Assembly: GCF_003664005.1 (NCBI RefSeq)
Contig: NZ_RCCJ01000001.1
Span: forward strand, 558,001 to 622,000
Length of the DNA: 64,000 bases
Direction of reading: 5' to 3'
DNA from: Hydrogenivirga caldilitoris
Lineage (GTDB): Bacteria > Aquificota > Aquificia > Aquificales > Aquificaceae
Shown: positions 1 to 64,000 of the stretch, one piece after another
Position numbering within the stretch: position 1 is the first letter of the stretch
Layout of the letters: the number at the start of each line of letters is the position of its first letter
Notes under the pieces: generated by a model
Seen by the model: the letters and a program-made list of their open reading frames with translations, nothing else
Told to the model about the DNA's origin: nothing
Databases searched by the model: none
Translations under genes and position numbers: made by a program

Positions 1-943
1 AGCTCTCGGGGACGCTATAGGTAAATGTGTTGAAGACATAGTTGAAGAAGAAGTGTATGAATTTTACGGAGGCAGGGTGGAAGGGTTTGTCCCCCCTCAT
101 CCCTCAAGTCCGGCTCACGGTCAGCTTCCGGAAGAGACTTCGGACGAAACCACTATTATGGCTCTCCTACTTGAAAGTGTTGTTGCTAAGAAGGAGATAG
201 ACGTAAGAGACTTTCTCAACAGATTGATTCTCTGGTATGAGGATGAAGCTAAGCACAGGTATCCTGACCCATCCTTGCTAACAGCCATAGACCTTCTATC
301 TCAGGGTATCAACCCGTCAACCCATGGACTATCCTCAAGCTCCATAGAAGGTATCCTTAGAAGCATAGTGGTTGGTCTTTATCACTACAACAACCCTGAC
401 CTGGCTGCGGAAGGCTCTAAGCTTGTATCTCTTCTTACCCACAGGAGCGATGCCGTATCAAATGCTGCTGCTGTCTTGGGTGCTGCCATATCCTACTTAG
501 TTCTTGAAGAGTTTGACCTTAGAGATTTCAACGAGAGGATACGTTTTATAAACTCCCTCAAGCGTTTCTTGACTGACAAGAAATACGAAAAGCCTCTTGA
601 CCTTGTACAGGAACTACTTTATGAACAGGCAGACCTTAGTATGGCTATAAGAAACATAGGGAACGGCTCTTACGTGTTTGAGGCGCTACCCCTTGCTCTG
701 TTTATATTCCTGTCAAACATTGAGACCCCTATGGAGGGTTTTTGGTGGGCAGTGAATTCCTATGGAGATTACGGCGGAGATACAGATGCCATAGCCTTCC
801 TCGTGGGTGCTTTTGTGGGTGCTTACTTTGGAGACTCGGTTTTTCCACCGCACTTGCTTGAAGAGCTTGAAGGTTCAAGAAAGTATGAGGGATTGGCAGA
901 AAAACTGTATGATATTACAGAAAAAATGATAACGAGGAGGTAA
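1..943 (+). CDS. ADP-ribosylglycohydrolase family protein (5' end outside window)
   Basis: The frame is open from base 2, so the real start lies upstream; 313 residues are visible. Proteins of this family remove ADP-ribose from proteins or related substrates with two magnesium ions. Seen: GDAIG in the first codons, DETT soon after it, and [20 protein letters not shown] near the C-terminus, which fit the family's metal-binding motifs. The first metal motif usually reads TDDT; here it is SDETT, so the exact chemistry is open. The hfq start codon follows the stop after 5 bases, so the two genes are probably co-transcribed. Confidence 0.8.
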
Positions 944-948
944 AAATA

Positions 949-1191
949 ATGCCTTACAAATTGCAGGAGAGCTTTTTAAATACGGCGAGGAAGAGGAAAG
1001 TAAAGGTTTCCATTTACCTTGTAAACGGAGTAAGGCTTCAGGGAAAGGTCAGGTCTTTTGATATGTTTACAATACTTTTGGAAGATGGCAAGCAGCAGAC
1101 TTTAGTTTACAAGCACGCTATAACCACAATAATACCCCACGAGAGGCTTGATATAGAGTTTGAAGAGGAAGGTATACCGGGGCAAGCTTAG
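949..1191 (+). CDS. hfq: RNA chaperone Hfq
   Basis: 80-residue Sm-like protein that forms a hexameric ring and helps small RNAs pair with mRNAs. Seen: an N-terminal helix ([13 protein letters not shown]), the Sm1 stretch with NGVRLQGKV and FDMFTILLE, and an Sm2 stretch with YKHAITTI, which carries the Hfq-specific YKHA signature. Length and motifs fit bacterial Hfq; the C-terminal tail is short and acidic. The stop codon lies inside the loop of a strong terminator hairpin, so the transcript ends right after the gene. It sits directly behind an ADP-ribosylglycohydrolase gene rather than in the common miaA-hfq order. Confidence 0.95.
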
Positions 1192-1203
1192 CCCCGTTTT
1201 TTT
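1178..1203 (+). terminator. Intrinsic terminator after hfq
   Basis: A perfect 6-bp stem CGGGGC / GCCCCG (1178-1183 with 1191-1196), a 7-base loop and seven T residues (1197-1203). The hfq stop codon is at 1189-1191, at the edge of the loop and stem. The T tract also overlaps the stop codon of the convergent ferredoxin gene. Confidence 0.85.
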
Positions 1204-1534
1204 AAAGCATCCCAGGAGGTTTACCTTTAGATATTACGAGCCTGTCTACAGGTTTACCTCCTTTAAGGTGTTCGTTTATTATCTCTTCCACATCCTCTAC
1301 CTTAACATTGCCGTACCACACACCCTCCGGGTAAACGACTATGGTTGGACCCATCATGCACGGTCCCAGGCAACCTGTAGGTGTAACAGCAGTCGTCATA
1401 AAGAGTTCCGGATCCATCTGAAGCTTTTCCATGAAAGCTTGATAGACCTCTCTTGAGCCCTTCTCTGCACAGGAACCTTGAGGATGTCCGGGTGGTCTCT
1501 GGTTTACGCATATAAACACGTGCTTGAATTCCAT
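1202..1534 (-). CDS. Thioredoxin-like [2Fe-2S] ferredoxin (Fd4 type)
   Basis: 110 residues, strongly resembling Aquifex Fd4: the segments EFKHVF, RPPGHPQGSCA, QAFMEK, DPELFMTT and the end SKGKPPGM are of that type. These dimeric ferredoxins bind one [2Fe-2S] cluster on a thioredoxin fold. Seen cysteines: one after HVFI, one in QGSCA and two in TGCLGPCMMG, as expected for four ligands. Start: an in-frame GTG at 1543 lies inside the ribosome binding site GGAGGTG, so the ATG at 1534, six bases after it, is the start. The electron partner is not known; the gene is convergent to hfq and 70 bases after the glycosylase gene. Confidence 0.93.
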   Translation of the reverse strand: MEFKHVFICVNQRPPGHPQGSCAEKGSREVYQAFMEKLQMDPELFMTTAVTPTGCLGPCMMGPTIVVYPEGVWYGNVKVEDVEEIINEHLKGGKPVDRLVISKGKPPGML

Positions 1535-1604
1535 TCTTTGCACCTCCGCTCTTTTTTCGTAATTTTAACAGCCTTCCGTGATATAACCCTATGAGTTTTA
1601 TCAA

Positions 1605-2288
1605 CTACTTCAGAACCTTCTTAGTCTTTATGTAAAAGATGTAAAGGTCAAGCTCTGCCTGCGTTATACCGAGTTCTCTGCAGACATCGTGGAGCACCTC
1701 CTCAGCCTCCAGATACCTTTTGGGGGTCAGTGTCTTTACCTCCGGAAAGAGTCCGTTCTCAGTAAGGAACCTGTAAACGTGTCTGTCTATTATCGCTATA
1801 TCCTCCGCACCTATATTTCTGAGGAAATGGGACGCCTCTTTGTATCCAAAGCCTTTTATCTTGTGTTCAGATCTTGGGTCTGCCAGAAGCTCACGCACCT
1901 TTTTTCTGTCTTCTTCCTCTCTTATCAAATTGTTAATAAGGTCCCACCTCTCCCTTACCTCAACGATCCTCTCAGCCCTTTGCTCTGGAAATCTGTGCCC
2001 GTGACTTCTTATGGTCTGTGCAAGCTCATTGTAGCTAAGCCTCATAAATCCTTCATCTCCTAAGGAAGCCTGAATCCTTATACCCATAGCTGCCGAGGAG
2101 TTTGCCGTAAGTATGCAAAAACACAGCTCGGAGAATAACCCCGACCTATAATCAATGTCCAGAAAAGGTCTGAAATCAAAGTGGGTTATTCCCTCATCAC
2201 CCAGTCTTTTAAATTCTCCAATCCTCTGTTTCACATACTTAGAAACCTCTGGGATAACCTCTCTAACCTTCTCAACCGCTATCCTCAT
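1605..2288 (-). CDS. ogg: N-glycosylase/DNA lyase (8-oxoguanine DNA glycosylase, Ogg2 type)
   Basis: 227-residue helix-hairpin-helix glycosylase that removes oxidised guanine and nicks the abasic site. Seen: the hairpin region KIKGFGYKEASHFLRNIG with the lysine expected to be catalytic, followed by the conserved aspartate in IIDRHVYRFL. The sequence pattern (SELCFCILTANSSA at the N-terminal half) fits the Ogg2 group of archaea and thermophilic bacteria rather than eukaryotic Ogg1 or MutM. The start overlaps the purK stop by 4 bases, so it is translated from the purE-purK-ogg message. Confidence 0.88.
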   Translation of the reverse strand: MRIAVEKVREVIPEVSKYVKQRIGEFKRLGDEGITHFDFRPFLDIDYRSGLFSELCFCILTANSSAAMGIRIQASLGDEGFMRLSYNELAQTIRSHGHRFPEQRAERIVEVRERWDLINNLIREEEDRKKVRELLADPRSEHKIKGFGYKEASHFLRNIGAEDIAIIDRHVYRFLTENGLFPEVKTLTPKRYLEAEEVLHDVCRELGITQAELDLYIFYIKTKKVLK

Positions 2289-3379
2289 CTTAGGCTGGGC
2301 TCTCCCTGATAGATTATCCTCAGGAGCTTCTCTAACTTCTCTTCGGTCTGTGACTCGTTCCTTGAAACCACGTTTATGTGCCCAACCTTCCTCCTGGGTT
2401 TCTTTTCCTTACCGTACCAGTAAATCTTTGTACCTTCTATCCTGAGTATCTCCTCAATCGGAAGCTCATCCAGAGACATACCGAGTATGTTTACCATACC
2501 CGCAGAAGCCTTCAATTTGGTGGAGCCTAAGGGTAACCCTGTTATAGCTCTGAGCAAGTTCTCAAATTGAGAAGTGTAGCATCCATCAAGGGTGTAATGT
2601 CCTGTGTTGTGAGGTCTTGGAGCGAACTCATTTATTAGAACTTTATGCTCTTTTGTTACAAAGAACTCCACTGCGAGCAGACCAACTATTTTAAGGTCCT
2701 CCAGGAGCTGGGAAACTATACTGACTATCTCCTTCTCGCAAGTTAGTCTCTCGGCGGTTCTGTTGTACAGCAGTATCCCCTCATCGTGGATGTTTTCTGT
2801 TATCGGAAATACCTTGATGTTACCCTCCGAATCCCTTACACCGACTGCAGAAACTTCCCCTTGAAAATCAATAAACTCTTCAACCACAAAACTTTCTTCT
2901 TCCGAGTGGTTTTCCAGGATAACCTCTATGTCTTCCTCTCTAAAAACCCTGTACTGACCCTTACCATCGTAACCCAACTTCTCACACTTCACTACGGCTG
3001 GGAAACCTATCTCCTGTAACAACCCTTTTAATTGAGAGAGCTTACCCCTTCTAAAGTTTGCAACCGGATACCCATGCTTATATAAAAAGTTCTTCTCCTC
3101 ACCTCTGTTCTGCTTCAATCTTAAAGCTGTCAGATTGGGAACAGTTTTTCCCTCAGCCCTTTGCAGGATTTCCTCCTCTATGTGTTCAAACTCGTAAGTT
3201 ATAACGTCGCACAACCTTACGAACTCATCAACCTCCTCTGGCGAGAACCATCTGTCTGCTATCCTGCTCGCTGGAGCATGAGGGTCACTGTCCAGAACAA
3301 AAAAGTTGAGTCCAAGTTTTCTTCCCTCAAGGATAGTCATCCAGCCAAGCTGACCACCTCCGAGGATTCCAACCTTCAT
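2285..3379 (-). CDS. purK: N5-carboxyaminoimidazole ribonucleotide synthase PurK
   Basis: 364-residue ATP-grasp enzyme that carboxylates AIR with bicarbonate and ATP to give N5-CAIR in purine synthesis. Seen: the N-terminal GILGGGQLGWM signature, the ATP-grasp core (AVVKCEKLGYDGKGQ, then FVVEEFIDFQGEVS), and the metal and phosphate-binding stretch NEFAPRPHNTGHYTLDGC with SQFENLLRAITGLPLG. Its partner PurE is encoded just upstream, one base apart from the start, and the ogg start overlaps its stop; these form one transcription unit. Confidence 0.96.
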   Translation of the reverse strand: MKVGILGGGQLGWMTILEGRKLGLNFFVLDSDPHAPASRIADRWFSPEEVDEFVRLCDVITYEFEHIEEEILQRAEGKTVPNLTALRLKQNRGEEKNFLYKHGYPVANFRRGKLSQLKGLLQEIGFPAVVKCEKLGYDGKGQYRVFREEDIEVILENHSEEESFVVEEFIDFQGEVSAVGVRDSEGNIKVFPITENIHDEGILLYNRTAERLTCEKEIVSIVSQLLEDLKIVGLLAVEFFVTKEHKVLINEFAPRPHNTGHYTLDGCYTSQFENLLRAITGLPLGSTKLKASAGMVNILGMSLDELPIEEILRIEGTKIYWYGKEKKPRRKVGHINVVSRNESQTEEKLEKLLRIIYQGEPSLR

Positions 3380-3380
3380 A

Positions 3381-3863
3381 TCATCCCTCTATCTTCATGT
3401 TTAGAACCTTTTCTTTAAGTTTCTCTCTATACTCTCTGAGCTTGCTTGCCAACTCGGGGTACTTTATTGATAGTATCCTTACCGCCAAAAGCCCTGCGTT
3501 GGTGGAGTTTCCTATGGCTACCGTTGCAACTGGAATTCCCGCCGGCATCTGAACTATAGAGTACAGGGAGTCAATCCCTGACATATGTTTGGACGGCACG
3601 GGTACACCTATCACTGGAAGGGTTGTGAGAGAGGCAACCATACCAGGAAGGTGGGCAGCACCACCGGCACCTGCGATTATAATTTCAATTCCCCTCTCTT
3701 CCGCGGTCTTTGCATACTCGTACATGAGCTCTGGTGTTCTATGGGCTGAAACGACTCTGTTTTCATGGGGTATGCCAAACTCCCTCAGTATATCGGAAGC
3801 CCCCTTCATATGTTCCCAGTCCGATATGCTTCCCATTATCACACCGACGAGTGGTTTTTCCAT
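3381..3863 (-). CDS. purE: N5-carboxyaminoimidazole ribonucleotide mutase PurE
   Basis: 160-residue class I PurE that moves the carboxyl group of N5-CAIR to make CAIR. Seen: [13 protein letters not shown] for phosphate binding, [11 protein letters not shown] with the conserved histidine, [16 protein letters not shown], and [15 protein letters not shown] long charged C-terminal helix follows. It precedes purK, matching the two-enzyme bacterial route. Its ATG is only 15 bases from the GTG start of the divergent kinase-like gene, so the promoters must overlap the opposite coding regions. Confidence 0.97.
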
Positions 3864-3878
3864 AGGAAAATTATATCT

Positions 3879-4457
3879 GTGAAGTTTGAAGAATTTAGGA
3901 GAGAACTGAAAAACCTAGAAAAGTTTGCACAGGGGTGGAGAGGCGTCATATACACTGGAGAATGGGAGGGTAGAAGGGTCAGTGTAAAGGTAGCGAAGAG
4001 CAAAGATGTCTTGAAAGCCATAAATAAGGAGGCACAGATACTTGAAAAACTCAAGGGCATCCCAGGTTTTCCCCAGATACTGACCAAGGGAGAAGACTTC
4101 TTTGTTTACGAATTTATAGAGGGGAAGCCCTTAGGTAAGGTTGACCTAACTCCTGAACAGGAGAAGAAGGTGCTGAGAACTCTATTGACCTTTGCCTACA
4201 TGTTGGACAACCTTGGCATAAACAGGGATGAATTCGCACAGGTTTATAAAAACGCTCTACTGGATAACGAAGGGAAAGTTTATCTCCTGGACTTTGAAAG
4301 GGGTAAGTTTAGTAAAAGACCTTCCAATGTACCTCAGTTTTTGCAGCTTTTATACAGAAAGGGGTATCTGAACATAGATGAGGCGGTTGAGCTGGGCAGG
4401 AGATATATGAGGGACAGGGAAGGTGTCTTTACGGAGCTTATGGCTAAGTTAGAATAA
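3879..4457 (+). CDS. Small protein kinase-like protein
   Basis: 192 residues from a GTG start; the frame is open further upstream but that part overlaps purE on the other strand. It has the plan of a minimal kinase of the RIO/Bud32 kind: RVSVKVAKS with a probable ATP-binding lysine, KEAQILEKL with a helix-C glutamate, [13 protein letters not shown] as hinge, then [20 protein letters not shown], where DFE stands in place of DFG. No HRD motif is visible; an asparagine and aspartate in KNALLD could serve. It leads the murB-ddl-ftsQAZ run, 4 bases before murB. The target is unknown, and it could be a small-molecule kinase or an inactive one. Confidence 0.62.
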
Positions 4458-4461
4458 AAAA

Positions 4462-5349
4462 ATGAACCTTTTAAAGAACTATAACCTTTCAAAACTCACA
4501 ACCATAAGGATAGGTGGGAAAGCTAAGTTTTTTGCTCAGCCAGCTGACTTTAATGAATTGAGGGAGCTTATCTTATTCTCTAGGGAGAAAGATATACCCA
4601 TTTACGTGCTTGGAGGTGGTTCAAATACCATATTTGGGGACATAGGAGGGCTCGTGATAAGCCTGAGAAAACTGACGGGTATGAAAGTAGAAAGAAAAGG
4701 TGAAGTTTTCCTTATAGAATCCTTGGCGGGGACACCCCTCCGGGAAATAGTAAGTCTCTCAGTGAAAGAGAACCTGGATGGTCTTTACAGGCTGGTGGGC
4801 TTTCCGGCTACACTTGGAGGCGCCATAGCTATGAATGCAGGTGCCTTTGGTGTTGAAATTTCCAGCTTCGTCAGAAGGGTTATCTTTGTTGACTGGAACG
4901 GGGAAATAAAGGAAAAAAACTCTGAAGAGATAGAGTTTTCCTACAGGAGCTCTCCCTTTCCCCGAGAAGGGTTGGTCTTGTCCTGCCTCCTTGAGCTTCC
5001 CAGAAGTGATACTCCTGTGGAAGGCGAGTTTAAAAGAATAAGGGAGAAGAGGAAGAGAACCCAGCCTATTGACAAGCCAACAAGCGGGTCAACCTTTAAG
5101 AACCCGTATCCCCTGTATGCAGGTGAACTACTTGAAAGGGTGGGTATGAAGTCCTACAGAATCGGTGACGTATCCTTTTCAGAGAAGCACTCCAACTTCC
5201 TGATAAACCATGGTGAGGGGAGATATGGGGATGTCCTCAAGCTTGTGAACGAAGCTAAAAGGCGGGTTTACGAGGAGTTCGGTGTCAGGCTTGAAGAGGA
5301 GGTGAGGTTTATTGAGGATAGTGGTGTTGATGGGTGGAAGGTCCTCTGA
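4462..5349 (+). CDS. murB: UDP-N-acetylenolpyruvoylglucosamine reductase MurB
   Basis: 295 residues. MurB uses FAD and NADPH to reduce UDP-GlcNAc-enolpyruvate to UDP-MurNAc in the cytoplasm. Seen: TTIRIGGKAKFF and VLGGGSNTIF for FAD binding, GFPATLGGAIAMNAGAFG, FSYRSSPF, the active-site SGSTFKNP and a C-terminal SEKHSNFLIN. The short length and SGSTFKNP fit the type II group. The last 38 bases overlap the ddl gene in another frame, which points to coupled translation. Confidence 0.96.
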   Translation: MNLLKNYNLSKLTTIRIGGKAKFFAQPADFNELRELILFSREKDIPIYVLGGGSNTIFGDIGGLVISLRKLTGMKVERKGEVFLIESLAGTPLREIVSLSVKENLDGLYRLVGFPATLGGAIAMNAGAFGVEISSFVRRVIFVDWNGEIKEKNSEEIEFSYRSSPFPREGLVLSCLLELPRSDTPVEGEFKRIREKRKRTQPIDKPTSGSTFKNPYPLYAGELLERVGMKSYRIGDVSFSEKHSNFLINHGEGRYGDVLKLVNEAKRRVYEEFGVRLEEEVRFIEDSGVDGWKVL

Positions 5350-6181
5350 AAGAGAGGTCTCCCTAAAAACCGGCAGTGCTGTGGCTACCGCGCTTAGAGA
5401 GCTTGGACATGAAGTTTTTGAGCTTGACCTTACACCAGACCTACCGTGTAAACTCCTTGAACTCAAGCCAGACAAGGTGTTTATAGCCTTACATGGTCCT
5501 TACGGCGAAGATGGTAGGGTTCAGGGACTCCTTGATATTATGGGTATACCTTACACAGGCTCCGGGGTTTTGGGTAGCGCTATAGCCATGGATAAGGAGA
5601 TAACAAAGAGACTCCTGAGTTCCGAAGGCATACCAACACCTCCGTGGACTTGCGTGAAGAGAGGCGGAAGTGTACCAAACTGGAGTCTGTTTCCGGCGGT
5701 TGTTAAGCCCGCAGACCAGGGGTCAAGTGTTGGACTCTCGGTAGTTTATACACAAGATGAACTGGAAAAAGCTGTTAAAGAACTCTTTGAACTTACCGAT
5801 AAAGTGCTTGTAGAGTCTTTTGTTGAGGGTAGGGATATGACCGTGGGCATACTTAAGGATAAAGCTCTACCGGTTATTGAGATTAGACCCAAGAAGGGTA
5901 TCTATGACTATGAAAGTAAATACACAAAGGGAGCTACAGAGTATGTGTTTCTGGAGGATGAGGCACTTTCAGAGGAGCTACAGGATATGGCTCTGAGGGT
6001 GCATAACTTACTTCAGTTGAGAGACTTTTCGCGTGTAGATTTCAGGGTTGATAGAGAGGGTAAGCCATACGTACTTGAAGTCAATACCGTCCCCGGAATG
6101 ACGGAACTGAGCCTGTTCCCAATGGCGTGCAAAAGAGCAGGCATAGACTTTAAAGAGATGTTGGTTATAATACTTAGCTAA
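5312..6181 (+). CDS. ddl: D-alanine--D-alanine ligase
   Basis: 289-residue ATP-grasp ligase making the D-Ala-D-Ala end of peptidoglycan precursors. Seen: VLMGGRSSEREVSLKTG near the start, FIALHGPYGEDGRVQG, AMDKEITKRLL, VVKPADQGSSVGLS, and FRVDREGKPYVLEVNTVPGMT with the metal ligands. The start is a TTG at 5312, chosen because GGAGGTG lies 8 bases before it and the N-terminal strand is needed to reach the VLMGG motif. It begins inside murB and is followed closely by ftsQ. Confidence 0.96.
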   Translation: MRIVVLMGGRSSEREVSLKTGSAVATALRELGHEVFELDLTPDLPCKLLELKPDKVFIALHGPYGEDGRVQGLLDIMGIPYTGSGVLGSAIAMDKEITKRLLSSEGIPTPPWTCVKRGGSVPNWSLFPAVVKPADQGSSVGLSVVYTQDELEKAVKELFELTDKVLVESFVEGRDMTVGILKDKALPVIEIRPKKGIYDYESKYTKGATEYVFLEDEALSEELQDMALRVHNLLQLRDFSRVDFRVDREGKPYVLEVNTVPGMTELSLFPMACKRAGIDFKEMLVIILS

Positions 6182-6198
6182 GCTTTTTGGAGGGAGTT

Positions 6199-6906
6199 GT
6201 GAAAAAAAAACATAACGCTAAGAGAAAGGCTCAGAAGCTGTTTTCTCTTATTCTCTTTACCTCCTGGATAAGTTTTATGGCCTTTGCAGGTTTCTTTGCT
6301 CCTTCCTTTTTAGCCCAGTTACCATTCTTTAAAGTAAAACAGATAGAACTCAATGGGAATGAAAAGATATCCTTTGAGGAAATAAAGAGCATAGTTGAGG
6401 AGCTTAGCACAAACCTTGTGAAGTTGAATGAAGAGAACATAACGGATGCCCTCAATGCCAGATTCAAAAACAGAGTTAAGAGGGTTTATATGACAAAGAG
6501 CCTTGGTCTTGATGGTATGAGAATCAAGGTGAAGGTGGTGGAGAGGAAACCGGTGGCAAAACTAAAGTTCGGGCAGAATTATCTCCTCATAGATAAGGAA
6601 GGTTCTCTCTTCCCACCCCTTGAAGGGGAAGATAAAGGGCTCATTGAGATTCAGGCATACGATATGGATTTGCTTAAAGCTCACTTTGAGAAGCTCTACA
6701 GTGAGGTAATATCTATGAACCTGCCGATAAAACATATATACATAAGGCGAGACAGTGTCATTCTGAACTTGGTTTCAAAGCAGATTATACTCCCACCTCT
6801 TGAACTCTTGCCCGATAACATATCTGGCCGCCTGAAAATGATTTATAATTTTCAAGAGGAAACAGTTGATTTAAGGTATGGCAGGTTTATCTTAGTAAGA
6901 AATTGA
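6199..6906 (+). CDS. ftsQ: Cell division protein FtsQ
   Basis: Bitopic inner-membrane protein of the divisome, 235 residues from the GTG chosen here. Seen: a basic N-terminus (KKKHNAKRKAQK), one hydrophobic segment at about residues 14-40, then a POTRA domain opening with FFKVKQIELNGNEKISFEEI, and a beta-rich FtsQ domain containing VVERKPVAKL and LLIDKEGSLF. Overall similarity is low, as usual for FtsQ; position between ddl and ftsA supports the call. A TTG at 6187 is in frame, but GGAGGG (6189-6194) lies properly in front of the GTG at 6199. Confidence 0.85.
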   Translation: MKKKHNAKRKAQKLFSLILFTSWISFMAFAGFFAPSFLAQLPFFKVKQIELNGNEKISFEEIKSIVEELSTNLVKLNEENITDALNARFKNRVKRVYMTKSLGLDGMRIKVKVVERKPVAKLKFGQNYLLIDKEGSLFPPLEGEDKGLIEIQAYDMDLLKAHFEKLYSEVISMNLPIKHIYIRRDSVILNLVSKQIILPPLELLPDNISGRLKMIYNFQEETVDLRYGRFILVRN

Positions 6907-6912
6907 GGTGGG

Positions 6913-8166
6913 ATGAAAACGGTTGCTTCAATAGACATAGGGACTGACAAGATTGTCGCCCTCATAGGGGAGGTTGACACTTACGGAGACCTTCATATAG
7001 TGGGCGTAGGGGAATCCAAGGCGAGGGGTGTGGATAAAGGTACCATAACCAGACTTGAAGTTGCAGCCAGAGCGATAGCAACCGCTGTCAGAGAAGCTGA
7101 GGAGATGTCAGGGCAGAAGGTGTCGGAAGTCGTTATAAACGTCTCCGGCTCCACAATCAAGAGTCAGAACGAGAAGGACACTATAAACATATCTCCAAGC
7201 CCTGTAGAGGTTGAAAATGAACACATACAGAGGCTGGTTGAAAGGAGCATCGCAAGGGGTAAGGAGGACGGGTACGAGATAATCCATGCGATACCAAGAA
7301 GATATATGCTTGATGACCAAGAGGGGATAGAAGACCCGGTTGGGCTTATAGGTTCTAAGCTAACAGCGCAGGTACATATCGTTAAAGTGGGAACTACCGT
7401 CAGCAGGAACATTGAGAAGGCTGTGGTTTCCGCCGGCTTTCAACCTGCAATGAGAGTGGCAAGTGCGATAGCCTCTGCGAAAGCAGTTCTCTCCGATGAG
7501 GAGAAGGAAGAGGGTGTCCTGCTTATAGACATGGGAGCCAGTCTGACTGACTTTGTTCTGTACCTTGAAGGATACCCTGTAATAACAGGGAGTCTACCCC
7601 TTGCGGGTAACGCTATAACCAAAGACATAAGCTCCTATATGAAGATAGACCCCGAACATGCGGAAAAGATAAAGAGGGAACAGGGTGTTGCCCTTGTAAA
7701 CCTCGTGAAGGAAGGAGAGATAATAAAAATCAAACCGAGAGGAGAGGATAGGGATATATCAATAGAGAAAACTACCCTTGCAGAGGTCATACAGATAAGG
7801 CTTGAGGAGATAATAGAGAAGATAGTAGAGAAGATAGATAGCTCGGGATATAAGATAGATATTGCTAACGCCGGGGTCGTCATAACAGGTGGGTGTGCAA
7901 ATCTAAAGGGGATTAAAGAGTTCGTTGAAAGGTTTACGGACCTTCCAGCTCGTATAGGAGTGCCTTCCGGGATAATAGGGTTGAAGGAAAAAATTGAAGA
8001 CGCGAAATATGCAACTGCGGTTGGTCTGCTCAAGTTCCGTGTTTCCCCGGAGGGTATAATACCCGGAGGACTCAGAATGGAATTACACAGCAACGGTCCT
8101 GGCAAGGGCATTAACTTTGGAGGAATGGTTGAGAAGTTTAAGAACTTCCTCAGGGAAATTATGTAA
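6913..8166 (+). CDS. ftsA: Cell division protein FtsA
   Basis: 417-residue actin-like ATPase that anchors FtsZ to the membrane. Seen: the phosphate-1 loop ASIDIGTDKIVALIGE, the FtsA-specific 1C domain, GVLLIDMGASLTDFVLY as phosphate-2, and VVITGGCANLKGIKEFV as the adenosine loop. The C-terminus ends in an amphipathic run EKFKNFLREIM, which fits the membrane-targeting helix. It is 6 bases after ftsQ and 12 bases before ftsZ, in the standard order. Confidence 0.97.
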   Translation: MKTVASIDIGTDKIVALIGEVDTYGDLHIVGVGESKARGVDKGTITRLEVAARAIATAVREAEEMSGQKVSEVVINVSGSTIKSQNEKDTINISPSPVEVENEHIQRLVERSIARGKEDGYEIIHAIPRRYMLDDQEGIEDPVGLIGSKLTAQVHIVKVGTTVSRNIEKAVVSAGFQPAMRVASAIASAKAVLSDEEKEEGVLLIDMGASLTDFVLYLEGYPVITGSLPLAGNAITKDISSYMKIDPEHAEKIKREQGVALVNLVKEGEIIKIKPRGEDRDISIEKTTLAEVIQIRLEEIIEKIVEKIDSSGYKIDIANAGVVITGGCANLKGIKEFVERFTDLPARIGVPSGIIGLKEKIEDAKYATAVGLLKFRVSPEGIIPGGLRMELHSNGPGKGINFGGMVEKFKNFLREIM

Positions 8167-8178
8167 GGAGGGAAGGCT

Positions 8179-9270
8179 ATGGAGAGTCTGAACCCAACAA
8201 GGATAAAGGTTATCGGTGTTGGAGGTGGGGGCTGTAACGCTGTTAACAGGATGTTCATTGACGGGATAGAGGATGTGGAGACATACGCCGTCAATACGGA
8301 TGTCCAGCACCTCAGTTCACTCTCCGTACCCCACAAGATACAGATAGGAGAAAAGGTTACCAGGGGGCTCGGTGCAGGTGCAAGACCCGAGATAGGAGAG
8401 CAGGCGGCTTTGGAGGACCTTGATAAAATCAAGGATATACTCAAAGATACAGATATGCTTTTTATAGCGGTTGGTCTCGGAGGAGGGACCGGAACAGGTG
8501 CCGCTCCCGTTATAGCCCAAACCGCCAGAGAGATGGGTATACTTACTGTTGGTGTAGCAACCCTACCTTTCAAGTTTGAAGGACCCCGCAGGATGCAGGC
8601 TGCCCTTGCAGGTCTGGACAGGCTCAAAGACAACGTTGATACCTACATAGTTATCCACAACCAGAAGCTCCAGGAGATAGCTAATAAAGTTCTCACTGTC
8701 AAGGATGCCTTCAGGGAGGTTGACAATGTCCTTTCTAAAGCTGTCAGGGGTATAACAAACATAATTTCAACCTCTGCCATGATAAACGTTGACTTTGCAG
8801 ATGTAAGAACGGTTATGGAGAGTGGCGGACTTGCCCTTATAGGTATGGGAGAGGGAAGAGGCGAAGGAAAGATAGACCTCGCCGTAGAGCAGGCTATAAC
8901 CAGTCCTCTGCTTGAGGGTAACACGATAGAAGGGGCAAAGAGGCTCCTCGTTACGCTGTGGGTGAGTGAAGATATACCCTTCAACGAGGTTGAGCAGGCT
9001 ATAAGTGGTATTATGGCAAGAACCCATAACGAACCTCTTATAATCTTTGGAGCGGTTCTTGAAGAGAACGTTGAAAACTTCCTCAGGGTTGCGGTGGTCG
9101 CCACGGATTTTGAGAAGGCTCAGAGTGAAAGCTCAAGGGAAGAGAACCTCTTCAGGGTAATAAAGAGGGAACCACCTCCCGTGAAAAGGGCAGTTCCAGA
9201 GGAAGGCATAAGTCCCGTTGAACCCGAAGAGGAAGTCCCGGCTTACCTCAGGAGGAAGAGGAAGATATAA
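8179..9270 (+). CDS. ftsZ: Cell division GTPase FtsZ
   Basis: 363-residue tubulin homologue that builds the division ring. Seen: GVGGGGCNAVNRM at the start, the tubulin signature GGGTGTGAAPVIAQ, FKFEGPRRMQAA, and the T7 region with NVDFADVRTVM. After a variable linker the protein ends in PAYLRRKRKI, the conserved peptide that binds FtsA. A good binding site AAGGAGGGAAGG precedes the ATG. The antisense strand also has long open frames here, which I treat as shadows. Confidence 0.98.
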   Translation: MESLNPTRIKVIGVGGGGCNAVNRMFIDGIEDVETYAVNTDVQHLSSLSVPHKIQIGEKVTRGLGAGARPEIGEQAALEDLDKIKDILKDTDMLFIAVGLGGGTGTGAAPVIAQTAREMGILTVGVATLPFKFEGPRRMQAALAGLDRLKDNVDTYIVIHNQKLQEIANKVLTVKDAFREVDNVLSKAVRGITNIISTSAMINVDFADVRTVMESGGLALIGMGEGRGEGKIDLAVEQAITSPLLEGNTIEGAKRLLVTLWVSEDIPFNEVEQAISGIMARTHNEPLIIFGAVLEENVENFLRVAVVATDFEKAQSESSREENLFRVIKREPPPVKRAVPEEGISPVEPEEEVPAYLRRKRKI

Positions 9271-9279
9271 TTTAATTAC

Positions 9280-9546
9280 GTGAAGCCTATAAACCCCAAA
9301 AAGAGCAAGGTCTTTTCCTTTCTTATAGGTCTCATATACGGGTACAGAACTGCGGATATGGAGCTGAAAGTTCTATCCCTTGAAGAGTTTAATCCGCGTA
9401 ATCACGAGGGATTTGATATTTACTTCCTTGACAAGGAAAAGGATAGGGTGAGCAAGAACGAGCCGATTGATAATCCGACTCATATAGTTGCTTTACTTGA
9501 AGACTTTGAAGTTAAAAGGGTGAGGCTCTATATTTATAAGTCATGA
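9280..9546 (+). CDS. Small protein of unknown function behind ftsZ
   Basis: 88 residues from a GTG start, 9 bases after ftsZ, with its stop overlapping the hslO start by 4 bases (ATGA). That tight packing in a division cluster makes it a likely real gene. I do not recognise a family. Seen: a basic start (KPINPKKSK), a short hydrophobic run FSFLIGLIYGY, then a charged mixed alpha/beta stretch ending VKRVRLYIYKS. There is no signal peptide, cysteine or clear motif. Confidence 0.65.
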   Translation: MKPINPKKSKVFSFLIGLIYGYRTADMELKVLSLEEFNPRNHEGFDIYFLDKEKDRVSKNEPIDNPTHIVALLEDFEVKRVRLYIYKS

Positions 9547-10475
9547 TTCAGAGAGAGCTGAGTAAGGAAACCAGAGAAGACCTAAAAAATTATTTCGCAG
9601 ACAGAGACTATATGGTCATAGCCGTTCCCAGGAAAGAACCTGCAAGGGTTTACGTTGTTAAAGCAACAAACGCTGTTGAAACAGCAAGGAGAATTCACAA
9701 TCTCTCTCCTGGTGCCACAGTGGCTCTTGGAAGGGCGCTGGTTGGTGTTCTACTGCTTACATCCCTTGTCAAGCACGCCACGGACCAGAAGGTTCTTCTT
9801 AAAATAGAGGGGGATGGTCCAATAGGGACTATTTACGCTGAGGCAGACGGAAAAGGCAGGGTAAGAGGTTTTGTTGAGAACCCGCAGGTTGATACCTTTA
9901 CCAAGGAAGTCAATGGAAAGAAAAAGTTTGACGTCTCAAGGATAGTAGGCAGAAACGGGAACCTGACCGTTGTGAAGGAATTGAGAATGGGAACCCCCTA
10001 TACCAGCATAGTACCTCTGGTTTCAGGGGAGATAGCTCAGGACCTCGCTTACTACTTTTCCCAGTCAGAGCAGATACCTTCTGCCGTTGGGATCGGTGTT
10101 CTGGTAAATGAAGATGGAAGCGTAAAACATGCCGGAGGTTTCCTTGTTCAAACCTTGGGAGGGATAAGCGATAAGGTCGTTGACCTCCTTGAACACAGAG
10201 TGAATGAGCTACCGCCTCTCACGGAACTGATGGAGGAAGGCAAGCGCCCCGAGGATATAGCAATCATGCTTCTTGATGGACTTGAACCTCAGCTGATAGG
10301 TCTAAAAGAGGTAGAGTATTACTGCCCCTGTGATGAAGAGATAGCGAGATCAAGCCTCTTACTCCTTACCGAAGGCGAACTTAACGAGCTCCTTGAAGAA
10401 GGTCCCGCCGAAGTTGTTTGTAAGTTTTGCGGTAGGGTATATAGGTTTACAAGGGAGGACCTGCAGAGGAGATAA
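9543..10475 (+). CDS. hslO: 33 kDa redox-regulated chaperone Hsp33
   Basis: 310-residue holdase chaperone switched on by oxidation. Seen: the N-terminal core with NAVETARRIHNLSPGATVALGRAL, and at the C-terminus the zinc switch with C261-X-C263 and C293-X2-C296. All four zinc cysteines are present, so the redox switch should work. The ATG overlaps the stop of the small gene upstream. It closes the murB-ftsZ run; the hypC promoter follows directly. Confidence 0.95.
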   Translation: MIQRELSKETREDLKNYFADRDYMVIAVPRKEPARVYVVKATNAVETARRIHNLSPGATVALGRALVGVLLLTSLVKHATDQKVLLKIEGDGPIGTIYAEADGKGRVRGFVENPQVDTFTKEVNGKKKFDVSRIVGRNGNLTVVKELRMGTPYTSIVPLVSGEIAQDLAYYFSQSEQIPSAVGIGVLVNEDGSVKHAGGFLVQTLGGISDKVVDLLEHRVNELPPLTELMEEGKRPEDIAIMLLDGLEPQLIGLKEVEYYCPCDEEIARSSLLLLTEGELNELLEEGPAEVVCKFCGRVYRFTREDLQRR

Positions 10476-10479
10476 ACCG

Positions 10480-10525
10480 TTGAAGTTTCCCAGGATATAA
10501 CTATATTAATGAATAGTTATTCATT
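10480..10525 (+). promoter_or_regulatory. Putative hypC promoter with perfect palindrome
   Basis: TTGAAG (10480-10485), 16 bases, then TATATT (10502-10507) resembles a sigma-70 promoter. Directly after the -10 comes AATGAATA-GT-TATTCATT (10508-10525), an 18-bp perfect inverted repeat with 8-bp arms covering the expected transcription start. It ends next to the hypC ribosome binding site, so a bound repressor or an RNA hairpin there could block initiation. The regulator is not known. Confidence 0.5.
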
Positions 10526-10777
10526 GGGAGGTGGACATGTGTCTTGCTATTCCCTCCAAGATTGTTGAACTTCACGAAGATGGGACCGCTACAGTTGATA
10601 CGATGGGTGTCAAGAGGAAGATATCCCTTGAACTCATGGCTGAGGATGTCGGTGTAGGTGATTACGTCCTTGTACATGTTGGTTTTGCCATTCAGAAGTT
10701 GAATGAGGAAGAAGCCCTTAAAAGTTTAGAGCTCTTTGAAGAGATTCTCTCAGAACTTGAGGAAGAGGAGCAGCTCT

Positions 10778-14079
<3,302 letters not shown>

Positions 14080-14086
14080 TTAAGCC

Positions 14087-14977
14087 GTGAGAGTTCTGAT
14101 TGCCTACTTGTTGTTTTCCCTTTCTTTCTCCTTTGGTGTGGAGAAACTCTTTTACATTATGGGGACTTACGCTCACGTGGAACTACCTTCTGAGAGGGAA
14201 GTTTATAAGGCTTACAGGGTTATGCACTCGCTGGAGCGTAAATTATCTGACTATATTGGGGATTCTGAAGTTTCTGAGGTAAACAGAAAGGCAGGCATAA
14301 GCCCCGTGGTTGTTTCACCTGAGACGCTGGAAGTTGTCCGTTTAGCCCTTGAGGTATCCAAGAGAACTTACGGATACTTTGATATAACAATCGGAGCTGT
14401 TACGGTGAACCATAAAAGGCTCGGGCTTATCCCCTTAAACGAAGCTCAAAAGCTTGTGAACTTCCGCAATGTTGTGATCGGTAAGAACACCCTGTTTTTG
14501 AAAGATAAAGGTATGGCTATAGACCTGGGTGGTATAGGTAAGGGGTACGCCCTTGACGTTGCCTACAGGACGTTAGATTCTCCCTGGGGTTTTATCGGTA
14601 TAGCCGGAGACATGAAGGTGTGGGGTACGGAGAAGGTTCTGGCTGTTAAGGACCCTCTATCAGGTGGCTCCTTACTTCAAGGTGTAAACCGCGGAGACCT
14701 CTGTATATCCACATCGGGTAACTATGTAAAGAGGCACATAGATAACAGGGATAGGGAACTGGTTCAAGTAACCGTCGTTCATGATATATGCACCTTTGCT
14801 GATGCTTACGCCACAGCTCTGTTTTCTATGCCCAGAAGCTTGCGTAAAAACTTTCTGAAGGAGAATCCCGAAGTGGGGGTACTGGAGCTTTACTCTGACG
14901 GCTCCCTTTATATGAACGACTCCTTCAGAAAACGCTTTCGCCTCCTTATACTAAAAACTGATATGCAGTCTCAATAA
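14087..14977 (+). CDS. apbE: ApbE-family FAD:protein FMN transferase, exported
   Basis: 296 residues. ApbE proteins attach FMN covalently to threonines of exported flavoproteins such as RnfG or NqrC. Seen: a hydrophobic signal segment (VLIAYLLFSLSFSFG) without a lipobox cysteine, IMGTYAHVEL, AIDLGGIGKGYALD, a STSGNYVKRH motif, and the metal site in CTFADAYATALFSM. The protein is somewhat shorter than typical ApbE. It starts at GTG 14087, 16 bases from the divergent ligA start. No obvious target flavoprotein is in this window. Confidence 0.82.
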   Translation: MRVLIAYLLFSLSFSFGVEKLFYIMGTYAHVELPSEREVYKAYRVMHSLERKLSDYIGDSEVSEVNRKAGISPVVVSPETLEVVRLALEVSKRTYGYFDITIGAVTVNHKRLGLIPLNEAQKLVNFRNVVIGKNTLFLKDKGMAIDLGGIGKGYALDVAYRTLDSPWGFIGIAGDMKVWGTEKVLAVKDPLSGGSLLQGVNRGDLCISTSGNYVKRHIDNRDRELVQVTVVHDICTFADAYATALFSMPRSLRKNFLKENPEVGVLELYSDGSLYMNDSFRKRFRLLILKTDMQSQ

Positions 14978-15009
14978 TAAACTCTGTACATGCATTTAAG
15001 TCTGTATTA

Positions 15010-15023
15010 ATGACTTACGTCAT
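15010..15023. promoter_or_regulatory. Palindrome ATGAC-N4-GTCAT before the porin gene
   Basis: ATGAC TTAC GTCAT is a perfect 5-4-5 inverted repeat, the spacing used by CRP/FNR-family regulators. It lies about 57 bases upstream of the porin ATG, with a TATGAT hexamer at 15028-15033. The assignment to a regulator is inference. Confidence 0.4.
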
Positions 15024-15079
15024 AGTATATGATATTGAGATTTGGTTTCATTTTCTTAAACTTACAGGAGGTAGTAAAG

Positions 15080-16369
15080 ATGTTGAAGAGAGCTTCTTTG
15101 TACTCTCTGCTTCTGGCAGGTTCCATCTTTGCCCAGCCTTCAGATGAACTAAAGCAACTCAGAGAGGAGGTGGAAGTCCTCAAAGAGGAGCTTAGAAAGC
15201 TCAGGCTGGAGATATCAATTCCCCAGATAACTACCTATCAGAGCTACTCGGGTCTCGGTCCTGCTGCTTCAAAGGCACTGATAAATCCGAAGGGGGTCTC
15301 CGTTGGAGGATATGGAGAAGTTCACTTCTATAAGAGCAATAAGGATATAAGGGGCGGCACAAAAAGTTATACAGACTTGACCAGGCTAATCCTATATATA
15401 GGGTATGCCTTTACAGAAAAGCTGAAGTTCACCTCGGAACTTGAACTTGAGCACGCATCAACAAACTCTGGGCATGGAACGGGAGGAGGATACTTTAAAG
15501 CGGAACTTGCTATTCTGGACTACAACTTTAAACCTCAGTTTGGTGTAAGAGGCGGTCTTTTACTCATACCTGTTGGTATTATTAACGAGGTTCATGAACC
15601 TCCCACCTTTTATACCGTGGATAGACCTTATCTAGAGAGAAATATAATCCCAACAACGTGGGAGGAGATAGGTGTTGGAGCTTATGGAACCATCGGTATG
15701 GTGGACTATCGTGTGTATGTAACAAACGCACTAATGTTAAAGGGTGGAGGAGGTTACTCTCCTTCTGCTCCGCTCAAAACTGCTAGGCAGAGGGGTGCAA
15801 GGGCTGTATCGGAGCGCTTTGGCTTAACAGGAAGAGTTGATTTAAACCTGCCCTACAACCTTAAGTTAGGCGGATCCTTCTGGACAGGAGATGTTCAATC
15901 TAAAGGTGGGAGTGATAGTAACCTCGGTTTAAGGAGAGGAGAGAAGGTGGGTTCGGTAACTCTTTTCTCACCTCACCTGTGGTGGCAGTGGGCTGGTTTT
16001 GATGTGAGGGTTGTGGGAGCTTATGTAAAGGTGAACGATGCAGATAAGATAGGTAACGATTTGGGCGTTACGAATTACCCTTCTAAGATGCAGGGCTTTT
16101 ATACCCAGGTCGCCTACAACGTTCTCAGGTTAACCGATATTGAGCAGGAGCTTTATATCTTCGGAATGTACGAGAACTACGACACCCACGCAAGCGTTCC
16201 ATCGGGTTACTCCAAGCCTGCAGGACACAAGGTTCAGATATTCAACGTGGGTCTGTCTTACAAACCCCACCCGCTCGTAGCTCTTAAGGCAGACTATGTA
16301 AAGGAGGATTACAGCGACGGCAACGATGACAGAAACCTGTATAGGGCAGCTATAAGCTGGATGTTCTAA
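15080..16369 (+). CDS. Outer-membrane porin with N-terminal coiled coil
   Basis: 429 residues from the ATG at 15080, chosen because AGGAGGT lies just in front and a clean signal peptide follows (LKRASLYSLLLAGSIFAQ). After it comes a short coiled coil (DELKQLREEVEVLKEELRKLRLEI) and then a beta-rich barrel with many aromatic strand ends, finishing with the outer-membrane C-terminus ISWMF. It resembles phosphate-selective or anion porins (OprP/DUF3138-like), but the substrate cannot be told from sequence. It stands alone behind apbE with its own promoter region. Confidence 0.75.
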   Translation: MLKRASLYSLLLAGSIFAQPSDELKQLREEVEVLKEELRKLRLEISIPQITTYQSYSGLGPAASKALINPKGVSVGGYGEVHFYKSNKDIRGGTKSYTDLTRLILYIGYAFTEKLKFTSELELEHASTNSGHGTGGGYFKAELAILDYNFKPQFGVRGGLLLIPVGIINEVHEPPTFYTVDRPYLERNIIPTTWEEIGVGAYGTIGMVDYRVYVTNALMLKGGGGYSPSAPLKTARQRGARAVSERFGLTGRVDLNLPYNLKLGGSFWTGDVQSKGGSDSNLGLRRGEKVGSVTLFSPHLWWQWAGFDVRVVGAYVKVNDADKIGNDLGVTNYPSKMQGFYTQVAYNVLRLTDIEQELYIFGMYENYDTHASVPSGYSKPAGHKVQIFNVGLSYKPHPLVALKADYVKEDYSDGNDDRNLYRAAISWMF

Positions 16370-16402
16370 GCACCTCCTCAGGTAGCTCTTCTTCTCATGG
16401 TT

Positions 16403-16429
16403 GGGGCAAAAGCCCCTGCCTCCTCTCTT
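16403..16429 (+). terminator. Possible terminator after the porin gene
   Basis: GGGGC-AAAA-GCCCC (16403-16416) forms a small perfect hairpin between the convergent porin and ahcY genes. The following tract is C/T-rich and ends in TCTCTTTT rather than a clean T run, so the call is weak. Confidence 0.35.
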
Positions 16430-17792
<1,363 letters not shown>

Positions 17793-17840
17793 AACCGAGT
17801 TTAATATTATATTCCCTATTCACTCTCTTTTCAAAGGAAC

Positions 17841-18689
17841 CTATTCTACATTGGCAGCTTGCTGTTTTATTCTGTCAATTTCCGTCTTTATCTCCACAAC
17901 GTACTCCGAAAGATCTGGTATTTTATTGCCGAGGGTGGTTATCTCTCTGTGCATCTCCTGACCAAGAAACTCCAGCTTTTTCCCAACCTCAACACCTTCA
18001 TCAAGCAAAGTTCTGAAGACCTTTATGTGAGTTTTGAGTCTTGTGATTTCCTCTTCAATATCCATTTTCTCAAGTAGGAATAGGAGTTCATTCATCACGG
18101 TTGGATGTTCCTCTGGTAGTTCCAGTCTTTTTGCCTTCTCAAGTATTTTCTCCTTAACCCTTTCCATTATCTGGTCTTTCTTCTCAACTATCTGATTTAA
18201 GAGGGACTCTATTCTATCCACCCTCTGCGAGAGGTCCTCTTTAAGGGCTTCTCCTTCTCTCTTTCTACTCGCTATTAACTCTCTGAGTGCGTTTTCCACA
18301 CCCTGAAGCACAGTGTTCTCAAGCTCCTCATCAACCTCAGTAATAGCTTTTTCCGAATATTTCCAGGCGTACTCAAATACAGTATCATCTTTCACAGAGA
18401 GCTCAAGCTTTCTGGAGATATCCCGAACAAGTTCAACATTCTGTGTAAGCTTGTTTATATCAACGGGTGGGAGTACCGTCTTTGATTCAACATCTATCAT
18501 CACATTAACTGTGCCTCTTCTGAGTTTGGACTTGACCGCTTCCTTAATTTTCGGTTCAACCGATAATAGGAAGGAAGGCATTCTGACTGATATATCCAAA
18601 CCTTTACCGTTCAAAGAGCGAATGATAACGTTTGCTTTCCAGTGCTCACCCTCTGCCCCTCCCTTTCCAAAACCAGTCATACTCAGCAT
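17841..18689 (-). CDS. yicC: YicC family endoribonuclease
   Basis: 282 residues, the family's usual length. YicC proteins are ring-forming endoribonucleases linked to stationary-phase survival and small-RNA turnover. Seen: the N-terminal signature MLSMTGFGKG, then IRSLNGKGLDISVRMP, and the C-terminal DUF1732 region with DIEEEITRLKTHIKVFRTLL and KLEFLGQEMHREITTLGNK. The middle is a long charged helical region. It is divergent from tRNA-Ser and upstream of tRNA-Asp. Confidence 0.94.
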   Translation of the reverse strand: MLSMTGFGKGGAEGEHWKANVIIRSLNGKGLDISVRMPSFLLSVEPKIKEAVKSKLRRGTVNVMIDVESKTVLPPVDINKLTQNVELVRDISRKLELSVKDDTVFEYAWKYSEKAITEVDEELENTVLQGVENALRELIASRKREGEALKEDLSQRVDRIESLLNQIVEKKDQIMERVKEKILEKAKRLELPEEHPTVMNELLFLLEKMDIEEEITRLKTHIKVFRTLLDEGVEVGKKLEFLGQEMHREITTLGNKIPDLSEYVVEIKTEIDRIKQQAANVE

Positions 18690-18709
18690 GTCTATAATTT
18701 TAAGGGTTA

Positions 18710-18800
18710 GGCGGGGTGGCGGAGCGGACGAACGCGGGGGATTCGAAATCCCTTGCAGGGTGGTTTAGCCCTGCCGTGGGTTCAAATCCCACCCCCGCCG
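18710..18800 (+). tRNA. tRNA-Ser (CGA)
   Basis: Acceptor stem GGCGGGG with CCCCGCC, a long variable arm (GCAGGG pairing with CCCTGC) typical of a class II tRNA, anticodon loop TTCGAAA giving CGA, and T arm GTGGGTTCAAATCCCAC. CCA is not encoded, unlike the other two tRNA genes here. Confidence 0.96.
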
Positions 18801-18911
18801 TATAAATCTTTCACAATAGAGGGCAGTGAAATCCAGCCTGGAAGTGGGCTGTTGCTAATCCTTTTGTGGACAGTTCTACACTTTTGCCAGATCAGGAGAT
18901 ATATTCTCATT

Positions 18912-19988
18912 ATGAGAAGAGGGATAGCTAATCTTCCACTACACTACGGTAAGGCACCACCCTGGCTTTTCAAAAGGATGGTAGAGCTCTCAAAGAGTAT
19001 AGTTGAGCTTATCGTAATAGAGCATGGTAGGAGAACCTTTTTAGAGCGTCTCTCCGACCCATACTGGTTCCAGGCTTTTGGGTGTGTGCTTGGCTTTGAT
19101 TGGCACTCAAGTGGCTTAACCACAACAGTGTGTGGTGCTCTCAAAGAATCTCTGAAAGGTCTGGACAGAGAGCTTGGTCTTTACGTGGCTGGGGGTAAAG
19201 GTAAGAGCGCCTTGAAAACCCCTGAAGAGCTTGAGAGAATAGGAGAAACTGTGGGGATAAATACGGAAACGCTTAAAGACATCAGTCGTCTTGTAGCCAA
19301 GGTAGACAATACCCTTTTGCAAGATGGCTATCAGCTTTACCATCACACCATTATCTTCACCGAAGAAGGGCTTTGGGCTGTAGTTCAACAGGGTATGAAT
19401 ACAAACAACAGATATGCAAGGAGGTACCATTGGTTTGGAGGGGGGCTGAAGAGCTTTGTTGAGGAGCCTCATAGCGGTATCTCTGCTCAGAAAGTCCATG
19501 AGAGGATAACCTTAAATATGACAGCTAAGGAGTCACGGGACTCCAGGGAGTCCATAACGGAACTCCTCAAGAATAAGGACATACTGCTTAGAGAAATAGA
19601 GAGTATAGAGACCCTCAACCTACCCAGAAGACACGATGTGAGGAGAGAAGATGTTGACCTAAAGAAACTCAGAGAAACTGTCAAAAAGGTCAGGGAGGAG
19701 GATATAAAAGAGTTTGAGGACGTGCTCAGACAGAGAGGAATGGGTCCTAAAACTATTAGAGCTCTCGCTCTGGTGAGCGAGCTTATATACGGAGCAAAAC
19801 CTTCCTTCAAAGACCCGGCAAGATACTCCTTTGCCCACGGAGGAAAGGACGGTTATCCCTTTCCAGTACAGAAGGAGTTGTACGATGGGACTATAGATAC
19901 TTTAAAGAGAGCGATAGCAAAGGCGAAGGTTGGAGATAGAGAGAAAGTGGATGCCATCAAAAAACTATCAAAGATACTCAATGACTGA
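18912..19988 (+). CDS. DUF763 family protein
   Basis: 358 residues from the ATG that gives MRRGIANLPLHYGKAP; the frame is open upstream into tRNA-Ser but the family begins with this motif. DUF763 proteins occur in archaea and thermophilic bacteria and have no established function. Seen: conserved FGCVLGFDWHSSGLTTTVCGALKE, VDNTLLQDGYQLYHHTIIF, and MGPKTIRALALVSELIYG, which looks like a helix-hairpin-helix DNA-binding element, followed by a short FAHGGKDGYPFPV motif. A role in nucleic-acid metabolism is plausible but inferred. It overlaps aroA convergently by 21 bases. Confidence 0.85.
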   Translation: MRRGIANLPLHYGKAPPWLFKRMVELSKSIVELIVIEHGRRTFLERLSDPYWFQAFGCVLGFDWHSSGLTTTVCGALKESLKGLDRELGLYVAGGKGKSALKTPEELERIGETVGINTETLKDISRLVAKVDNTLLQDGYQLYHHTIIFTEEGLWAVVQQGMNTNNRYARRYHWFGGGLKSFVEEPHSGISAQKVHERITLNMTAKESRDSRESITELLKNKDILLREIESIETLNLPRRHDVRREDVDLKKLRETVKKVREEDIKEFEDVLRQRGMGPKTIRALALVSELIYGAKPSFKDPARYSFAHGGKDGYPFPVQKELYDGTIDTLKRAIAKAKVGDREKVDAIKKLSKILND

Positions 19989-21275
19989 CTCAAGGTCTTT
20001 GAAGAACTCTGGATAGGAAACCTTTACACACTCAGGATCGTCTATTACAGTTTCTCCTTCTGCAAGAAGCCCTGCTATGGTAAATGCCATAGCGATACGG
20101 TGGTCACCGTAGGTTTTTATATAGGCTCCTTTCAATTTTCCTCTACCTTCCACTTCAAAACCATCTTCATACTCTTCAACCTTCACACCCATAGCTCTCA
20201 GATTTTCAACTATAGCTCTTATCCTGTCGCTTTCCTTCACTCTAAGCTCTTTCGCTCCTTTTACCGTTGACCTTCCTTCCGCCAAAGCCATGACAACGGC
20301 GAGAATTGGTATTTCATCAATCATAGAGGGAACCTCCTCGGGATGAACCTTTACACCCTTCAGACCACCACCGCCCCTTACGAGTATATCCGCCACAGGC
20401 TCACCGGACACCTCCCTTTCGTTTTCATAACTCACCAGGGCACCCATATCACGAAGTTTTCTGTAAAATCCGTCCCTTGTAGGATTGATAAGGACGTCCT
20501 TCAAGAGGAGCTCACTTTGCTCTGTTAATACTGCGAGTGCACACGCAAAAGCTGCAGAGGACGGGTCAGCCGGGCAGTATACATCTGTTCCCCTTAACTC
20601 CTGTCCGCCCTTTATCTTTATCAGATGTCCCCTCTCTTCCGGAACGCTTATAACCTCAGCACCGAAAACCCCTAACATTCTTTCCGTATGGTCCCTTGAC
20701 ATAACGGGTTCCACAACTTCGGTCATGTCTTCAGCCCTCAAACCTGCGAGCAGAAGGGAGGATTTTACCTGAGCAGAGGCTCTCTTGTTAAAGAAGGCTA
20801 TCCCTTTGAGCTTACCTCCCCTGATGGCGATGGGGAGCTTGTTTCCTGACTCACGTCCGTCAAGGGTTGCTCCCATATCCCTGAGAGGTTCAACGACCCT
20901 GAGCATAGGTCTCTGCCTTAAGCTCTCATCTCCTGTCAGGACGCTAAAGAAAGGTTGGGTAGAAAGGACACCCAGCATCAATCTTGCCGTTGTCCCAGAG
21001 TTTTTTGCATCAAGAACGCCCTTCGGCTCTTCAAAGGAATAACCCGTACCCCTTATCTCAATGGAGTCCTTCCGTTCTTTAACTTCTGTGCCGAGAGCTT
21101 TGAGAATGTTAAGAGTTGCCAGGGTGTCTTCAGACTTCAGCCAGTTGTGTACTACGGTTATTTCCGTAGCAAGTGCTCCCAGTATGACCGCTCTGTGGGA
21201 TATGGATTTGTCGGAGGGCACTCTTAACTCACCCTTGACATTCACGACCCTTTTCTTAATTCTTAGCTCTTTCAT
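19968..21275 (-). CDS. aroA: 3-phosphoshikimate 1-carboxyvinyltransferase (EPSP synthase)
   Basis: 435 residues. Joins PEP to shikimate-3-phosphate in the chorismate pathway. Seen: VPSDKSISHRAVILGALA, the PEP-site stretch LDAKNSGTTARLMLGVLS, the RQRPM loop, PADPSSAAFACALA, KESDRIRAI, and GDHRIAMAFTIAGL. The start overlaps the tyrA stop by 4 bases, so the two aromatic genes form an operon tyrA-aroA. Confidence 0.97.
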   Translation of the reverse strand: MKELRIKKRVVNVKGELRVPSDKSISHRAVILGALATEITVVHNWLKSEDTLATLNILKALGTEVKERKDSIEIRGTGYSFEEPKGVLDAKNSGTTARLMLGVLSTQPFFSVLTGDESLRQRPMLRVVEPLRDMGATLDGRESGNKLPIAIRGGKLKGIAFFNKRASAQVKSSLLLAGLRAEDMTEVVEPVMSRDHTERMLGVFGAEVISVPEERGHLIKIKGGQELRGTDVYCPADPSSAAFACALAVLTEQSELLLKDVLINPTRDGFYRKLRDMGALVSYENEREVSGEPVADILVRGGGGLKGVKVHPEEVPSMIDEIPILAVVMALAEGRSTVKGAKELRVKESDRIRAIVENLRAMGVKVEEYEDGFEVEGRGKLKGAYIKTYGDHRIAMAFTIAGLLAEGETVIDDPECVKVSYPEFFKDLESVIEYL

Positions 21276-22120
21276 TCCAGACTCATCCTCCTTTGTTTTG
21301 CTTCTCTCAAATACTCGGTTAAAGCTGACTCCTCTTCCCTTTCAATGAGGTTCCTTAGCTTCTGAAGTGAATTGGAATACATATCTATAGCTCTTAAAAT
21401 GTTGTCCTTGTTTTCCAAAAAGATGTCTCTCCACATCACAGGGTCACTGGCGGCGATTCGTGTGAAGTCTTTGAAACCACCCCCTGGATACTTGAAGAGG
21501 TCAACCTCATTGGACATCTCTATCAGGGCGTCTATAAGGGCAAAAGCCACCGCATGGGGAAGGTGAGAAACTGCGCCAAACACCCAGTCATGGAGCATCG
21601 GATCCATAAACTCTACCTTACCTCCTGTGAGCTCCCATAGTTTTACAACTTCGTCCAGAGCCCCTTTCTCGGTTCTTTCCGTAGGGGTGATGACTACTTT
21701 TTTGTTCTCAAAGAGTTCCGGAAAACTGTGCTCCACTCCAGACTTTTCCGTTCCAGCGATAGGATGGCTACCCACGAACCTGCCCCCTAAGATTCCCTCA
21801 AGGTCAAAGACGAGTTTCCCCTTTACACTGCCCAAGTCCGTAACTACGGTTTCTCTTCTTATGTAACCTTTTATCTCCCCTGCTATCTGCCTGAAGGTTC
21901 TCACGGGGGATGAGAAGATTACGTAGTCAGGGGAGAACCTTTTAGTTAGACTGAGCTCTGTTCCCCCCTCGTCTATGACTCCTAGCTCCTTCGCTCTATC
22001 TATTGTGACCGAGTTTATGTCTATGCCGTATATACTTCCTTGAAAACCTCCCCTGCGAAGGGCTAAGGCAAAGGACCCCCCCATGAATCCAACGCCCACG
22101 ATTAGGAGAGATTTATCCAT
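21272..22120 (-). CDS. tyrA: Prephenate (or arogenate) dehydrogenase
   Basis: 282 residues. Oxidative decarboxylation of prephenate or arogenate on the way to tyrosine. Seen: the Rossmann loop IVGVGFMGGSFALAL, TDLGSVKG, the GSHPIAGTEKSGVEH substrate motif, SHLPHAVAFALIDAL and a FKDFTRIAASDPVMW motif. No chorismate mutase or ACT domain is attached. No ribosome binding site is visible; a TAATAT hexamer ends 8 bases before the ATG, which suggests a leaderless message. Confidence 0.94.
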   Translation of the reverse strand: MDKSLLIVGVGFMGGSFALALRRGGFQGSIYGIDINSVTIDRAKELGVIDEGGTELSLTKRFSPDYVIFSSPVRTFRQIAGEIKGYIRRETVVTDLGSVKGKLVFDLEGILGGRFVGSHPIAGTEKSGVEHSFPELFENKKVVITPTERTEKGALDEVVKLWELTGGKVEFMDPMLHDWVFGAVSHLPHAVAFALIDALIEMSNEVDLFKYPGGGFKDFTRIAASDPVMWRDIFLENKDNILRAIDMYSNSLQKLRNLIEREEESALTEYLREAKQRRMSLE

Positions 22121-22128
22121 AGGAGAGA

Positions 22129-22134
22129 ATATTA
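22129..22134 (-). promoter_or_regulatory. -10 element of tyrA
   Basis: TAATAT on the minus strand, 8 bases before the tyrA ATG and overlapping the stop region of the fecR-like gene. Such spacing places the transcription start at or next to the start codon. Confidence 0.4.
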
Positions 22135-22836
22135 AAACATATCAAGGAGTTTGAACTCCTCGTCCACCTCCGGGGGTATCTCCACGTCCCTAACTTCGTT
22201 TCCTTCTATTATTACCGCACTTCCGGGCTCTAACTCAAACTCCTTTACAAACTCCCGGAACTCTTTCTCTGTTTCCTCTTTGAACTTTTCGTACTCCTTC
22301 CTCTCCTCCTTTATGCCCTCCTCTATACCCCTCTTGAACTCTTCGTACTCTTCCTCTTCTCTCTTCTTATACCTTATAAACTCTCCTACCGCATTCCTTA
22401 CCGTTAAGCGCCCGTCTTTCAGGAATATCCCTATAGTGTCTCCTTTGGCATCCACTAAAAACCTTGTGCCCTTTATGCCTATAATTACGGACCTTACCCT
22501 CACCTTGAGCCCTTCGCTTTCTCCCCTTTTCCTTATCTGAAATACGACCCTCCCTTTATCAAAGCTCAATCTGTCTATCCCCTCTATATAGAGAACACTG
22601 TCCTCAAGTAGAGCTATCTTGTCTATTCCCAGGAGCTTTACGAACGCCATTGAACCAAAATCTGTCTTCAGTATATCCTTTACGAAGAGCTCCCTGGGTA
22701 ACTCCGTTATCACCTCTCCCCTTGGATTTCCTTCCTTGAAGAGCTGAACCCTACCCTGCTTTTTGACCACCTCTCCCGCCTTCTCCTGTGAGAAAGCGCT
22801 CAAAACTAACACTAAAAGGACAAGAAGCGCTCTCAT
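22132..22836 (-). CDS. FecR-domain exported protein with charged coiled coil
   Basis: 234 residues. Start: ATG at 22836 follows AGGAGGAGGG and overlaps the ubiX stop (ATGA); an ATG at 22854 lies inside that binding site. Seen: a signal peptide (RALLVLLVLVLSAFSQ), a FecR-like beta domain with GEVITELPRELFVKDILKTDFGS-type periodic strands and IGIKGTRFLVDAKGDTIGIFLKDG, then a strongly charged helix rich in E and K (about residues 155-205). FecR domains occur in sigma-regulator and in envelope-stress proteins; no sigma factor is nearby, so the role is open. Confidence 0.75.
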   Translation of the reverse strand: MRALLVLLVLVLSAFSQEKAGEVVKKQGRVQLFKEGNPRGEVITELPRELFVKDILKTDFGSMAFVKLLGIDKIALLEDSVLYIEGIDRLSFDKGRVVFQIRKRGESEGLKVRVRSVIIGIKGTRFLVDAKGDTIGIFLKDGRLTVRNAVGEFIRYKKREEEEYEEFKRGIEEGIKEERKEYEKFKEETEKEFREFVKEFELEPGSAVIIEGNEVRDVEIPPEVDEEFKLLDMF

Positions 22837-23411
22837 TTCCCTCCTCCTTTCCATCTTTTATAAAGTGAGTGCTCAACACCAAGCTGGTCTAGAACTTTGC
22901 CAACCACGAAATCTACCATCTCTTCAACTGAACGTGGTCTGTGGTAAAATCCTGGGCTCGCAGGAAGAACAATCGCACCTGCATCCGTCACCTTAAGCAT
23001 GTTCTCTAAGTGAACCCTTGAGTAAGGCATCTCCCTGACCACCATAACAAGTTTAACCCTCTCTTTTAAGGCTACTTCACATATTCTGTGTATCAAGTTA
23101 TTATTCACACCGTTTGCCACATTTCCGAGAGTGCTCATTGAACAGGGAATTACGACCACACCTCTGTACTTTACGAGGCTTGACCCGCTTGCCACAGGTG
23201 CCGTGAGCTCTCCCTCCCCATAAAAGTTGACAGAGGGAAACTCCTTCAGGAATTCCTCCCTTGATTTTCCCAGCTCCTCTTTAATGACTGTAAAGCCTGC
23301 ACTTGATATGACTGCGTCAACCTGAGCTGCCTCTGACAAAACCTGTAAAGCCCTGTAACCGTATACCGACCCGCTCGCACCCGTTATACACAGAACGAAC
23401 CTCTCACTCAT
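22833..23411 (-). CDS. ubiX: Flavin prenyltransferase UbiX
   Basis: 192 residues. Makes the prenylated FMN cofactor for UbiD-type decarboxylases. Seen: CITGASGSVYGYRAL, VIPCSMSTLGNVANGVNNNLI with conserved serine and asparagine residues, REMPYSRVHLENML, and PGFYHRP near the C-terminus. Its start overlaps the moaC stop and its stop overlaps the fecR-like start. The UbiD partner is not in this window. It likely serves quinone synthesis. Confidence 0.95.
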   Translation of the reverse strand: MSERFVLCITGASGSVYGYRALQVLSEAAQVDAVISSAGFTVIKEELGKSREEFLKEFPSVNFYGEGELTAPVASGSSLVKYRGVVVIPCSMSTLGNVANGVNNNLIHRICEVALKERVKLVMVVREMPYSRVHLENMLKVTDAGAIVLPASPGFYHRPRSVEEMVDFVVGKVLDQLGVEHSLYKRWKGGGK

Positions 23412-24166
23412 AAGAGGCTCCCGATTATGCCTCCGAAGGTTTCAAAGAATAGCCTTACCTTTTCTTCCCTGCCTGGCAGAAGAATTACCAGCGTACCTTT
23501 ATCGTCTCTACCTACCTTTATCTCCTCCCCAATTAGGTTTGGGCTGTTCCTAAAATCGTACAGGGCTATGACACATTCAAGGGCTTTAAGCTCCTCCTCT
23601 ATATTGAAAGGTTCCCCTATAACAACCAACACTTGAGCATCCTTGGACTCTTGAGCTCCCAGTTCTATAAGGTAGGAAAGAGCCAGTTTTTTAAGTTCTT
23701 CCTTCTGGGATAGCACGTTTACCTTTACACCTGAAAGGTCTCTCTTCCAGTCAGATTTTCCACCGCTCTTCTCAGTCAACCTTATCTCTTCAATTACCAT
23801 GCTGTCGTCCACGCCCTTGCACATATCATATACGTTTAGGAGTGCGGTTGATACTGCGGTTAGAGCTTCCATCTCGTAGCCCGTCCTTGCTATACCACTC
23901 ACCGTTGAGAAAACCTCAATACTGTTGTCGTTCACCTTAACACCAACCTCTACAAAGTCAAGGGAGATAGGGTGGCAAAAAGGTAAAATCTCTCCCGTTC
24001 TCTTTGCTCCGAATATCCCTGTCAGCTTTGTAGCCTCTATCAAGTCACCCTTCGGAAGCTTCTTATCCCTTATAAGCTTAATGGTATCGGGACTTAGTCT
24101 TATCCTACCGTAGGCGGAAGCCCGTCTTAGGGTATCAAATTTTCCTCCCACATCTATCGTTCTCAT
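23408..24166 (-). CDS. moaC: MoaC with an extra C-terminal domain
   Basis: 252 residues; MoaC alone is about 150-160. Residues 1-142 are a complete MoaC (cyclic pyranopterin monophosphate synthase): TKLTGIFGAKRT, LPFCHPISL, GYEMEALTAVSTALLNVYDMCKGVDDSM. Residues about 146-252 form a further alpha/beta domain with AQVLVVIGEPF, then GTLVILLPGREEKVRLFFE. The last stretch resembles the end of MogA/MoaB proteins, but their TTGGTG molybdopterin loop is missing. I infer a fused, eroded MogA-like domain. It leads the moaC-ubiX-fecR run and is divergent from hypE. Confidence 0.88.
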   Translation of the reverse strand: MRTIDVGGKFDTLRRASAYGRIRLSPDTIKLIRDKKLPKGDLIEATKLTGIFGAKRTGEILPFCHPISLDFVEVGVKVNDNSIEVFSTVSGIARTGYEMEALTAVSTALLNVYDMCKGVDDSMVIEEIRLTEKSGGKSDWKRDLSGVKVNVLSQKEELKKLALSYLIELGAQESKDAQVLVVIGEPFNIEEELKALECVIALYDFRNSPNLIGEEIKVGRDDKGTLVILLPGREEKVRLFFETFGGIIGSLL

Positions 24167-24172
24167 GAGCTT

Positions 24173-24178
24173 TAATAT
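24173..24178 (+). promoter_or_regulatory. -10 element of hypE
   Basis: TAATAT ends 7 bases before the hypE ATG at 24186, with no ribosome binding site between. This predicts a leaderless transcript. Confidence 0.4.
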
Positions 24179-24185
24179 AACTCAG

Positions 24186-25184
24186 ATGAGACGTGTGCTG
24201 CTTTCCCACGGCTCCGGTGGTGAGGAAACCCAGAGACTTATAAAAGAGCTTTTCCTGAAATACCTATCAAATCCCATACTTGAAAGGATGGAGGATGCGG
24301 CTATCTTGGAGGTTGGGTCAAAGCTTGCCTTCACGACAGATTCCTTTACCGTTTCCCCTCCCTTCTTCAAGGGTGGAGATATAGGTAAGCTTGCCGTTGC
24401 AGGAACTGTAAACGACCTTGCGGTTATGGGGGCAAGACCCCTTTACATGTCCGCAGGCTTCATAATTGAAGAGGGCTTTAGCCTTGAAGAGCTTGAGAAG
24501 GTTGTCAAGAGTATGGGTGAGGAGGCAAGGCGCGCTGGTGTTTATATAGTTACGGGTGATACGAAGGTCGTCCCAAAGGGGCAAGTAGACAAACTTTTTA
24601 TAAATACCTCGGGGATAGGAGAGGTTGTGTACGAGGGTTTGTCCGCCCACAACCTTCAGCCCGGTGACGTGGTCATAGTCTCAGGTACTGTTGGAGATCA
24701 CGGAGCCTGCATCCTCGCCGAGAGGGAGGGTATGGAGTTTGAGCTTCCCCTGGAAAGCGATTGCAGGAGTCTATGGAATATGATTGAGAGGGTTCTGGAA
24801 ACAGGAGCACAGATACACGCTATGAGGGATGCAACGAGGGGAGGTTTGGCTGCTGTCTTAAACGAGTGGGCTCAGCAGTCTGAGGTTGAGATTGAGGTTG
24901 ACGAGGAAAGTATACCGGTCAAGGAGGCTGTTCAAGGACTCTGTGAACTCTTAGGTTTTGAACCCACTCACCTCGCTAACGAGGGTATGGTTGTGTTCGC
25001 TGTGGCAGAAAAGGATGCAGGTAAAGTTCTGGAAACCCTCAGAGAGCACCCATACGGTAAAGAGGCTGAACTTATAGGCTCCGTGACTGGCAAGGAAAAG
25101 GCAAGGGTTGTTCTAAAGACACCTTACGGTGTTAAGAGAATCATGGAGCCTCCATCAGGGGAGTTGCTCCCAAGGATATGCTGA
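24186..25184 (+). CDS. hypE: Hydrogenase maturation protein HypE (carbamoyl dehydratase)
   Basis: 332 residues. HypE receives a carbamoyl group from HypF on its C-terminal cysteine and dehydrates it with ATP to the cyanide ligand of [NiFe] hydrogenase. Seen: LLSHGSGGEETQRLI, FTTDSFTVSPPFFKGGDIGKLAVAGTVNDLAVMGA, VTGDTKVV, MRDATRGGLAAVLNE, and the diagnostic C-terminal PRIC. An ATG at 24165 is also in frame, but the one at 24186 matches family starts and follows a -10 hexamer. It is separated from hypCD by 12 kb, and no hypF or hypAB is in view. Confidence 0.96.
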   Translation: MRRVLLSHGSGGEETQRLIKELFLKYLSNPILERMEDAAILEVGSKLAFTTDSFTVSPPFFKGGDIGKLAVAGTVNDLAVMGARPLYMSAGFIIEEGFSLEELEKVVKSMGEEARRAGVYIVTGDTKVVPKGQVDKLFINTSGIGEVVYEGLSAHNLQPGDVVIVSGTVGDHGACILAEREGMEFELPLESDCRSLWNMIERVLETGAQIHAMRDATRGGLAAVLNEWAQQSEVEIEVDEESIPVKEAVQGLCELLGFEPTHLANEGMVVFAVAEKDAGKVLETLREHPYGKEAELIGSVTGKEKARVVLKTPYGVKRIMEPPSGELLPRIC

Positions 25185-25222
25185 GTCATTGTTTTTCTCT
25201 CCAGACTTAAAAGATTAAGTTT

Positions 25223-26077
25223 ATGGCTTCTTTAAAGAAAAGGCTTTCTTGCAATACACCGGGTGAGTTCTTTGTGGACAGAAGTTGCATTGACTGTTCC
25301 GTTTGCAGGGAGATAGCCCCTTCACTTTTCGGGGATGGCAGAGAAAGTGCCTGTGTTGTGAAGCAACCGGAGAGTGAAGAAGAGGAGCTTTTAGCCTTTC
25401 AGGCTCTCGTGTCCTGCCCAGTTTCCGCTATTGGAACTGTCTCTAAGAGACCACCTCCTCAGGTATTTGAGAGATTCCCTATTCTTATAGAGGACGATGT
25501 CTATCTCTGCGGGTACGCCTCTAAGGGTTCTTACGGGGCTCTGAGCTATTTTATAAAACACGCAGAGGGTAACTGGCTGGTGGACTCACCGCGCTTTAGC
25601 CCTCAGCTGGTAAAGAGGTTGTGGGATATGGGCGGATTGAGTTACATACTCCTTACCCATGAGGATGACGTTGGAGATTGTGATAGGTACGCAGAGGAGT
25701 TCGGGGCTAAGAGGATAATTCACAGGTATGACTCCCGTGCGGTTCCAAAGGCTGAAATCCTTTTACAGAGTTTTGAGCCTTTCCCCTTTGGCAGGGACTT
25801 TCTTGTAATCCCAACCCCAGGCCACACCAAAGGGCACGTTGTCCTCCTTTACAAGGAAAAGTTCCTCTTTACAGGAGACCACCTCTCCTGGAGCAGGAGG
25901 AGAAATGGACTTGTTGCCTATAAAGATTACTGCTGGTATTCTTGGAATGAGTTAAAGTCCTCAATGGAGAAACTTCTTGATTACCCCTTTGAGTGGATTC
26001 TGCCAGGGCACGGCTACAGGAGGAAGGTAAGCCGTAGGGAGTTTGAGGAGTTTGTACGCCAGCTTCTCAGCTCTTGA
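25223..26077 (+). CDS. Ferredoxin/metallo-beta-lactamase-fold fusion protein
   Basis: 284 residues. The N-terminus has a single-cluster ferredoxin pattern: C22, C25, C28 and C65 followed by proline, enough for one [4Fe-4S] cluster. From about residue 90 a metallo-beta-lactamase fold follows. The usual HxHxDH metal motif reads THEDDVGD (145-152), so one histidine is replaced; PTPGHTKGHVV, LFTGDHLSW and LPGHG are present. Similar two-domain proteins occur in cyanobacteria and plants. I expect an iron or altered metal site and a redox or hydrolase role, not antibiotic resistance. The end overlaps valS convergently by 11 bases. Confidence 0.82.
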   Translation: MASLKKRLSCNTPGEFFVDRSCIDCSVCREIAPSLFGDGRESACVVKQPESEEEELLAFQALVSCPVSAIGTVSKRPPPQVFERFPILIEDDVYLCGYASKGSYGALSYFIKHAEGNWLVDSPRFSPQLVKRLWDMGGLSYILLTHEDDVGDCDRYAEEFGAKRIIHRYDSRAVPKAEILLQSFEPFPFGRDFLVIPTPGHTKGHVVLLYKEKFLFTGDHLSWSRRRNGLVAYKDYCWYSWNELKSSMEKLLDYPFEWILPGHGYRRKVSRREFEEFVRQLLSS

Positions 26078-29000
26078 GAACTCCTAATATCCTTTCTACC
26101 TTCTTGAGGTCCTCTTCAAGCTCTTCCTTTATCCTCTTTTCTTTCTCTACCACATCAGGAGGTGCCTTTCTCACGAAGTTCTCGTTGGAGAGTTTTCCTT
26201 TGACCCGTTCAAGCTCTGCGAGAAGTTTCTCCTTTTTCCTTTCGTAGCTTTCCGTAAGTTTGTCTATATCAACGTGCCCTTCAATGGAGATGTATATCTC
26301 TACATCCTTTGAGAAGGTGGCAACCGTGTTCTCTGGTCTCTCAGAAACCTCGGTAAACTCCTCAAGCCTTGCGAGATTAAGTATGTGGTTCTTAAACTCT
26401 CCTACAACTTCCCTTGAGAGGTCTTTCCCAGCCTTGTAAAAGGCTCTCAATCTCTTGGAAGGCTCTATCTGTAAGTCTGACCTGAGGGAGCGAATAGCGC
26501 TTATTATCTCCTTCAGCCTCTCTATTCTTTCTGTTTCTTCTGGGAACAATTCCTCCTGTTTTTTCTCTGGGAAATCCTTTAAGGAGATACTTTCCCCATC
26601 GCTTGCAGGAAGTTTGTGCCATAGCTCCTCCGTTATGTAAGGCATAAAAGGGTGGAGAATTCGTAGGGCTTTCTCAAGAACGTAGTGGAGTGTATACAGA
26701 GCTGTGGTTCTTTCCGATATTACCTTTGCCTTCTCTTTCTTGGTATCTTCATCTTCCCCTTCTGGAGTTTCTCTGTATATCCTCTCCTTGGTAAACTCAA
26801 TGTACCAATCACAGAAGTCCGACCAGAAGAAGTCATATATTGACTGGGCTGCCTGTGAAAAGTCGTAATTTTCCAAAGCTTTGCTAACCTTGTCCGCAGT
26901 CTCATTTAGAAGTGTCATTATCCACTTATCCTCAGGTTTAAGGGGAGCCATGTAGGGGAGTGTGCTTATGAAGTCTTCAGGTGTATTCATGAGAACGAAA
27001 CGGGAAGCGTTCCATATCTTGTTGGCAAAATGTTTATAACCCTCAAACCTCTTCTCTGAAAGCTTTATATCTCTTCCTTGAACTGTAAGTATCGCCAGGG
27101 TAAACCTTAGAGCATCAGCCCCGTACTTATCTATTATCTCAAGCGGGTCTATGACGTTCCCTTTCGTTTTGGACATCTTCTGTCCCTTCTCGTCCCTCAC
27201 AAGTGCATGGACGTAAACATCATGAAAGGGTATGTCTTCCATAAAGTAGGTTCCCATCATTATCATCCTGGCTACCCAGAAGAAGATGATGTCAAAGCCT
27301 GTAACTAGGAGGTCTGTGGGGTAAAGGTTCTTGAGGTCTTCCGAACTTTCGGGCCAACCGAACACACCAAAGGGCCAGAGGGCTGAGGAGAACCATGTGT
27401 CAAGAACGTCCTCTTCCTGTTTCAGATTTTCAGACCTGCACTTCTTGCACTTTAGAACCATTCTCCACTTCTTGGACTTAGAGTCGTACCTGTATAGCCC
27501 CCTCGTGGAAACTCCTGGGGTAAGCATAGCCATAGGGTTGGCTTCCTGTGTGAAGAAGAGCCTGAGGGAGTTGGCATCTACGTTCGTTGAATGGTATCTG
27601 TGAAAGACAAACTTCTTGTAGAAATCCAAAACGGTCATCTCGGGATGGACAAAGTCCGGGGAATGCAGTATCCCCTCAATCTCTTCAGGGGTAAACTCTG
27701 TGCCAACCTTACCGTCCGCTATGAGGTTGAATATCAGCTTATCGTAAACTCTGTCAAAGTCATCATCAGTGAATACGTTAGCTTCTCCACATTCCTGACA
27801 GTACCATACAGGTATCCTGTGTCCCCACCATATCTGACGGGATATACACCAGTCCCTTAGGTTGTGCATCCAGTCCAGGTAGAATTTTCTCCACTGTTCC
27901 GGTATAAACTTTACCTGCCTTTTGTGGACTTCCCTTCTCTTTTCCCTCTCAACCTTAACCCTTATAGACTTCTGGACAGGTTCAAGTCTTGCCTGTCCGC
28001 TCTCCAGCATCTGAAGGTACTCATAGCCTTCCGTTCCCCATCTGTAAAGGTTCAGTCTGTTTCCTTCAGAGGCGATGAGGTACCTACCTCTCTCTACTCT
28101 GCTTTCAATACCCTGCTTTATAACCGAAATCTCTCCGTCAACACCTATCAGAAACTCAAGCCCATAAGGCTTCTTCATAAACTCGTAAGCCAACTCTTTA
28201 GCTTTACTGATGACCTCCTCTCTGCCTGAAGGGTAGTAGACATAGGCTAACTCTCCTTCTCTAACACCCGCGAGGAATTCAATACCCTCGCTCAGTATGA
28301 CCACAGACCTGGTTCCCCCACTTATTTCATCGTTTACGGGTATGGTTATAGATAAACCTTCAACCTCTGCAAGCTGGAGGAATACCTCCTTTTCCTCCTC
28401 CTCTTCAATACCTTCTTCCACAACCTTTATAGATATGTCCTTTATGGCAGGGTCGGAAACCTTCACAAACCATTGCTCAGAAACCATGGGTTCAACCACT
28501 GTTTTACATCTGTAACACTTGCCTACGGCATGGACATGGTCTTCTTCCTTCTCCAGGAAGCCCTCCTCCTTAAGCCTTTCAAGTATTCTCTTCCTTGCTT
28601 CATACCTATCCAGACCTGCGAAATCTCCTGCGTTCTCGTTCATGTGAGCTCTTTCGTCCATAACCCTCACAAAGGGAAGAGCGTGGGCTTTTCCTATCTC
28701 AAAGTCGTTGGGGTCGTGGGCGGGGGTAACTTTTACAGCTCCCGTCCCGAACTCGGGTTTTACTCTCTCATCGGCTATTATCGGTATGAGCTCGTCTATC
28801 TCTTCACCCGTAAGGGTCTTTCTCTTCCATCTGACAAGGGGAAGCCTTAGCCTCTTACCTATAAGGTTCTTGTACCTTTCGTCTTCTGGATTGACAGCTA
28901 CCGCCGTATCTCCCAGCATGGTCTCTGGTCTTGTAGTTGCAACCGTAACGTAACCAGAACCGTCCTCAAGGGGATACTTTATATACCAGAGCTTACCCTT

Positions 29001-29582
29001 TTCCTCTTCGTGTTCTACCTCCAGGTCGGATAGGGCGGTAAGGTCCTTGGGACACCAGTTTATAATGTACTCGCTCCTGTATATGAGACCCCTTTCATAG
29101 AGCTCTCTGAAGGCTTTTCTCACCGCCCTTGAGAAACCCTCATCAAGGGTGAACCGCTCCCTCTTCCAGTCAACGGAAACACCGAGCTTCTCAAGCTGTG
29201 TCCTTATGGCGTTTCTTGATTTGGGAACCCACTCCCATACCTTCTTTAAAAACTCCTGTCTTCCAAGCTCAAGCCGGCTTTTCCCTTCTTCCTGAAGTTG
29301 TTTGTCCACAACGTACTGGGTGGCTATCCCCGCGTGGTCAAAGCCAGGAACCCAGACAACTTGCCTCCCCTTCATCCTCTGCCATCTTGCAATTATGTCC
29401 TGGAGTGTAGAGTTCAGGGCGTGACCCATGTGCAGTGAGCCGGTTACGTTCGGAGGGGGTATCACTACCGAGAATTTCTTTCTCTTGTCCGGTTTCTCAA
29501 CGTGATATATAGCCTTCTCTATCCAAAACCTTGACCACTTCTCCTCAATCTCTTTAGGGTTGTACTCCTTAAGCTCTTTCAT
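26067..29582 (-). CDS. valS: Valyl-tRNA synthetase with two large insertions
   Basis: 1171 residues from the ATG at 29582, against about 860-950 for most bacterial ValRS. Catalytic parts are complete: HIGH-type PPPNVTGSLHMGHALN, the editing domain with TTRPETMLGDTAV, RDWCISRQIWWGHRIPVWYC, and KMSKT. The C-terminus has the helical arm ending in a coiled coil. An insertion of about 175 residues lies between the SEQWFVKV motif (near residue 368) and KFIPEQW (near 557). A second, about 100 residues longer than usual, lies between CQECGE (near 594) and DEDVLDTWF-type EEDVLDTWF (near 722). Neither shows intein ends. Base composition inside the first looks like the rest of the gene. Confidence 0.95.
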   Translation of the reverse strand: MKELKEYNPKEIEEKWSRFWIEKAIYHVEKPDKRKKFSVVIPPPNVTGSLHMGHALNSTLQDIIARWQRMKGRQVVWVPGFDHAGIATQYVVDKQLQEEGKSRLELGRQEFLKKVWEWVPKSRNAIRTQLEKLGVSVDWKRERFTLDEGFSRAVRKAFRELYERGLIYRSEYIINWCPKDLTALSDLEVEHEEEKGKLWYIKYPLEDGSGYVTVATTRPETMLGDTAVAVNPEDERYKNLIGKRLRLPLVRWKRKTLTGEEIDELIPIIADERVKPEFGTGAVKVTPAHDPNDFEIGKAHALPFVRVMDERAHMNENAGDFAGLDRYEARKRILERLKEEGFLEKEEDHVHAVGKCYRCKTVVEPMVSEQWFVKVSDPAIKDISIKVVEEGIEEEEEKEVFLQLAEVEGLSITIPVNDEISGGTRSVVILSEGIEFLAGVREGELAYVYYPSGREEVISKAKELAYEFMKKPYGLEFLIGVDGEISVIKQGIESRVERGRYLIASEGNRLNLYRWGTEGYEYLQMLESGQARLEPVQKSIRVKVEREKRREVHKRQVKFIPEQWRKFYLDWMHNLRDWCISRQIWWGHRIPVWYCQECGEANVFTDDDFDRVYDKLIFNLIADGKVGTEFTPEEIEGILHSPDFVHPEMTVLDFYKKFVFHRYHSTNVDANSLRLFFTQEANPMAMLTPGVSTRGLYRYDSKSKKWRMVLKCKKCRSENLKQEEDVLDTWFSSALWPFGVFGWPESSEDLKNLYPTDLLVTGFDIIFFWVARMIMMGTYFMEDIPFHDVYVHALVRDEKGQKMSKTKGNVIDPLEIIDKYGADALRFTLAILTVQGRDIKLSEKRFEGYKHFANKIWNASRFVLMNTPEDFISTLPYMAPLKPEDKWIMTLLNETADKVSKALENYDFSQAAQSIYDFFWSDFCDWYIEFTKERIYRETPEGEDEDTKKEKAKVISERTTALYTLHYVLEKALRILHPFMPYITEELWHKLPASDGESISLKDFPEKKQEELFPEETERIERLKEIISAIRSLRSDLQIEPSKRLRAFYKAGKDLSREVVGEFKNHILNLARLEEFTEVSERPENTVATFSKDVEIYISIEGHVDIDKLTESYERKKEKLLAELERVKGKLSNENFVRKAPPDVVEKEKRIKEELEEDLKKVERILGVLKS

Positions 29583-29591
29583 GGGAGGATT

Positions 29592-29597
29592 ATTATA
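29592..29597 (-). promoter_or_regulatory. -10 element of valS
   Basis: A consensus TATAAT on the minus strand ends 9 bases before the valS ATG at 29582. The sequence between has no purine-rich binding site (AATCCTCCC), so a leaderless or near-leaderless message is likely. It also argues against the GTG at 29606, which would lie upstream of the -10. Confidence 0.55.
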
Positions 29598-29684
29598 ACT
29601 TGGCACAGACCCAGTTATGTCTCCCTTACTAGCAATTGCACCTTTCCCTTTTAAAACTTCCCTATACCCAGGTAGCCCACCAAA

Positions 29685-30785
29685 TCAATCTTTTATACCC
29701 CTGAGCTCCTTTAATATCTCAAACTGCCTCTCCATTACATAATCGCTAACTATCTCCTCTTCCCTTATACCTAAGGAGTACTGGATACCTGCCCTGAAGC
29801 CCTCACCATAGGGGATAACGTAGCAAACCTGTCCCTTTGCCTCTACCCTTCCCTTCGGTAAGATGAACTTAACACTAACCATGTCTCCTCCCTTCAGATC
29901 GCCCATCTCGCTAAGGTAAACACCTACACCACCGATTGAAACGTCCGCCATCCTGCCGACTATTTCTCTGCTCTCTTTGACTATCTCAACGGGTATCGGC
30001 TCTTTTGGAGCCACCCTCACGTACCTTCTCCTCTCCTGTGGGAGTTCCACGAAGGTCAGAACTTCAAGAAGCAGCTCTTCCTTCGGCACATCAACCTCTA
30101 TTATCCTGGTTGCAACAGTCTGAGGAATGTGTCTGTGCTTTAGGTATATCTCCATTTCAGGCTTAAAGATGTTTATGTGGCATGTCCTCACCCTGAGTTT
30201 ATCCTCCTCAAGTTTTAAAATCTTTGAACGGCAAACTATGGGAACCTCTTTGTAGTAAGTGAGGAGTTCTATCTCCCTTTCCCTCTCCTCCTGTAACTTC
30301 TCAAGGAACTCTAAAAGAAGCCTTCTCTCCTTCTCCTCAGCTTCCCTTCTTTCTTCCTCAACTTTACTTCTCAACTCCTCTATATACTTAGAAGTAGCGT
30401 CTTCAACGATTGAGAGATAGACGTCCATCAGCTCTATAAGGCTGTTTATCCTGTGGTAATCCCTCTCGGAACGGACGATGTAATCAACGTAATCTCTAAC
30501 AAGCTGTAAGGAAGCCTTCAACAAAGCCTTCTTCAGGTCTATCTCAAGCTGGGAGAGCTTGTAGGCTAATGAAAATAGCTCTTCCTTTGGGTCTTTCTGA
30601 AAGGAGAAGAGAAGAAGGTAAAGGCGGTCAACGAGAGCCCCCATGCCGGGTGTGCTCAACACTTTGGGCTTGCTTTCCCTTAAAGCCTCAAGGAAGTTTT
30701 CTCTGAAGCTCTCCTTCTGGGAAATGAAGAACTCAAAATCCTCTACGAGGTCCTCCCATATGTGCTCAATTCTGTCCTTCTCCAT
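29685..30785 (-). CDS. PilZ-domain protein with long coiled coil
   Basis: 366 residues. The C-terminal PilZ domain carries the cyclic-di-GMP signature: RRRYVRV at 252-258 and D281VSIGG. Upstream is a helical N-terminal region (1-135) and a very charged coiled coil (about 136-175), then a beta-rich YcgR-N-like part. The domain order resembles YcgR-type flagellar brakes with an added helical module. It is a soluble cytoplasmic protein by sequence. The gene is divergent from rimO; no cyclase is nearby. Partner and output are not visible. Confidence 0.82.
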   Translation of the reverse strand: MEKDRIEHIWEDLVEDFEFFISQKESFRENFLEALRESKPKVLSTPGMGALVDRLYLLLFSFQKDPKEELFSLAYKLSQLEIDLKKALLKASLQLVRDYVDYIVRSERDYHRINSLIELMDVYLSIVEDATSKYIEELRSKVEEERREAEEKERRLLLEFLEKLQEEREREIELLTYYKEVPIVCRSKILKLEEDKLRVRTCHINIFKPEMEIYLKHRHIPQTVATRIIEVDVPKEELLLEVLTFVELPQERRRYVRVAPKEPIPVEIVKESREIVGRMADVSIGGVGVYLSEMGDLKGGDMVSVKFILPKGRVEAKGQVCYVIPYGEGFRAGIQYSLGIREEEIVSDYVMERQFEILKELRGIKD

Positions 30786-30812
30786 GTTTAAAATCTATAT
30801 TATTATTCTTCC

Positions 30813-32108
30813 ATGAAAATCGGAGTTATAAGTCTCGGTTGCTCTAAGAACCTTGTGGATTCAGAGATACTCCTCGGCAAGTTAAAAAGTGCCGGAGTGG
30901 AGCTAACATCAGACATAAATTCGGCAGACTACGTGGTCATAAACACCTGTGGTTTCATAGAGGATGCGAAGAGCGAATCAATAGACACAATACTTGAGGT
31001 TGTTGACTCAGGCAAAAGGGTTCTCGTGATGGGCTGCCTTGTGGAGAGATATAAAAAAGAGCTTGAGAGAGAAATTCCCGAGGTGGAGGCTTACTTTGGA
31101 ACCCAGAGCTGGGATGAGATACTTGCACATCTCAAGCTTAAGCCCAAGTACAGCAGGTCTCACAGAGTTCTCACAACCCCTGGGGCTTACGCTTACCTGA
31201 AGATAGCTGAAGGATGCAACCGCCTCTGCTCTTTCTGCGCTATTCCGAGAATAAGGGGGAGGCACGTATCAAGACCCATAGAAGACGTGATTTCTGAGGT
31301 AAAAGACCTCGCGGAGCGAGGTGTTAAAGAGATAAATGTAGTTTCCCAAGATACCACCTACTACGGCAAGGACCTTTACAGGGACTTCAAACTGATAGAC
31401 CTGCTGCGGGAGATTGAAAAGGTGGAGGGTATTGAATGGGTTAGACTCCTGTACCTGTATCCAACCGAGGTGAGCGATGACCTGCTCTCTCATATAAAAG
31501 ACTCCGAGAAGGTTGTTCCTTACTTTGATATGCCAATTCAGCACATTTCGGACAGCGTTTTAAGGAGTATGAGGAGGGGCTACGGAGAGAGATTTGTAAG
31601 GGAGCTTATTGAGAAGATAAGAAAGAGCATACCCGATGCTGTTCTCAGGACTACGCTTATAGTGGGGTATCCTGAAGAGAGAGAGGAGGACTTTAACAGA
31701 CTCAGGAATTTTATGGAGGAAGGGCACTTCCACTGGTTAGGAGTCTTCACCTACTCTCCCGAGGAGGATACCCATGCCTTTCACCTCGGGGACCCAGTAC
31801 CGAGGGAACTAAAGGAGGAGAGGAAAACCGCACTTATGGAAGTGCAAAGAAACGTGACCTATCAAAAGAACAAAGGGTTTGTGGGGAAGAGGTTAAAGGT
31901 TCTCGTTGACGGCTTTTCCGAGGAATTTTCCTTTGTTCCCAGAGGCAGGGTGTACTTTCAGGCTCCTGAGGTTGACGGTGTAATTTACATAGAGACCGAG
32001 AAACCCGTGAAGGTGGGAGACCTCGTTGAGGTTGAGGTTACCCAGGCGGCGGACTACGACCTTGGTGGCACAGTTATAAGAAATTCAGAATATATTGATA
32101 TAACTTAA
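30813..32108 (+). CDS. rimO: Ribosomal protein S12 methylthiotransferase RimO
   Basis: 431-residue radical SAM enzyme that adds a methylthio group to an aspartate of ribosomal protein S12. Seen: an N-terminal UPF0004 domain with C10, C46 and C75 for the auxiliary cluster (SLGCSKNLVDSE, VVINTCGFIEDAK), the radical SAM motif C135-X3-C139-X2-C142, and MPIQHISDSVLRSMRRGY. A C-terminal TRAM domain ends in AADYDLGGTVI. The SKNLVDSE wording separates RimO from MiaB. Confidence 0.96.
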   Translation: MKIGVISLGCSKNLVDSEILLGKLKSAGVELTSDINSADYVVINTCGFIEDAKSESIDTILEVVDSGKRVLVMGCLVERYKKELEREIPEVEAYFGTQSWDEILAHLKLKPKYSRSHRVLTTPGAYAYLKIAEGCNRLCSFCAIPRIRGRHVSRPIEDVISEVKDLAERGVKEINVVSQDTTYYGKDLYRDFKLIDLLREIEKVEGIEWVRLLYLYPTEVSDDLLSHIKDSEKVVPYFDMPIQHISDSVLRSMRRGYGERFVRELIEKIRKSIPDAVLRTTLIVGYPEEREEDFNRLRNFMEEGHFHWLGVFTYSPEEDTHAFHLGDPVPRELKEERKTALMEVQRNVTYQKNKGFVGKRLKVLVDGFSEEFSFVPRGRVYFQAPEVDGVIYIETEKPVKVGDLVEVEVTQAADYDLGGTVIRNSEYIDIT

Positions 32109-32159
32109 CGTTCGTTTCGTATAAGAAATTGAAAAGCATCAGCGATACAGTTCCGGGGT

Positions 32160-32176
32160 TAAAATTCTTACGTAAG
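32160..32176 (+). promoter_or_regulatory. Putative fadL-like promoter with palindrome
   Basis: TAAAAT (32160-32165, five of six bases of a -10) is followed at once by the 10-bp perfect palindrome CTTACGTAAG (32167-32176), 23 bases before the ATG. The core CTTACGT also occurs in the palindrome before the porin gene at 15010. Confidence 0.35.
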
Positions 32177-32199
32177 TAATCTTTTAGGGAGGTAGGAAT

Positions 32200-33510
32200 A
32201 TGAGAAAGGCTTTGCTAATAGGTGCTCTCTTTTCAACGGCAACGTTAACCTTTGCAACCAGTGGGGATAACATGATAGGGGTTACCCCAGCGTCAAGGGG
32301 TATGGGTGGATTAGGTGTCGGTATGCCCGTTGGACCCGTTGACTCCATATTCAGAAACCCTGCTTGGATGGGCGTTATGGAGAACAAGTTCACCGTCCAG
32401 TTCGGTGGAATTCTGTTTATGCCGAAGGTGAAAGCGAGAAATAAAGGCTATGTAGATAGCAATCCTGGAAACAATGCCTCAGATCCTATGCCTTATGACA
32501 CAGGGTATGTTAAAAGCAGAGCAGACACGTTTGTTGTACCTGAGATTGGGATAGTCCACAAGATAAGTGACAGACTTGTTTTCGGTCTTGGGGCTTTTGG
32601 TGTTTCAGGTATGGGTGTTGATTATAGAGACAAAGATGGTGCTCTTGCTCAGATGCATACCACTTTTCAGTTTATGAGAATAATTCCGGCGATAGCTTTC
32701 AAAGTTAACGAAATGATAACTGTGTCTGGTGCACTTCATGGAGCATGGGGTTCACTTGATATGGGAGCTGTCATGTGTGGAGATCCGACTGATGATTCTA
32801 CATGTTGGAATGCAAGCGGAGGACAGTCTCAGGCTTTAGGTATAGGGTTTCAAGTTGGAGCTTCACTTAACTTTGGAGACTTCCTATATGCAGGTATAAC
32901 CTATCAATCCCCGGTTTCAATGACTTATAAGAACGTGTTTGATGCTGATAATCAGATGGTTGACCCTAACAATATATATGAAGACTTGAAACTCCAGCAA
33001 CCACAGGAAGTTGCCCTGGGTATCGGTGCTGCTCCACTCAATGGTTTAAAAGTTGGTCTTGATGTGAGGTGGATAAATTGGAAAGATGCTGATGGATACG
33101 GGGACTTCAAGTGGGACGACCAGTGGGTATACGCGTTAGGTGCAGAGTATAGACCTATAAGCAATCTTGCTCTTAGGATTGGTTATAACTATGGAAAGAG
33201 TCCTATAGATGGAGGGAGCAAAAATCTGACAAGACCTTCTTCACCAAATATACCTAATCTAAATGCTCCTTTCTCGGAGTATGATATAGCATGGTTTAAC
33301 TTGATAGGTTTCCCCGCAATTACAGAACAGCACTTAACTTTAGGTGTTGGTTATGAATTCTCCAAAACCTTTGGCATAGATGTATCTTATGTCCGTGCCT
33401 TTGAGAAGAAAGTTGAAGCTAAAGCTACTATGATGTCTCCAGACGATTTAACCGTCGGAGCCAAAAACGCCCAGGATTCCATCTCTGTAGGTCTGAACTG
33501 GAAGTTCTAA
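32200..33510 (+). CDS. FadL/OmpP1-family outer-membrane transporter
   Basis: 436 residues. Seen: a signal peptide ending about residue 19 (LTFATSG), then a plug-like start with GVTPASRGMGGLGVG and DSIFRNPAWMG, the pattern of FadL/TodX proteins, where a GMGGA-like segment and an NPA motif open the mature protein. The remainder is an aromatic-rich beta barrel ending in LNWKF. These proteins move hydrophobic compounds across the outer membrane; the substrate is not known here. GGGAGGT precedes the ATG. A hairpin follows the stop. Confidence 0.85.
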   Translation: MRKALLIGALFSTATLTFATSGDNMIGVTPASRGMGGLGVGMPVGPVDSIFRNPAWMGVMENKFTVQFGGILFMPKVKARNKGYVDSNPGNNASDPMPYDTGYVKSRADTFVVPEIGIVHKISDRLVFGLGAFGVSGMGVDYRDKDGALAQMHTTFQFMRIIPAIAFKVNEMITVSGALHGAWGSLDMGAVMCGDPTDDSTCWNASGGQSQALGIGFQVGASLNFGDFLYAGITYQSPVSMTYKNVFDADNQMVDPNNIYEDLKLQQPQEVALGIGAAPLNGLKVGLDVRWINWKDADGYGDFKWDDQWVYALGAEYRPISNLALRIGYNYGKSPIDGGSKNLTRPSSPNIPNLNAPFSEYDIAWFNLIGFPAITEQHLTLGVGYEFSKTFGIDVSYVRAFEKKVEAKATMMSPDDLTVGAKNAQDSISVGLNWKF

Positions 33511-33520
33511 AAACCTGTGG

Positions 33521-33550
33521 GTCCCCTTCCGGTCGGGAGGGGGTCCCCTT
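33521..33550 (+). terminator. Probable terminator after the fadL-like gene
   Basis: CCCCTTCC (33523-33530) and GGGAGGGG (33535-33542) pair over 8 bp with one G-U, closing a GGTC loop; the following tract ends in CCCCTTT. It lies between convergent genes. The T tract is short, so it is a moderate call. Confidence 0.5.
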
Positions 33551-33963
33551 TACTCTCCTATTATCTTTATAATTACCCGCTTGGGTCTCTGACCATCAAA
33601 CTCGGCGTAAAAGATCTCCTGCCAGGGTCCTAAATCAAGCTTTCCTTCGGTTATAGGTAAGACTACCTGAAGGTGAACGAGAAGATTCTTCAGATGGGCA
33701 TCAGCGTTGTCCTCCCCTGTAAGGTGATGTTTGTAGTTTTCCCTAAAGGGCGCAAGCCTCTCAAGCCACTCCCATATATCGTCGTGAAGTCCCTCCTCGT
33801 CGTCCTGAACTATAACCGCCGCCGTCAGGTGCATGGCGGAAACCAGACATAAACCTTCCTTTACGCCCGATTCTTCAACAGCTTCTTTCACTGTGTCTGT
33901 GATCCTTATAAGCTCTCTTCTCTTCTCAGTCTTAAAGGTTAGATACTTTGTGTAGGCTTTCAA
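33550..33963 (-). CDS. YjbQ (UPF0047) family protein
   Basis: 137 residues, the usual length. The family has been linked to a weak thiamine phosphate synthase activity, but the physiological role is unsettled. Seen: [16 protein letters not shown], a histidine-rich [21 protein letters not shown], and [25 protein letters not shown], all family hallmarks with the conserved histidines for a metal site. The start overlaps the stop of the small basic gene upstream by 4 bases. Confidence 0.93.
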
Positions 33964-34349
33964 TCTACCTTGAGCTCCTCAAGTTTACCTTTTATCTCCC
34001 CGAGCTTATTTTCAAGCTCTTTGACTCTCTCAAGGGTTTTTTGGCAGTAAAATACCTCTCCCTTTGAAATATACTTTGCCCTTCTCTTTAGCTCTTTAAC
34101 CCTCCTGTTTATTCTCCTGAGGTCCCGGAGATAGAACCACCTTGCTACAGAGCTTGCCGTTTTTAAAAGGTCTCTCCCGTTAGCCCTGAGCTCTCTTTTG
34201 AGCCTCCTTCTCTCCTTTTGCCCTGCATGGAAAGAAAGGAGCTCAACGGTTTTCTTCCCTTTAGCTTCCTTTACTATGCTCTCCATAACGCTCCTGAAAG
34301 AGCCTTGAAACTTCTTGTTCGTCCTTCCTATCTTTACCCAGAGCTCCAT
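33960..34349 (-). CDS. Small basic protein of unknown function
   Basis: 129 residues. The ATG at 34349 is preceded by GAGGAGGTAGAGGAG, a strong binding site; the frame extends further but without such a site. I do not recognise a family. The protein is very rich in arginine and lysine ([34 protein letters not shown]) and ends in a charged coiled coil. Such composition suggests binding of RNA, DNA or the ribosome. Coupled to yjbQ by a 4-base overlap and divergent from trpE, with 58 bases between starts. Confidence 0.65.
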
Positions 34350-34394
34350 CTCCTCTACCTCCTCGGAGAGAGTGCATATTATATCACATTGGTT

Positions 34395-34400
34395 TATCAT
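34395..34400 (+). promoter_or_regulatory. -10 element of trpE
   Basis: TATCAT (five of six consensus bases) ends 7 bases before the trpE ATG, with no ribosome binding site between them; a leaderless message is likely. Confidence 0.35.
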
Positions 34401-34407
34401 ACAATTC

Positions 34408-35889
34408 ATGGAGCTCAATCTTTCTAAGGAACAGGTAAAGAAGCTTTCACAGAATTACAACGTCATACCTCTGTACACTGAAATACTTGCAGATGTGGAA
34501 ACGCCTCTGTCTATATTTTTGAAACTCCAGAGGAGCGACCGCTTTAACTTTCTCCTTGAGAGTGCTGAGGGAGGGGAGAAGTGGGGAAGGTTCTCCTTCG
34601 TGATAACTGGCTCTTCCTTTTATGTGAGAACAAGGGGAAGGTACGGAGAGATATATAACAGGGGTAGAGTTGAGTTCTTTGAGAGTGAGGACCCTTTAGG
34701 GGTTATAGACAGGATAATACGTGAGTACAAGCCCTACAACGACCCTGAGCTTCCCCGATTTTGGGGCGGGCTTGTGGGTTACTTTGCCTATGATATTGTA
34801 AAGTTCTATGAACCTATAGAGGATAATAACCCCGACCCCATAGGGACCTATGACCTATACACAGTTCTTACCGACGTTGTTGTGATACACGATAATCTTA
34901 GGGGAAAGATAAAGGTTGTTTACCCGCTCCTAACAGACAGAGGGGTGGAGGAGGAATATGACAGGGCTGTAAACTGTATAGAGGAGACGGTAAGCAGACT
35001 TGAGGAGCTGAAGGCGGAACCTATAAGCTTCTCAGAAGCAGAGCCAGACCTTACCCTGTGGGAGTCCAACTTCACAAAGGAAGAGTTTGAGAAGGTCGTG
35101 GAGAAGGCAAAGGAATATATAGCCAGGGGGGACATAATACAGGTGGTTCTCTCCCAACGTTTTAGGAGGCTCTTTGATGGCTATCCGGAGAACATATACA
35201 GAGTCCTGAGATACCTGAATCCTTCTCCCTACATGTACTATCTTGATTTCAGAGAGCTAAAGGTTATAGGTTCTTCGCCGGAGGTTCTTGTCAGGGTTGA
35301 AGGCAGAAGGATAGAGACAAGACCGATAGCGGGTACACGCCCTAGAGGAAGGACTACTGAAGAGGATAAGAGACTTGAGGAGGAACTCCTCGGGGATGAA
35401 AAGGAAAGGGCTGAACACCTTATGCTTGTTGACCTTGCAAGGAATGACCTTGGGCGTGTTTCTGAAACCGGAAGTGTGAGGGTTGAGGATTTTATGAGGG
35501 TGGAGAGATACTCCCACGTGATGCATATTGTAAGTGACGTGGTGGGAACGCTCAAAGAAGGATTGTCTGCCCTTGATGTTCTGAGAGCTGCCTTCCCTGC
35601 GGGGACGGTTTCGGGTGCACCCAAGGTTAGGGCTATGCAGATAATAGAAGAGCTTGAGAAGGAGAGGAGAGGTATATACGCTGGAAGCGTTGGATACGTT
35701 TCCTTTCAGGGGAACATGGACATGGCTATAACTATAAGAACTGCGGTTGTCAGAGACAGAGAAGTCTTCGTTCAAGCCGGAGCAGGTATAGTGGCTGATT
35801 CAGTGCCGGAGAGAGAGTGGGAGGAGACAGTCAACAAGGCAAAGGCTCTCATCAAAGCTGTAGATATAGCCGATAGATTTGCTCCCTAA
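34408..35889 (+). CDS. trpE: Anthranilate synthase component I
   Basis: 493 residues from the ATG at 34408. Converts chorismate and ammonia to anthranilate at the head of tryptophan synthesis. Seen: LESAEGGEKWGRFSF (an LLES element of the tryptophan feedback site), the chorismate-binding half with GDIIQVVLSQRF, GSSPEVLVRVE, RPIAGTRPRG, AEHLMLVDLARNDLGRV, AFPAGTVSGAPKVRAM, and QAGAGIVADSVPEREWEE. PabB is possible but the LLES element favours TrpE. Other trp genes are not adjacent. The end overlaps the unknown gene on the other strand by 4 bases. Confidence 0.93.
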   Translation: MELNLSKEQVKKLSQNYNVIPLYTEILADVETPLSIFLKLQRSDRFNFLLESAEGGEKWGRFSFVITGSSFYVRTRGRYGEIYNRGRVEFFESEDPLGVIDRIIREYKPYNDPELPRFWGGLVGYFAYDIVKFYEPIEDNNPDPIGTYDLYTVLTDVVVIHDNLRGKIKVVYPLLTDRGVEEEYDRAVNCIEETVSRLEELKAEPISFSEAEPDLTLWESNFTKEEFEKVVEKAKEYIARGDIIQVVLSQRFRRLFDGYPENIYRVLRYLNPSPYMYYLDFRELKVIGSSPEVLVRVEGRRIETRPIAGTRPRGRTTEEDKRLEEELLGDEKERAEHLMLVDLARNDLGRVSETGSVRVEDFMRVERYSHVMHIVSDVVGTLKEGLSALDVLRAAFPAGTVSGAPKVRAMQIIEELEKERRGIYAGSVGYVSFQGNMDMAITIRTAVVRDREVFVQAGAGIVADSVPEREWEETVNKAKALIKAVDIADRFAP

Positions 35890-36428
35890 TCTACGTAGAG
35901 TGAGAGTGGAGGTATTTTGAACTTCTTTTGCAGCTCTCTCTTTACAAGCTCTGCGAACACCTCTTTATTGTCCCTAAACTCTCTGTATTTACGTCCAATG
36001 CTGTCCCTCTCTTCCTTGCTTAGCTGTTTCCAGAGTTCCTTCATTATTCTGCTCTCTATCTCTTTTAGAACCTTCTGGGCGTCCTCTTCGCTTTCTGGCT
36101 TTTTTATTTCAAAATTCACAAGCTCTTTAACCTTCTTTACTTTTTCTTCAAACCTGTGCTCCCAGTCTATACGGACCTTTTGGGCTTCAATCCTTAGAAA
36201 ATTCTCATAAACATCCATAATGCTCCTGTAGCATAGGAAGACCGGGTGTTTGCTTCTTCTCCTTGGGTTTAAAGCTGTGTAGCACTTTTCAATTCCTTCC
36301 TTTACGATGCTCTCAGGTATGCCAAGCTCCTCAAGGAAGTTAAGGAAGAGTTTTTCTCTCGGTGACAGGAAGAAAACACCACCTTTGAACCTGAGTATAA
36401 ACTCTTCAAGCGCCCTGGAGTAACTCAT
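35886..36428 (-). CDS. Hypothetical charged protein before acpS
   Basis: 180 residues; not recognised. It starts 4 bases inside the acpS end and is thus the last gene of the flgHIJ-acpS run. Seen: an N-terminal helical part with FFLSPREKLFLNFLEELGIP, a cysteine-containing stretch NPRRRSKHPVFLCYRSI, and a charged helical C-terminal half ending FKIPPLSLYVD. No signal peptide, membrane segment or known catalytic motif. The regular frame and tight coupling make it a real gene. Confidence 0.6.
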   Translation of the reverse strand: MSYSRALEEFILRFKGGVFFLSPREKLFLNFLEELGIPESIVKEGIEKCYTALNPRRRSKHPVFLCYRSIMDVYENFLRIEAQKVRIDWEHRFEEKVKKVKELVNFEIKKPESEEDAQKVLKEIESRIMKELWKQLSKEERDSIGRKYREFRDNKEVFAELVKRELQKKFKIPPLSLYVD

Positions 36429-36784
36429 TTTATGCAGGCAACCGCAACTGAGTAATCCCTTTCGTGGGATAGAGAAACGAGAAGCTCTCTCCCTTTGAGA
36501 AATTCTTTGGCTTCCTCCCTGTGTATGATAACCCTTGCGGGTTTTCCTCTGTCACCCAGAACTTCAATCTCCTTAAACCTAAGCAGAACTCCAAACTCCA
36601 TATAGAAGGCTTTCAGCACAGCTTCCTTGCACGCCCACCTTGCTGCAAGACAGGGTACCCTTGCCTCTTGAGAGTTGCAGTAATCAAGCTCTTTATCGGT
36701 GTATATCCTGACCAGAAACCGCTCTCCAAACTTTTCAATAGCTTTTTCAATTCTTTCGTTCTTAACTATATCTACACCTATCAT
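36425..36784 (-). CDS. acpS: Holo-[acyl-carrier-protein] synthase
   Basis: 119 residues. Transfers 4'-phosphopantetheine from CoA to ACP. Seen: the N-terminal GVDIVKNERIEKAI with the metal-binding aspartate, RIYTDKELDYC, AARWACKEAVLKAF with the catalytic glutamate, and VSLSHERDYSVAVA. Its substrate AcpP is encoded 3 kb away on the other strand. The start overlaps the flgJ-like stop by 4 bases. Confidence 0.95.
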   Translation of the reverse strand: MIGVDIVKNERIEKAIEKFGERFLVRIYTDKELDYCNSQEARVPCLAARWACKEAVLKAFYMEFGVLLRFKEIEVLGDRGKPARVIIHREEAKEFLKGRELLVSLSHERDYSVAVACIK

Positions 36785-37479
36785 TTACCAGCGGACAATT
36801 TTATCACCTTCAGGAGTTTATCTACATAAGTGCGGGTCTCTTCCGGTAAAAGGTTAAGGTCTTGCAAAACTTTTCCCGCTCCGAGCCTGTCCAGGTTCCC
36901 CTCTCCCCAGTTGTAAGCTATAAGTACAAGAATCCAGTTCTTATATTTACCGTAAAGATTCTTCAGGTGTCTCACTGCGGCACGCGTTGATTTTAAGGGA
37001 TCAAACCTCTCATCAACATCTTTATCCACCTTCAACCCAAGCTCCTTTGCAGTTTCGGGCATAAGTTGCCACATACCCGCTGCCCCTTTTGGAGATACAG
37101 CCTTAACTTCGTAGGAGCTTTCTATCTCTGGAATCACTGAGAGCCACCCTGGAAGTCCCTCCTCCTTTAAGACCCTTTTAACCATGAGTCTCAGCTCCTC
37201 TTTGCTCTCAGGTTGGCGGGCGTTCTTCTCGTAAGTTTCTACGATAAACTTCGCTATTCCAACACCTCCAGCTTCCGCGAGTTTTTTGCTGACCCCCTCC
37301 AGAAACATGTCGTGATAGAACCTCTGGTATATGCTCTTGTCTTTGAGAACAGACCTGAAGGCTTCCTTCAAAACTTGCTTTATAAGTATGGATTCAAACT
37401 CCTTTGCAACGCTCTTGAGGTCCTTTTTTACTAATTCTCTGTAGTTATAAGAAGGCTCTGAGAATGTAACCCTGTTCAT
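36781..37479 (-). CDS. flgJ: FlgJ-like rod protein with lytic transglycosylase domain
   Basis: 232 residues, two domains. Residues 15-85 match the FlgJ rod-binding domain (SVAKEFESILIKQVLKEAF, then FLEGVSKKLAEAGGVGIA). Residues about 100-225 are an SLT-type transglycosylase: IPEIESSYEVKAVSPKGAAGMWQLMP with E120 as expected acid, and LVLIAYNWGEGNLDRLG. In enteric FlgJ the second domain is a different peptidoglycan hydrolase (glucosaminidase), so this is a domain swap. It presumably clears peptidoglycan for the rod. It follows flgI and flgH. Confidence 0.88.
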   Translation of the reverse strand: MNRVTFSEPSYNYRELVKKDLKSVAKEFESILIKQVLKEAFRSVLKDKSIYQRFYHDMFLEGVSKKLAEAGGVGIAKFIVETYEKNARQPESKEELRLMVKRVLKEEGLPGWLSVIPEIESSYEVKAVSPKGAAGMWQLMPETAKELGLKVDKDVDERFDPLKSTRAAVRHLKNLYGKYKNWILVLIAYNWGEGNLDRLGAGKVLQDLNLLPEETRTYVDKLLKVIKLSAGK

Positions 37480-38564
37480 AACACTTCCAATTTAGCCTTT
37501 AGAGCCCCGGCTTCTTTTATAGCTTGAAGGACAGATATTATTTCCCTGGGTGTGGCACCTATCTTGTTAAGAGAGTTTACCAGCTCCTGGACGGTTGCTC
37601 CCTTTATAGGGACAAGCCTTCTGTCCTCCTCAACCACCTCTATCTCGGTTCTCGGGACAACCTTTGTCTCACCCCCTGAAAAGGGAGGTGGTTGGGATAC
37701 TTCCGGCATTTCCTTGACCTTCACGACCAGACTCCCAACTGCCACTGCAACAGGGTTTATTCTGACTCCTCCCCCGAGCACTATCGTTCCGGACCTGCTG
37801 TCTATAACAACCTTTGCAACTTGAGATGTGCTTACCTCAAGGTTCTCAACTTCAGCAAGGAAATCAACCGGATTTAAACCCTCGGGCACGTTTACCTTTA
37901 CTGTCGCGCTGTCAACAGCTGTAGCTATGGGTGCGCCAAACCTCTTGTTTATGACATCCTGTACCCTTTTGGCTGTCGTAAAATCAGGTATATCAAGGAT
38001 TATGTTTATCTCTGTTACCTTCATATCAAAGGGGAGGTCCCTTTCAAGTACTGCCCCGTTCGGTATTCTTCCAACGGTTGGCACGTTTTTAACCTGTGTT
38101 GCCCCCCTTCCCCTCGCTTCATACCCTCCGACTATCAACTGCCCCTGAGCAAGGGCGTATATGTTACCATCAGGTCCTCTCAAAGGAGTCAGAAGTAGCG
38201 TTCCTCCTTCCAGACTCTTGGCATCACCAATTGAGGATACGTCCACATCAACCCTCATGCCAGCCTTGGCGTAAGGGGGGAGTTTTGCGGTGACCATTAC
38301 CGCTGCTACGTTCTTTACAGTTATTCTGTTAGGGTCAACAACTATGCCCATCTTCTGAAGGGCGTTTGCCAAGCTCTTTACTGTAAACTGAGTTGCCTTT
38401 CCGTCTCCGGTTCCCCTGAGTCCCACTACCAACCCGTAGCCTTGGAGGTAGTTAATCCTGTTGCCCTCTATGGTTGCTATATCCTTTATCCTCTCGGAAA
38501 AGGTAACGGATATAAGGAGCAGTATCAGAAGGGGAATATTAAGGCAAATATCCTTGCAAGCCAT
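37476..38564 (-). CDS. flgI: Flagellar P-ring protein FlgI
   Basis: 362 residues. Builds the P ring around the flagellar rod in the periplasm. Seen: signal segment ICLNIPLLILLLISVTFS, then RIKDIATIEGNRINYLQGYGLVVGLRGTGDG, ITVKNVAAVMVTAKLPPYAKAGMRVDVDVSSIGDAKSLEGG, GNIYALAQGQLIVGG and the end with VQELVNSLNKIGATPREIISVLQAI. Everything expected is present. It begins 40 bases inside flgH. Confidence 0.97.
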   Translation of the reverse strand: MACKDICLNIPLLILLLISVTFSERIKDIATIEGNRINYLQGYGLVVGLRGTGDGKATQFTVKSLANALQKMGIVVDPNRITVKNVAAVMVTAKLPPYAKAGMRVDVDVSSIGDAKSLEGGTLLLTPLRGPDGNIYALAQGQLIVGGYEARGRGATQVKNVPTVGRIPNGAVLERDLPFDMKVTEINIILDIPDFTTAKRVQDVINKRFGAPIATAVDSATVKVNVPEGLNPVDFLAEVENLEVSTSQVAKVVIDSRSGTIVLGGGVRINPVAVAVGSLVVKVKEMPEVSQPPPFSGGETKVVPRTEIEVVEEDRRLVPIKGATVQELVNSLNKIGATPREIISVLQAIKEAGALKAKLEVL

Positions 38565-39202
38565 CCGGGCTTACCTCCCTCAGCCATGTAACCCTTACCG
38601 TCTAAAAAGACCTCCATGTTGGCAATTTTCTCGCTGGTTACCGTATTATTGCTGTCTATATCCTCCGGTCTTATTATGCCCCTCAGGACAAACTCTCTCT
38701 TCATACCGTTCACCACTATATACTTCTTCGCTTCTATTAACATCGTCCTGTTCGGGTAAACTTTTACCACTCTGCCTGCGAGTCTTGTAGTCAGTACACC
38801 CTGCTGTTGCACCTTGCTTGAAGCTTTAGTATCAAACTTACCCTCTGCCTGGCTACCTAAGTTGGCAAGTGTGTTCTGGGGCACACCAAAGAAGGAGCTA
38901 ATAGCGTTGGAGAACGCTGTAGACCTACCTGCCTGATTGGATAAACTCTCCACGGCGTTCATACTCTCCACCACGTATATAAAAATGAGGTCTCCCGGTT
39001 TTGCTGCCCTGTTTTCCCCGTAGAGGTCAACCCATCCTCCCTTTGAAAGCAAGCTACCGCGCATCTGTTTCTCCTTATACTCTTCTTGAGGGAAGGGGTT
39101 TTCCCGTTCATAGGTTGCCAGGTCCCTTGGTTTTTCAGAGCAGGATAAAAGGAGGGTTGTGAAAACCACAATAAATGAAGCCAAAAAAGCCCCCATTATC
39201 AC
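38525..39202 (-). CDS. flgH: Flagellar L-ring protein FlgH
   Basis: 225 residues. Outer-membrane lipoprotein ring around the rod. Seen: a lipoprotein signal ending VFTTLLLSC, an early GSLLSKGGWVDLYGENRAAKPGDLIFIYV, TRLAGRVVKVYPNRTMLIEAKK, and VNGMKREFVLRGIIRPEDIDSNNTVTSEKIANMEV, the FlgH core. The start is unsure: GTG 39202 or ATG 39196; neither has a binding site, and a TATATT lies a few bases upstream. The C-terminus is hydrophobic and overlaps flgI. Confidence 0.93.
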   Translation of the reverse strand: MIMGAFLASFIVVFTTLLLSCSEKPRDLATYERENPFPQEEYKEKQMRGSLLSKGGWVDLYGENRAAKPGDLIFIYVVESMNAVESLSNQAGRSTAFSNAISSFFGVPQNTLANLGSQAEGKFDTKASSKVQQQGVLTTRLAGRVVKVYPNRTMLIEAKKYIVVNGMKREFVLRGIIRPEDIDSNNTVTSEKIANMEVFLDGKGYMAEGGKPGWLARIFALIFPF

Positions 39203-39230
39203 TAATATAGCAATTGGGAGTTAAATCTGC

Positions 39231-39236
39231 TATAAT
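39231..39236 (+). promoter_or_regulatory. -10 element of fabG
   Basis: Consensus TATAAT 12 bases before the fabG ATG, giving at most a 5-6 base leader and no room for a ribosome binding site. Confidence 0.5.
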
Positions 39237-39248
39237 TTGTAGCCAATT

Positions 39249-39992
39249 ATGATAAGTCTCTCTGGGAAAATAGCTCTTGTTACGGGTTCAACTCGCGGTA
39301 TAGGCAAGGCTACAGCCTACAAACTCGCTGAGGCTGGAGCTACCGTAATAGTTACGGGTAGGAGTGAGGATAGGGCTAAGGAGGTTGCTAAAGAGATTGC
39401 AGGGAACACAAAGGCTAACACCTACGGGGTAGGCTTAGATATAGGTTCAAAGGAATCCATAGAAGAGGCTTTAAGGAAGATAAACGAAGAGGTTGGGAGC
39501 GTTGATATCCTTGTGAACAACGCAGGAGTTAACAGAGACACGCTCTTTATAAGGATGAAGTATGAAGACTGGGACGAGATAATAAGGGTTAACCTTACGG
39601 GCACCTTTCTCGTGACTCAGTTAGTGGTAAAGGGTATGCTCAAGAAGAGGTGGGGCAGGGTCATAAACATGTCCTCGGTGGTTGCCTTCATAGGCAACGT
39701 TGGCCAGGCAAACTATTCAGCGGCAAAGGCAGGACTTGTTGGCTTCACCAAAACCCTTGCAAAGGAGCTTGCTCCAAGGAATATAACCGTGAATGCGATA
39801 GCACCGGGGTTCATAGAGACAGACATGACCGAGAACCTGCCTGAGGAGATAAAGCAGGGTTTTCTCAGCCAGATACCTATGAACAGGTTCGGTACAGCTG
39901 AGGACGTTGCCAACGTTGTTCTTTTTATAGCTTCGGACCTGTCCAGTTACATGACGGGTGAGGTAATACATGTCAATGGCGGTCTTTTTTAA
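39249..39992 (+). CDS. fabG: 3-oxoacyl-[ACP] reductase FabG
   Basis: 247-residue short-chain dehydrogenase that reduces 3-ketoacyl-ACP with NADPH. Seen: TGSTRGIGKATA, LVNNAGVNRD, the catalytic serine in MSSVVAFIGNVGQ, YSAAKAG with the Tyr-Lys pair, and IAPGFIETDMT. The C-terminus SYMTGEVIHVNGGLF is typical. It opens the fabG-acpP-fabF-rnc operon. Confidence 0.97.
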   Translation: MISLSGKIALVTGSTRGIGKATAYKLAEAGATVIVTGRSEDRAKEVAKEIAGNTKANTYGVGLDIGSKESIEEALRKINEEVGSVDILVNNAGVNRDTLFIRMKYEDWDEIIRVNLTGTFLVTQLVVKGMLKKRWGRVINMSSVVAFIGNVGQANYSAAKAGLVGFTKTLAKELAPRNITVNAIAPGFIETDMTENLPEEIKQGFLSQIPMNRFGTAEDVANVVLFIASDLSSYMTGEVIHVNGGLF

Positions 39993-40020
39993 ATAAAAAT
40001 CCTGAATGGAGGTGAAAGAA

Positions 40021-40254
40021 ATGGCTATTGAGGAGAGAATCAAGGAGATCATAGCTGACCAGCTTGGCGTTGAGCAGGAGAAGATAGTTCCCGAGGCTAA
40101 GTTCGTTGAGGACCTCGGAGCCGACTCCCTTGACGTTGTGGAGCTCATAATGGCTTTTGAAGAGGAGTTCGGTATAGAGATACCCGATGAAGATGCTGAG
40201 AAGATACAGACGGTGGGGGACGTGATTAACTACCTTAAAGAAAAGGTGGGTTAA
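40021..40254 (+). CDS. acpP: Acyl carrier protein
   Basis: 77 residues. Carries fatty acyl chains on a phosphopantetheine arm attached to the serine of [12 protein letters not shown]. Start: an ATG at 40006 overlaps the binding site GGAGGTG; the ATG at 40021, right after it, gives the usual [11 protein letters not shown]. The protein is acidic as expected. The stop codon overlaps the fabF ATG by one base. Confidence 0.98.
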
Positions 40255-41504
40255 TGAGAAGGAGAGTAGTCGTAACCGGACTCGGTGCTGTTACCCCTAT
40301 AGGTACGGGCGTTGATAAGTTCTGGACTAACCTTGTGAAAGGGGTAAGTGGGATAGACCACATAAAGAGTTTTGACCCGGCTGAGTTTGGCTTGAACGTA
40401 ACCATAGCCGGAGAGGTCAAGGACTTTGACCCTATGAACTTCCTTGATAAAAAAGAGGCGAGCAGGCTTTCCATATTTGTCCATTACGCTGTCGCTGCGG
40501 CGGAAGAAGCCATACTGGATAGCGGAATAAAGGAAGCTGGCTATGACCCACTTAAGATAGGTGTAATAATCGGTACAGGAATAGGAGGACTCAGAGACAT
40601 AGAGAGGGAACATACGGTTATCACCCAGAAGGGGGCAAGAAGGGTGTCCCCCTTCTTCATACCTTACGGGATATCCAATATGGGAGCCGGATACGTAGCC
40701 ATAAGACATGGCTTTAAAGGACCTAACTACTGTGTCGTGTCCGCCTGTGCCACGGGAAACCACTCAATAGGTGATGCCTTCCGTATGATACAGGCAGGTG
40801 ATATTGATGCCGCTATAGCCGGTGGAACGGAGGCGGCTATAACCCCCCTTGGAGTAGCAGGTTTTGCCGTCATGCGAGCACTCTCCACGCGGAACGATGA
40901 GCCTCAAAAGGCTTCAAGACCTTTTGATAGGGACAGGGACGGATTCGTTATGGGAGAAGGGGCAGGGATTCTCGTGCTTGAAGAGTATGAGCGTGCAAAA
41001 GCCAGGGGTGCCAAGATATACGCCGAACTCGTTGGCTACGGTGCAACCGATGATGCCTACCACATAACAGCACCTCATGAGTGCGGAGAGGGTGCCTATG
41101 AATGTATGAGACTTGCCCTTGAAGACGCAGGTCTGAATCCGGATGAGATAGACTACATCAACGCCCATGGTACTTCTACGCCGTTGAACGATAAGATAGA
41201 AACTCTCGCGATAAAACAGCTCTTCAAAGAGCACGCTTACAAACTCAAGATAAGCTCCAACAAGTCTATGATAGGACACCTGTTGGGGGCTGCCGGAGCC
41301 GTTGAAGCGGTTGCTTCGGTCAAAACCATTGAGACAGGACTGATACCGCCCACCATAAATCTGGAAAACCCAGACCCAGAGTGCGACCTTGACTACGTTC
41401 CGAACGAAGCCGTTAAAGCTAACGTCAGGACGGTCCTTTCCAACTCCTTTGGTTTCGGTGGGACCAACGCCTGCCTCATATTCAAGAAATGCGAGGATGT
41501 TTGA
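40254..41504 (+). CDS. fabF: 3-oxoacyl-[ACP] synthase II FabF
   Basis: 416 residues. Extends acyl-ACP with malonyl-ACP. Seen: [34 protein letters not shown] with the active-site cysteine, [17 protein letters not shown], the catalytic histidines in [11 protein letters not shown] and [16 protein letters not shown], and [12 protein letters not shown]. Start and stop both overlap neighbouring genes in the operon. Confidence 0.98.
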
Positions 41505-42165
41505 AGAGATTGAAGAGCGTATAGGTTACACCTTCAAAAACAAGGAGCTCTTACAGCAAGCCTTCACCCATGTTTCCTACGCCCGCGATACAGGTTTACC
41601 CCATTACGAAACCCTTGAATTCCTTGGGGATGCCCTTCTGAATTTTATAGTGGTTGATATGCTTGTAAGAGAGTTTCCAAGAAAGAGGGAGGGGACGCTC
41701 GCTTCCCTTAAAGCCTATTTAATAAGCGAAGAGTTCTTTAACGAGCTTGCCAACGAACTTGAGCTTCCAAAGTACATACTCATAAGCAGAGGGAAGAAGA
41801 ACGTATCAATAGTTGGGGACGTTTTTGAAGCTCTGTGGGCAGCGGTGTATGTGGACAGCGGGAGGGACTGCGGTCTCGTGAAGGAGCTTTTTAACAGGCT
41901 TTTCAGAGATAGGATTGTAGAAACGGTTAAGAGACAGAAGATAAAGAAGGATTACAAAACAATGCTCCAGGAGATAACCCAGAAGATGTGGAGGGAGAGA
42001 CCAACCTATAGGGTTGTGAGCGTTGAGGGACCTGAGCACGCTAAGACCTTCACCGTTGAAAGTTCAATAAAAGGTTTGAGTGCCATAGGGCACGGTAAGA
42101 GCAAAAAAGAAGCTGAACAGGAAGCTGCAAAGAAGCTCATGGAAAAGCTTCAGAACGAAGGTTGA
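41497..42165 (+). CDS. rnc: Ribonuclease III
   Basis: 222 residues from the ATG at 41497, 8 bases inside fabF. Cuts double-stranded RNA in rRNA processing. Seen: the signature ETLEFLGDA (38-46), [17 protein letters not shown] with the second metal site, and a C-terminal double-stranded RNA-binding domain ending [21 protein letters not shown]. It is of the length of Aquifex RNase III. The fabF-rnc pairing is common. Its last 16 bases overlap modC on the other strand. Confidence 0.96.
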
Positions 42166-42857
42166 GCTCCTGATAGTTTTAGGAGTTCAGAGAATACACC
42201 CTCTACAAGTTCACGCCCACCTTCGCATACCTTCCTACCCTTTTCCATGATAAAAACCTTGTCGGCAAGAAATAGAGTCTCAAAGGGGTCATGGGTAACT
42301 ATAACCACAGGGATGTTAAATTTTAACCCTTTCAGGAATTCCATAATGCTCATCTTCCTCCTGAAATCCAGGGAAGAGAAAGGCTCGTCCATGAGAAGCG
42401 CTCTTGGGTTGGAAGCCAACGCTCTGACTATGGCTACCCTCTGTTTTTCTCCTCCGGAAAGCTCCTTGGGTTTCTTATCCTTGAGTGCTTCAAGTCCGAA
42501 GTGCTCTATAAGCTCATCAATATTCTCCACTTTGCCCCCTGCCTTTCTGGTAGCAAACTCTATATTCTCTTTAACGCTCAGATGTGGGAGAAGGTTATCC
42601 TCCTGAAACACGACCCCCAACCTCCTCTTCTGAGGAGGCAGATAGATGTCCTTCCGTGTGTCAAGGAATACTTCCTCACAGCATCTTATAAACCCTTCAT
42701 CGGGATTCTCCAAACCGCATATTATGCGGAAGGTTGTTGTCTTTCCACATCCGGAGGGTCCAAGTATAACGTTGAAACCCCGCTCAAATTCAAACTCCCC
42801 CTCAATTCTAATACGCGGAAACTCTTTCCTGAAACTCACTATCAGCTTAGCGTCCAT
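42150..42857 (-). CDS. modC: Molybdate ABC transporter ATPase ModC, short form
   Basis: 235 residues; typical ModC is about 350 because of a C-terminal molybdate-binding (Mop) domain, which is absent here. Seen: Walker A GPSGCGKTT, Q-loop GVVFQEDNLLPHLSV, signature LSGGEKQRVAIVRAL, Walker B ALLMDEPFSSLD, and the switch histidine in VIVTHD. ModC follows ModB with a 16-base overlap, so the assignment rests on operon order as well. Feedback inhibition by molybdate through Mop should be missing. Tungstate is an alternative substrate. Confidence 0.9.
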   Translation of the reverse strand: MDAKLIVSFRKEFPRIRIEGEFEFERGFNVILGPSGCGKTTTFRIICGLENPDEGFIRCCEEVFLDTRKDIYLPPQKRRLGVVFQEDNLLPHLSVKENIEFATRKAGGKVENIDELIEHFGLEALKDKKPKELSGGEKQRVAIVRALASNPRALLMDEPFSSLDFRRKMSIMEFLKGLKFNIPVVIVTHDPFETLFLADKVFIMEKGRKVCEGGRELVEGVFSELLKLSGAQPSF

Positions 42858-43504
42858 CTCTTCCTCAAAAAGGATACTATGCTCAAAGAGATAAAGGATA
42901 CCAAGAGAAGCACTAACGAAGCCCTGTGCGCCTCCAGGTAGTTTAGCGATTGAACTTCATCGTATATATAGATTGACAGCGTCTGGGTTTCCCCAGGGAT
43001 GTTACCTCCCACCATGAGAACAACCCCAAACTCTCCCATCGTGTGGGCAAAGACAAGCGCACAGGCTGTAAGAATACCACCCCAACTCTGTGGCAGTATC
43101 ACCCTCATGAGGGTCTCGTACTTTGAATACCCAAAAACGTAAGCTATCTCTATGTGTCTTCTGTGGATACTCTGAAACGCGTCTCTTATAGGAAAAACCC
43201 CGAACGGCAGGGAGTAAACCAGGGAAGCTACAAGTAATCCTTCAAAGGAAAAGAGAAGAGATTTTCCAAAAAGAGTTTCAATAAGACTTCCAATAGGAGA
43301 CTCCCTGTTAAATATGGAAAGCAGATAAAAACCGAGTACTGTGGGTGGTAATATTATAGGGAGTAAGACCAGAACTTCCACGACACCCTTGCCGGGGAAA
43401 GATAGGAAGGCAAGGGCATAGGCTATTCCAAAGGAGATGAAGAGTAGAAAAAGGGTTGTCAGAAGGGACAGTTTTAAACTCAGCAGGAGTGCGTCTTCCA
43501 TCAC
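42842..43504 (-). CDS. modB: Molybdate ABC transporter permease ModB
   Basis: 220 residues, about five membrane segments. Seen: VLVLLPIILPPTVLGFYLL, SLVYSLPFGVFPIRDAFQSI, and the cytoplasmic coupling loop FGYSKYETLMRVILPQSWGGILTACALVFAHTMGEFGVVLMVGGNIPG broken here as an EAA-type motif ending in the GEFG stretch typical of ModB. It overlaps modA by 4 bases and modC by 16. Confidence 0.93.
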   Translation of the reverse strand: MMEDALLLSLKLSLLTTLFLLFISFGIAYALAFLSFPGKGVVEVLVLLPIILPPTVLGFYLLSIFNRESPIGSLIETLFGKSLLFSFEGLLVASLVYSLPFGVFPIRDAFQSIHRRHIEIAYVFGYSKYETLMRVILPQSWGGILTACALVFAHTMGEFGVVLMVGGNIPGETQTLSIYIYDEVQSLNYLEAHRASLVLLLVSFISLSIVSFLRKRWTLS

Positions 43505-44214
43505 GGCACCTCAAAGCCGAACTCTTTAAGGAGCTCTTTAACCCTATCTGAGGTTAAGAAACTTAAAAACCTCTCTGAGAGTTCATTCTTGCTGCCCTTA
43601 TCGGTTATGACCGCCACATGCAACACCGGGCTGTAAGTGTTTTCAGGGACTAAATAGTAACTTCCCCTGCCGTAAGCAAGTACAAGAGATAGGGGAACTA
43701 TTCCGGCATCTGCTCCACCGGAAACCACGAACTGAAAAGCCTGTGCTATGTTTGAACCGTACACAAGCTTACCTTTAAACCTGTCGTACAAGCCTGTGTT
43801 TTGGAGGAACTCAATGGCTGCCCTTCCGTAAGGGGCGTATTTTGGATTTGCTACAGCAATATTTTTAGCCAATTCAAGGCTTTCTATATCCTTAACTTCA
43901 AATTTTAAACTTATAAGAACCAACTTACCCTTTGCAAAGATGACAGGATTAAAAGCTTTACCAGCTTCTGAGAGCTTTTTGGGGTACAACTCGTTTGCCG
44001 ATATAAACACATCGTAGGGTGCTCCTGCCAGAATCTTCCTGTATAAATTTCCCGAAGAACCGTATGATAGTTTAAGTTCTACGCCAGGGTTTTCAATCTT
44101 GAAGAAGTCGGCTACCCTCTCCAAGAAGTGCATCATACTGGAAGCTGCGGCTATATGGAGAGTTTGGGACAAACCAAGGGAAGTCCATATAAGTAGCGTT
44201 ATTAGGAGTCTCAT
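43501..44214 (-). CDS. modA: Molybdate-binding periplasmic protein ModA
   Basis: 237 residues from the ATG at 44214. Binds molybdate (or tungstate) in the periplasm. Seen: signal peptide RLLITLLIWTSLGLSQ, AAASSMMHFLERVADFF with the oxyanion-contacting AASS, YGSSGNLYRKILAGAPYDVFISAN, ANPKYAPYGRAA, and GGADAGIVPLSLV. A GTG at 44223 is in frame, but the -10 hexamer at 44225-44230 would put the transcript start beyond it, so the ATG is the better start. Confidence 0.93.
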   Translation of the reverse strand: MRLLITLLIWTSLGLSQTLHIAAASSMMHFLERVADFFKIENPGVELKLSYGSSGNLYRKILAGAPYDVFISANELYPKKLSEAGKAFNPVIFAKGKLVLISLKFEVKDIESLELAKNIAVANPKYAPYGRAAIEFLQNTGLYDRFKGKLVYGSNIAQAFQFVVSGGADAGIVPLSLVLAYGRGSYYLVPENTYSPVLHVAVITDKGSKNELSERFLSFLTSDRVKELLKEFGFEVP

Positions 44215-44224
44215 CCTGACCACT

Positions 44225-44254
44225 ATTATATGACATTTATGTCATATAAATCAA
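44225..44254 (-). promoter_or_regulatory. modA promoter with 24-bp palindromic operator
   Basis: On the minus strand TTGATT (44249-44254), 18 bases, TATAAT (44225-44230). The spacer and -10 are filled by an inverted repeat with 11-bp arms around TT (44226-44249; core ATATGACAT / ATGTCATAT). A bound protein would exclude RNA polymerase. ModE operators in other bacteria are TATAT-flanked palindromes of similar build, and a ModE-type protein is encoded at 57743-58063. Confidence 0.6.
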
Positions 44255-44928
44255 TCCAACAACCCCTTTTCTCTAAAAGATAGGTAACCCTCCGGGCTAA
44301 ATATTATGTGGTCAACAAGCTCAAATCCAAGTATTTCGCAGGCTTTGCTCACCCTTTCAGTGAACAGTAGGTCCTCCTTTGAGGGTTCGGGGTTTCCCTG
44401 GGGATGATTATGAGCTACGAGAATTCCATAAGCTGAGAGTTCTACCGCTGGTCTGAGAATCTCCTTGGGATCTGCGTAAACTCTATTCACAGACCCAATT
44501 GCCACGGTTTCTATATGCCTCACCCTGTGGCTTACATCAAGGTAAAGAGCTACGAGAACCTCCTTTCTATTGTCAAAATATCCCCTGAGTAACCTGTAGG
44601 CGTCCTCCGGACTCAAAACTTGCACGCTGCCCATGGGTTCCCTTATCCTCTTGGAAAGCTCTATAAGAGCCTTTATCTGAGCTGCCTTCACTAGACCTAA
44701 GCCTTTTAGCTTAGTTAACTCGGAGAATTCAACTTCTTCAAGTCTTTTCCATCCCTGCTTAAGGACATTCCTTGCCAGAGTTAACACGTCCATGCCCTGG
44801 CTTCCGGCTCCGAATATGACCGCCAGCAACTCCTCATCGGAAAGGCTTTGGGCTCCGTGCTTTCTGAGTTTTTCCCTTGGTCTATACTCTTGGGGAATCT
44901 CCTTTATAGAGCGATACCTGTACCTCAT
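44251..44928 (-). CDS. radC: RadC/YsxB family JAB-domain protein
   Basis: 225 residues. Seen: N-terminal helix-hairpin-helix part (PREKLRKHGAQSLSDEELLAVIFGAGS), then a JAB1/MPN metallo-domain with the motif AHNHPQGNPEPSKED, whose histidines and aspartate fit the zinc site. A DNA-repair role was once claimed for RadC and is now doubted. Its stop touches the edge of the modA promoter palindrome. The start overlaps the CorC-type gene by 4 bases. Confidence 0.93.
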   Translation of the reverse strand: MRYRYRSIKEIPQEYRPREKLRKHGAQSLSDEELLAVIFGAGSQGMDVLTLARNVLKQGWKRLEEVEFSELTKLKGLGLVKAAQIKALIELSKRIREPMGSVQVLSPEDAYRLLRGYFDNRKEVLVALYLDVSHRVRHIETVAIGSVNRVYADPKEILRPAVELSAYGILVAHNHPQGNPEPSKEDLLFTERVSKACEILGFELVDHIIFSPEGYLSFREKGLLD

Positions 44929-46157
44929 TTTTCCTCTTTGCTGAGTTTCTCAACGAGAACCTTCTTCACCTTCCTGTTATCTTTTGATACAACCTTGAAC
45001 ATAAAGTTTTCCACCTTGAAGGTTTCCCCCTCTTTAGGAATCCTACCAGCGAGGTAAGAGAGGAAACCTCCGAGGGTGCTGTAATTCCCCTCCGGAATCT
45101 TCACACCCGTTATCCTTGCAAGTTCGTTGAGCTCCAATTTGCCGTCTGCAATCCAGACATCTTTTGATATCTCTCTGATAAGCTCCTCTTCCCCTTTGTC
45201 TGTCTGTATACTTCCAACTATCTCTCTTAGTATATCTTCAAGAGTTACTATGCCTATAATTACCCCTCTTTCATCAACCACAACCCCTATGTGTTCCTTT
45301 CTCTTCTTGAATTCACTTATAACCTCTGGGAGAGGAGTGTATTCAGAAAATACAAGGATTTTGCGAATATAACCCCTCAAAGGCTCTTCCGGCTGGGCGT
45401 CCAGCAGGTCGTAGGCGCTTACGTATCCTACGATGTCATCAACCCTCACCCTGTAAACGGGTATCCTTGAATATCCGCTCTCCTTAATCTTCTCAACAGC
45501 CTGAGCCACATTTGTATTCTCGGCTATCATCACTATTTCATACAGGGGTTTCACTATTTCGCCAACTCTTCTGTCTTTGAAGGATAGGATGTTTGAGACT
45601 ACCAGACCTTCGTACTCGGCAAAGGTCTTTTTCTCCCTTAAAAGCTCTATTATGTCCTCTCTTCTCACACTCACATGGGTTCTTGCAAATCTGCTTGATA
45701 TGGCTCTACTTATCACCTTAGCAAGAACTAAAAAGGGTTTGAGGGGAATCCTGAATTTGTCCAGGACAAACAAACTTGGGATTACTAGCTTGTTGGCGTA
45801 GTGCTGGAAGAAGCTTTTAGGGATTATCTCACCGAATATTATTGTGAATATAACAAGGGTTTCAGCCAAAAGTACCTCGTATCCGGATATACCCGGCAGA
45901 TACTTGGTGGCGGACATCAGAGCCAGTGTGTAAAGGGTTGCAGCAAACACTATGCTTACCGTATAGCCAAGCATGGTCAGGGTTATGTACTCCTCCGGGT
46001 TTTCAAGAAAGTGGGCTACAAAACTGTATCTCTTCTTTCTCAAAACGGCTCTGAGGGCACCCTTGTCCGCGCTCAAAAGGGCTATCTCCGAACCTGCGAA
46101 GAAACCCTCAAGGGCTATGAAGAAAGCAACGCCTATAAAGAAACCTATCAGCTCCAT
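44925..46157 (-). CDS. CorC/HlyC-type membrane protein (CNNM, DUF21 and CBS domains)
   Basis: 410 residues. Domain order: DUF21 membrane domain with about four hydrophobic segments and FFAGSEIALLSADK, GEIIPKSFFQHYAN at its end, then a CBS pair (SRIPVYRVRVDDIVGYVSAYDLL and HIGVVVDERGVIIGIVTLEDILREIVG), and a C-terminal CorC/HlyC domain with STLGGFLSYLAGRIPKEGE. These proteins are linked to magnesium or cobalt export; the label hemolysin is historical. It is coupled to prmC and radC by short overlaps. Confidence 0.93.
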   Translation of the reverse strand: MELIGFFIGVAFFIALEGFFAGSEIALLSADKGALRAVLRKKRYSFVAHFLENPEEYITLTMLGYTVSIVFAATLYTLALMSATKYLPGISGYEVLLAETLVIFTIIFGEIIPKSFFQHYANKLVIPSLFVLDKFRIPLKPFLVLAKVISRAISSRFARTHVSVRREDIIELLREKKTFAEYEGLVVSNILSFKDRRVGEIVKPLYEIVMIAENTNVAQAVEKIKESGYSRIPVYRVRVDDIVGYVSAYDLLDAQPEEPLRGYIRKILVFSEYTPLPEVISEFKKRKEHIGVVVDERGVIIGIVTLEDILREIVGSIQTDKGEEELIREISKDVWIADGKLELNELARITGVKIPEGNYSTLGGFLSYLAGRIPKEGETFKVENFMFKVVSKDNRKVKKVLVEKLSKEEK

Positions 46158-46963
46158 CCTACGGCTACCCTGTCCTGTCCGGAAAAGTCTTTATATATGA
46201 TAACCTCTTTAAACCCAGCCTCCTTTAAAAGCTTGAACACAATTTCCCCCTGGTCATGTCCTATCTCAAGGGCTACAAAGCCCTTATCTTTAAGATAGTT
46301 CCCAACCTCTTTGGCGAACTTCTCATAAAACTCGTACCCTTTCTCGCCACCTATCAGAGCTTCTCTTCCTTCCCTTTTTACTTCACTGGGGAGGCTCTCC
46401 CACATACTTTCTGGTATGTAAGGGGGATTTGAAACCACGAAGTCAAACTTCCTCCCCCTTACCGGTTCAAACATATCACCCCTAAGTATCTCAAGTCTAT
46501 CCTGCACACCGTGCAACCTCGCATTCTCCTTCATAAGCTCAACCGCCTCTGAATTGATATCGTCTACGGTCATTCTCAGTAGAGGTCTTTCAAGGAGGAG
46601 CGTTATTGATATACATCCTGTCCCGCCGCCAACCTCAAAACCCTCCATCTTCCCATTCTCAGGTATAAGTTCAAGGACTTTTTCCACCAGGAGCTCCGTT
46701 TCCGGTCTCGGGACGAGAATACCACCCTTAACCTTAAAGGTCCTTCCGTAAAAGTCCCATTCCCCTATGATATGTGCTACCGAAACACCTTCCTGCCTTA
46801 TTTTTATAAGCTCCGTGAATTTCCTCTCTATATCCGGAGGTGTTTCTTCCTCAAATATTAGGGGAAGTTCACCTGGCTTTCTCTTGAGAAGGTGTGCCAG
46901 TATCAGTTCCCCGTCTCTCCTGAGCTCCACCGGAAGGCTTAGCAGGAGCTGTCTTACCTTCAT
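46148..46963 (-). CDS. prmC: Release factor glutamine methyltransferase PrmC
   Basis: 271 residues. Methylates the GGQ glutamine of peptide release factors with SAM. Seen: an N-terminal helical domain (ELILAHLLKRKPGELPL), VPRPETELLVEKVLE, the SAM loop VGGGTGCISITLL, and the catalytic SNPPYIPES. The N-terminus aligns with PrmC, so the start at 46963 is credible although it lies 95 bases inside secG in another frame. FolE and SecG neighbours are unrelated in function. Confidence 0.95.
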   Translation of the reverse strand: MKVRQLLLSLPVELRRDGELILAHLLKRKPGELPLIFEEETPPDIERKFTELIKIRQEGVSVAHIIGEWDFYGRTFKVKGGILVPRPETELLVEKVLELIPENGKMEGFEVGGGTGCISITLLLERPLLRMTVDDINSEAVELMKENARLHGVQDRLEILRGDMFEPVRGRKFDFVVSNPPYIPESMWESLPSEVKREGREALIGGEKGYEFYEKFAKEVGNYLKDKGFVALEIGHDQGEIVFKLLKEAGFKEVIIYKDFSGQDRVAVGWS

Positions 46964-47219
46964 TTAACTCCTTTTCCAGGATAGAACCCTTCTCACCCTT
47001 AGGTACTATGGAAAGCAGTACGGCTAGGACAAGGAATATTCCACCAAGCCAGTAAGTCGCCTTAGTGAGTATGGTATCCACACCGCCGGCTCCGAATATG
47101 GATTGTCCCATGCCTCCGCCGAAGGCTGCTCCAACGTCACCCCTTCCCTTCTGAAGAAGGGCAAGGATTATCAGCAGCACCGCAACTATCACAAAGAGCG
47201 TTAGAAGGGCATAATACAT
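46869..47219 (-). CDS. secG: Protein-export membrane protein SecG
   Basis: 116 residues. Small subunit of the SecYEG channel. Seen: first membrane helix LLTLFVIVAVLLIILALLQ, the conserved KGRGDVGAAFGGGMGQSIFGAGG loop, and the second helix YWLGGIFLVLAVLLSIV. The last about 40 residues are a polar, low-complexity tail rich in E, K, P and G. The coding overlap with prmC falls in that tail, which suggests the tail sequence is constrained mainly by prmC. Confidence 0.95.
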   Translation of the reverse strand: MYYALLTLFVIVAVLLIILALLQKGRGDVGAAFGGGMGQSIFGAGGVDTILTKATYWLGGIFLVLAVLLSIVPKGEKGSILEKELNEGKTAPAKPSGGAQERRGTDTGTPSQEKAR

Positions 47220-47264
47220 GGCTATAATTCTACCTTTTTATAAGAACCTTAGCAAGGTTATGGT

Positions 47265-48857
47265 TTATCTTACAAGCTTGAGAAACTCCTCCCTCGTTTT
47301 CATATCCTTAAGAAACACACCCCTGAGGGCGGAGGTGACTGTCTGGTGTCCGGGAGACATCGCACCCCTCATAGACATGCAGTTTCCCGATATGGCGGTT
47401 CTTCCTTCCCTTCTCACTAAGATGAATCCTGAAGGCACGGTTACAGAGTAAATATAGCCTTCGTAAGGTTCTTTCAAAGATTCCCTCACTTTAGAATAAA
47501 ACTTATACCTGCCTTGTTTATCACCTCTTGTTTCCAGTCTGTAATAAACTTGGTCATTTGTATAGCTTTCATAAACCGTAGTACTTATACCTATGGTAAC
47601 TAATAGAGCTTGTATATCATCCATGAGTTTTTTAGACTTGCTTACAAGGTGCAATTTACCGTTGGGTTTTATATAACCATCTCCTAAGGAATAGTATTGT
47701 AAGAATAGAAGTTTTTGATCTGGTGAAAGGTTAAAGATTTCCTTTGGTAATCTTTTATCTTTTGACTTACCTAACGGTGACAGGAAATTGCACAGAGCTT
47801 TTGAATTTATGAAAAATTCAACAACACCGTTCGTTCTCCTGTGCTTAAATACCTTAAAGGGCATCTCTCTTAGCACGCTTTCCATCAATTCTGCTTTATA
47901 TCCCTCTTTCTGGACTATCCTGACCTTGTGCATCCTATAATTTGGATTTTCATATACACAACCTTCTGCAAGGTACATACCAAGGAATTTTAAAAATGTA
48001 TTAGCATTTACTTTTAAAGCTCGGGTCTTTAAAGCTGTGTTTCCGTAGTAGCTCACGCTATCTTCACTTTCTATTTCAAAATATTCCTTCTCTTTACCTT
48101 TCATAATGCCAGCCTGAGGTACTATAATAGTCCGACCTAACAGCTTGTCTGCTCTTTCGGTGAGCCATACATTTTCTCTTCTGGATTTAGAGAATATCCA
48201 GTCTGTTGAAAATAACATTTTGTGGTCAGGGGATACCAGCAGATTTAAAGATTTGTTCCTGAAGTTTATCATGTAGCCCTTATACGGATATCTATGGTAC
48301 ATAACAGGCTCTGTAAACTCTATTTCCAGTGTATCCGGATACACCTGAGCAACTTTCTCGGTACCGTTGAGCTCTTTAAATAGCTTCCATCCTTGATCCG
48401 TTAAGATTTCTGTATCTTCTGAATAGCAAAGATGTTCCGCCGACATGACCACAGCCACCCCTTTAGGTTTCAGTTCACCCTCCAGGAAGTCGGCTATCTC
48501 CTCCGTGAGCCTCTCCTGAACCTGAGGGCGTAGGGCGAAGGCTCTGACTGTTCTCACGAGTTTGGAAAGTCCGCAGATGACCCCGTCAGGTATGTAGGCT
48601 ATGTGAACTTTTCCAAAGAAGGGAAGGAGGTGATGCTCACACAGGGAGTAAAAGGTTATATCCTTGACCAGTACCATCTCATTATACTCGCCGAACTCTT
48701 CAAAGAGCTTCATGTCAAAGGAACGCATGCTTTCAAATTCTTCCCACATACGGGCTATCCTATCGGGAGTTTCCCTTAAACCTTCCCTGTCGGGGTCTTC
48801 CCCTATTCCCTCAAGGAAAAGTCTGATAGCCTGTTTTATCTTCTCCTTGTCTACCAT
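47265..48857 (-). CDS. folE: GTP cyclohydrolase I interrupted by an intein
   Basis: 530 codons. The joined extein is 181 residues: 1-143 plus 493-530. FolE opens GTP to dihydroneopterin triphosphate for folate. Seen: [31 protein letters not shown] with zinc ligands C73 and H76, [28 protein letters not shown], then SAEHL, the intein, and [23 protein letters not shown]. The intein sits directly before C493, the third zinc ligand (Cys181 in the E. coli enzyme), so the enzyme cannot be active until spliced. A TetR-type gene ends 43 bases upstream, and secG begins 45 bases downstream. Confidence 0.96.
47382..48428 (-). other. Intein with LAGLIDADG homing endonuclease motifs, in folE
   Basis: 349 residues (FolE residues 144-492). 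Block A: C1 in CYSEDTEIL. Block B: NLLVSPDH with H69 of the intein (a serine where threonine is usual). Dodecapeptides: [11 protein letters not shown] and [12 protein letters not shown], so an endonuclease domain is present. Blocks F and [18 protein letters not shown] then AISGN, followed by extein cysteine. The terminal asparagine is kept, but the penultimate residue is glycine instead of histidine. Three 60-base stretches counted by eye inside are 28-35% G+C, against 57% in the adjoining extein line, which fits recent arrival. Confidence 0.95.
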
Positions 48858-48900
48858 AAGCTCCTCCGCTGGACAGGATACAACAGCCTATCCTTATTTT

Positions 48901-49464
48901 TTATGACCTCTCGCATTCAACGAGGGCGTTCCACAGCAGGCTGGCTGTTTTCTCTTTCACTTCCTTCTTACTATCTTTGAGGATGCCCATACTTCTGTAC
49001 AGAAAGACCCTTTCCAGCGTTCCGGTGAGCATGGCAAGAGCATACTCAGGCTCTACTTTAAGGATTTTCCCCTTATGAAGCTCCAAAACCAACTCCCTAA
49101 GCAGGGCAAAGGGTATCTTCTTGAACTTCTTCACTTCCTTACCCCTCAAGTAATGGAAGATATTCATATACCTGAAAGCGTCGGGCTTCTTAAAGGCAAA
49201 GTCTAAAAATACTCCCACCATCTTCTTGAATCTCTCCTCTGTACCTGTGTGCTTTTCCAGGACTTTTTTAAGGCTTTCATAGAGTTCATCGGAATATCTC
49301 TCAAAGAGCTCGTAAACTATCTGGTCTTTGCTTTCAAAGTGCCTGTATATAGCCCCTTCGGTTATGCCTACAGCTTTGGCTATATCCCTTATTGTGGTTT
49401 CCTTTATACCCTTTTCGGAAAAGAGTTTAAGTGCTTCATCAAGTATCTGCTCTCTCGTCCCCAT
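48901..49464 (-). CDS. TetR-family transcriptional regulator
   Basis: 187 residues from the ATG at 49464; earlier in-frame codons lie within thiE. Seen: the N-terminal DNA-binding domain REQILDEALKLFSEKGIKETTIRDIAKAVGITEGAIYRHFESKDQIVYELF, which I cite here only as the segment at residues 3-53, with GAIYRHF as its hallmark. The C-terminal ligand-binding domain is helical and contains FRYMNIFHYLRG and TLERVFLYRSMG. The ligand is unknown. It lies between thiE and folE on the same strand and may control membrane or efflux genes elsewhere. Confidence 0.93.
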   Translation of the reverse strand: MGTREQILDEALKLFSEKGIKETTIRDIAKAVGITEGAIYRHFESKDQIVYELFERYSDELYESLKKVLEKHTGTEERFKKMVGVFLDFAFKKPDAFRYMNIFHYLRGKEVKKFKKIPFALLRELVLELHKGKILKVEPEYALAMLTGTLERVFLYRSMGILKDSKKEVKEKTASLLWNALVECERS

Positions 49465-50026
49465 CCTGTAAAAACATTGTAATACCGGCAACCCCATAAG
49501 CGCCGTTTTTGTAACATTGCTTTATCCTTTCCCATGTTACACCACCAAGTGCGTATATGGGAATGTTCACTTGCTCAGAAACCTCCTTCAACTTCAAAGT
49601 CCCCAAAGGTTTAGCCTCAGGATGGGATTGGGTCTTGAAAATAGGACCAAAGGTTACGAAATCTGCCCCTTCTTCCTCAGCGTACTTTACTCCCTCCAGT
49701 GAATGGGCAGAGTAGCCGACCAATAACTCTGGGAAGAGTCTTTTGATGATGCCTGGTGGAAAACTCTCCTCTGGCAGATGAACACCGTCAGCTTCAACAG
49801 CAACTGCGATGTCAAATCGCTCATTTATTAAGAGTAGGGAGTTGTACTTTTTAGTTATTTCTCTCGTTTTAAGAGCCAGCTCGTAGAGTTCTCTTCCCTT
49901 CAAGTCCTTCTCCCTAAGCTGGATCATCTTTATCCCCTTCTTAAGAAGGGTTTCTACCGTTTCCAGGAAGTTAGCTCCGTACCTTCTTCTATCCGTTATA
50001 GCGTAGAGTCTTGGCAGTGTTCTCAT
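49439..50026 (-). CDS. thiE: Thiamine phosphate synthase-like protein (ThiE/TenI)
   Basis: 195 residues from the ATG at 50026. TIM-barrel of the ThiE/TenI group, joining hydroxymethylpyrimidine and thiazole phosphates or, in TenI, isomerising the thiazole. Seen: LYAITDRRRYG, GIKMIQLREKDLKGRELYELA, LLINERFDIAVAVEADGVHLP, VGYSAHSLEG, DFVTFGPIFKTQSHP, YALGGV. The SAHSLEG in place of ThiE's STHSLEE-like site keeps TenI open. A TATTAT hexamer ends 8 bases before this ATG. Confidence 0.85.
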   Translation of the reverse strand: MRTLPRLYAITDRRRYGANFLETVETLLKKGIKMIQLREKDLKGRELYELALKTREITKKYNSLLLINERFDIAVAVEADGVHLPEESFPPGIIKRLFPELLVGYSAHSLEGVKYAEEEGADFVTFGPIFKTQSHPEAKPLGTLKLKEVSEQVNIPIYALGGVTWERIKQCYKNGAYGVAGITMFLQDGDERADT

Positions 50027-50034
50027 CGTGGTAT

Positions 50035-50040
50035 ATAATA
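50035..50040 (-). promoter_or_regulatory. -10 element of thiE
   Basis: TATTAT (five of six) on the minus strand, 8 bases before the ATG at 50026; an in-frame TTG further upstream would lie before it. Confidence 0.35.
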
Positions 50041-50054
50041 TAAACTTCCTCAAA

Positions 50055-50141
50055 GCCGGAGTGGCGGAACTGGCAGACGCGCTGTCTTGAGGGGACAGTG
50101 CCCTTCGGGGCGTGCGGGTTCGACTCCCGCCTCCGGCACCA
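50055..50141 (+). tRNA. tRNA-Leu (GAG)
   Basis: Acceptor stem GCCGGAG with CTCCGGC, anticodon stem CTGTC / GACAG with loop TTGAGGG giving GAG, a variable arm with TGCCCTTCGGGGCG, T arm GCGGGTTCGACTCCCGC, and encoded CCA. It starts 28 bases from the divergent thiE gene. Confidence 0.97.
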
Positions 50142-50145
50142 AAAA

Positions 50146-51291
50146 CTAAGCTTTCAGAAACTTGTAAGATAACCGTAAAGAGGGTAACAGGAATAGCATG
50201 ATACCCAAGGCATAGGTGATAGAGAAGAATATTTGAACGATACCCTTAAGGAATAAACTGCCAACCATACCAAACAGGGAGAAGGATATTAAAAGGAGGC
50301 TAATCTCCAGAAACTTTTCGGGGAAAAGCTCCTTCAGTGTGGGCACCTTTTCCTTTCCAAGCTTTGGAGCGAACCCCTTCCACCAGAGCATGAAGGGAAT
50401 TATGTGATAGCTTGCGCCGAGAGTAAGAATCGGAAAGAAGCCGTAAAGCAGGACGTCAGAGTGTAGTTTTAGAATTGAAAAGTCCTGACTTCCCGCAGAA
50501 AGGACACCAACGACAAGAGCCGTTGTAAGCATTATTAGACTAAGAAGGAAGGCTCTTATTGATGGGTCAAGACCCTTGAGCGGACTCTCTCTCCTTGAAA
50601 GGGTTTTGTAAAGGATAAAGAGATGGAATAAAAGAGTAGCCAGGATGAGAAGTCCGGAGATGTATATGTGCTGGAAGGAAAACCTCTTCCAACTTATAAG
50701 GAAGTCTATGGTGAAGAAGGTATGAAAGGAAAGGTGAAGCCAGATGTTATTGGAGAAGTAGAGTCTTTCCAGCTGGAGCATGGGGAGTAGCAGGTATATA
50801 CCTCCGAAGGAGACGGTGAGTAGAAAACCCACCGCAAGGGTATGTTTAACCAGGAATTGGTTTGTTTCACCTACCAGAATAAAGTAAGAAGCCAGCAGAT
50901 AGAAGACAGACCCTACCAGAAAGAAAAGCTGAACTTGCCCGCTGTATCTCCGTGTATTGAAGAGAATGTACACCATGTAAATCAAGGAGGATAAAAAGTA
51001 GGGCACTCCAAAGCTGAGTTCAAGAATATACAGGCAGAAGGAGGATAGAAATAGGAGAAGGTGAAGGTAAGTGAGGGCTTGAAGCTTAGAAGGTATCCCC
51101 TGGAGAACAGGGTACAGCTGGAATAAGACTCCAACAACCACAGAAGGAACGCTGAAGTAGAGCACGGTAGCCGTGTAATCCCCCCAGCCTATACCCCTCT
51201 GGGTCAAGGACAGGAGCAGGAAAAGTAAACCGAGAATTATATACAAGGGTGTAAGTTTCACAAAGGTAGTTTTTTCTGTAACTTCTATCAT
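50146..51291 (-). CDS. Polytopic membrane protein, heme-copper-oxidase-subunit-I/NnrS-like
   Basis: 381 residues with about 11-12 hydrophobic segments and no signal peptide. Histidines recur inside membrane segments, for example LKHSDV-type KLHSDVLLYGFFPILTLGASYHIIPFMLWW (given here by its ends), KHTLAVGFLL and WLHLSFHTFF. This spacing recalls stand-alone proteins related to CcoN or NnrS that may bind heme or copper. The identification is tentative. It is the last gene of the kor-containing run, with a 4-base overlap to the globin gene, so a role with oxygen or nitric oxide is inferred. Confidence 0.55.
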   Translation of the reverse strand: MIEVTEKTTFVKLTPLYIILGLLFLLLSLTQRGIGWGDYTATVLYFSVPSVVVGVLFQLYPVLQGIPSKLQALTYLHLLLFLSSFCLYILELSFGVPYFLSSLIYMVYILFNTRRYSGQVQLFFLVGSVFYLLASYFILVGETNQFLVKHTLAVGFLLTVSFGGIYLLLPMLQLERLYFSNNIWLHLSFHTFFTIDFLISWKRFSFQHIYISGLLILATLLFHLFILYKTLSRRESPLKGLDPSIRAFLLSLIMLTTALVVGVLSAGSQDFSILKLHSDVLLYGFFPILTLGASYHIIPFMLWWKGFAPKLGKEKVPTLKELFPEKFLEISLLLISFSLFGMVGSLFLKGIVQIFFSITYALGIMLFLLPSLRLSYKFLKA

Positions 51292-52187
51292 CTCCTGCCC
51301 TCAACTTTGTATATGAGCCAAAAAACCACACCGAGGGCAAGGGTGGTTATAGATAGGGTTATAAGCTCCTGGAACTTCTCCGGAGATAGGGATATTATCA
51401 AAACCTTTCTTATCAGAGCAGCTAAGGCTACCCCTACGAAGACCTTTATGCTTATGGCACCTCCCCTTATATGCTTGATTTCTTCTGACAGCAGCTCCGA
51501 TATAGCGTAAAGGATGAGGACAGAACCTAATATCCCCAGCCCACCCCTTTCCAGGGGGAGCTCTCCTGTAGCAACCAGAAAGAACTCATACCCTATCCAG
51601 AGAATTAGGAAGAGCCCGACTCCTGAGAGCGCAGTGATTATGAATATGTCAAAGAACCAGGATACGCGTCTTATGTTCTCAATAAGCACCCTCTGTAGCT
51701 TTCCTGAAGAGAGGTAAACTTTCAGCTCCTCCTCCCTGAAGGAGTTCACCATAACATCAAGGTTAAGGTCTAAAGCCTTGTTTATGGAGGCAATTATCTC
51801 GTCTCTTTCAGGAGAACACCCCATATGCTCGGTCAGTTTTTCCGCTATGAAATCCCTAACAAAGTTCATGGAGGCTTGGACGTAGTGGGGAGGGAGCCCT
51901 ATCCTGAGGTGTACCTCTCCTATTCTGTATAGCCTTCTAAGGTATTGGGCGTCGTATTTAGAAAGAAAAAGCTCTGCGAACCACCTCTTAACTTTATCTT
52001 TGTGTCTCTTCCTGGTTTCCTCATCTGGTAAGTAAAGGCTTGTATCCCTGAAGTTCTCAAGGTAGTTGTAAAAACGCTCTATGAACTCGTCAGCGTAGCT
52101 CTCACCAAGCCAGGCTACCTTTCTCAGATTTTCCTCGTCTTTTTTACTCCACCGGTAATGGACTTTCAGTTCCTCTATCGTTTCCAT
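51288..52187 (-). CDS. Protoglobin domain fused to a PsiE-like membrane domain
   Basis: 299 residues. Residues 1-165 are a globin-coupled-sensor type globin: RKVAWLGESYADEFIERFY and the diagnostic RIGEVHLRIGLPPHYV with proximal H93, then FVRDFIAEKL. Residues 170-299 carry four membrane segments (about 176-207, 217-235, 245-268, 274-293) with IKHIRGGAISIKVFVGVALAALIRKVLIISL split across the loop, matching PsiE-family proteins. Globin sensors are usually joined to methyl-accepting or cyclase domains; a membrane PsiE output is unusual. I infer sensing of oxygen, NO or CO at the inner membrane. The output is unknown. Confidence 0.82.
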   Translation of the reverse strand: METIEELKVHYRWSKKDEENLRKVAWLGESYADEFIERFYNYLENFRDTSLYLPDEETRKRHKDKVKRWFAELFLSKYDAQYLRRLYRIGEVHLRIGLPPHYVQASMNFVRDFIAEKLTEHMGCSPERDEIIASINKALDLNLDVMVNSFREEELKVYLSSGKLQRVLIENIRRVSWFFDIFIITALSGVGLFLILWIGYEFFLVATGELPLERGGLGILGSVLILYAISELLSEEIKHIRGGAISIKVFVGVALAALIRKVLIISLSPEKFQELITLSITTLALGVVFWLIYKVEGRR

Positions 52188-52642
52188 TCTTCAAGCTCCC
52201 TCAGTCTTTCAAGGAGTTTACCAAACTTATCATCAGACATCCTCTTTATTTTCTTCGCCTGACCAAGCGTGACCGTATAAGGGAGTATCCTCCTAAGCAG
52301 TGGATTTTTAAGGGGAGTGAATCCAAACTCTATGAGTACGTTCAGGGCTTCCGGATACTTCTCTAACAGCTTTCCGACGTTTGTGTTTTCGTCTATTCTG
52401 AACTCTTCCTCCTCTTTTGAGACCCTCTCCTCTCCGGACCTCCATATCCTTAATAGATATCCTTCCTCCGTTTCCTTAAGCTCGTAAGAGTATCCGAGCT
52501 CCTCAAGCCTTGGGAGGAGGTGTGTGAATGGCCTTGAGCCAAGGACCTCAAGGGTTTCTCCCTCTTTAAGCTCCTCAAGAGCCTTTGCCACCTTTACCAT
52601 AGGCTGGGGAGGCTCTAAATTCCTAACATCAATAAAGGGCAT
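52175..52642 (-). CDS. DUF2249 and DUF1858 two-domain protein
   Basis: 155 residues. Residues 1-70 resemble DUF2249, a TusA-like fold: FIDVRNLEPPQPMVKVAKALEELKEGETLEVLGSRPF is its signature region at residues 3-39. Residues 85-150 resemble DUF1858/ScdA-N: NVGKLLEKYPEALNVLIEFGF then LGQAKKIKRMSDDKFGKLL. Both domains often accompany hemerythrin-like and denitrification or iron-sulfur repair genes. No cysteine is present, so persulfide chemistry as in TusA is excluded. It overlaps its neighbours by 13-14 bases. Confidence 0.75.
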   Translation of the reverse strand: MPFIDVRNLEPPQPMVKVAKALEELKEGETLEVLGSRPFTHLLPRLEELGYSYELKETEEGYLLRIWRSGEERVSKEEEEFRIDENTNVGKLLEKYPEALNVLIEFGFTPLKNPLLRRILPYTVTLGQAKKIKRMSDDKFGKLLERLRELEEWKR

Positions 52643-52865
52643 CTTCCAGCTCCACCTCTATACTTTTAAATCCTAGCCCTCTCAGCTTCTCTCTGACCGC
52701 ATTCACGAGATAGTCCGTTATGGGACAGAAAGGGCTTGTGGGTCTCAGGGATACATAAACCCACTCCCCTTCAGTCTGGATGTGCTGGACCACACCCATA
52801 TCCACCAGGTTCATGCCAGTGTGTGGGTCTATCACCTCCCTGAGGGCTTCTCTTACCTCTTCCAT
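52629..52865 (-). CDS. MIP18-family (DUF59) protein
   Basis: 78 residues. Seen: VREALREVIDPHTGMNLVDMGVVQHIQ as the DUF59 opening, and the SPFCPITDYLVNAVREKL stretch with the conserved cysteine. These small proteins (SufT, PaaD and relatives) help iron-sulfur cluster assembly or delivery. Directly after korB, with a one-base overlap, it may help mature the clusters of the oxidoreductase. Confidence 0.85.
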   Translation of the reverse strand: MEEVREALREVIDPHTGMNLVDMGVVQHIQTEGEWVYVSLRPTSPFCPITDYLVNAVREKLRGLGFKSIEVELEDALY

Positions 52866-53833
52866 TATATTGCCTCCGGCTTGCAGGCGTTTATAAAGCT
52901 TTGAAGTAGCTCCAGAGTCGGTTCTTTCACTGCCTTATACCGCTCCTTAACCCTGCTGACTCTGTCCTCGTAAGTCTCCTCCTCCTTTCTGTAAAACACA
53001 CCTATTGGAACCGGAGCGTTGGGATTGTAGTAGTGGTCAAGGTCATGTAGAGCCAGCTCAAGGGCGGTTTTAAAGTCGGAGGGGTCGTGTCCTTCCTCGT
53101 TTATGTTCTTCTCCTTGACAAGAGGATATTCAAGGAATGGAAGCTCTGAGTTCACATCCTTTACCTTCTCCCTGTAATACTTGAACGTATCAACTTTGTT
53201 GAAAGTAGGACACGGGGAGAGGACGTTCACAAAGGCAAATCCCCTGTGAGATATAGCTTCTTTGAAGACCTCTGTCATGTGCTTCGGATTTCCTGAGAAG
53301 GTTTGAGCTACGAAGGTGGCTCCAAAGGACAGCATTTGGGCTACAGGATTTATAGGTCTGTCTATGTTCCCGTAAGGTGTGAGGGAGCCGTAAAGTCCCT
53401 CCCTTGATGTGGGAGACACCTGATTTTTTGTAAGCCCGTAAACCTGGTTGTCCATACAGATTACGGTTATATCAATGTTTCTCCTGGCCGCATGAGGGTT
53501 GTGCCCCGCGCCTATTGAGAAGAGGTCTCCGTCTCCCACATTGCATATGACGGTCAACTCGGGATTCGCGAGTTTCACCCCTATGGCAAAGGGTATGGCT
53601 CTCCCATGAAGGGTATGAGTGGCGTAAGTCCTCATAAAGAGAGGTGCCCTTGAGGAGCATCCTATTCCGGAGACCTGGACTATACTTTCCGGAGGTATCC
53701 TCAATTCTGAGAAGACCTTGGTGAGAGAGGATATAACGGTAAAGTCCCCACAACCTGCACACCAGGTAGGCTCTATGTCGCTCTTGTAATCTACCGGTTT
53801 TAGTTGAGCTTCAAGTCTCCTATAAACACCCAT
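52865..53833 (-). CDS. korB: 2-oxoglutarate:ferredoxin oxidoreductase, beta subunit
   Basis: 322 residues. Binds thiamine diphosphate and a [4Fe-4S] cluster and, with KorA, carboxylates succinyl-CoA to 2-oxoglutarate in the reductive TCA cycle. Seen: PTWCAGCGDF with C25 and C28, C59 in SGIGCSSRAPLF, the diphosphate motif GDGDLFSIGAGH, VICMDNQVYGLTKNQVSPTS, and a later LSPCPTFNK. A pyruvate or other 2-oxoacid substrate is possible. A tail of about 50 residues follows the core. Confidence 0.92.
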   Translation of the reverse strand: MGVYRRLEAQLKPVDYKSDIEPTWCAGCGDFTVISSLTKVFSELRIPPESIVQVSGIGCSSRAPLFMRTYATHTLHGRAIPFAIGVKLANPELTVICNVGDGDLFSIGAGHNPHAARRNIDITVICMDNQVYGLTKNQVSPTSREGLYGSLTPYGNIDRPINPVAQMLSFGATFVAQTFSGNPKHMTEVFKEAISHRGFAFVNVLSPCPTFNKVDTFKYYREKVKDVNSELPFLEYPLVKEKNINEEGHDPSDFKTALELALHDLDHYYNPNAPVPIGVFYRKEEETYEDRVSRVKERYKAVKEPTLELLQSFINACKPEAI

Positions 53834-53846
53834 ACTGTACCTCCTA

Positions 53847-55673
53847 TTAAATTAGTCCGTAAACTCTTTCTTCCCCGAATATGTCCGCCGCCGTGAACCT
53901 TCCTTCCCTGACCTCTGGGTTCTCTATCAGGAACTCCAGGAATGCTTCCACCTCCTTGGGAATCAGAGGCTCACCCCTGTAGATATTGAAAGTTATTGGC
54001 CTCAAATGGGTTTCCTGCTTGAGTATGGAGGCAAGCTGTCCGCTCCAGTTGGTTTCGGGTACAGCTATCCTTCCGCAGCTCCTTGCAAAAGATTCAATGA
54101 GGTCAGCTCTCACAGGCCACAGGAGTTTCATGTAAAGGGCGTTTATCCTTGCCCCCCTGCTCCTGAGCCTTTCAACTGCCTCCTTTGCCACCGACGCAGT
54201 GAGTCCCCATGTGATAATTCCTATGTCAGCCTGCTCATAGGGGCAGTCAAACTCATAAAACCTCTCTGCATCTTCCTTAAGGAGCTTCTCAAGTTTTCTC
54301 ATTCTCTTTTCCATCTGCAGGGTTCTTATGTCCGGTCTGTTCCTTGGGTCTGAGTTTTCCTGATGTTCAAGGCCGGTTATGGCGTGGATGGCATTCGGGT
54401 CTCCGGGGATTCCTACCGGCGTTATACCATCTTCGGTGAACAGAGCGTACCTCAGGAACCTGTCGTTCCTTATGAACCTGCCTTCTGGGTCATCCTCCCT
54501 TCTGTAAACCCACCTGTTTATGACCTTTATGTTCTCCACCTTTGGTGTTGGGAAAGCCTCCGTCCTCAAGGATAGGGAGGCATCAGAGAGCAGGAATACT
54601 GGCATCTGATACTTCTCAGCAAGGTTGAAAGCTTCCACGGTCAGGTAGAAACACTCCTCAACGTTTGTCGGGGCAAGAACTGCTTTCGGATACTCTCCGT
54701 GTCCACCGTAAACCGCATGGTAAAGGTCTCCCTGCTCGTGCTTTGTGGGCATACCCGTGGCTGGACCAACCCTCTGAACATCCACTACAACTATTGGGAG
54801 CTCTGTCATGCCTGCATAGGAGAGGAACTCTGTCATGAGACACAGTCCAGGTCCTGAGGTTGCTGTCATAGCTTTCACACCTGCAAAAGAAGCTCCGAGA
54901 GCCATACCCAGCGAAGCTATCTCATCCTCAGCCTGGTAGAGCCATCCTCCTGCCTTTATAAGGTCTTCAACTATGTAGTTCCCAACGGTGGTTGCAGGAG
55001 TTATAGGATAGGCTGCGTAGAATTTACAGCCTGCAACAACGGCACCCTTTGCAACAGCCTGGTTTCCTTCCATTATCACCACGTCTTTGGGTTCCAGAGG
55101 AGGAGGGAATATGTAGGGGTCTGTTTTCTTGAGATTCTCTCTGACGTAGTTTATACCTGTTTCAAGGGCTCTGTAGTTCATAGCTACTATCTCCTCACCC
55201 TTTCTCAGGAACTTTGCCCTTATTGAATCCTTTATGGACTGGTCAGGTATCTTAAAGAGTTCGCAAAGCACACCGAGGGCAATAACGTTCTTAGTTATGT
55301 ATGCCTTCATCACATCCCTGGCAAGCTCGGAGAGAGGAACCGGGTAGAGGTAAACTCCTTCGTGCTCTTCAGGCTCAAAGTCTGAGGAATCATAAATAAG
55401 GACGCAACCCTCTTTAAGGTGTTTCCTGTTGAACTCGTAAGCCTCCCTGTTAAAGCAACACAGAATATCAAAACCATCTCCCGTTGAATATCTCTTGATG
55501 TCTGATATCCTCACGATTGACTGGGCGTACCCCCCCTTTATCTCCGCCGGGAAGCTCTTAAAGTTCACCACCTCATACCCAGCCCTAGCGGCAGCTTCTG
55601 TAAGGAAGTCCCCCGCTGATATAACACCTTCACCACCTTCACCACCTACTTTGATTACAAGGTCAAAACCCAT
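53847..55673 (-). CDS. korA: 2-oxoglutarate:ferredoxin oxidoreductase, fused gamma-alpha subunit
   Basis: 608 residues. N-terminal gamma domain (about 1-185): KVGGEGGEGVISAGDFL, FKSFPAEIKGGYAQ. C-terminal alpha domain (about 195-608): VIMEGNQAVAKGAVVAGCKFYAAYPITPATT, DEIASLGMALGASFAGVKAMTATSGPGLCLM, and MPTKHEQGDL. The substrate pocket YPITP fits the family. This two-subunit Kor form, without separate delta or epsilon genes, is the type described in Hydrogenobacter next to the five-subunit For. 13 bases separate it from korB. Confidence 0.93.
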   Translation of the reverse strand: MGFDLVIKVGGEGGEGVISAGDFLTEAAARAGYEVVNFKSFPAEIKGGYAQSIVRISDIKRYSTGDGFDILCCFNREAYEFNRKHLKEGCVLIYDSSDFEPEEHEGVYLYPVPLSELARDVMKAYITKNVIALGVLCELFKIPDQSIKDSIRAKFLRKGEEIVAMNYRALETGINYVRENLKKTDPYIFPPPLEPKDVVIMEGNQAVAKGAVVAGCKFYAAYPITPATTVGNYIVEDLIKAGGWLYQAEDEIASLGMALGASFAGVKAMTATSGPGLCLMTEFLSYAGMTELPIVVVDVQRVGPATGMPTKHEQGDLYHAVYGGHGEYPKAVLAPTNVEECFYLTVEAFNLAEKYQMPVFLLSDASLSLRTEAFPTPKVENIKVINRWVYRREDDPEGRFIRNDRFLRYALFTEDGITPVGIPGDPNAIHAITGLEHQENSDPRNRPDIRTLQMEKRMRKLEKLLKEDAERFYEFDCPYEQADIGIITWGLTASVAKEAVERLRSRGARINALYMKLLWPVRADLIESFARSCGRIAVPETNWSGQLASILKQETHLRPITFNIYRGEPLIPKEVEAFLEFLIENPEVREGRFTAADIFGEERVYGLI

Positions 55674-55702
55674 TTTCAGACCTCCTATTCATAAATATAG
55701 GC

Positions 55703-56077
55703 TCAACCCTCACCACCTAAATAGGGTTCATGTCCAAGCATCTCGGGGAAGTAGATGTTCTCCTCCTCCATGAAATGGCTTTTAAGGACGGCTATAGCCC
55801 TCTTTGCATTGTTCTCGTTAGGAGATTCCTTTAGCTCCTCAAGGGCTTCCCTTACCTGTTCATGGGCAAACTCAAGAACATAAAAGTCAAACCTCCCCTC
55901 CGCAAGTTCCCTGAGTTCACTCTCTTCCTTAAGGGCGTGCCTTTCAACCTCATGCTCCATAAGCTGGATTAGCTTCTCCAGATTATCCTCAAGGTTCTCC
56001 TCAACTTTTTTTAGCTCTCTGAGGATACTCCTGTGCTCCTCAACTAACTCCTCTATAAGAGCTCTCAACCTCTCCAC
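55703..56077 (-). CDS. Hemerythrin-like (HHE) protein
   Basis: 124 residues. A four-helix protein with EEHRSIL, MEHEVERHALKEE, EFAHEQVREAL and LKSHFMEEENIYFPEML, where histidines and glutamates are spaced as in hemerythrin di-iron sites. The C-terminus LGHEPYLGGEG is unstructured. It lies 29 bases before korA. Binding of oxygen or NO, or iron storage for cluster repair, is the plausible role. Confidence 0.87.
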   Translation of the reverse strand: MERLRALIEELVEEHRSILRELKKVEENLEDNLEKLIQLMEHEVERHALKEESELRELAEGRFDFYVLEFAHEQVREALEELKESPNENNAKRAIAVLKSHFMEEENIYFPEMLGHEPYLGGEG

Positions 56078-56080
56078 TTC

Positions 56081-56470
56081 TCACCTCCCGTCTCTGAAAA
56101 TACGGTGGCACGCTGTGCATCCCTGGAGAACCCGAAAGTACTCCTTAAAGGCTTCTTCTCTCTTACCTTCCTTCATGAGCTCAATTATCCTCTGTGAACC
56201 TCCGTGCACCTGTTCCTCAAAGCCTCTTACAAGCTTGACAAACTCCTCTCTCTTTGAGGGTTCTATGTACCTCAGAGGTCCCCCTGCGGGTTTTGGATGT
56301 TCCGCTATCTCTCTCGCACCCTCTATTACCATCCTGTCGTTGTTCAGGAGGAATCCCTCAAGAACTTTCACCGCCGACTGATTTACCAACTGCATAACCT
56401 GTTTCATGGTGAGGTTCTCCTGGGCGAAGAGGCTTATTGAGCTCAGCAACATAACTAAGAGAAATCTCAT
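56081..56470 (-). CDS. Cytochrome c'-like periplasmic protein
   Basis: 129 residues. Seen: signal peptide RFLLVMLLSSISLFAQ, a helical body (MKQVMQLVNQSAVKVLEGFLL, FVKLVRGFEEQV), and a single C-terminal heme motif C118-T-A-C121-H122, as in cytochrome c' and relatives, which have four helices and the heme at the end. Such proteins bind NO. The start overlaps the cupin gene stop by 4 bases and only 3 bases separate it from the hemerythrin gene. Confidence 0.8.
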   Translation of the reverse strand: MRFLLVMLLSSISLFAQENLTMKQVMQLVNQSAVKVLEGFLLNNDRMVIEGAREIAEHPKPAGGPLRYIEPSKREEFVKLVRGFEEQVHGGSQRIIELMKEGKREEAFKEYFRVLQGCTACHRIFRDGR

Positions 56471-56961
56471 CTACCACCTCCCAGCTTTTCAATCCGGATT
56501 ATCCAGCGATCTCCATTGCCTTCCACATACTCCCATCCCACCTTTCCTGGAAAGAACATATTCATCTGGAAGTAGAGAGGGAGCGGGTCATGGTCGTTCA
56601 CAATTTCAAACGCCTCCCCCTCTTTAAGTTCTTTGAACTTTTCCATAACGAGAGGGTGTCTTCTTGCAGGCTCCATTTCTCTGAGTTCTATCCTTTCTAA
56701 GGGTTTTTCCTTTTCTGTCTTTGTGGATATCTCCAGCAAGGTTGCGCTGCCCTCAGGGATAAATCCGAAGATCTCACCTGGCTCAACAGATATCAAGGCT
56801 TCCCCTTCAATATCTCTGAAAGACTGTCCCTTTATAAGCTTTCCCCTTCCAGATAAGAGGACAAAAACCCTTTCAGAGCCAGTTGCGGAAGGGTAAATTT
56901 TACCCTTTAACTTTCTGACCTCAAGTTTGCCCGCTTTTATCTCCTGTACTATATCAACCAT
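56467..56961 (-). CDS. Cupin-like protein with C-terminal DUF2249 domain
   Basis: 164 residues from the ATG at 56961; an ATG at 56976 lies over the binding site GGAGG. Residues 1-95 are a cupin-like beta barrel (KIYPSATGSERVFVLLSGRGKLI, ALISVEPGEIFGFIPEGSATLLEI). Residues about 98-160 are DUF2249: EPARRHPLVMEKFKELKEGEAFEIVNDHDPLPLYFQM is the signature region at 105-141. The usual cupin metal histidines are not evident. It is the first gene of the kor run and the second DUF2249 protein in it. Confidence 0.78.
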   Translation of the reverse strand: MVDIVQEIKAGKLEVRKLKGKIYPSATGSERVFVLLSGRGKLIKGQSFRDIEGEALISVEPGEIFGFIPEGSATLLEISTKTEKEKPLERIELREMEPARRHPLVMEKFKELKEGEAFEIVNDHDPLPLYFQMNMFFPGKVGWEYVEGNGDRWIIRIEKLGGGR

Positions 56962-57008
56962 GATACCTACCTCCATAAGTAAATGTTTGTTTATCAGGCT
57001 CCTTTTCC

Positions 57009-57022
57009 ATGATACATATCAC
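57009..57022. promoter_or_regulatory. FNR-like box between the kor run and yggS
   Basis: ATGAT-ACAT-ATCAC matches TTGAT-N4-ATCAA at eight of ten positions, with the TGAT/ATCA core perfect. It lies 47 bases upstream of the cupin gene start (56961) and 40 bases upstream of yggS (57063). An FNR/DNR-type regulator responding to oxygen or NO would fit the gene content, but this is inference. Confidence 0.5.
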
Positions 57023-57062
57023 CGATTGGTCTACTGATGTTTGTGGTTTAAGATATCTAATC

Positions 57063-57746
57063 ATGCATGAGTGCGAACGCTTGAAGTCTATAATGAAGCT
57101 CATAGAGAAAGCGTGTAACAGGGTGGGTAGAGACCCGGAAGAGGTTACCCTTCTTGGAGCTTCAAAGACAGTTCCACCTGAAAGAATAAGGGCTTTTTAC
57201 GGTTGTGGTTTGAGAACCTTCGGTGAGAACAGAGTTCAGGAGTTTTTGAAAAAGTACGAGGCTCTTGCAGGACTGACTATAGACTGGCACTTTATAGGAA
57301 GACTCCAGACTAACAAGGTCAAACACTTAGTTGGTAAGGTGTCCCTAATACATTCTCTTGATAGGGTATCATTGGCAGAGGAGATACAGAAAAGGGCACA
57401 GAAGGCTGACCTTGTCCAGAGAGTTCTTATAGAGGTAAACATGGGCGGTGAAGAGACAAAGGGGGGTGTGAGTCCGAAAGAGGTCTTCGGCCTGTTTACG
57501 CACATTCAAAACCTTCCCAACCTTAAAGTTGAAGGACTCATGACCATACCTCCGTATAGGGAAAACCAGGAAGAGGTCAGACCCTTCTTCAGAGGGTTGA
57601 GGGAGCTTAAGGAGGAGCTTGAGCATAGATTCGGAGTGAGGCTCAAGCACCTCTCAATGGGAATGTCTCATGACTTTGAGGTGGCTATTGAAGAAGGTGC
57701 AACTATAGTCCGCATAGGGACGATGCTCTTTGGAGAGAGAAATTGA
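57063..57746 (+). CDS. yggS: PLP homeostasis protein YggS
   Basis: 227 residues from the ATG at 57063. YggS/PROSC proteins hold pyridoxal phosphate and buffer its free level. Seen: VTLLGASKTVPPERI with the PLP lysine, FGENRVQEFLKK, WHFIGRLQTNKVKHL, VEGLMTIPPY, LSMGMSHDFEVAIEEGATIVRIG. The frame is open further upstream, but the first part does not look like YggS. The stop overlaps the ModE-type gene start by 4 bases. Confidence 0.94.
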   Translation: MHECERLKSIMKLIEKACNRVGRDPEEVTLLGASKTVPPERIRAFYGCGLRTFGENRVQEFLKKYEALAGLTIDWHFIGRLQTNKVKHLVGKVSLIHSLDRVSLAEEIQKRAQKADLVQRVLIEVNMGGEETKGGVSPKEVFGLFTHIQNLPNLKVEGLMTIPPYRENQEEVRPFFRGLRELKEELEHRFGVRLKHLSMGMSHDFEVAIEEGATIVRIGTMLFGERN

Positions 57747-58063
57747 TAATTAGGTTCAAGGTGTGGCTGGAATTGGACGGAGAACCGATAATAAGCGAGG
57801 GTAAGTACCAACTCCTCAAAGCGATAGAGGAAGAGGGTTCTATATTGAAAGCGGCAGAGAAACTCGGACTTAGCTACAAAAGGGCTCACAGCCAGATAAA
57901 GGCTATGGAAGAGAGACTCGGTAAGCCTGTGGTTAAACGAAGGAAGAAGAAAGGCGCTGAGCTTACGAAATTAGGTAGGAAGCTTATCTCTGAGTATGAA
58001 AGAGTCCTTAAAGAGTTTGAACGGCTCGTATCAGGCCTCCCCCCTCTCAAACTTAAGGAGTAA
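57743..58063 (+). CDS. ModE-type DNA-binding protein without molybdate-binding domains
   Basis: 106 residues from a TTG start. It is the winged helix-turn-helix part of ModE/LysR-like regulators: FKVWLELDGEPIISEGKYQLLKAI begins it, with GSILKAAEKLGLSYKRAHSQIKAMEERLG as the recognition region and KKKGAELTKLGRKLI as wing. Full ModE has a C-terminal pair of Mop domains; these are absent. It may act alone or be controlled by a separate Mop protein. The 24-bp palindrome at modA is a candidate target. The end overlaps ogt convergently by 33 bases. Confidence 0.85.
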   Translation: MIIRFKVWLELDGEPIISEGKYQLLKAIEEEGSILKAAEKLGLSYKRAHSQIKAMEERLGKPVVKRRKKKGAELTKLGRKLISEYERVLKEFERLVSGLPPLKLKE

Positions 58064-58483
58064 GGCTTTCAGCTCTATGCCGTAGGAGAAGCCCCCCAGA
58101 CCAAATTTTGAAACCACCCTGTGACAGGGGACTATTATGGGAAACCTGTTTATCTTCATACAGTAAGCTACAAACCTCGGATGTTTCCCTGTAAGCTTTC
58201 CAAGTTCACCGTAAGTTATGGTTCTTCCAAAGGGCACTTCTCTTCTTAAAACTCTGTAAACCTCAACAACCTCCTCGGTATAACCGGTGAGGTCAAGTCT
58301 ATCAAACTCTATTTCCGCATCACCCCTTTTGCTTATATACTTATCAAAAATTTTGGAAAGAATGGTGTTTCCTTTTGAAGGAGCTACCCTACCAGAGTTA
58401 AAGGTGCATCCCCTTACTAAGGGACCTTCTAAATGAACTTCAAGGTAAAGGTTTCTGGTAATTTTCACACTAAAACTTGACAT
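58031..58483 (-). CDS. ogt: Methylated-DNA--protein-cysteine methyltransferase
   Basis: 150 residues from the ATG at 58483. Repairs O6-alkylguanine by moving the alkyl group to its own cysteine, once per molecule. Seen: PFGRTITYGELGKLTGKHPRFVAYCMKINRFPIIVPCHRVV around the active C120 (positions 84-123), with PCHRV as hallmark and YCMKINRFP at the arginine/asparagine finger; a GLGGFSYGIELKALLL end. The usual GxxxAAR stretch before it is altered to HPRFVAYCM, as in some thermophiles. Confidence 0.93.
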   Translation of the reverse strand: MSSFSVKITRNLYLEVHLEGPLVRGCTFNSGRVAPSKGNTILSKIFDKYISKRGDAEIEFDRLDLTGYTEEVVEVYRVLRREVPFGRTITYGELGKLTGKHPRFVAYCMKINRFPIIVPCHRVVSKFGLGGFSYGIELKALLLKFERGEA

Positions 58484-58493
58484 TTTGAAATTG

Positions 58494-58499
58494 AATATA
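58494..58499 (-). promoter_or_regulatory. -10 element of ogt
   Basis: TATATT on the minus strand ends 10 bases before the ogt ATG at 58483; no ribosome binding site is seen between them. Confidence 0.35.
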
Positions 58500-58516
58500 T
58501 ACAAGAGGAGGTTAAA

Positions 58517-58549
58517 ATGAAAAGTAAGAAAGCTCTAAAGGAGGGGTAA
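58517..58549 (+). CDS. Ten-codon leader ORF before the csgG-like gene
   Basis: ATG to TAA encodes MKSKKALKEG. It has its own strong binding site AGAGGAGG (58504-58511), and its last codons contain AAGGAGGGG, the binding site of the next gene, which starts 2 bases after the stop. The start region resembles the next gene's start (MRSKKI), as if duplicated. It may set translation of the cassette. Confidence 0.45.
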   Translation: MKSKKALKEG

Positions 58550-58551
58550 AA

Positions 58552-59775
58552 ATGAGGTCCAAGAAGATTTTAGTGGCAACTCTGGGAGTCATGCCTGTTA
58601 TTCTCGCCTGTGGAGCAAAAACGTCACAGATTGACCCAACTGCGTATCCAATAACACCTTTAGACCAGGTTAAGGTTGAAATACCGGACGCCTGCCGGCT
58701 GGCTTACGAAAACGCTGTTCCGAAGGTTGCCGTGGTAGATTTTGCTAACAACAGTACCTTTGACCTTGCAAACGCTATACAGACAGCTTCCGCGGGAACA
58801 GAGTCAAGAAAGTACGTGAGAGGAGGAGCATGGGGTGTCGGTGTAGTTGGTCCAGGAGTTATAGGAGTTGGGGGAGTGTCCGCAGGAGCAAGCAAAAGGG
58901 ACTGGAGAACCCAGTCTGAAACCATATCAAGGCAGATAAACGCAAAGATAGGAGAGAGTGTAGCTGAAGCTGTGGTCAGCGAAGTGGCAAGCATAGGAGG
59001 GATGAAGGTTTACACCCGAAGGGACTTGCAAAAGGTGCTTGAAGAGCAAAAGCTCCAGATGTCAGGGCTTATTGACCCGAACACCGCCGTCCAGATCGGT
59101 CAGCTCGCCGGTGTGAAGTACATAATTACAGGGGCGGTTAATAACGTAAACCTCAAGTGGGTGTCCCTTGAGGAAGCCAAGGGGGCTGCAAAGGGACTCT
59201 TTGGAACATGGGGTTCTGTCCTTGCGGCTGGTGCGGCTACACAGGAGGGATGGAACGTTATCGTTGACGTGGTGATAAAGGTGATAGATACCGAAACTGG
59301 TGAAGTCGTCCTATCTAAAACCGTTTCGGGAAGGGAGGTTATGGGCAAAACTCCCCAGTTCAGCTATGACTCTATAATAGGAGGAATTAAAAAGGCTGTT
59401 GCGGAGGCTGTTGAAGATATCAGACCTGAAATATCTAAACTCTTCCCGCTCAGAGGGTACATAATCCAGCTCAGGACGGCGCCCGATAAGAGTAAGAGGT
59501 ACGCCCTTATAAATGTTGGAGCCCAGCAGGGTGTGAAATCTGGGCAGGAGTTTTATGTTATAGACTTCCAGGCTGTTCAGGACCCGATAAGCGGAAGAAC
59601 CACCTGTGACCAGGTCAAGCTTCCTGTGTCCCTTGTGGTTTCCAACCAGATACAGACAGACAAAGCCTGGGCTGTACTGGAGGGAGACAAGGCTCAGATT
59701 ATGAGGGTGAAGCTGGGGCAAATTGTTGAAAGGAAACCCCTTGAGGGGGGAAGCGGTCTTAAGAAGCTATTCTGA
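58552..59775 (+). CDS. CsgG-like outer-membrane lipoprotein
   Basis: 407 residues. Signal with lipobox VILAC, C20. Residues about 55-310 resemble CsgG: PKVAVVDFANNSTF, KIGESVAEAVVSEVASIGGMKVYTRRDLQKVLEEQK as the helix-strand at about 129-164, GQLAGVKYIITGAV, VIDTETGEVVLSKTVSGRE. The C-terminal part with YALINVGAQQGVKSGQEFYVID resembles the FlgT C-terminal domain. CsgG forms the curli export pore; others of the superfamily are assembly factors. It heads a four-gene operon 11 bases before the lectin-domain gene. No curli subunit genes are present, so the cargo or role is open. Confidence 0.82.
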   Translation: MRSKKILVATLGVMPVILACGAKTSQIDPTAYPITPLDQVKVEIPDACRLAYENAVPKVAVVDFANNSTFDLANAIQTASAGTESRKYVRGGAWGVGVVGPGVIGVGGVSAGASKRDWRTQSETISRQINAKIGESVAEAVVSEVASIGGMKVYTRRDLQKVLEEQKLQMSGLIDPNTAVQIGQLAGVKYIITGAVNNVNLKWVSLEEAKGAAKGLFGTWGSVLAAGAATQEGWNVIVDVVIKVIDTETGEVVLSKTVSGREVMGKTPQFSYDSIIGGIKKAVAEAVEDIRPEISKLFPLRGYIIQLRTAPDKSKRYALINVGAQQGVKSGQEFYVIDFQAVQDPISGRTTCDQVKLPVSLVVSNQIQTDKAWAVLEGDKAQIMRVKLGQIVERKPLEGGSGLKKLF

Positions 59776-59786
59776 GGGAGGAAGTC

Positions 59787-62159
59787 ATGAGGCTGTTCTT
59801 AATCGTTCTTACCCTGATGGGTCTTTCCTTTTCTGCTCCTCCTTTTATACCGCCCGGATGGCACAACCCCCAAAATCCTCATTACGGTGGTCAGGGACAA
59901 GTTGCGGCAACAGAGTTCACTAGTTTGAGTAATCCACCATTTACTCTTATTGTTTTTACTGGTCCGGTAAACTGGGCTACAGCAGCAGCGGCATGCAGAT
60001 CAAAAGGTTTAGAAATAGCCTCTATACATAACCTTGAAGAGAATATGAAGGTGCTTGCCTTACTCAAAAGTGTGTCCTGGCAACCGGGTGTGTGGAAGGG
60101 AGCATGGATAGGTCTGACCGACGATGGATCTGAAGGCAGGTGGAGATGGGCAGATGGTTCTCCCGTTGACTTTCTAAACTTTGGACCTGGAGAACCTAAC
60201 GGTGGAACTTATGAAAACTATGGAGCTATTGAGCTTGCGAGAGCGGGAAGACCGGACGGATGGTGGAACGATGCCAATGTAAACGAGAAGTACGGAGCTG
60301 TGGTTTGTAGAGGAGGTGCTGTTGCTTCGGTTTCTGAGTTACCTTCCTTATCTTCAACTACAAGTGGATTTCAAGGTGGGGATAAAGTTCTACTTTTAGT
60401 GGATAGCACAACCTGTCCTGCTGGGGATGTGGTAAAAGACCTTAGCATAATCAAGGGAAGCTATGAGTGTGTTGATTTTCAAGGGAAACGCTGGATAAAG
60501 CCTTTTGATGCAGGTTTAAATCTTTACAAACCACTAAACATATCTGGAGACTTTTCTCTTGAATTTGAGTTCTATACCTTCGAACCCGGATGCCCTTTTG
60601 TAGCGGTTAACCTTTTCCCCGAGAGGACCTTGAAGGAAGCTCAGGAAGGTAATCAATATGCTCTTGGGGGAGATACCTTCATAGTTTTGAAGGGGAGCTG
60701 TGACAGGTTTGAAGCAGGTGTCTCCTCCAGCCCCCGTGGCAGCAGGGATGCTTTTTACGAATACAAGAGGAACATACAGAAAGGAGCCATACATTCCGTT
60801 GCCTTAGCCGTCAGGAATGGGAAGGCTATTATATACCTGGATGGTAACAAGATAGCATCGGAACCCTTTACACCGACCGAGCCAATAAGAGGTATAGGCT
60901 TTTACTTCTACAAACACTATGAAACGGACAAGCCTTACGGTGATTTTCCTGCACTCATAGGCAACGTAAAGCTCGCTCTCTATACTGGAGCCCCTCAGCA
61001 ACCCGCCCAGATGCAGCCTCCTCCTCTATCACCTCCTCAACCGCAGGTCTCCTTACCTAAACCTCAGCCACCGCCTCCTCCGGCTCCGATACAGCCCTTT
61101 AAGAAACAGGTTAAGTGTATAGAATCCGTGGGAGTGGGTGAGGCGTCGGTGATAGGTGGTGATAGGGCGAGTGCCAAGGCTGAAGCTCTTGCGAGGGCAA
61201 AGTGGGACGCTATAGAGAAGGCTCTCGGTGTAACGACGAGCGTGAAGACCATAGTCCAGAACTTCCAACTACTGGACGAGGTGATAAAGAACCAGGTAGG
61301 GGGATTCATAAAGGATGTCAAAGTGCTTCAGGAAGAGAACTTTGCCGATATGGTAAGGGTTAAGGTGAGGGGCTGTGTCTATCCCGAAGAGGCTGAAAGA
61401 GCCTTAAGCTTGATATCAAGCGATACCGCGTTCAGTGTGATGGTTATAGTAAAGAACCCAAGCGGTGTAGAGCTTGATGAGATGAATCCGGTCACCACGG
61501 AGCTGGTTAATATTCTCAACCAGCAGGGCTTCAAGGTCTACGATTTTGCGGGGAACCCCAATGTGAACCCCTACGATGTGGAGCAGATAGTGGCACAGAA
61601 GAGATTCATACTTCTGAGGGCTTATATGTCAAGAGCTCTCTCTGGGGCTATGGTTGTCGGCAAGGTAGAGCTGGTTCCTTCAACCCAGACCGGTCAGGAT
61701 ATAGGTTACGGAATAAGGGCGACCTTCAACGTTGTCACGGCAAGGCTCAACTACTACCTCCTTGCCAGGGACGCAGACGGGCTGAGGATAGTGGCTTCGG
61801 GCTCTCTGTCGGCTATGGGAAGAGCACCCAACCTTCAAGATGCCAATTACAAGGCTATGGAGGCTCTCGCCCAGAAGCTTGGAAGCGACATAATGGGAAA
61901 GATAGAGCGCTACAGGGCATCTAAGAAGAAGGTCGTCACGGTCGTTGTGAAGGGCGTAAAGAGTACCAGCCAGAACTTTGAGATAAAGGAGAAACTCCAG
62001 AGAGTTCCATGGGTTGAGTCCGTTGAAGACCTCGGACTCGGTAAGTTTAAGGTTACGTACCTTGAAAACACGGTTTATCTTGCCAACGCGATAGAGAGGA
62101 TGCCCGAGCTTAAGCTTATAAGATTCTCACCTACTGAGGTGGAGGCGAGCTCACTATGA
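59787..62159 (+). CDS. Exported C-type lectin, LamG-like and LPP20/FlgT-like multidomain protein
   Basis: 790 residues. Signal peptide RLFLIVLTLMGLSFSA. Residues about 48-176 form a C-type lectin domain: C70, WIGL (107-110), RWRWADG, EPN (136-138), WND (160-162) and C174. EPN plus WND is the calcium site pattern of mannose-type lectins. Residues about 225-400 look like a concanavalin/LamG domain (HSVALAVRNGKAIIYLDG). A proline-rich linker spans 403-437. Residues 440-535 match LPP20/FlgT-N (VGVGEASVIGGDRASAKAEALARAKWDAIEKALGV region). The rest is periplasmic alpha/beta sequence. I infer a surface or periplasmic carbohydrate-binding protein tied to the CsgG-like lipoprotein. Confidence 0.8.
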   Translation: MRLFLIVLTLMGLSFSAPPFIPPGWHNPQNPHYGGQGQVAATEFTSLSNPPFTLIVFTGPVNWATAAAACRSKGLEIASIHNLEENMKVLALLKSVSWQPGVWKGAWIGLTDDGSEGRWRWADGSPVDFLNFGPGEPNGGTYENYGAIELARAGRPDGWWNDANVNEKYGAVVCRGGAVASVSELPSLSSTTSGFQGGDKVLLLVDSTTCPAGDVVKDLSIIKGSYECVDFQGKRWIKPFDAGLNLYKPLNISGDFSLEFEFYTFEPGCPFVAVNLFPERTLKEAQEGNQYALGGDTFIVLKGSCDRFEAGVSSSPRGSRDAFYEYKRNIQKGAIHSVALAVRNGKAIIYLDGNKIASEPFTPTEPIRGIGFYFYKHYETDKPYGDFPALIGNVKLALYTGAPQQPAQMQPPPLSPPQPQVSLPKPQPPPPPAPIQPFKKQVKCIESVGVGEASVIGGDRASAKAEALARAKWDAIEKALGVTTSVKTIVQNFQLLDEVIKNQVGGFIKDVKVLQEENFADMVRVKVRGCVYPEEAERALSLISSDTAFSVMVIVKNPSGVELDEMNPVTTELVNILNQQGFKVYDFAGNPNVNPYDVEQIVAQKRFILLRAYMSRALSGAMVVGKVELVPSTQTGQDIGYGIRATFNVVTARLNYYLLARDADGLRIVASGSLSAMGRAPNLQDANYKAMEALAQKLGSDIMGKIERYRASKKKVVTVVVKGVKSTSQNFEIKEKLQRVPWVESVEDLGLGKFKVTYLENTVYLANAIERMPELKLIRFSPTEVEASSL

Positions 62160-62779
62160 GACATCTGCTCGTGCCCCTCCTTTTGCCCCTTTTACTCTTT
62201 GTATCCTGCGGACCAAAAACAGAAAAGGTAAAGACCGAACCCAGAAAGGAAGAACAGCTCCAGAGGGCGGAGAGAGCTTTTGAAGAGCTTGAGAGAGAAG
62301 CTCCAAAACCTGCCAAGGAGCTCACCCTTGAAGAGGGTAGAACTCCTCAGTTAAGGGAGGAACCCCAGAGGTTAGAAAAAGCGCCCATTGAGATTGCAAA
62401 GAGAGAGGAACCGAGAACCAAGTATCCTCTCAAGGATGGATTGCCCGTATGGGTTCACAATCCCAACTACGGCGGAGTTCTCGGAGGTGTGGGGATAGCT
62501 AAAAAGATACCGGGCAAGGGTTACGCCGAGCAGAAGAGACTTGCCAAGCAGATAGCCCTTGCAGACCTTGCTAAGCAGATAGAGATAATAGTGAAGTCGG
62601 AGCTTACGAAGGTTGAAATAAACGTTGACACCCAAACCCTTCAATACTACAAGAAGACCTTTAACTCACTCTCAGAGCAGGAGGTTAGGGAGGTCCTTAT
62701 CAAGAATGCAACCATAGAAGATGAATGGATTGACCCAAAGACAGGAGACCTGTACGTGTGGGTTGTTTTGAAAAGATAA
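62156..62779 (+). CDS. LPP20-family lipoprotein
   Basis: 207 residues. Lipoprotein signal with LLFVSC, C18. Residues 20-90 are a charged, proline-containing spacer. The C-terminal domain (about 95-207) is LPP20-like: LPVWVHNPNYGGVLGGVGIAKKIPGKGYAEQKRLAKQIALADLAKQIEIIVKSEL at about 97-150, with VGIA and ALADLAKQI as its hallmarks. The same fold occurs in the FlgT N-terminus and in the preceding gene. It overlaps that gene by 4 bases (ATGA). Confidence 0.85.
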   Translation: MRHLLVPLLLPLLLFVSCGPKTEKVKTEPRKEEQLQRAERAFEELEREAPKPAKELTLEEGRTPQLREEPQRLEKAPIEIAKREEPRTKYPLKDGLPVWVHNPNYGGVLGGVGIAKKIPGKGYAEQKRLAKQIALADLAKQIEIIVKSELTKVEINVDTQTLQYYKKTFNSLSEQEVREVLIKNATIEDEWIDPKTGDLYVWVVLKR

Positions 62780-62794
62780 GATTGGAGGTGAGAT

Positions 62795-63361
62795 ATGAAG
62801 CGATTCATCTTGGCTGGAGGGTTAATCTTGTCAACCCAGCTCTATGCTGTTGAGCTTGGTGTGAAGCTTGGGAACGCTCGGATAAACTGGAGCGGAGGCA
62901 ATGATAGCACAACGCTGGAGGGATACGTGGCTTTTTATGGAGAGTATCTTTTCCCGGTCACCCCTGTCCTGAGTGTAGGACCGAATGTAGAGCTTGGTTA
63001 CGGGAAAAAGAGTATAGGTACCTTCTACTGTGCCGGCTACGGTACATGTTCCGTTGACCTCACTTACACCACCCTTGAGCTCAATGCAAAGGCTGTTCTG
63101 AGTGTAGCTCCAGTTTTAGACCTCTACGGTGGGGCTGGTATATCCTCAAACAGGTTTGGACTTGATGCAAAGGACCCCGTTACGGACGCTCCTGTTGGAA
63201 CCATAGGTAACGAGAATGGAGGAGGAGCTCAGGCTTTTGCAGGTGCCCAGTTGAAGGTCGGTAACTTCGGGGCGGGGCTTGAATACAAGTACAAGGCTGT
63301 TGACACGGAATCTGTGGATTCTGTGGACGTGGTAGCCCTTACCCTCTTTGTCCGATTCTGA
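62795..63361 (+). CDS. Small outer-membrane beta-barrel protein
   Basis: 188 residues. Signal peptide KRFILAGGLILSTQLYA, then alternating beta strands (VELGVKLGNARINW, LEGYVAFYGEYLF, VGPNVELGYG, LDLYGGAGISSNRF, GNFGAGLEYKYKAV) ending in VALTLFVRF, an outer-membrane insertion signal. It suggests an eight-stranded barrel of the OmpA/OmpW or OprF-N kind. Two cysteines in CAGYGTC could form a loop disulfide. It is the fourth gene of the cassette, 15 bases after the lipoprotein gene, with a GGAGGT site. Confidence 0.78.
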   Translation: MKRFILAGGLILSTQLYAVELGVKLGNARINWSGGNDSTTLEGYVAFYGEYLFPVTPVLSVGPNVELGYGKKSIGTFYCAGYGTCSVDLTYTTLELNAKAVLSVAPVLDLYGGAGISSNRFGLDAKDPVTDAPVGTIGNENGGGAQAFAGAQLKVGNFGAGLEYKYKAVDTESVDSVDVVALTLFVRF

Positions 63362-63374
63362 AAACCTACCGTAG

Positions 63375-63380
63375 TATAAT
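63375..63380 (+). promoter_or_regulatory. -10 element before the radical SAM gene
   Basis: Consensus TATAAT in the 53-base gap; a normal leader with GGGAGG before the ATG at 63415 follows. No good -35 is visible. Confidence 0.45.
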
Positions 63381-63414
63381 TACACAGAGTTGAACAAATC
63401 GGGAGGTTAGAGAT

Positions 63415-64000
63415 ATGAATAAACTTGCCCTTGAAACCTTAACCGAGCAGAGGGAGAGTCCCGAATACCTTCAGATAAGCTGGGCTGCAGCTATGACTCT
63501 GGGACTCATACCGGGTCAGTTTTATAGAAATACAAAACTGAGCTGTATAAACACGCTCCTCACTTATCCTTCCGGATGCCATGCTACCTGTGCTTACTGT
63601 GGACTTCAGAAGGCGAGAGACATGGAGTACTCCAAGAAGAACTTTATAAGGGTGGAGTGGCCTACCGTAAAGCTTGAAGACATAATAGAGAGAACTAAAC
63701 AGGTTGGACATGCGGAACGCCTGTGTATATCCCAGATAACCCACCCCAGGTCTATAAGGGACACCAAGTACGTTCTGAGAAAGGTTATAGAGGAGCTAGG
63801 AGACCAGCTATTTGTCTCTATACTCATGAACGCCACCGGACAAACCTACGAGGATATAGAGGACTACAAGAAGCTCGGTGCTGATACATTGACGGTTGCC
63901 CTTGATGCAGCAACACCTGATATATTTGATAAGCTTAGAGGCAAACCCATGAACAGCCCCCATAGGTGGGACACCTACTGGAAGGTTCTTGAGTGGTGTG
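63415..64000 (+). CDS. Radical SAM protein, BioB/lipoyl-synthase-like (3' end outside window)
   Basis: The frame runs open to the window end; 195 codons are visible. GGGAGG lies before the ATG. Seen: the radical SAM cluster motif in PSGCHATCAYCGLQ (C-X3-C-X2-C) and later LGADTLTVALDAATPDIFDKLRG, a barrel stretch found in the biotin-synthase-like superfamily. The function cannot be settled from the fragment; lipoyl synthase of the split LipS type or another BioB relative is possible. Confidence 0.78.
   Translation, partial: MNKLALETLTEQRESPEYLQISWAAAMTLGLIPGQFYRNTKLSCINTLLTYPSGCHATCAYCGLQKARDMEYSKKNFIRVEWPTVKLEDIIERTKQVGHAERLCISQITHPRSIRDTKYVLRKVIEELGDQLFVSILMNATGQTYEDIEDYKKLGADTLTVALDAATPDIFDKLRGKPMNSPHRWDTYWKVLEWC

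Follow-up and report, generated by a model that had tools for sequence, protein, structure and literature searches.

A protoglobin joined to a four-helix PsiE membrane domain: a candidate membrane-bound globin-coupled sensor in Hydrogenivirga caldilitoris and other prokaryotes

Globin-coupled sensors such as HemAT, AfGcHK, DosC/BpeGReg and the RsbR-type and HD-GYP proteins carry an N-terminal sensor globin and soluble outputs (MCP, kinase, GGDEF, STAS and HD-GYP). Full-length GsGCS of Geobacter sulfurreducens is described as having a transmembrane domain C-terminal to its globin, so that the combination of a globin with a membrane part may be partly known. In E. coli, PsiE has for decades been a phosphate-starvation gene without a function. 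Here we analyze a gene from a 64,000-nucleotide stretch of the genome of the heat-loving bacterium Hydrogenivirga caldilitoris (the window, to which all unprefixed coordinates refer), which encodes a globin homologous to those of the sensors named above. Whereas their outputs are soluble, the putative output of the fusion protein belongs to the PsiE family and consists of four membrane helices. The sequence-only reading had placed PsiE outside the usual outputs of globin-coupled sensors (chemotaxis, cyclase, STAS). This is supported by a search of an open library of 5.39 million papers, in which no publication paired a globin or protoglobin with PsiE as a fusion and none on BLUF and PsiE had a bearing on it. 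Relative to this searchable literature, the use of PsiE as the membrane part, its sharing with BLUF sensors and its persistence after loss of the globin appear to be new.

The globin-PsiE gene (51288..52187, minus strand) is complete, with an ATG start, 299 codons for amino acids and 0 internal stops. Pfam searches placed a Protoglobin domain (PF11563) at residues 3-154 (51726..52181, minus strand; 95.6 bits, E = 4e-27, cut-off 25) and a PsiE domain (PF06146) at residues 182-294 (51306..51644, minus strand; 72.2 bits, E = 5.6e-20, curated cut-off 23.9), separated according to AlphaFold2 secondary structure by a linker of residues 155-181 (51645..51725, minus strand). The earlier proposal of a protoglobin bearing the motif RIGEVHLRIGLPPHY, which is present in the protein, and of a four-helix PsiE-like domain joined to it was thus borne out, including by the profile search that could have refuted PsiE. 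Both domains were likewise found in 71 of 71 aligned relatives (alignment A2). Full-length versions of the join, with 31-78% identity, are present in most genera of Aquificota and in other phyla, ruling out chance, a frameshift or an assembly join as its origin. The start of the gene overlaps the upstream reading frame by 13 bp and its stop overlaps the next one by 4 bp (ATGA), an arrangement seen in operons with translational coupling. A promoter search gave no signal above chance.

The nearest solved relative of the globin half is by far the GsGCS globin domain (PDB 2w31). It was found by phmmer with E = 1.2e-29 and scored 160 bits against the family profile, twice the 81 bits of the next best solved structure. 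An AlphaFold2 model built from a 71-row alignment (mean pLDDT 87) had a pTM of 0.52, which leaves the relative placement of the globin and PsiE halves unsure. Its N-terminal half is a globin of the globin-coupled sensor type, with 2w31 as the best Foldseek match (E = 1.2e-7, TM 0.93 by target length). His93 (codon 51909..51911, minus strand) aligns without gaps to H93 of 2w31, is retained in 93 of 99 family members and is the predicted proximal heme ligand, HisF8. Tyr40 of the FY motif (codon 52068..52070, minus strand) is assigned as the distal TyrB10 because it lies 53 residues from the proximal histidine, the spacing found in HemAT. Tyr40, Trp69, Pro99, His101 and Tyr102 are each kept in more than 90% of the members. 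The pocket residues expected of a ligand-binding sensor globin (predicted HisF8 and TyrB10) are therefore conserved, and the globin half would bind heme and a gaseous ligand. Position 66 (E11) is V, I or L in 98 of 99 members (otherwise A or M or F) and never His. GsGCS162 is six-coordinate via HisE11, and with a hydrophobic E11 in every member this form is not expected here, so that the family falls outside the bis-His GsGCS subgroup. The protein otherwise shows the features by which globin-coupled sensors are recognized, namely an N-terminal protoglobin with HisF8 and TyrB10 and a C-terminal domain from another family.

In the model, the globin is followed by helices 163-207, 212-240, 247-265 and 269-298, with which the four hydrophobic stretches in the hydropathy profile coincide. 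The first of these is a single helix that runs from the linker into the first transmembrane segment (TM1). The loop 236-246 and the C-terminus are rich in K and R, and the loops fit the positive-inside rule for a predicted topology with both termini in the cytoplasm (N-in/C-in). Hydropathy, alignment with E. coli PsiE and a model of the PsiE half alone agree on four transmembrane helices with a conserved Glu in TM2 and a conserved Arg in TM3. Glu231 (codon 51495..51497, minus strand) does not vary within the fusion family and is shared by most PsiE proteins, and Arg260 (codon 51408..51410, minus strand) is invariant in PsiE whether fused or stand-alone, that of E. coli included. The E. coli protein matches PF06146 with 80.6 bits. 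Against NF002763, the NCBIfam equivalog of E. coli-type PsiE, the fusion protein scored 15.2 bits (cut-off 138), indicating that it belongs to the same family as E. coli PsiE without being its ortholog. Foldseek found no significant match of the PsiE half among solved structures (best E = 0.78). VIA-align matched it to helical bundles, VTC, Orai and DgkA among them, with a highest Z score of 10.5, which is below the noise level stated by the tool for such bundles, and we make no claim to any of these folds.

Unlike the fusion protein, E. coli PsiE and the other stand-alone members of the family have no sensor domain. The H. caldilitoris genome encodes two such stand-alone PsiE proteins in addition to the fusion. 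One of them (L197:5869-6342, genome positions 1125868-1126341) adjoins phoB-, phoR- and pstS/C/B-type genes, which agrees with the family name. The fused copy, in contrast, is not beside pho/pst genes. We also note a norC-norB pair about 6 kb beyond the stand-alone psiE/pho/pst locus.

Globin-PsiE is a widespread architecture and not a peculiarity of H. caldilitoris. In Aquificota, 98 of 136 genomes contained a match to the fusion protein, mostly as a full-length fusion. The 71 aligned relatives span Aquificota, Nitrospinota/Nitrospirota, Campylobacterota, other MAGs and Hydrothermarchaeota. In the genome collection beyond Aquificota, carriers were found in Nitrospinota/Nitrospirota, Campylobacterota, one Muproteobacteria and one Chromatiales MAG and Hydrothermarchaeota. 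In the phylum of the Nitrospinota group, about 30 of 77 genomes contained the fusion, in Campylobacterota about 14 of 298, and the Pseudomonadota sample added one more (L226). Chemolithoautotrophs belonging to several phyla have thus retained the protein, which they share with archaea. In the tree, the archaeal copies were placed within the Aquificaceae clade (group support 98/96), which points to transfer between domains. The viral contigs searched contained no copy of the fusion, and the plasmids searched gave only matches to other globins. In three Desulfurobacteriaceae genomes, the gene lies between dapA and dapB, and the globin has an insertion of about 35 residues ahead of its last helix (L036, L039, L055).

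Both halves of the protein, where intact, are under purifying selection, with a dN/dS of about 0.04-0.07 where the pairs compared are least saturated. Which half is dispensable could be read from one genus of Aquificaceae (g6), where the gene occupies a single site adjoining an IscA-like gene. It is full length in one genome (L009), and PsiE alone remains, as a protein of 142-147 residues, in six others (L040, L041, L042, L047, L052, L054). In two of these (L040 and L052), a globin remnant lying behind in-frame stops can be followed as far as residue 126, and in a further two (L043 and L044) a decayed globin of about 100 residues persists. There, the globin has diverged roughly threefold more than the PsiE to which it is joined (dN 0.42 vs 0.14). 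In the genes without a globin, PsiE still evolves with a dN/dS of about 0.05-0.1 (dN 0.035 vs dS 0.35; 0.065 vs 1.24), indicating that PsiE works alone and that the globin is an optional part. PsiE-only relatives were also found in the Nitrospinota group (L214, L215).

Partner swaps were found on both halves. Five Campylobacterota proteins (L166-L169, L181) combine a globin of the same subfamily with EAL, a c-di-GMP phosphodiesterase domain (PF00563, E <= 5e-51), and these globins nest inside the clade of PsiE-fused globins with a support of 99/98, in a tree with long outgroup branches. The globin is thus a swappable sensor. In Nitrospinota-group and Pseudomonadota genomes, a BLUF domain is fused to PsiE instead (L211-L213 and L221-L225; for example L211:764-1648, L212:781-1698 and L213:1055-1939), with both domains at E <= 1e-25 in L211-L213, L221, L223 and L224. 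These proteins resemble globin-PsiE in size and in the order of an N-terminal sensor and a C-terminal PsiE. They differ in their input, which is a blue-light flavin domain, and their PsiE halves are closer to one another than to the globin-fused ones. BLUF-PsiE thus identifies PsiE as a swappable output. Taken together, the decay of the globin with PsiE kept, the EAL swap and the BLUF swap suggest that the globin serves as input and PsiE as output, each of them exchangeable, and PsiE has the appearance of an output module in the membrane that accepts interchangeable sensors. The three events amount to natural experiments that separate input from output.

We therefore favor the reading that the fusion protein is a membrane-bound globin-coupled sensor with PsiE as its output, to which we assign a probability of roughly 60%. 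The cytoplasmic N-terminal globin would bind heme via His93 and, distally and close to Tyr40, a diatomic gas; like other globin-coupled sensors, it would probably form a dimer via its G and H helices. Gas binding would move the last globin helix, and through the linker TM1, so that the four-helix PsiE domain would change its state. PsiE itself would be a membrane effector that functions alone and to which globin or BLUF sensors have been attached in order to switch it. A broader version, in which PsiE is a general membrane-embedded signalling output switched directly by a globin (gas) or BLUF domain (light) on the same chain and without a second messenger, making the fusion protein a gas-gated membrane effector of a previously undescribed kind, is tentative, and we consider the odds to be somewhat against it. 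For PsiE, a fused and chemically defined input may provide a handle on function, with O2, NO or, in BLUF-PsiE, blue light as the switch. For the heme-sensor field, it would add an output located in the membrane and independent of kinases, cyclases and chemoreceptors.

The gene neighborhood bears on the ligand. In the window, the fusion gene is preceded by an overlapping gene with DUF2249 and DUF1858 domains (52175..52642, minus strand) and a DUF59/FeS_assembly_P gene (52629..52865, minus strand), and followed by an overlapping gene for a polytopic membrane protein of 381 residues without a Pfam match (TM381; 50146..51291, minus strand). TM381 is homologous to a protein encoded beside nap in Sulfurovum (TM414, L103:3351-4595; BLASTP E = 1e-15). 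Members of this family have about 380-415 residues, are polytopic, lack a Pfam model, are encoded beside DUF2249, DUF59, nap or siroheme-decarboxylase genes, and are possibly NnrS-like or oxidase-like. The region 52175-56976 (minus strand) contains korAB and the DUF59 and DUF2249/DUF1858 genes, along with genes for a hemerythrin, another DUF2249 protein and a small protein that has a CxxCH motif.

This setting could indicate that the protein is NO-specific and is dedicated to nitrate/NO respiration, in one module with DUF59, DUF2249 and TM381/TM414. The four genes lie within 5 kb of each other both in the window and in three Sulfurovum loci (L103, L104, L114), where napA is next; the only two DUF2249 domains of the H. 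caldilitoris genome are no more than 5 kb from the fusion gene; and the genome has norC-norB. Elsewhere, norBDQE (L098), norBDQ (L111), NorB at 3.6 kb (L191), napA (L104, L114), AhbA/B-type siroheme decarboxylase (L103, L106, L114) or NnrS (L099, L105) are encoded near the fusion, and Rrf2 regulators or DUF2249 genes are also among the neighbors in a minority of loci. However, in L196, which is from the same genus, and in L195, the DUF59/DUF2249/TM381 cassette does not include the fusion, which is encoded elsewhere, and this weakens the case for a dedicated cassette. Housekeeping genes surround the fusion in most genomes. Its presence does not track NorB across Aquificota, where many carriers lack NorB, and the Desulfurobacteriaceae carry the fusion without any NorB match. 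A one-to-one link with NO reductase was not seen, and a fixed operon partner is ruled out, since the neighbors vary from genus to genus. We consider membership in such an NO module rather unlikely.

The globin family and Tyr40 would fit O2. An N-oxide or NO marker was present within 5 kb of 22 of 119 fusion loci and of none of the other 97, in a count made without phylogenetic correction, and on the basis of this minority of neighborhoods NO rivals O2. Weighing these loci against the 97 unmarked ones, the cassette without the fusion and the lack of tracking with NorB, we infer that O2 has about an even chance of being the ligand, that NO is somewhat less probable, and that some other ligand is improbable.

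The same neighborhoods could also suit an enzyme rather than a sensor, that is, a membrane-tethered globin which removes NO by dioxygenase or reductase chemistry and for which PsiE is a mere anchor. NO dioxygenase activity is a property of many kinds of globin (PMC3820574), some copies lie beside norBDQE, napA or NnrS, and in the Nitrospinota group truncated-globin genes directly adjoin the fusion, at 26-3242 bp in 13 loci. Two lines of evidence make this reading improbable. The globin belongs to a sensor lineage, lacks a partner domain with reductase function and is found joined to EAL as well, and PsiE is more than an anchor, as it stays under selection after loss of the globin, is fused to BLUF elsewhere and also occurs on its own.

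Some members of the family cannot be conventional heme sensors, because the proximal histidine is lost in 6 of 99 members, one entire family among them. This family of Aquificota (f3; L038, L134, L135) has lost both His93 and His101 and kept the fusion, so that its globin has to function with the usual heme ligand missing. His93 is also lost in L015, and the heme pocket is lost in L043 and L044. A heme-free sensory globin responding to a non-gas signal, as in the N-domains of RsbR and the stressosome, might be suggested by f3 and by a weak match of the protein to Rsbr_N (E = 0.099; E <= 0.001 in 4 of 71 members), but it is an improbable explanation, given that His93 and the FY distal motif are present in most members and that the losses are confined to few lineages and in part represent evident decay.

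Two other features of the window were observed. At 47265-48857 (minus strand), the folate gene for GTP cyclohydrolase I (FolE), which in relatives encodes an uninterrupted protein of 188 residues, is split by an in-frame LAGLIDADG_3 insert, an intein-like element. At 59787-62159 (plus strand), a 790-residue secreted protein with a C-type lectin domain is encoded, which is unusual for Aquificota.

Follow-up and report, generated by a model that had tools for sequence, protein, structure and literature searches.

Proteins of the FlgT, FlgP, and LPP20 types have been described chiefly in flagellar motors and as outer membrane (OM) antigens of Campylobacterota, and to our knowledge no function has been assigned to many LPP20 and CsgG-like lipoproteins. 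Here we describe a cassette of such genes (A to D) and a partner operon (E to G) in the genome of Hydrogenivirga caldilitoris. The cassette lies in a 64,000-nucleotide stretch that was analyzed in full (the window), and it resembles several described systems in part. Like the Vibrio H-ring of FlgT, FlgO, and FlgP, it groups several genes for OM lipoproteins and LPP20- or SHS2-type parts, and FlgT is the top fold match of both A and B (8Z5N and 3W1E). In FlgT the N, middle, and C domains lie in one protein, whereas here A has the middle and C-like domains and B the N and middle-like ones. Unlike the H-ring, the cassette adds lectin, LamG, and PAN heads and a lytic transglycosylase, and has no tie to flagellar gene presence. 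The SHS2 domain of B aligns without gaps to FlgP of the Campylobacter basal disk (B-core profile against C. jejuni FlgP, PDB 9HMF, E value 6.5e-4; PMC12222027), but sits inside a larger secreted protein with a putative binding head.

CsgG of curli systems shares a CsgG domain and a lipobox with A, but A lacks space for the second membrane hairpin and has an extra FlgT_C-like domain, and no curli genes lie nearby. The core of A also resembles PelC, an oligomeric OM lipoprotein of the PelBC exporter, but A has additional domains, and the locus showed no Pel genes. About 260 residues of B (449–706) match Leptospira LipL46 (1.6e-8), but at 33.7 bits against an NF033164 cut-off of 400. E matches the Helicobacter pylori Lpp20 structure (5OK8, 7.5e-8), and C and E both belong to the LPP20 family, but the gene company here is an MltC-like transglycosylase and A-B. 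By their defining tests, the cassette is not curli, FlgT, LpoB, or LipL46. In its proposed action it would resemble OM rings of the FlgP/FlgT type, and matrix-binding adhesins and holdfast anchors (HfaA/B/D) can be compared with it by analogy only.

Gene content and domain relationships

The four ORFs are all on the plus strand, at 58552–59775 (A), 59787–62159 (B), 62156–62779 (C), and 62795–63361 (D), and the tight packing described in an earlier note on this DNA (gaps of 11, −4, and 15 nt) was reproduced. Empty-site comparison (below) sets the left boundary at a methylguanine-DNA-methyltransferase-like gene (58031–58504, minus strand) and, together with Pfam, the right boundary at a radical-SAM gene (63415–63999, plus strand) that continues past the window end. 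Elsewhere in the window, at 36425–39202 and distant from the cassette, are flgH, flgI, and a FlgJ-like SLT/rod-binding gene.

A is predicted to be a 407-aa OM lipoprotein (lipobox ILAC/G) with a CsgG/FlgT-middle fold and a FlgT_C-like end. Its CsgG domain is above the Pfam cut-off (2e-13), and its C-terminal FlgT_C match is below it (0.0015). No match to the A sequence was found in the PDB at E ≤ 1, so its relationships rest on Pfam and fold. For the AlphaFold model of A, which has modest confidence (62), the top Foldseek matches were to FlgT (7e-10 and 1e-9; 8Z5N and 3W1E are among the FlgT entries for A and B), followed by PelC, GNA1162, the CsgG pre-pore, and LpoB, although TM-scores were low in the fold comparisons of both the A and the B models.

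B is an exported 790-aa protein that has a signal peptide without a lipobox and combines an exchangeable N-terminal head with a conserved C-terminal core. The core (residues 438–790; 61098–62156, plus strand) comprises a FlgP/FlgT_N-like SHS2 domain, a FlgT-middle/CsgG/LptE-like domain, and a C-terminal alpha/beta domain. These 353 residues are 75%–87% identical within the genus, and Cys444 and Cys530 are invariant, a pair consistent with a disulfide outside the cytoplasm. Only the core is modeled well by AlphaFold (mostly 70–88, compared to 52 overall), and Foldseek placed FlgT first for the B model (3W1E, 3e-9), followed by CsgG, HpaA, and LptE. In FlgP, an insert between the SHS2 helix and the second strand is the ring-forming hairpin (PMC12222027). 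The SHS2 domain of B aligns to FlgP ungapped across both the helix and the ring-hairpin stretch, where AlphaFold draws short helices with low confidence, and appears from this alignment to carry a FlgP-type ring-forming insert. A search of plasmids with headless B returned no matches.

C is an LPP20-family OM lipoprotein of 207 aa (lipobox FVSC/G), assigned from its orthologues and from Pfam LPP20 (6.3e-9, 36.6 bits, above the cut-off of 25.9). D is a small OM beta-barrel protein of 188 aa (Pfam OMP_b-brl, 8e-7).

These assignments bear out the earlier reading, in which A was a CsgG-like lipoprotein with a FlgT-C-like end, B an exported C-type lectin protein with an FlgT-N/LPP20 domain, C an LPP20 lipoprotein, and D a small barrel. 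FlgT_N has no Pfam match in B itself and is found only in B orthologues (1.8e-5, 0.0014, 0.0019, and 0.0059), always under the curated cut-off. Together with the B-core match to FlgP and the B-model match to FlgT, these orthologue matches uphold the claim that three of the proteins share FlgT-type domains, at the level of fold. Profile comparison of A with the B core gave no direct similarity, and the sharing is therefore a fold-level statement only. The CsgG and FlgT relationships themselves are upheld by both sequence and predicted fold.

Distribution of the conserved unit

Occurrence of the unit was scored on B in 136 Aquificota genomes, 23 of which were positive with the B-core profile. 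Strong orthologues among 121 Aquificota genomes numbered 15 for A, 16 for C, and 17 for the B core. A, B, and C are adjacent in the window's genus and in a second genus, g9. Genomes of Hydrogenothermaceae keep A next to B, and in several of them C lies beside the pair in divergent orientation. The unit is kept together across Aquificaceae and Hydrogenothermaceae, but not with D as a fixed fourth member: in several members of the genus D does not follow C, and three cassette-less genomes have D elsewhere, and this patchy distribution makes it a genus-level neighbor and no part of the conserved unit. In three members of the window's genus (G061, G105, and G116), the methyltransferase-like gene directly abuts the radical-SAM gene with nothing between them. 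This clean empty site indicates that A-B-C, the conserved unit, is acquired or lost as one block.

Two variants were seen in other loci. In genus g12 (L056, L059, L060, L062, and L122), a thioredoxin-like protein and a protein of 134–137 aa are conserved beside the cassette, and this pair may serve the conserved cysteines. One 2.4-Mb MAG (G118; L059, L064) has two copies of an A-B-E block; it is 7% contaminated, and the copies could represent two strains.

Exchangeable heads of protein B

The head of B in the window has two modules. The first is a C-type lectin domain (residues 61–174; 59967–60308, plus strand) identified by Pfam Lectin_C (3.3e-10, 41.1 bits, above the cut-off of 22.6), by a fold match to CD23, and by the motif EPN...E...WND, which we take to be a site for calcium and a mannose-type sugar and which is kept in all five lectin-headed B orthologues. 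The second (residues 191–400; 60357–60986, plus strand) is LamG-like by homology to the heads found in G044, in G054, and elsewhere in the genus of the window; matches of B orthologues to Laminin_G are weak. It is 51%–65% identical within the genus, compared to 75%–87% for the core. By composition (45% Pro, 21% Gln), a proline-rich linker follows (60987–61097, plus strand), and such a linker separates head and core in the headed B proteins of the genus.

Heads differ among genomes. Most genus members, as well as G044 and G054, have a LamG-like head only, G102 and G066 have a lectin only, G122 has a lectin with PAN, and G083 has a lectin with PAN and DUF4114. B of G121 (L118:2481–4808) has a further N-terminal segment ahead of the LamG-like module, and B is headless in g9 and most of g12. 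In a tree of the core, lectin-headed G102 is sister to LamG-headed G113, lectin-headed G066 is sister to LamG-headed G124, and LamG-headed G078 groups with G083 and G122, with support for these pairings that is partly moderate and in some cases weak. Because sister pairs bear different heads, heads have been exchanged; a shuffle test of heads on the tree shows only that head types cluster. B is therefore a conserved FlgT/FlgP-like base with a fast-changing, exchangeable N-terminal head that has changed several times on the core tree. The head may be periplasmic, since no conserved barrel and no known route would carry B over the OM.

A partner locus with LPP20 lipoproteins and a transglycosylase

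An operon of three genes, E-F-G, is located 211 kb from the cassette in the same genome (G000:C1:830911–833085; L069:8911–11085). E is an LPP20 lipoprotein of 202 aa (44.6 bits against the LPP20 cut-off of 25.9) and F is a short LPP20 lipoprotein. G has an SLT catalytic domain (8.6e-25) and is closest to MltC (1e-47), but its 163 bits are below the NF008670 equivalog cut-off of 375, and by this comparison it is MltC-like rather than MltC proper. Its N-terminus (TRRELLTLLL) looks Tat-like.

The two loci are joined in other genomes. Homologs of E-F-G occur in one locus with A-B in g9 genomes and in G044, and E comes after B in other Hydrogenothermaceae. Among the 121 genomes, B occurs with E in 16 of 17 (P = 2e-15) and with G in 14 of 17 (P = 9e-12), and E occurs with G (P = 9e-12), although these P values ignore phylogeny and the co-occurrence of E and G is partly phylogenetic. 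E and G are also missing from three cassette-less members of the window's genus and five cassette-less members of g9. Related loci differ in content. In G045 and G047, proteins of 1,324–1,355 aa with Ig-like, PKD, and CarboxypepD_reg domains directly follow the MltC-like transglycosylase (L063:10564–14631 and L125:6362–10336). In family f4 (L124 from G037, L126 from G022), a transglycosylase and an LPP20 protein occur with two larger LPP20-like proteins; in L124 one of the larger proteins has PEGA, and FecR and DUF6175 proteins follow.

A candidate promoter motif shared with polysaccharide-linked genes

A putative operator, GGTAATTTTCAC (reverse GTGAAAATTACC), is located at 58457–58468 (no strand assigned), with a TATATA box 27 nt downstream. 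The sequence, found 49–91 nt upstream of A, is invariant in all nine cassette-bearing genus genomes and absent from the empty site of the three without the cassette. Part of this conservation could be coding, since the motif and the start of the divergent methyltransferase-like gene overlap. A promoter-like TTGAAT-16-TAAAAT element with TTGAATATA (58491–58518, plus strand) was identified by a scan, which alone was not above chance, and by conservation in six genus members. A 10-codon ORF just upstream of A was considered and rejected, as it corresponds to the conserved promoter sequence TAAAATGAA.

Upstream of E, GTGAAATTTCAC or a close variant is present in all seven genus genomes read, in several of them ~22 nt before TATAAT. 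Across 254 kb of this genome, a relaxed form of the 12-bp motif occurs four times, always in intergenic DNA and each time with a −10-like box at 20–30 nt, compared to none in 40 sets of randomized sequence. Two of the sites are those of A and E. The third is upstream of a manC-type gene for the GDP-mannose enzyme mannose-1-phosphate guanylyltransferase/mannose-6-phosphate isomerase (L070:16557–17960; motif at L070:16380, 23 nt before TATAAT). The fourth is upstream of a gene for a regulator with PilZ, AAA+ (sigma-54 type), and HTH_8 domains (region L142:6304–11773; G000:C1:306303–311772), in which the PilZ motifs RLAPR and DISLFG are visible. Its neighbors encode a cellulose-synthase-like GT2-PilZ protein, BcsS, and a GDP-mannose-dehydratase-like sugar epimerase. 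The regulator (G000:C1:307514–308938) is a candidate for acting on the GTGAAAWTTNMC sites, and the common motif makes autoregulation possible.

A further 400 kb contained a single motif, which was intragenic and lacked a −10 box. This result indicates a low background for the motif but adds no regulon gene. In the 654 kb sampled in total, only two sites occur beyond A and E. As the A and E loci were chosen for other reasons, the unbiased evidence consists of two sites in ~620 kb, both linked to polysaccharide. With the lectin motif and possible co-regulation with the GDP-mannose gene, the earlier suggestion of surface-carbohydrate binding is plausible.

A proposed OM scaffold and its alternatives

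We tentatively favor an account in which A, B, C, E, F, and G form one OM-associated oligomeric scaffold that shows exchangeable carbohydrate-binding heads and holds exopolysaccharide or attaches cells. A, C, E, and F would be lipid-anchored in the OM, and the B core would pack through its SHS2 domain into a ring of FlgT/FlgP/CsgG-type domains. The proline-rich linker would hold out a head (C-type lectin, LamG-like, or PAN) that binds carbohydrate, and G would locally clear peptidoglycan for assembly. The scaffold would then tether exopolysaccharide or fix the cell to sugars, and would be turned on together with polysaccharide synthesis by the PilZ (c-di-GMP type) AAA+ regulator. The fuller version of this proposal is possible but more doubtful: a non-flagellar relative of the flagellar OM ring or disk, serving as a modular platform for the display of glycan-binding heads, with the wall opened by its own transglycosylase and with c-di-GMP switching it together with exopolysaccharide.

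Several of the same features could instead describe a periplasmic cell-wall machine, in which an LpoB-like A, a lectin-headed B on peptidoglycan glycans, and the MltC-like G would remodel the wall or tether the OM to it, with no surface role. EPN-type lectins of the REG3 family can bind peptidoglycan sugars, G is a lytic transglycosylase, the linker could span the wall, and B has no recognizable export route. A also has LpoB fold matches and weak sequence similarity to LpoB, at 19.3 bits against the TIGR02722 cut-off of 110.55. However, heads vary among sibling species, which would not be expected for a conserved wall target. The LamG and PAN heads resemble extracellular modules, as do the giant Ig-like proteins encoded at related loci, and the motif ties the genes to polysaccharide genes. 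We consider this explanation unlikely.

A CsgG/PelC-like exporter that sends B or polysaccharide through the OM would account for the CsgG domain of A and for its CsgG and PelC fold matches. It could also account for a Gly-rich insert (residues ~83–118) that is present in 16 of 16 true A proteins, is missing from three divergent A' proteins, and possibly lines a channel; it presumably lies close to the position of the CsgG constriction loop. However, the model of A has a strand to residue 265 and a helix from 272, with only about six residues at the site of the second CsgG membrane hairpin (the position of the first is predicted to be helical, with low confidence). For the export raised in the earlier note, this lack of space speaks against a CsgG-type pore. 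The mismatch with curli operons that the note described does hold, as Pfam searches of the window and related loci found no CsgA/B/E/F-type neighbors. We consider an exporter very unlikely.

Similarly unlikely is an accessory ring or disk of the flagellar motor, comparable to the H-ring of Vibrio (FlgO/P/T) or the FlgP disk of Campylobacter. In its favor, the solved structures nearest in fold are FlgT and FlgP, and most hosts are flagellated. However, FlgI is no more common with the cassette (14 of 17 genomes) than without it (81 of 104; P = 1). G061 (window's genus, 99% complete) encodes both FlgI and FliG and lacks the cassette, and G091 (a MAG, 89% complete) carries the cassette and lacks both flagellar genes. 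In the loci read, A-B-C is not within flagellar clusters.

Under the favored scaffold account, the ring-type folds are known and their stand-alone, head-swapping use is new; none of the papers searched combines LPP20 and CsgG. The host phylum is early-branching and thermophilic, and little is known about how its members attach. A, B, C, E, F, and G provide a testable set of partners, linked by a candidate promoter motif to polysaccharide synthesis. The cassette suggests a further use of the same ring-forming parts, as an independent envelope device whose sugar-binding heads can be exchanged, and the different heads across species point to what is probably a previously undescribed way to grip surface or matrix sugars.

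Follow-up and report, generated by a model that had tools for sequence, protein, structure and literature searches.

Animal C-type lectin domains (CTLDs), such as those of CD23, the mannose receptor (CRD4), SP-D, MBP and DC-SIGN (PF00059), share with the bacterial domain described here the fold with its WIGL core, the EPN...E...WND residues of calcium site 2 and the outer cysteine pair. An inner disulfide is typical of animal CRDs, where it occurs in addition to the outer one, but it does not define the CTLD superfamily. Many CTLDs bind proteins or ice, and the site-2 residues usually drift in those that have lost sugar binding. In contrast to the animal CRDs, the domain under study lacks the inner disulfide, belongs to a thermophilic bacterium and shares one polypeptide with a ConA-like domain and a scaffold that resembles FlgT. 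The closest structural counterpart of this scaffold is FlgT of Vibrio (3w1e; LPHT ring 8z5n). The rings formed by FlgT and FlgP are periplasmic structures or are located at the inner face of the outer membrane. FlgP assembles into the concentric rings of the Campylobacter basal disk and FlgT into outer-membrane-associated rings; FlgP, Helicobacter Lpp20 and FlgT have been placed under one SHS2-like fold (PMC12222027).

The window, i.e. the whole stretch of 64,000 nucleotides that was analysed, encodes a modular protein of 790 residues (Table 1). Its N-terminus, MRLFLIVLTLMGLSFSA, reads by eye as a Sec-type signal, in agreement with the initial annotation, which had described an exported protein of this length. 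Lectin_C is the sole Pfam family matched; the ConA-like fold and the FlgT-like base go beyond the C-type lectin finding from which the analysis started. We propose that a glycan-binding module, Ca2+-dependent and exchangeable, sits on a FlgT-like scaffold associated with the outer membrane, a reading to which we assign a probability of about 0.5.

Table 1. Features of the 790-residue protein and its neighbours (nucleotide positions in the window)
Feature	Position	Strand	Basis
CsgG-like outer-membrane lipoprotein, lipobox-like VILAC/G	58552-59775	+	Pfam CsgG, E 2e-13; conserved upstream neighbour
790-aa exported modular protein (CTLD + ConA-like + FlgT-like scaffold)	59787-62159	+	ORF list, translation, profile and structure searches
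Signal peptide, aa 1-17, no lipobox Cys	59787-59837	+	read by eye
C-type lectin domain, aa 41-178	59907-60320	+	Pfam Lectin_C, fold matches
Cys70, outer-disulfide cysteine	59994-59996	+	alignment, motif positions
EPN motif, aa 136-138; E136, N138 predicted Ca site-2 ligands by homology	60192-60200	+	invariant in 11 aligned sequences
E143, third predicted Ca site-2 ligand by homology	60213-60215	+	alignment, motif positions
WND motif, aa 160-162; N161, D162 predicted Ca site-2 ligands by homology	60264-60272	+	alignment, motif positions
Cys174, outer-disulfide cysteine	60306-60308	+	motif positions
ConA-like/L-type-lectin-like jelly roll, aa 196-402	60372-60992	+	AF2 pLDDT about 90, VIA, Foldseek
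Proline-rich linker, aa 403-440	60993-61106	+	sequence; pLDDT under 50
FlgT-like scaffold, aa 441-790	61107-62156	+	Foldseek, NCBIfam, profile search
LPP20-family lipoprotein, lipobox-like LFVSC/G, overlaps the 790-aa ORF stop	62156-62779	+	Pfam LPP20, E 6.3e-9
Outer-membrane beta-barrel protein	62795-63361	+	Pfam OMP_b-brl, E 8e-7

Lectin_C (PF00059) matches residues 61-174 with an E value of 3.3e-10 and 41.1 bits, well above the gathering score of 22.6 bits. A phmmer search of the PDB sequences gave 141 matches at E<0.01, and those listed are animal CTLD proteins nearly throughout. The AF2 model of the domain, built from 11 rows (pLDDT 71), matched CD23 in Foldseek (E 1.3e-7), as well as SP-A and the mannose receptor, and was superimposed by VIA on SP-D, MBP and tetranectin with Z values of 11-12 and an rmsd of 2.3-3.4 Å; over the CTLDs matched, Z ranged from 11 to 13. 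The fold is unambiguous, so that both the profile search and the structure model uphold the initial assignment: it is near certain that residues 61-174 are a genuine C-type lectin domain, and a chance match is excluded.

The EPN and WND motifs and C70/C174 occupy exactly the positions originally given, and an ENY motif is located at residues 143-145. From the DC-SIGN pattern (E-P-N, E five residues on, W-N-D) we take the site-2 ligands to be E136, N138, E143, N161 and D162, which completes the canonical residue set of Ca2+ site 2. These five positions are invariant in all 11 aligned bacterial sequences, five from the window's genus and six from Selenomonadales/Quinella relatives, which are 32-78% identical to the window CTLD; the five genus sequences all have both cysteines of the outer disulfide. 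The inner pair is absent, since alignment and motif positions place Y145 where animals have a cysteine at 145 and V165 at the D+3 cysteine. The designation as a classic mannose-type calcium site therefore needs care: the five site-2 residues and the outer pair support a true C-type lectin domain, but the inner disulfide of the animal CRDs is missing. In the AF2 model the pLDDT of the long calcium loop falls below 50-60, and the ligand geometry is therefore backed by the sequence, not by the model. The window CTLD probably binds calcium and may well bind sugar. The dN/dS ratio of the CTLD ranges from 0.03 to 0.12 in pairs with estimable dS, of which only that of G010/G020 (dS 0.30, ratio 0.03) is reliable because dS is near saturation (2-3.4) in the other pairs. 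Third-position GC is lower in the CTLD (0.36) than in the scaffold (0.60), a difference that is not decisive for transfer.

Lectin_C was found in just 6 of 136 Aquificota genomes, five of them in the window's genus, which agrees with the rarity claimed for such a domain in this kind of bacterium. The accompanying statement that it is found mainly in animals understates the bacterial CTLDs with EPN and WND motifs. The spread of CTLDs across bacteria was sampled, with genomes scanned by peptide patterns derived from the window protein, and similar domains were encountered in Selenomonadales genomes, two cyanobacterial plasmids, two Clostridioides plasmids, Flavobacterium phages and three viral contigs. 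The domain is thus uncommon in this phylum, yet it belongs to a known kind that other bacteria have as well. Among the CTLDs found, those of Selenomonadales, cyanobacteria, Clostridioides and Flavobacterium phages are the closest outside the genus. The Selenomonadales domains have the same EPNGG-ENY-WND signature and likewise lack the inner cysteines; two of the Selenomonadales proteins are repeat-rich carriers, whereas the window CTLD is mounted on a FlgT-like scaffold. A search of one literature collection retrieved nothing on C-type lectins of Aquificales and nothing on the LPHT ring. A genome of the sister family, G067, encodes a secreted 294-residue protein (L036, 1156-2037 (-)) with a weak CTLD that on its own falls just under the Pfam cut-off, a Cys-rich C-terminal part and no scaffold.

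The remainder of the protein was modelled separately by AF2 (residues 184-790, 20 rows, pLDDT 79). In this model residues 196-402 form a confidently predicted beta jelly roll for which VIA returned Z values of 14-16.5 with Emp47 (16.5), ERGIC-53, calreticulin and GH16 folds; galectins and CBM66 were matched by Foldseek. The proline-rich linker behind it is disordered. The ConA-like fold is common to this stretch, the L-type lectins ERGIC-53/Emp47, galectins and CBM66, but the structural alignments show just 4-16% identity. A BFVD search with the model of the ConA-like domain and scaffold yielded, besides nameless matches, chiefly LamG/ConA-like or tail proteins of phages, and nothing more specific. 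Remote ConA-like copies lie C-terminal to CsgG-like proteins of other Aquificaceae (L024, 1207-2592 (-), CsgG match E 4e-59; L025-L028), so that these CsgG-like proteins are a second carrier of the module.

In a Foldseek search of the PDB with the same model, FlgT 3w1e was the top match (E 5.5e-10) and the LPHT ring 8z5n the third (E 1.9e-8). The TM-score of the 3w1e match is 0.29 by target at an rmsd of 13.5, and with such low TM-scores the likeness to FlgT holds domain by domain and not for the overall arrangement. Pfam FlgT_N does not match the window protein; the best match of a relative (E 1.8e-5, 25.6 bits) is under the cut-off of 28.8. The NCBIfam profile LipL46 (NF033164) matches residues 449-706 with E 1.6e-8 and 33.7 bits, far under its curated cut-off of 400; LipL46 of Leptospira is a lipoprotein, whereas the window protein has no lipobox. 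The sequence profile of the scaffold matched the lipoprotein of 9hmf (E 1.9e-5) over one 74-residue stretch. 9hmf is a Campylobacter periplasmic-scaffold entry (PMC12222027), and the length of the chain (171 residues) and its name, 'lipoprotein', suggest that it is FlgP. By its model, the scaffold is FlgT-like in fold, yet it is not filed as FlgT. It differs from the Vibrio protein in that lectin modules are attached, in that it is not tied to flagella, in that the FlgT_C-like part resides on the neighbouring protein, and in that FlgT_N is below the cut-off or absent.

The order CsgG-like gene, module plus scaffold gene and LPP20 gene is kept at 16 loci in 15 genomes. In most of the genus, where contigs reach, the beta-barrel gene and a biotin-synthase-like radical SAM gene, named from the appearance of its sequence, come next. 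The C-terminus of the CsgG-like protein gives a weak FlgT_C match (E 0.0015, below the cut-off). With CsgG, weak FlgT_C and LPP20 domains in the neighbouring proteins, the cluster contains the vocabulary of FlgO, FlgT and FlgP, distributed differently. The window also contains a gene for FlgH, the flagellar L-ring protein, at about 38531-39064 (-); converted from genome coordinates, this position lies some 20 kb away from the gene for the 790-residue protein.

Matches to the protein occur in 28 of 112 genomes of the order. The scaffold was recovered at E 1.5e-78 or better in 22 of these, 13 of which belong to the window's genus; the other six genomes gave only weak matches, none better than E 4e-10, and in five of these six it was the ConA-like stretch that matched. 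Across the genus the scaffold is 75-88% identical to that of the window, while the N-terminal part varies: a ConA-like domain alone in seven genomes (one split over two contigs), a CTLD alone in two, and CTLD+PAN, CTLD+PAN+DUF4114 and a further module with a ConA-like domain in one each. The combination of CTLD and ConA-like domain is found only in the window's genome among the 13. The sister family has scaffold-only and ConA-plus-scaffold forms, and the scaffold alone is found in two genomes of another genus of the window's family. In the G008 ortholog another module of about 100 residues (L002, aa 55-160) precedes the ConA-like domain. In two relatives, PAN_4 and DUF4114 domains separate the CTLD from the scaffold (L037, aa 292-343 and 477-505; L009, aa 274-325), which shows that the locus accepts non-lectin modules too. 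In the scaffold tree the five CTLD rows do not group together as a single clade (AU p 0.024; 4 state changes). This suggests that modules have been gained, lost or exchanged, on a weakly resolved tree with a moderately significant AU test and a change count that cannot separate gain from loss. The initial annotation had spoken of an N-terminal display module. Variation of the N-terminal part on one conserved scaffold strongly supports the word module; display fits less well with the likeness of the scaffold to a flagellar ring protein of the periplasm. That close relatives mount other binding modules on this base, at an unchanged genomic position, suggests a system for binding sugars whose tips can be exchanged.

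According to the proposed mechanism, the 790-residue protein would be exported by Sec, and its scaffold, which would probably oligomerise and may form a ring, would dock under or at the outer membrane together with the CsgG-like and LPP20/FlgP-like lipoproteins. The proline-rich linker would keep the CTLD and the ConA-like domain at a distance from this base. Once site 2 holds Ca2+, the five ligand residues would chelate the calcium together with two vicinal sugar hydroxyls, and the cell would thereby bind exopolysaccharide, the glycan of a neighbour or sugars of its own envelope, which would presumably serve adhesion. Relatives would switch ligand by switching the module while the scaffold is kept.

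The CTLD might instead be a calcium-stabilised protein-protein interaction fold that binds no sugar, as many animal CTLDs are. The loss of the inner disulfide and the number of CTLDs with protein or ice ligands are in keeping with this view, but all five site-2 residues, EPN included, are invariant at positions that usually drift once sugar binding is lost, and we regard it as quite unlikely. Other bacterial CTLD receptors are variable proteins of DGRs, for which CTLDs are the common target fold. One account describes DGR-diversified putative sensors in bacteria (PMC10907252). Such an origin of the 790-residue protein was rejected because the genome contains neither a reverse transcriptase family match nor a second, template-like copy of the 3' CTLD DNA; the CTLD loop, moreover, is strongly conserved, and a DGR origin has practically no probability.

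The lectin modules might instead act in the periplasm, where they would bind sugars of the LPS core or peptidoglycan and anchor a FlgT-like ring, with module changes tracking the envelope sugars. The fold of the scaffold is that of periplasmic FlgT, and the FlgP basal disk of Campylobacter and the outer-membrane-associated FlgT rings described above suit this scenario; given the periplasmic or inner-face location of such rings, the lectin may never face the outside. Against it, the proline-rich linker and the PAN/DUF4114 variation look more like variable surface display, and the beta-barrel and CsgG-like neighbours may provide an export route. We consider the periplasmic scenario possible but somewhat unlikely, and exposure of the lectin at the surface is an even bet. 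A flagellar motor accessory similar to the H/T ring, with lectin tips that touch the envelope or the substrate near the motor, is unlikely. The FlgT fold of the scaffold, the FlgT_N matches of relatives below the cut-off and the flagellated state of the window's genome would agree with such a role, but the adjoining genes are not flagellar structural genes, near-complete FlgH-bearing genomes without a scaffold match occur in at least six genera (g4, g6, g8, g10, g18, g20), and G067 (99% complete, 7% contamination) possesses two scaffold genes and no FlgH match. On this co-occurrence pattern, with the scaffold missing from many complete genomes of flagellated Aquificales and present in G067 without a FlgH match, a core flagellar part was rejected.

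The preferred reading, a calcium-dependent glycan-binding module on an outer-membrane-associated scaffold, joins two folds that bind carbohydrates, and that are best known from glycan receptors of animals and others, to a base with the shape of a flagellar ring protein. It does so in a thermophile lineage that branches deeply, and the changes of module between close relatives occur naturally. Tentatively, it extends to a surface organelle of the Aquificaceae, in which flagellum-independent FlgT-like rings with CsgG/LPP20 lipoproteins might carry lectin tips (C-type, ConA-type, PAN, DUF4114); closely related species would swap these tips at a single locus, and each species would thereby have a glycan specificity of its own. 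If this is true, FlgT/FlgP-type envelope rings would have been turned into adhesion devices, heat-stable C-type lectins would become available, and the recognition of sugars by Aquificales cells would have an explanation that can be tested.
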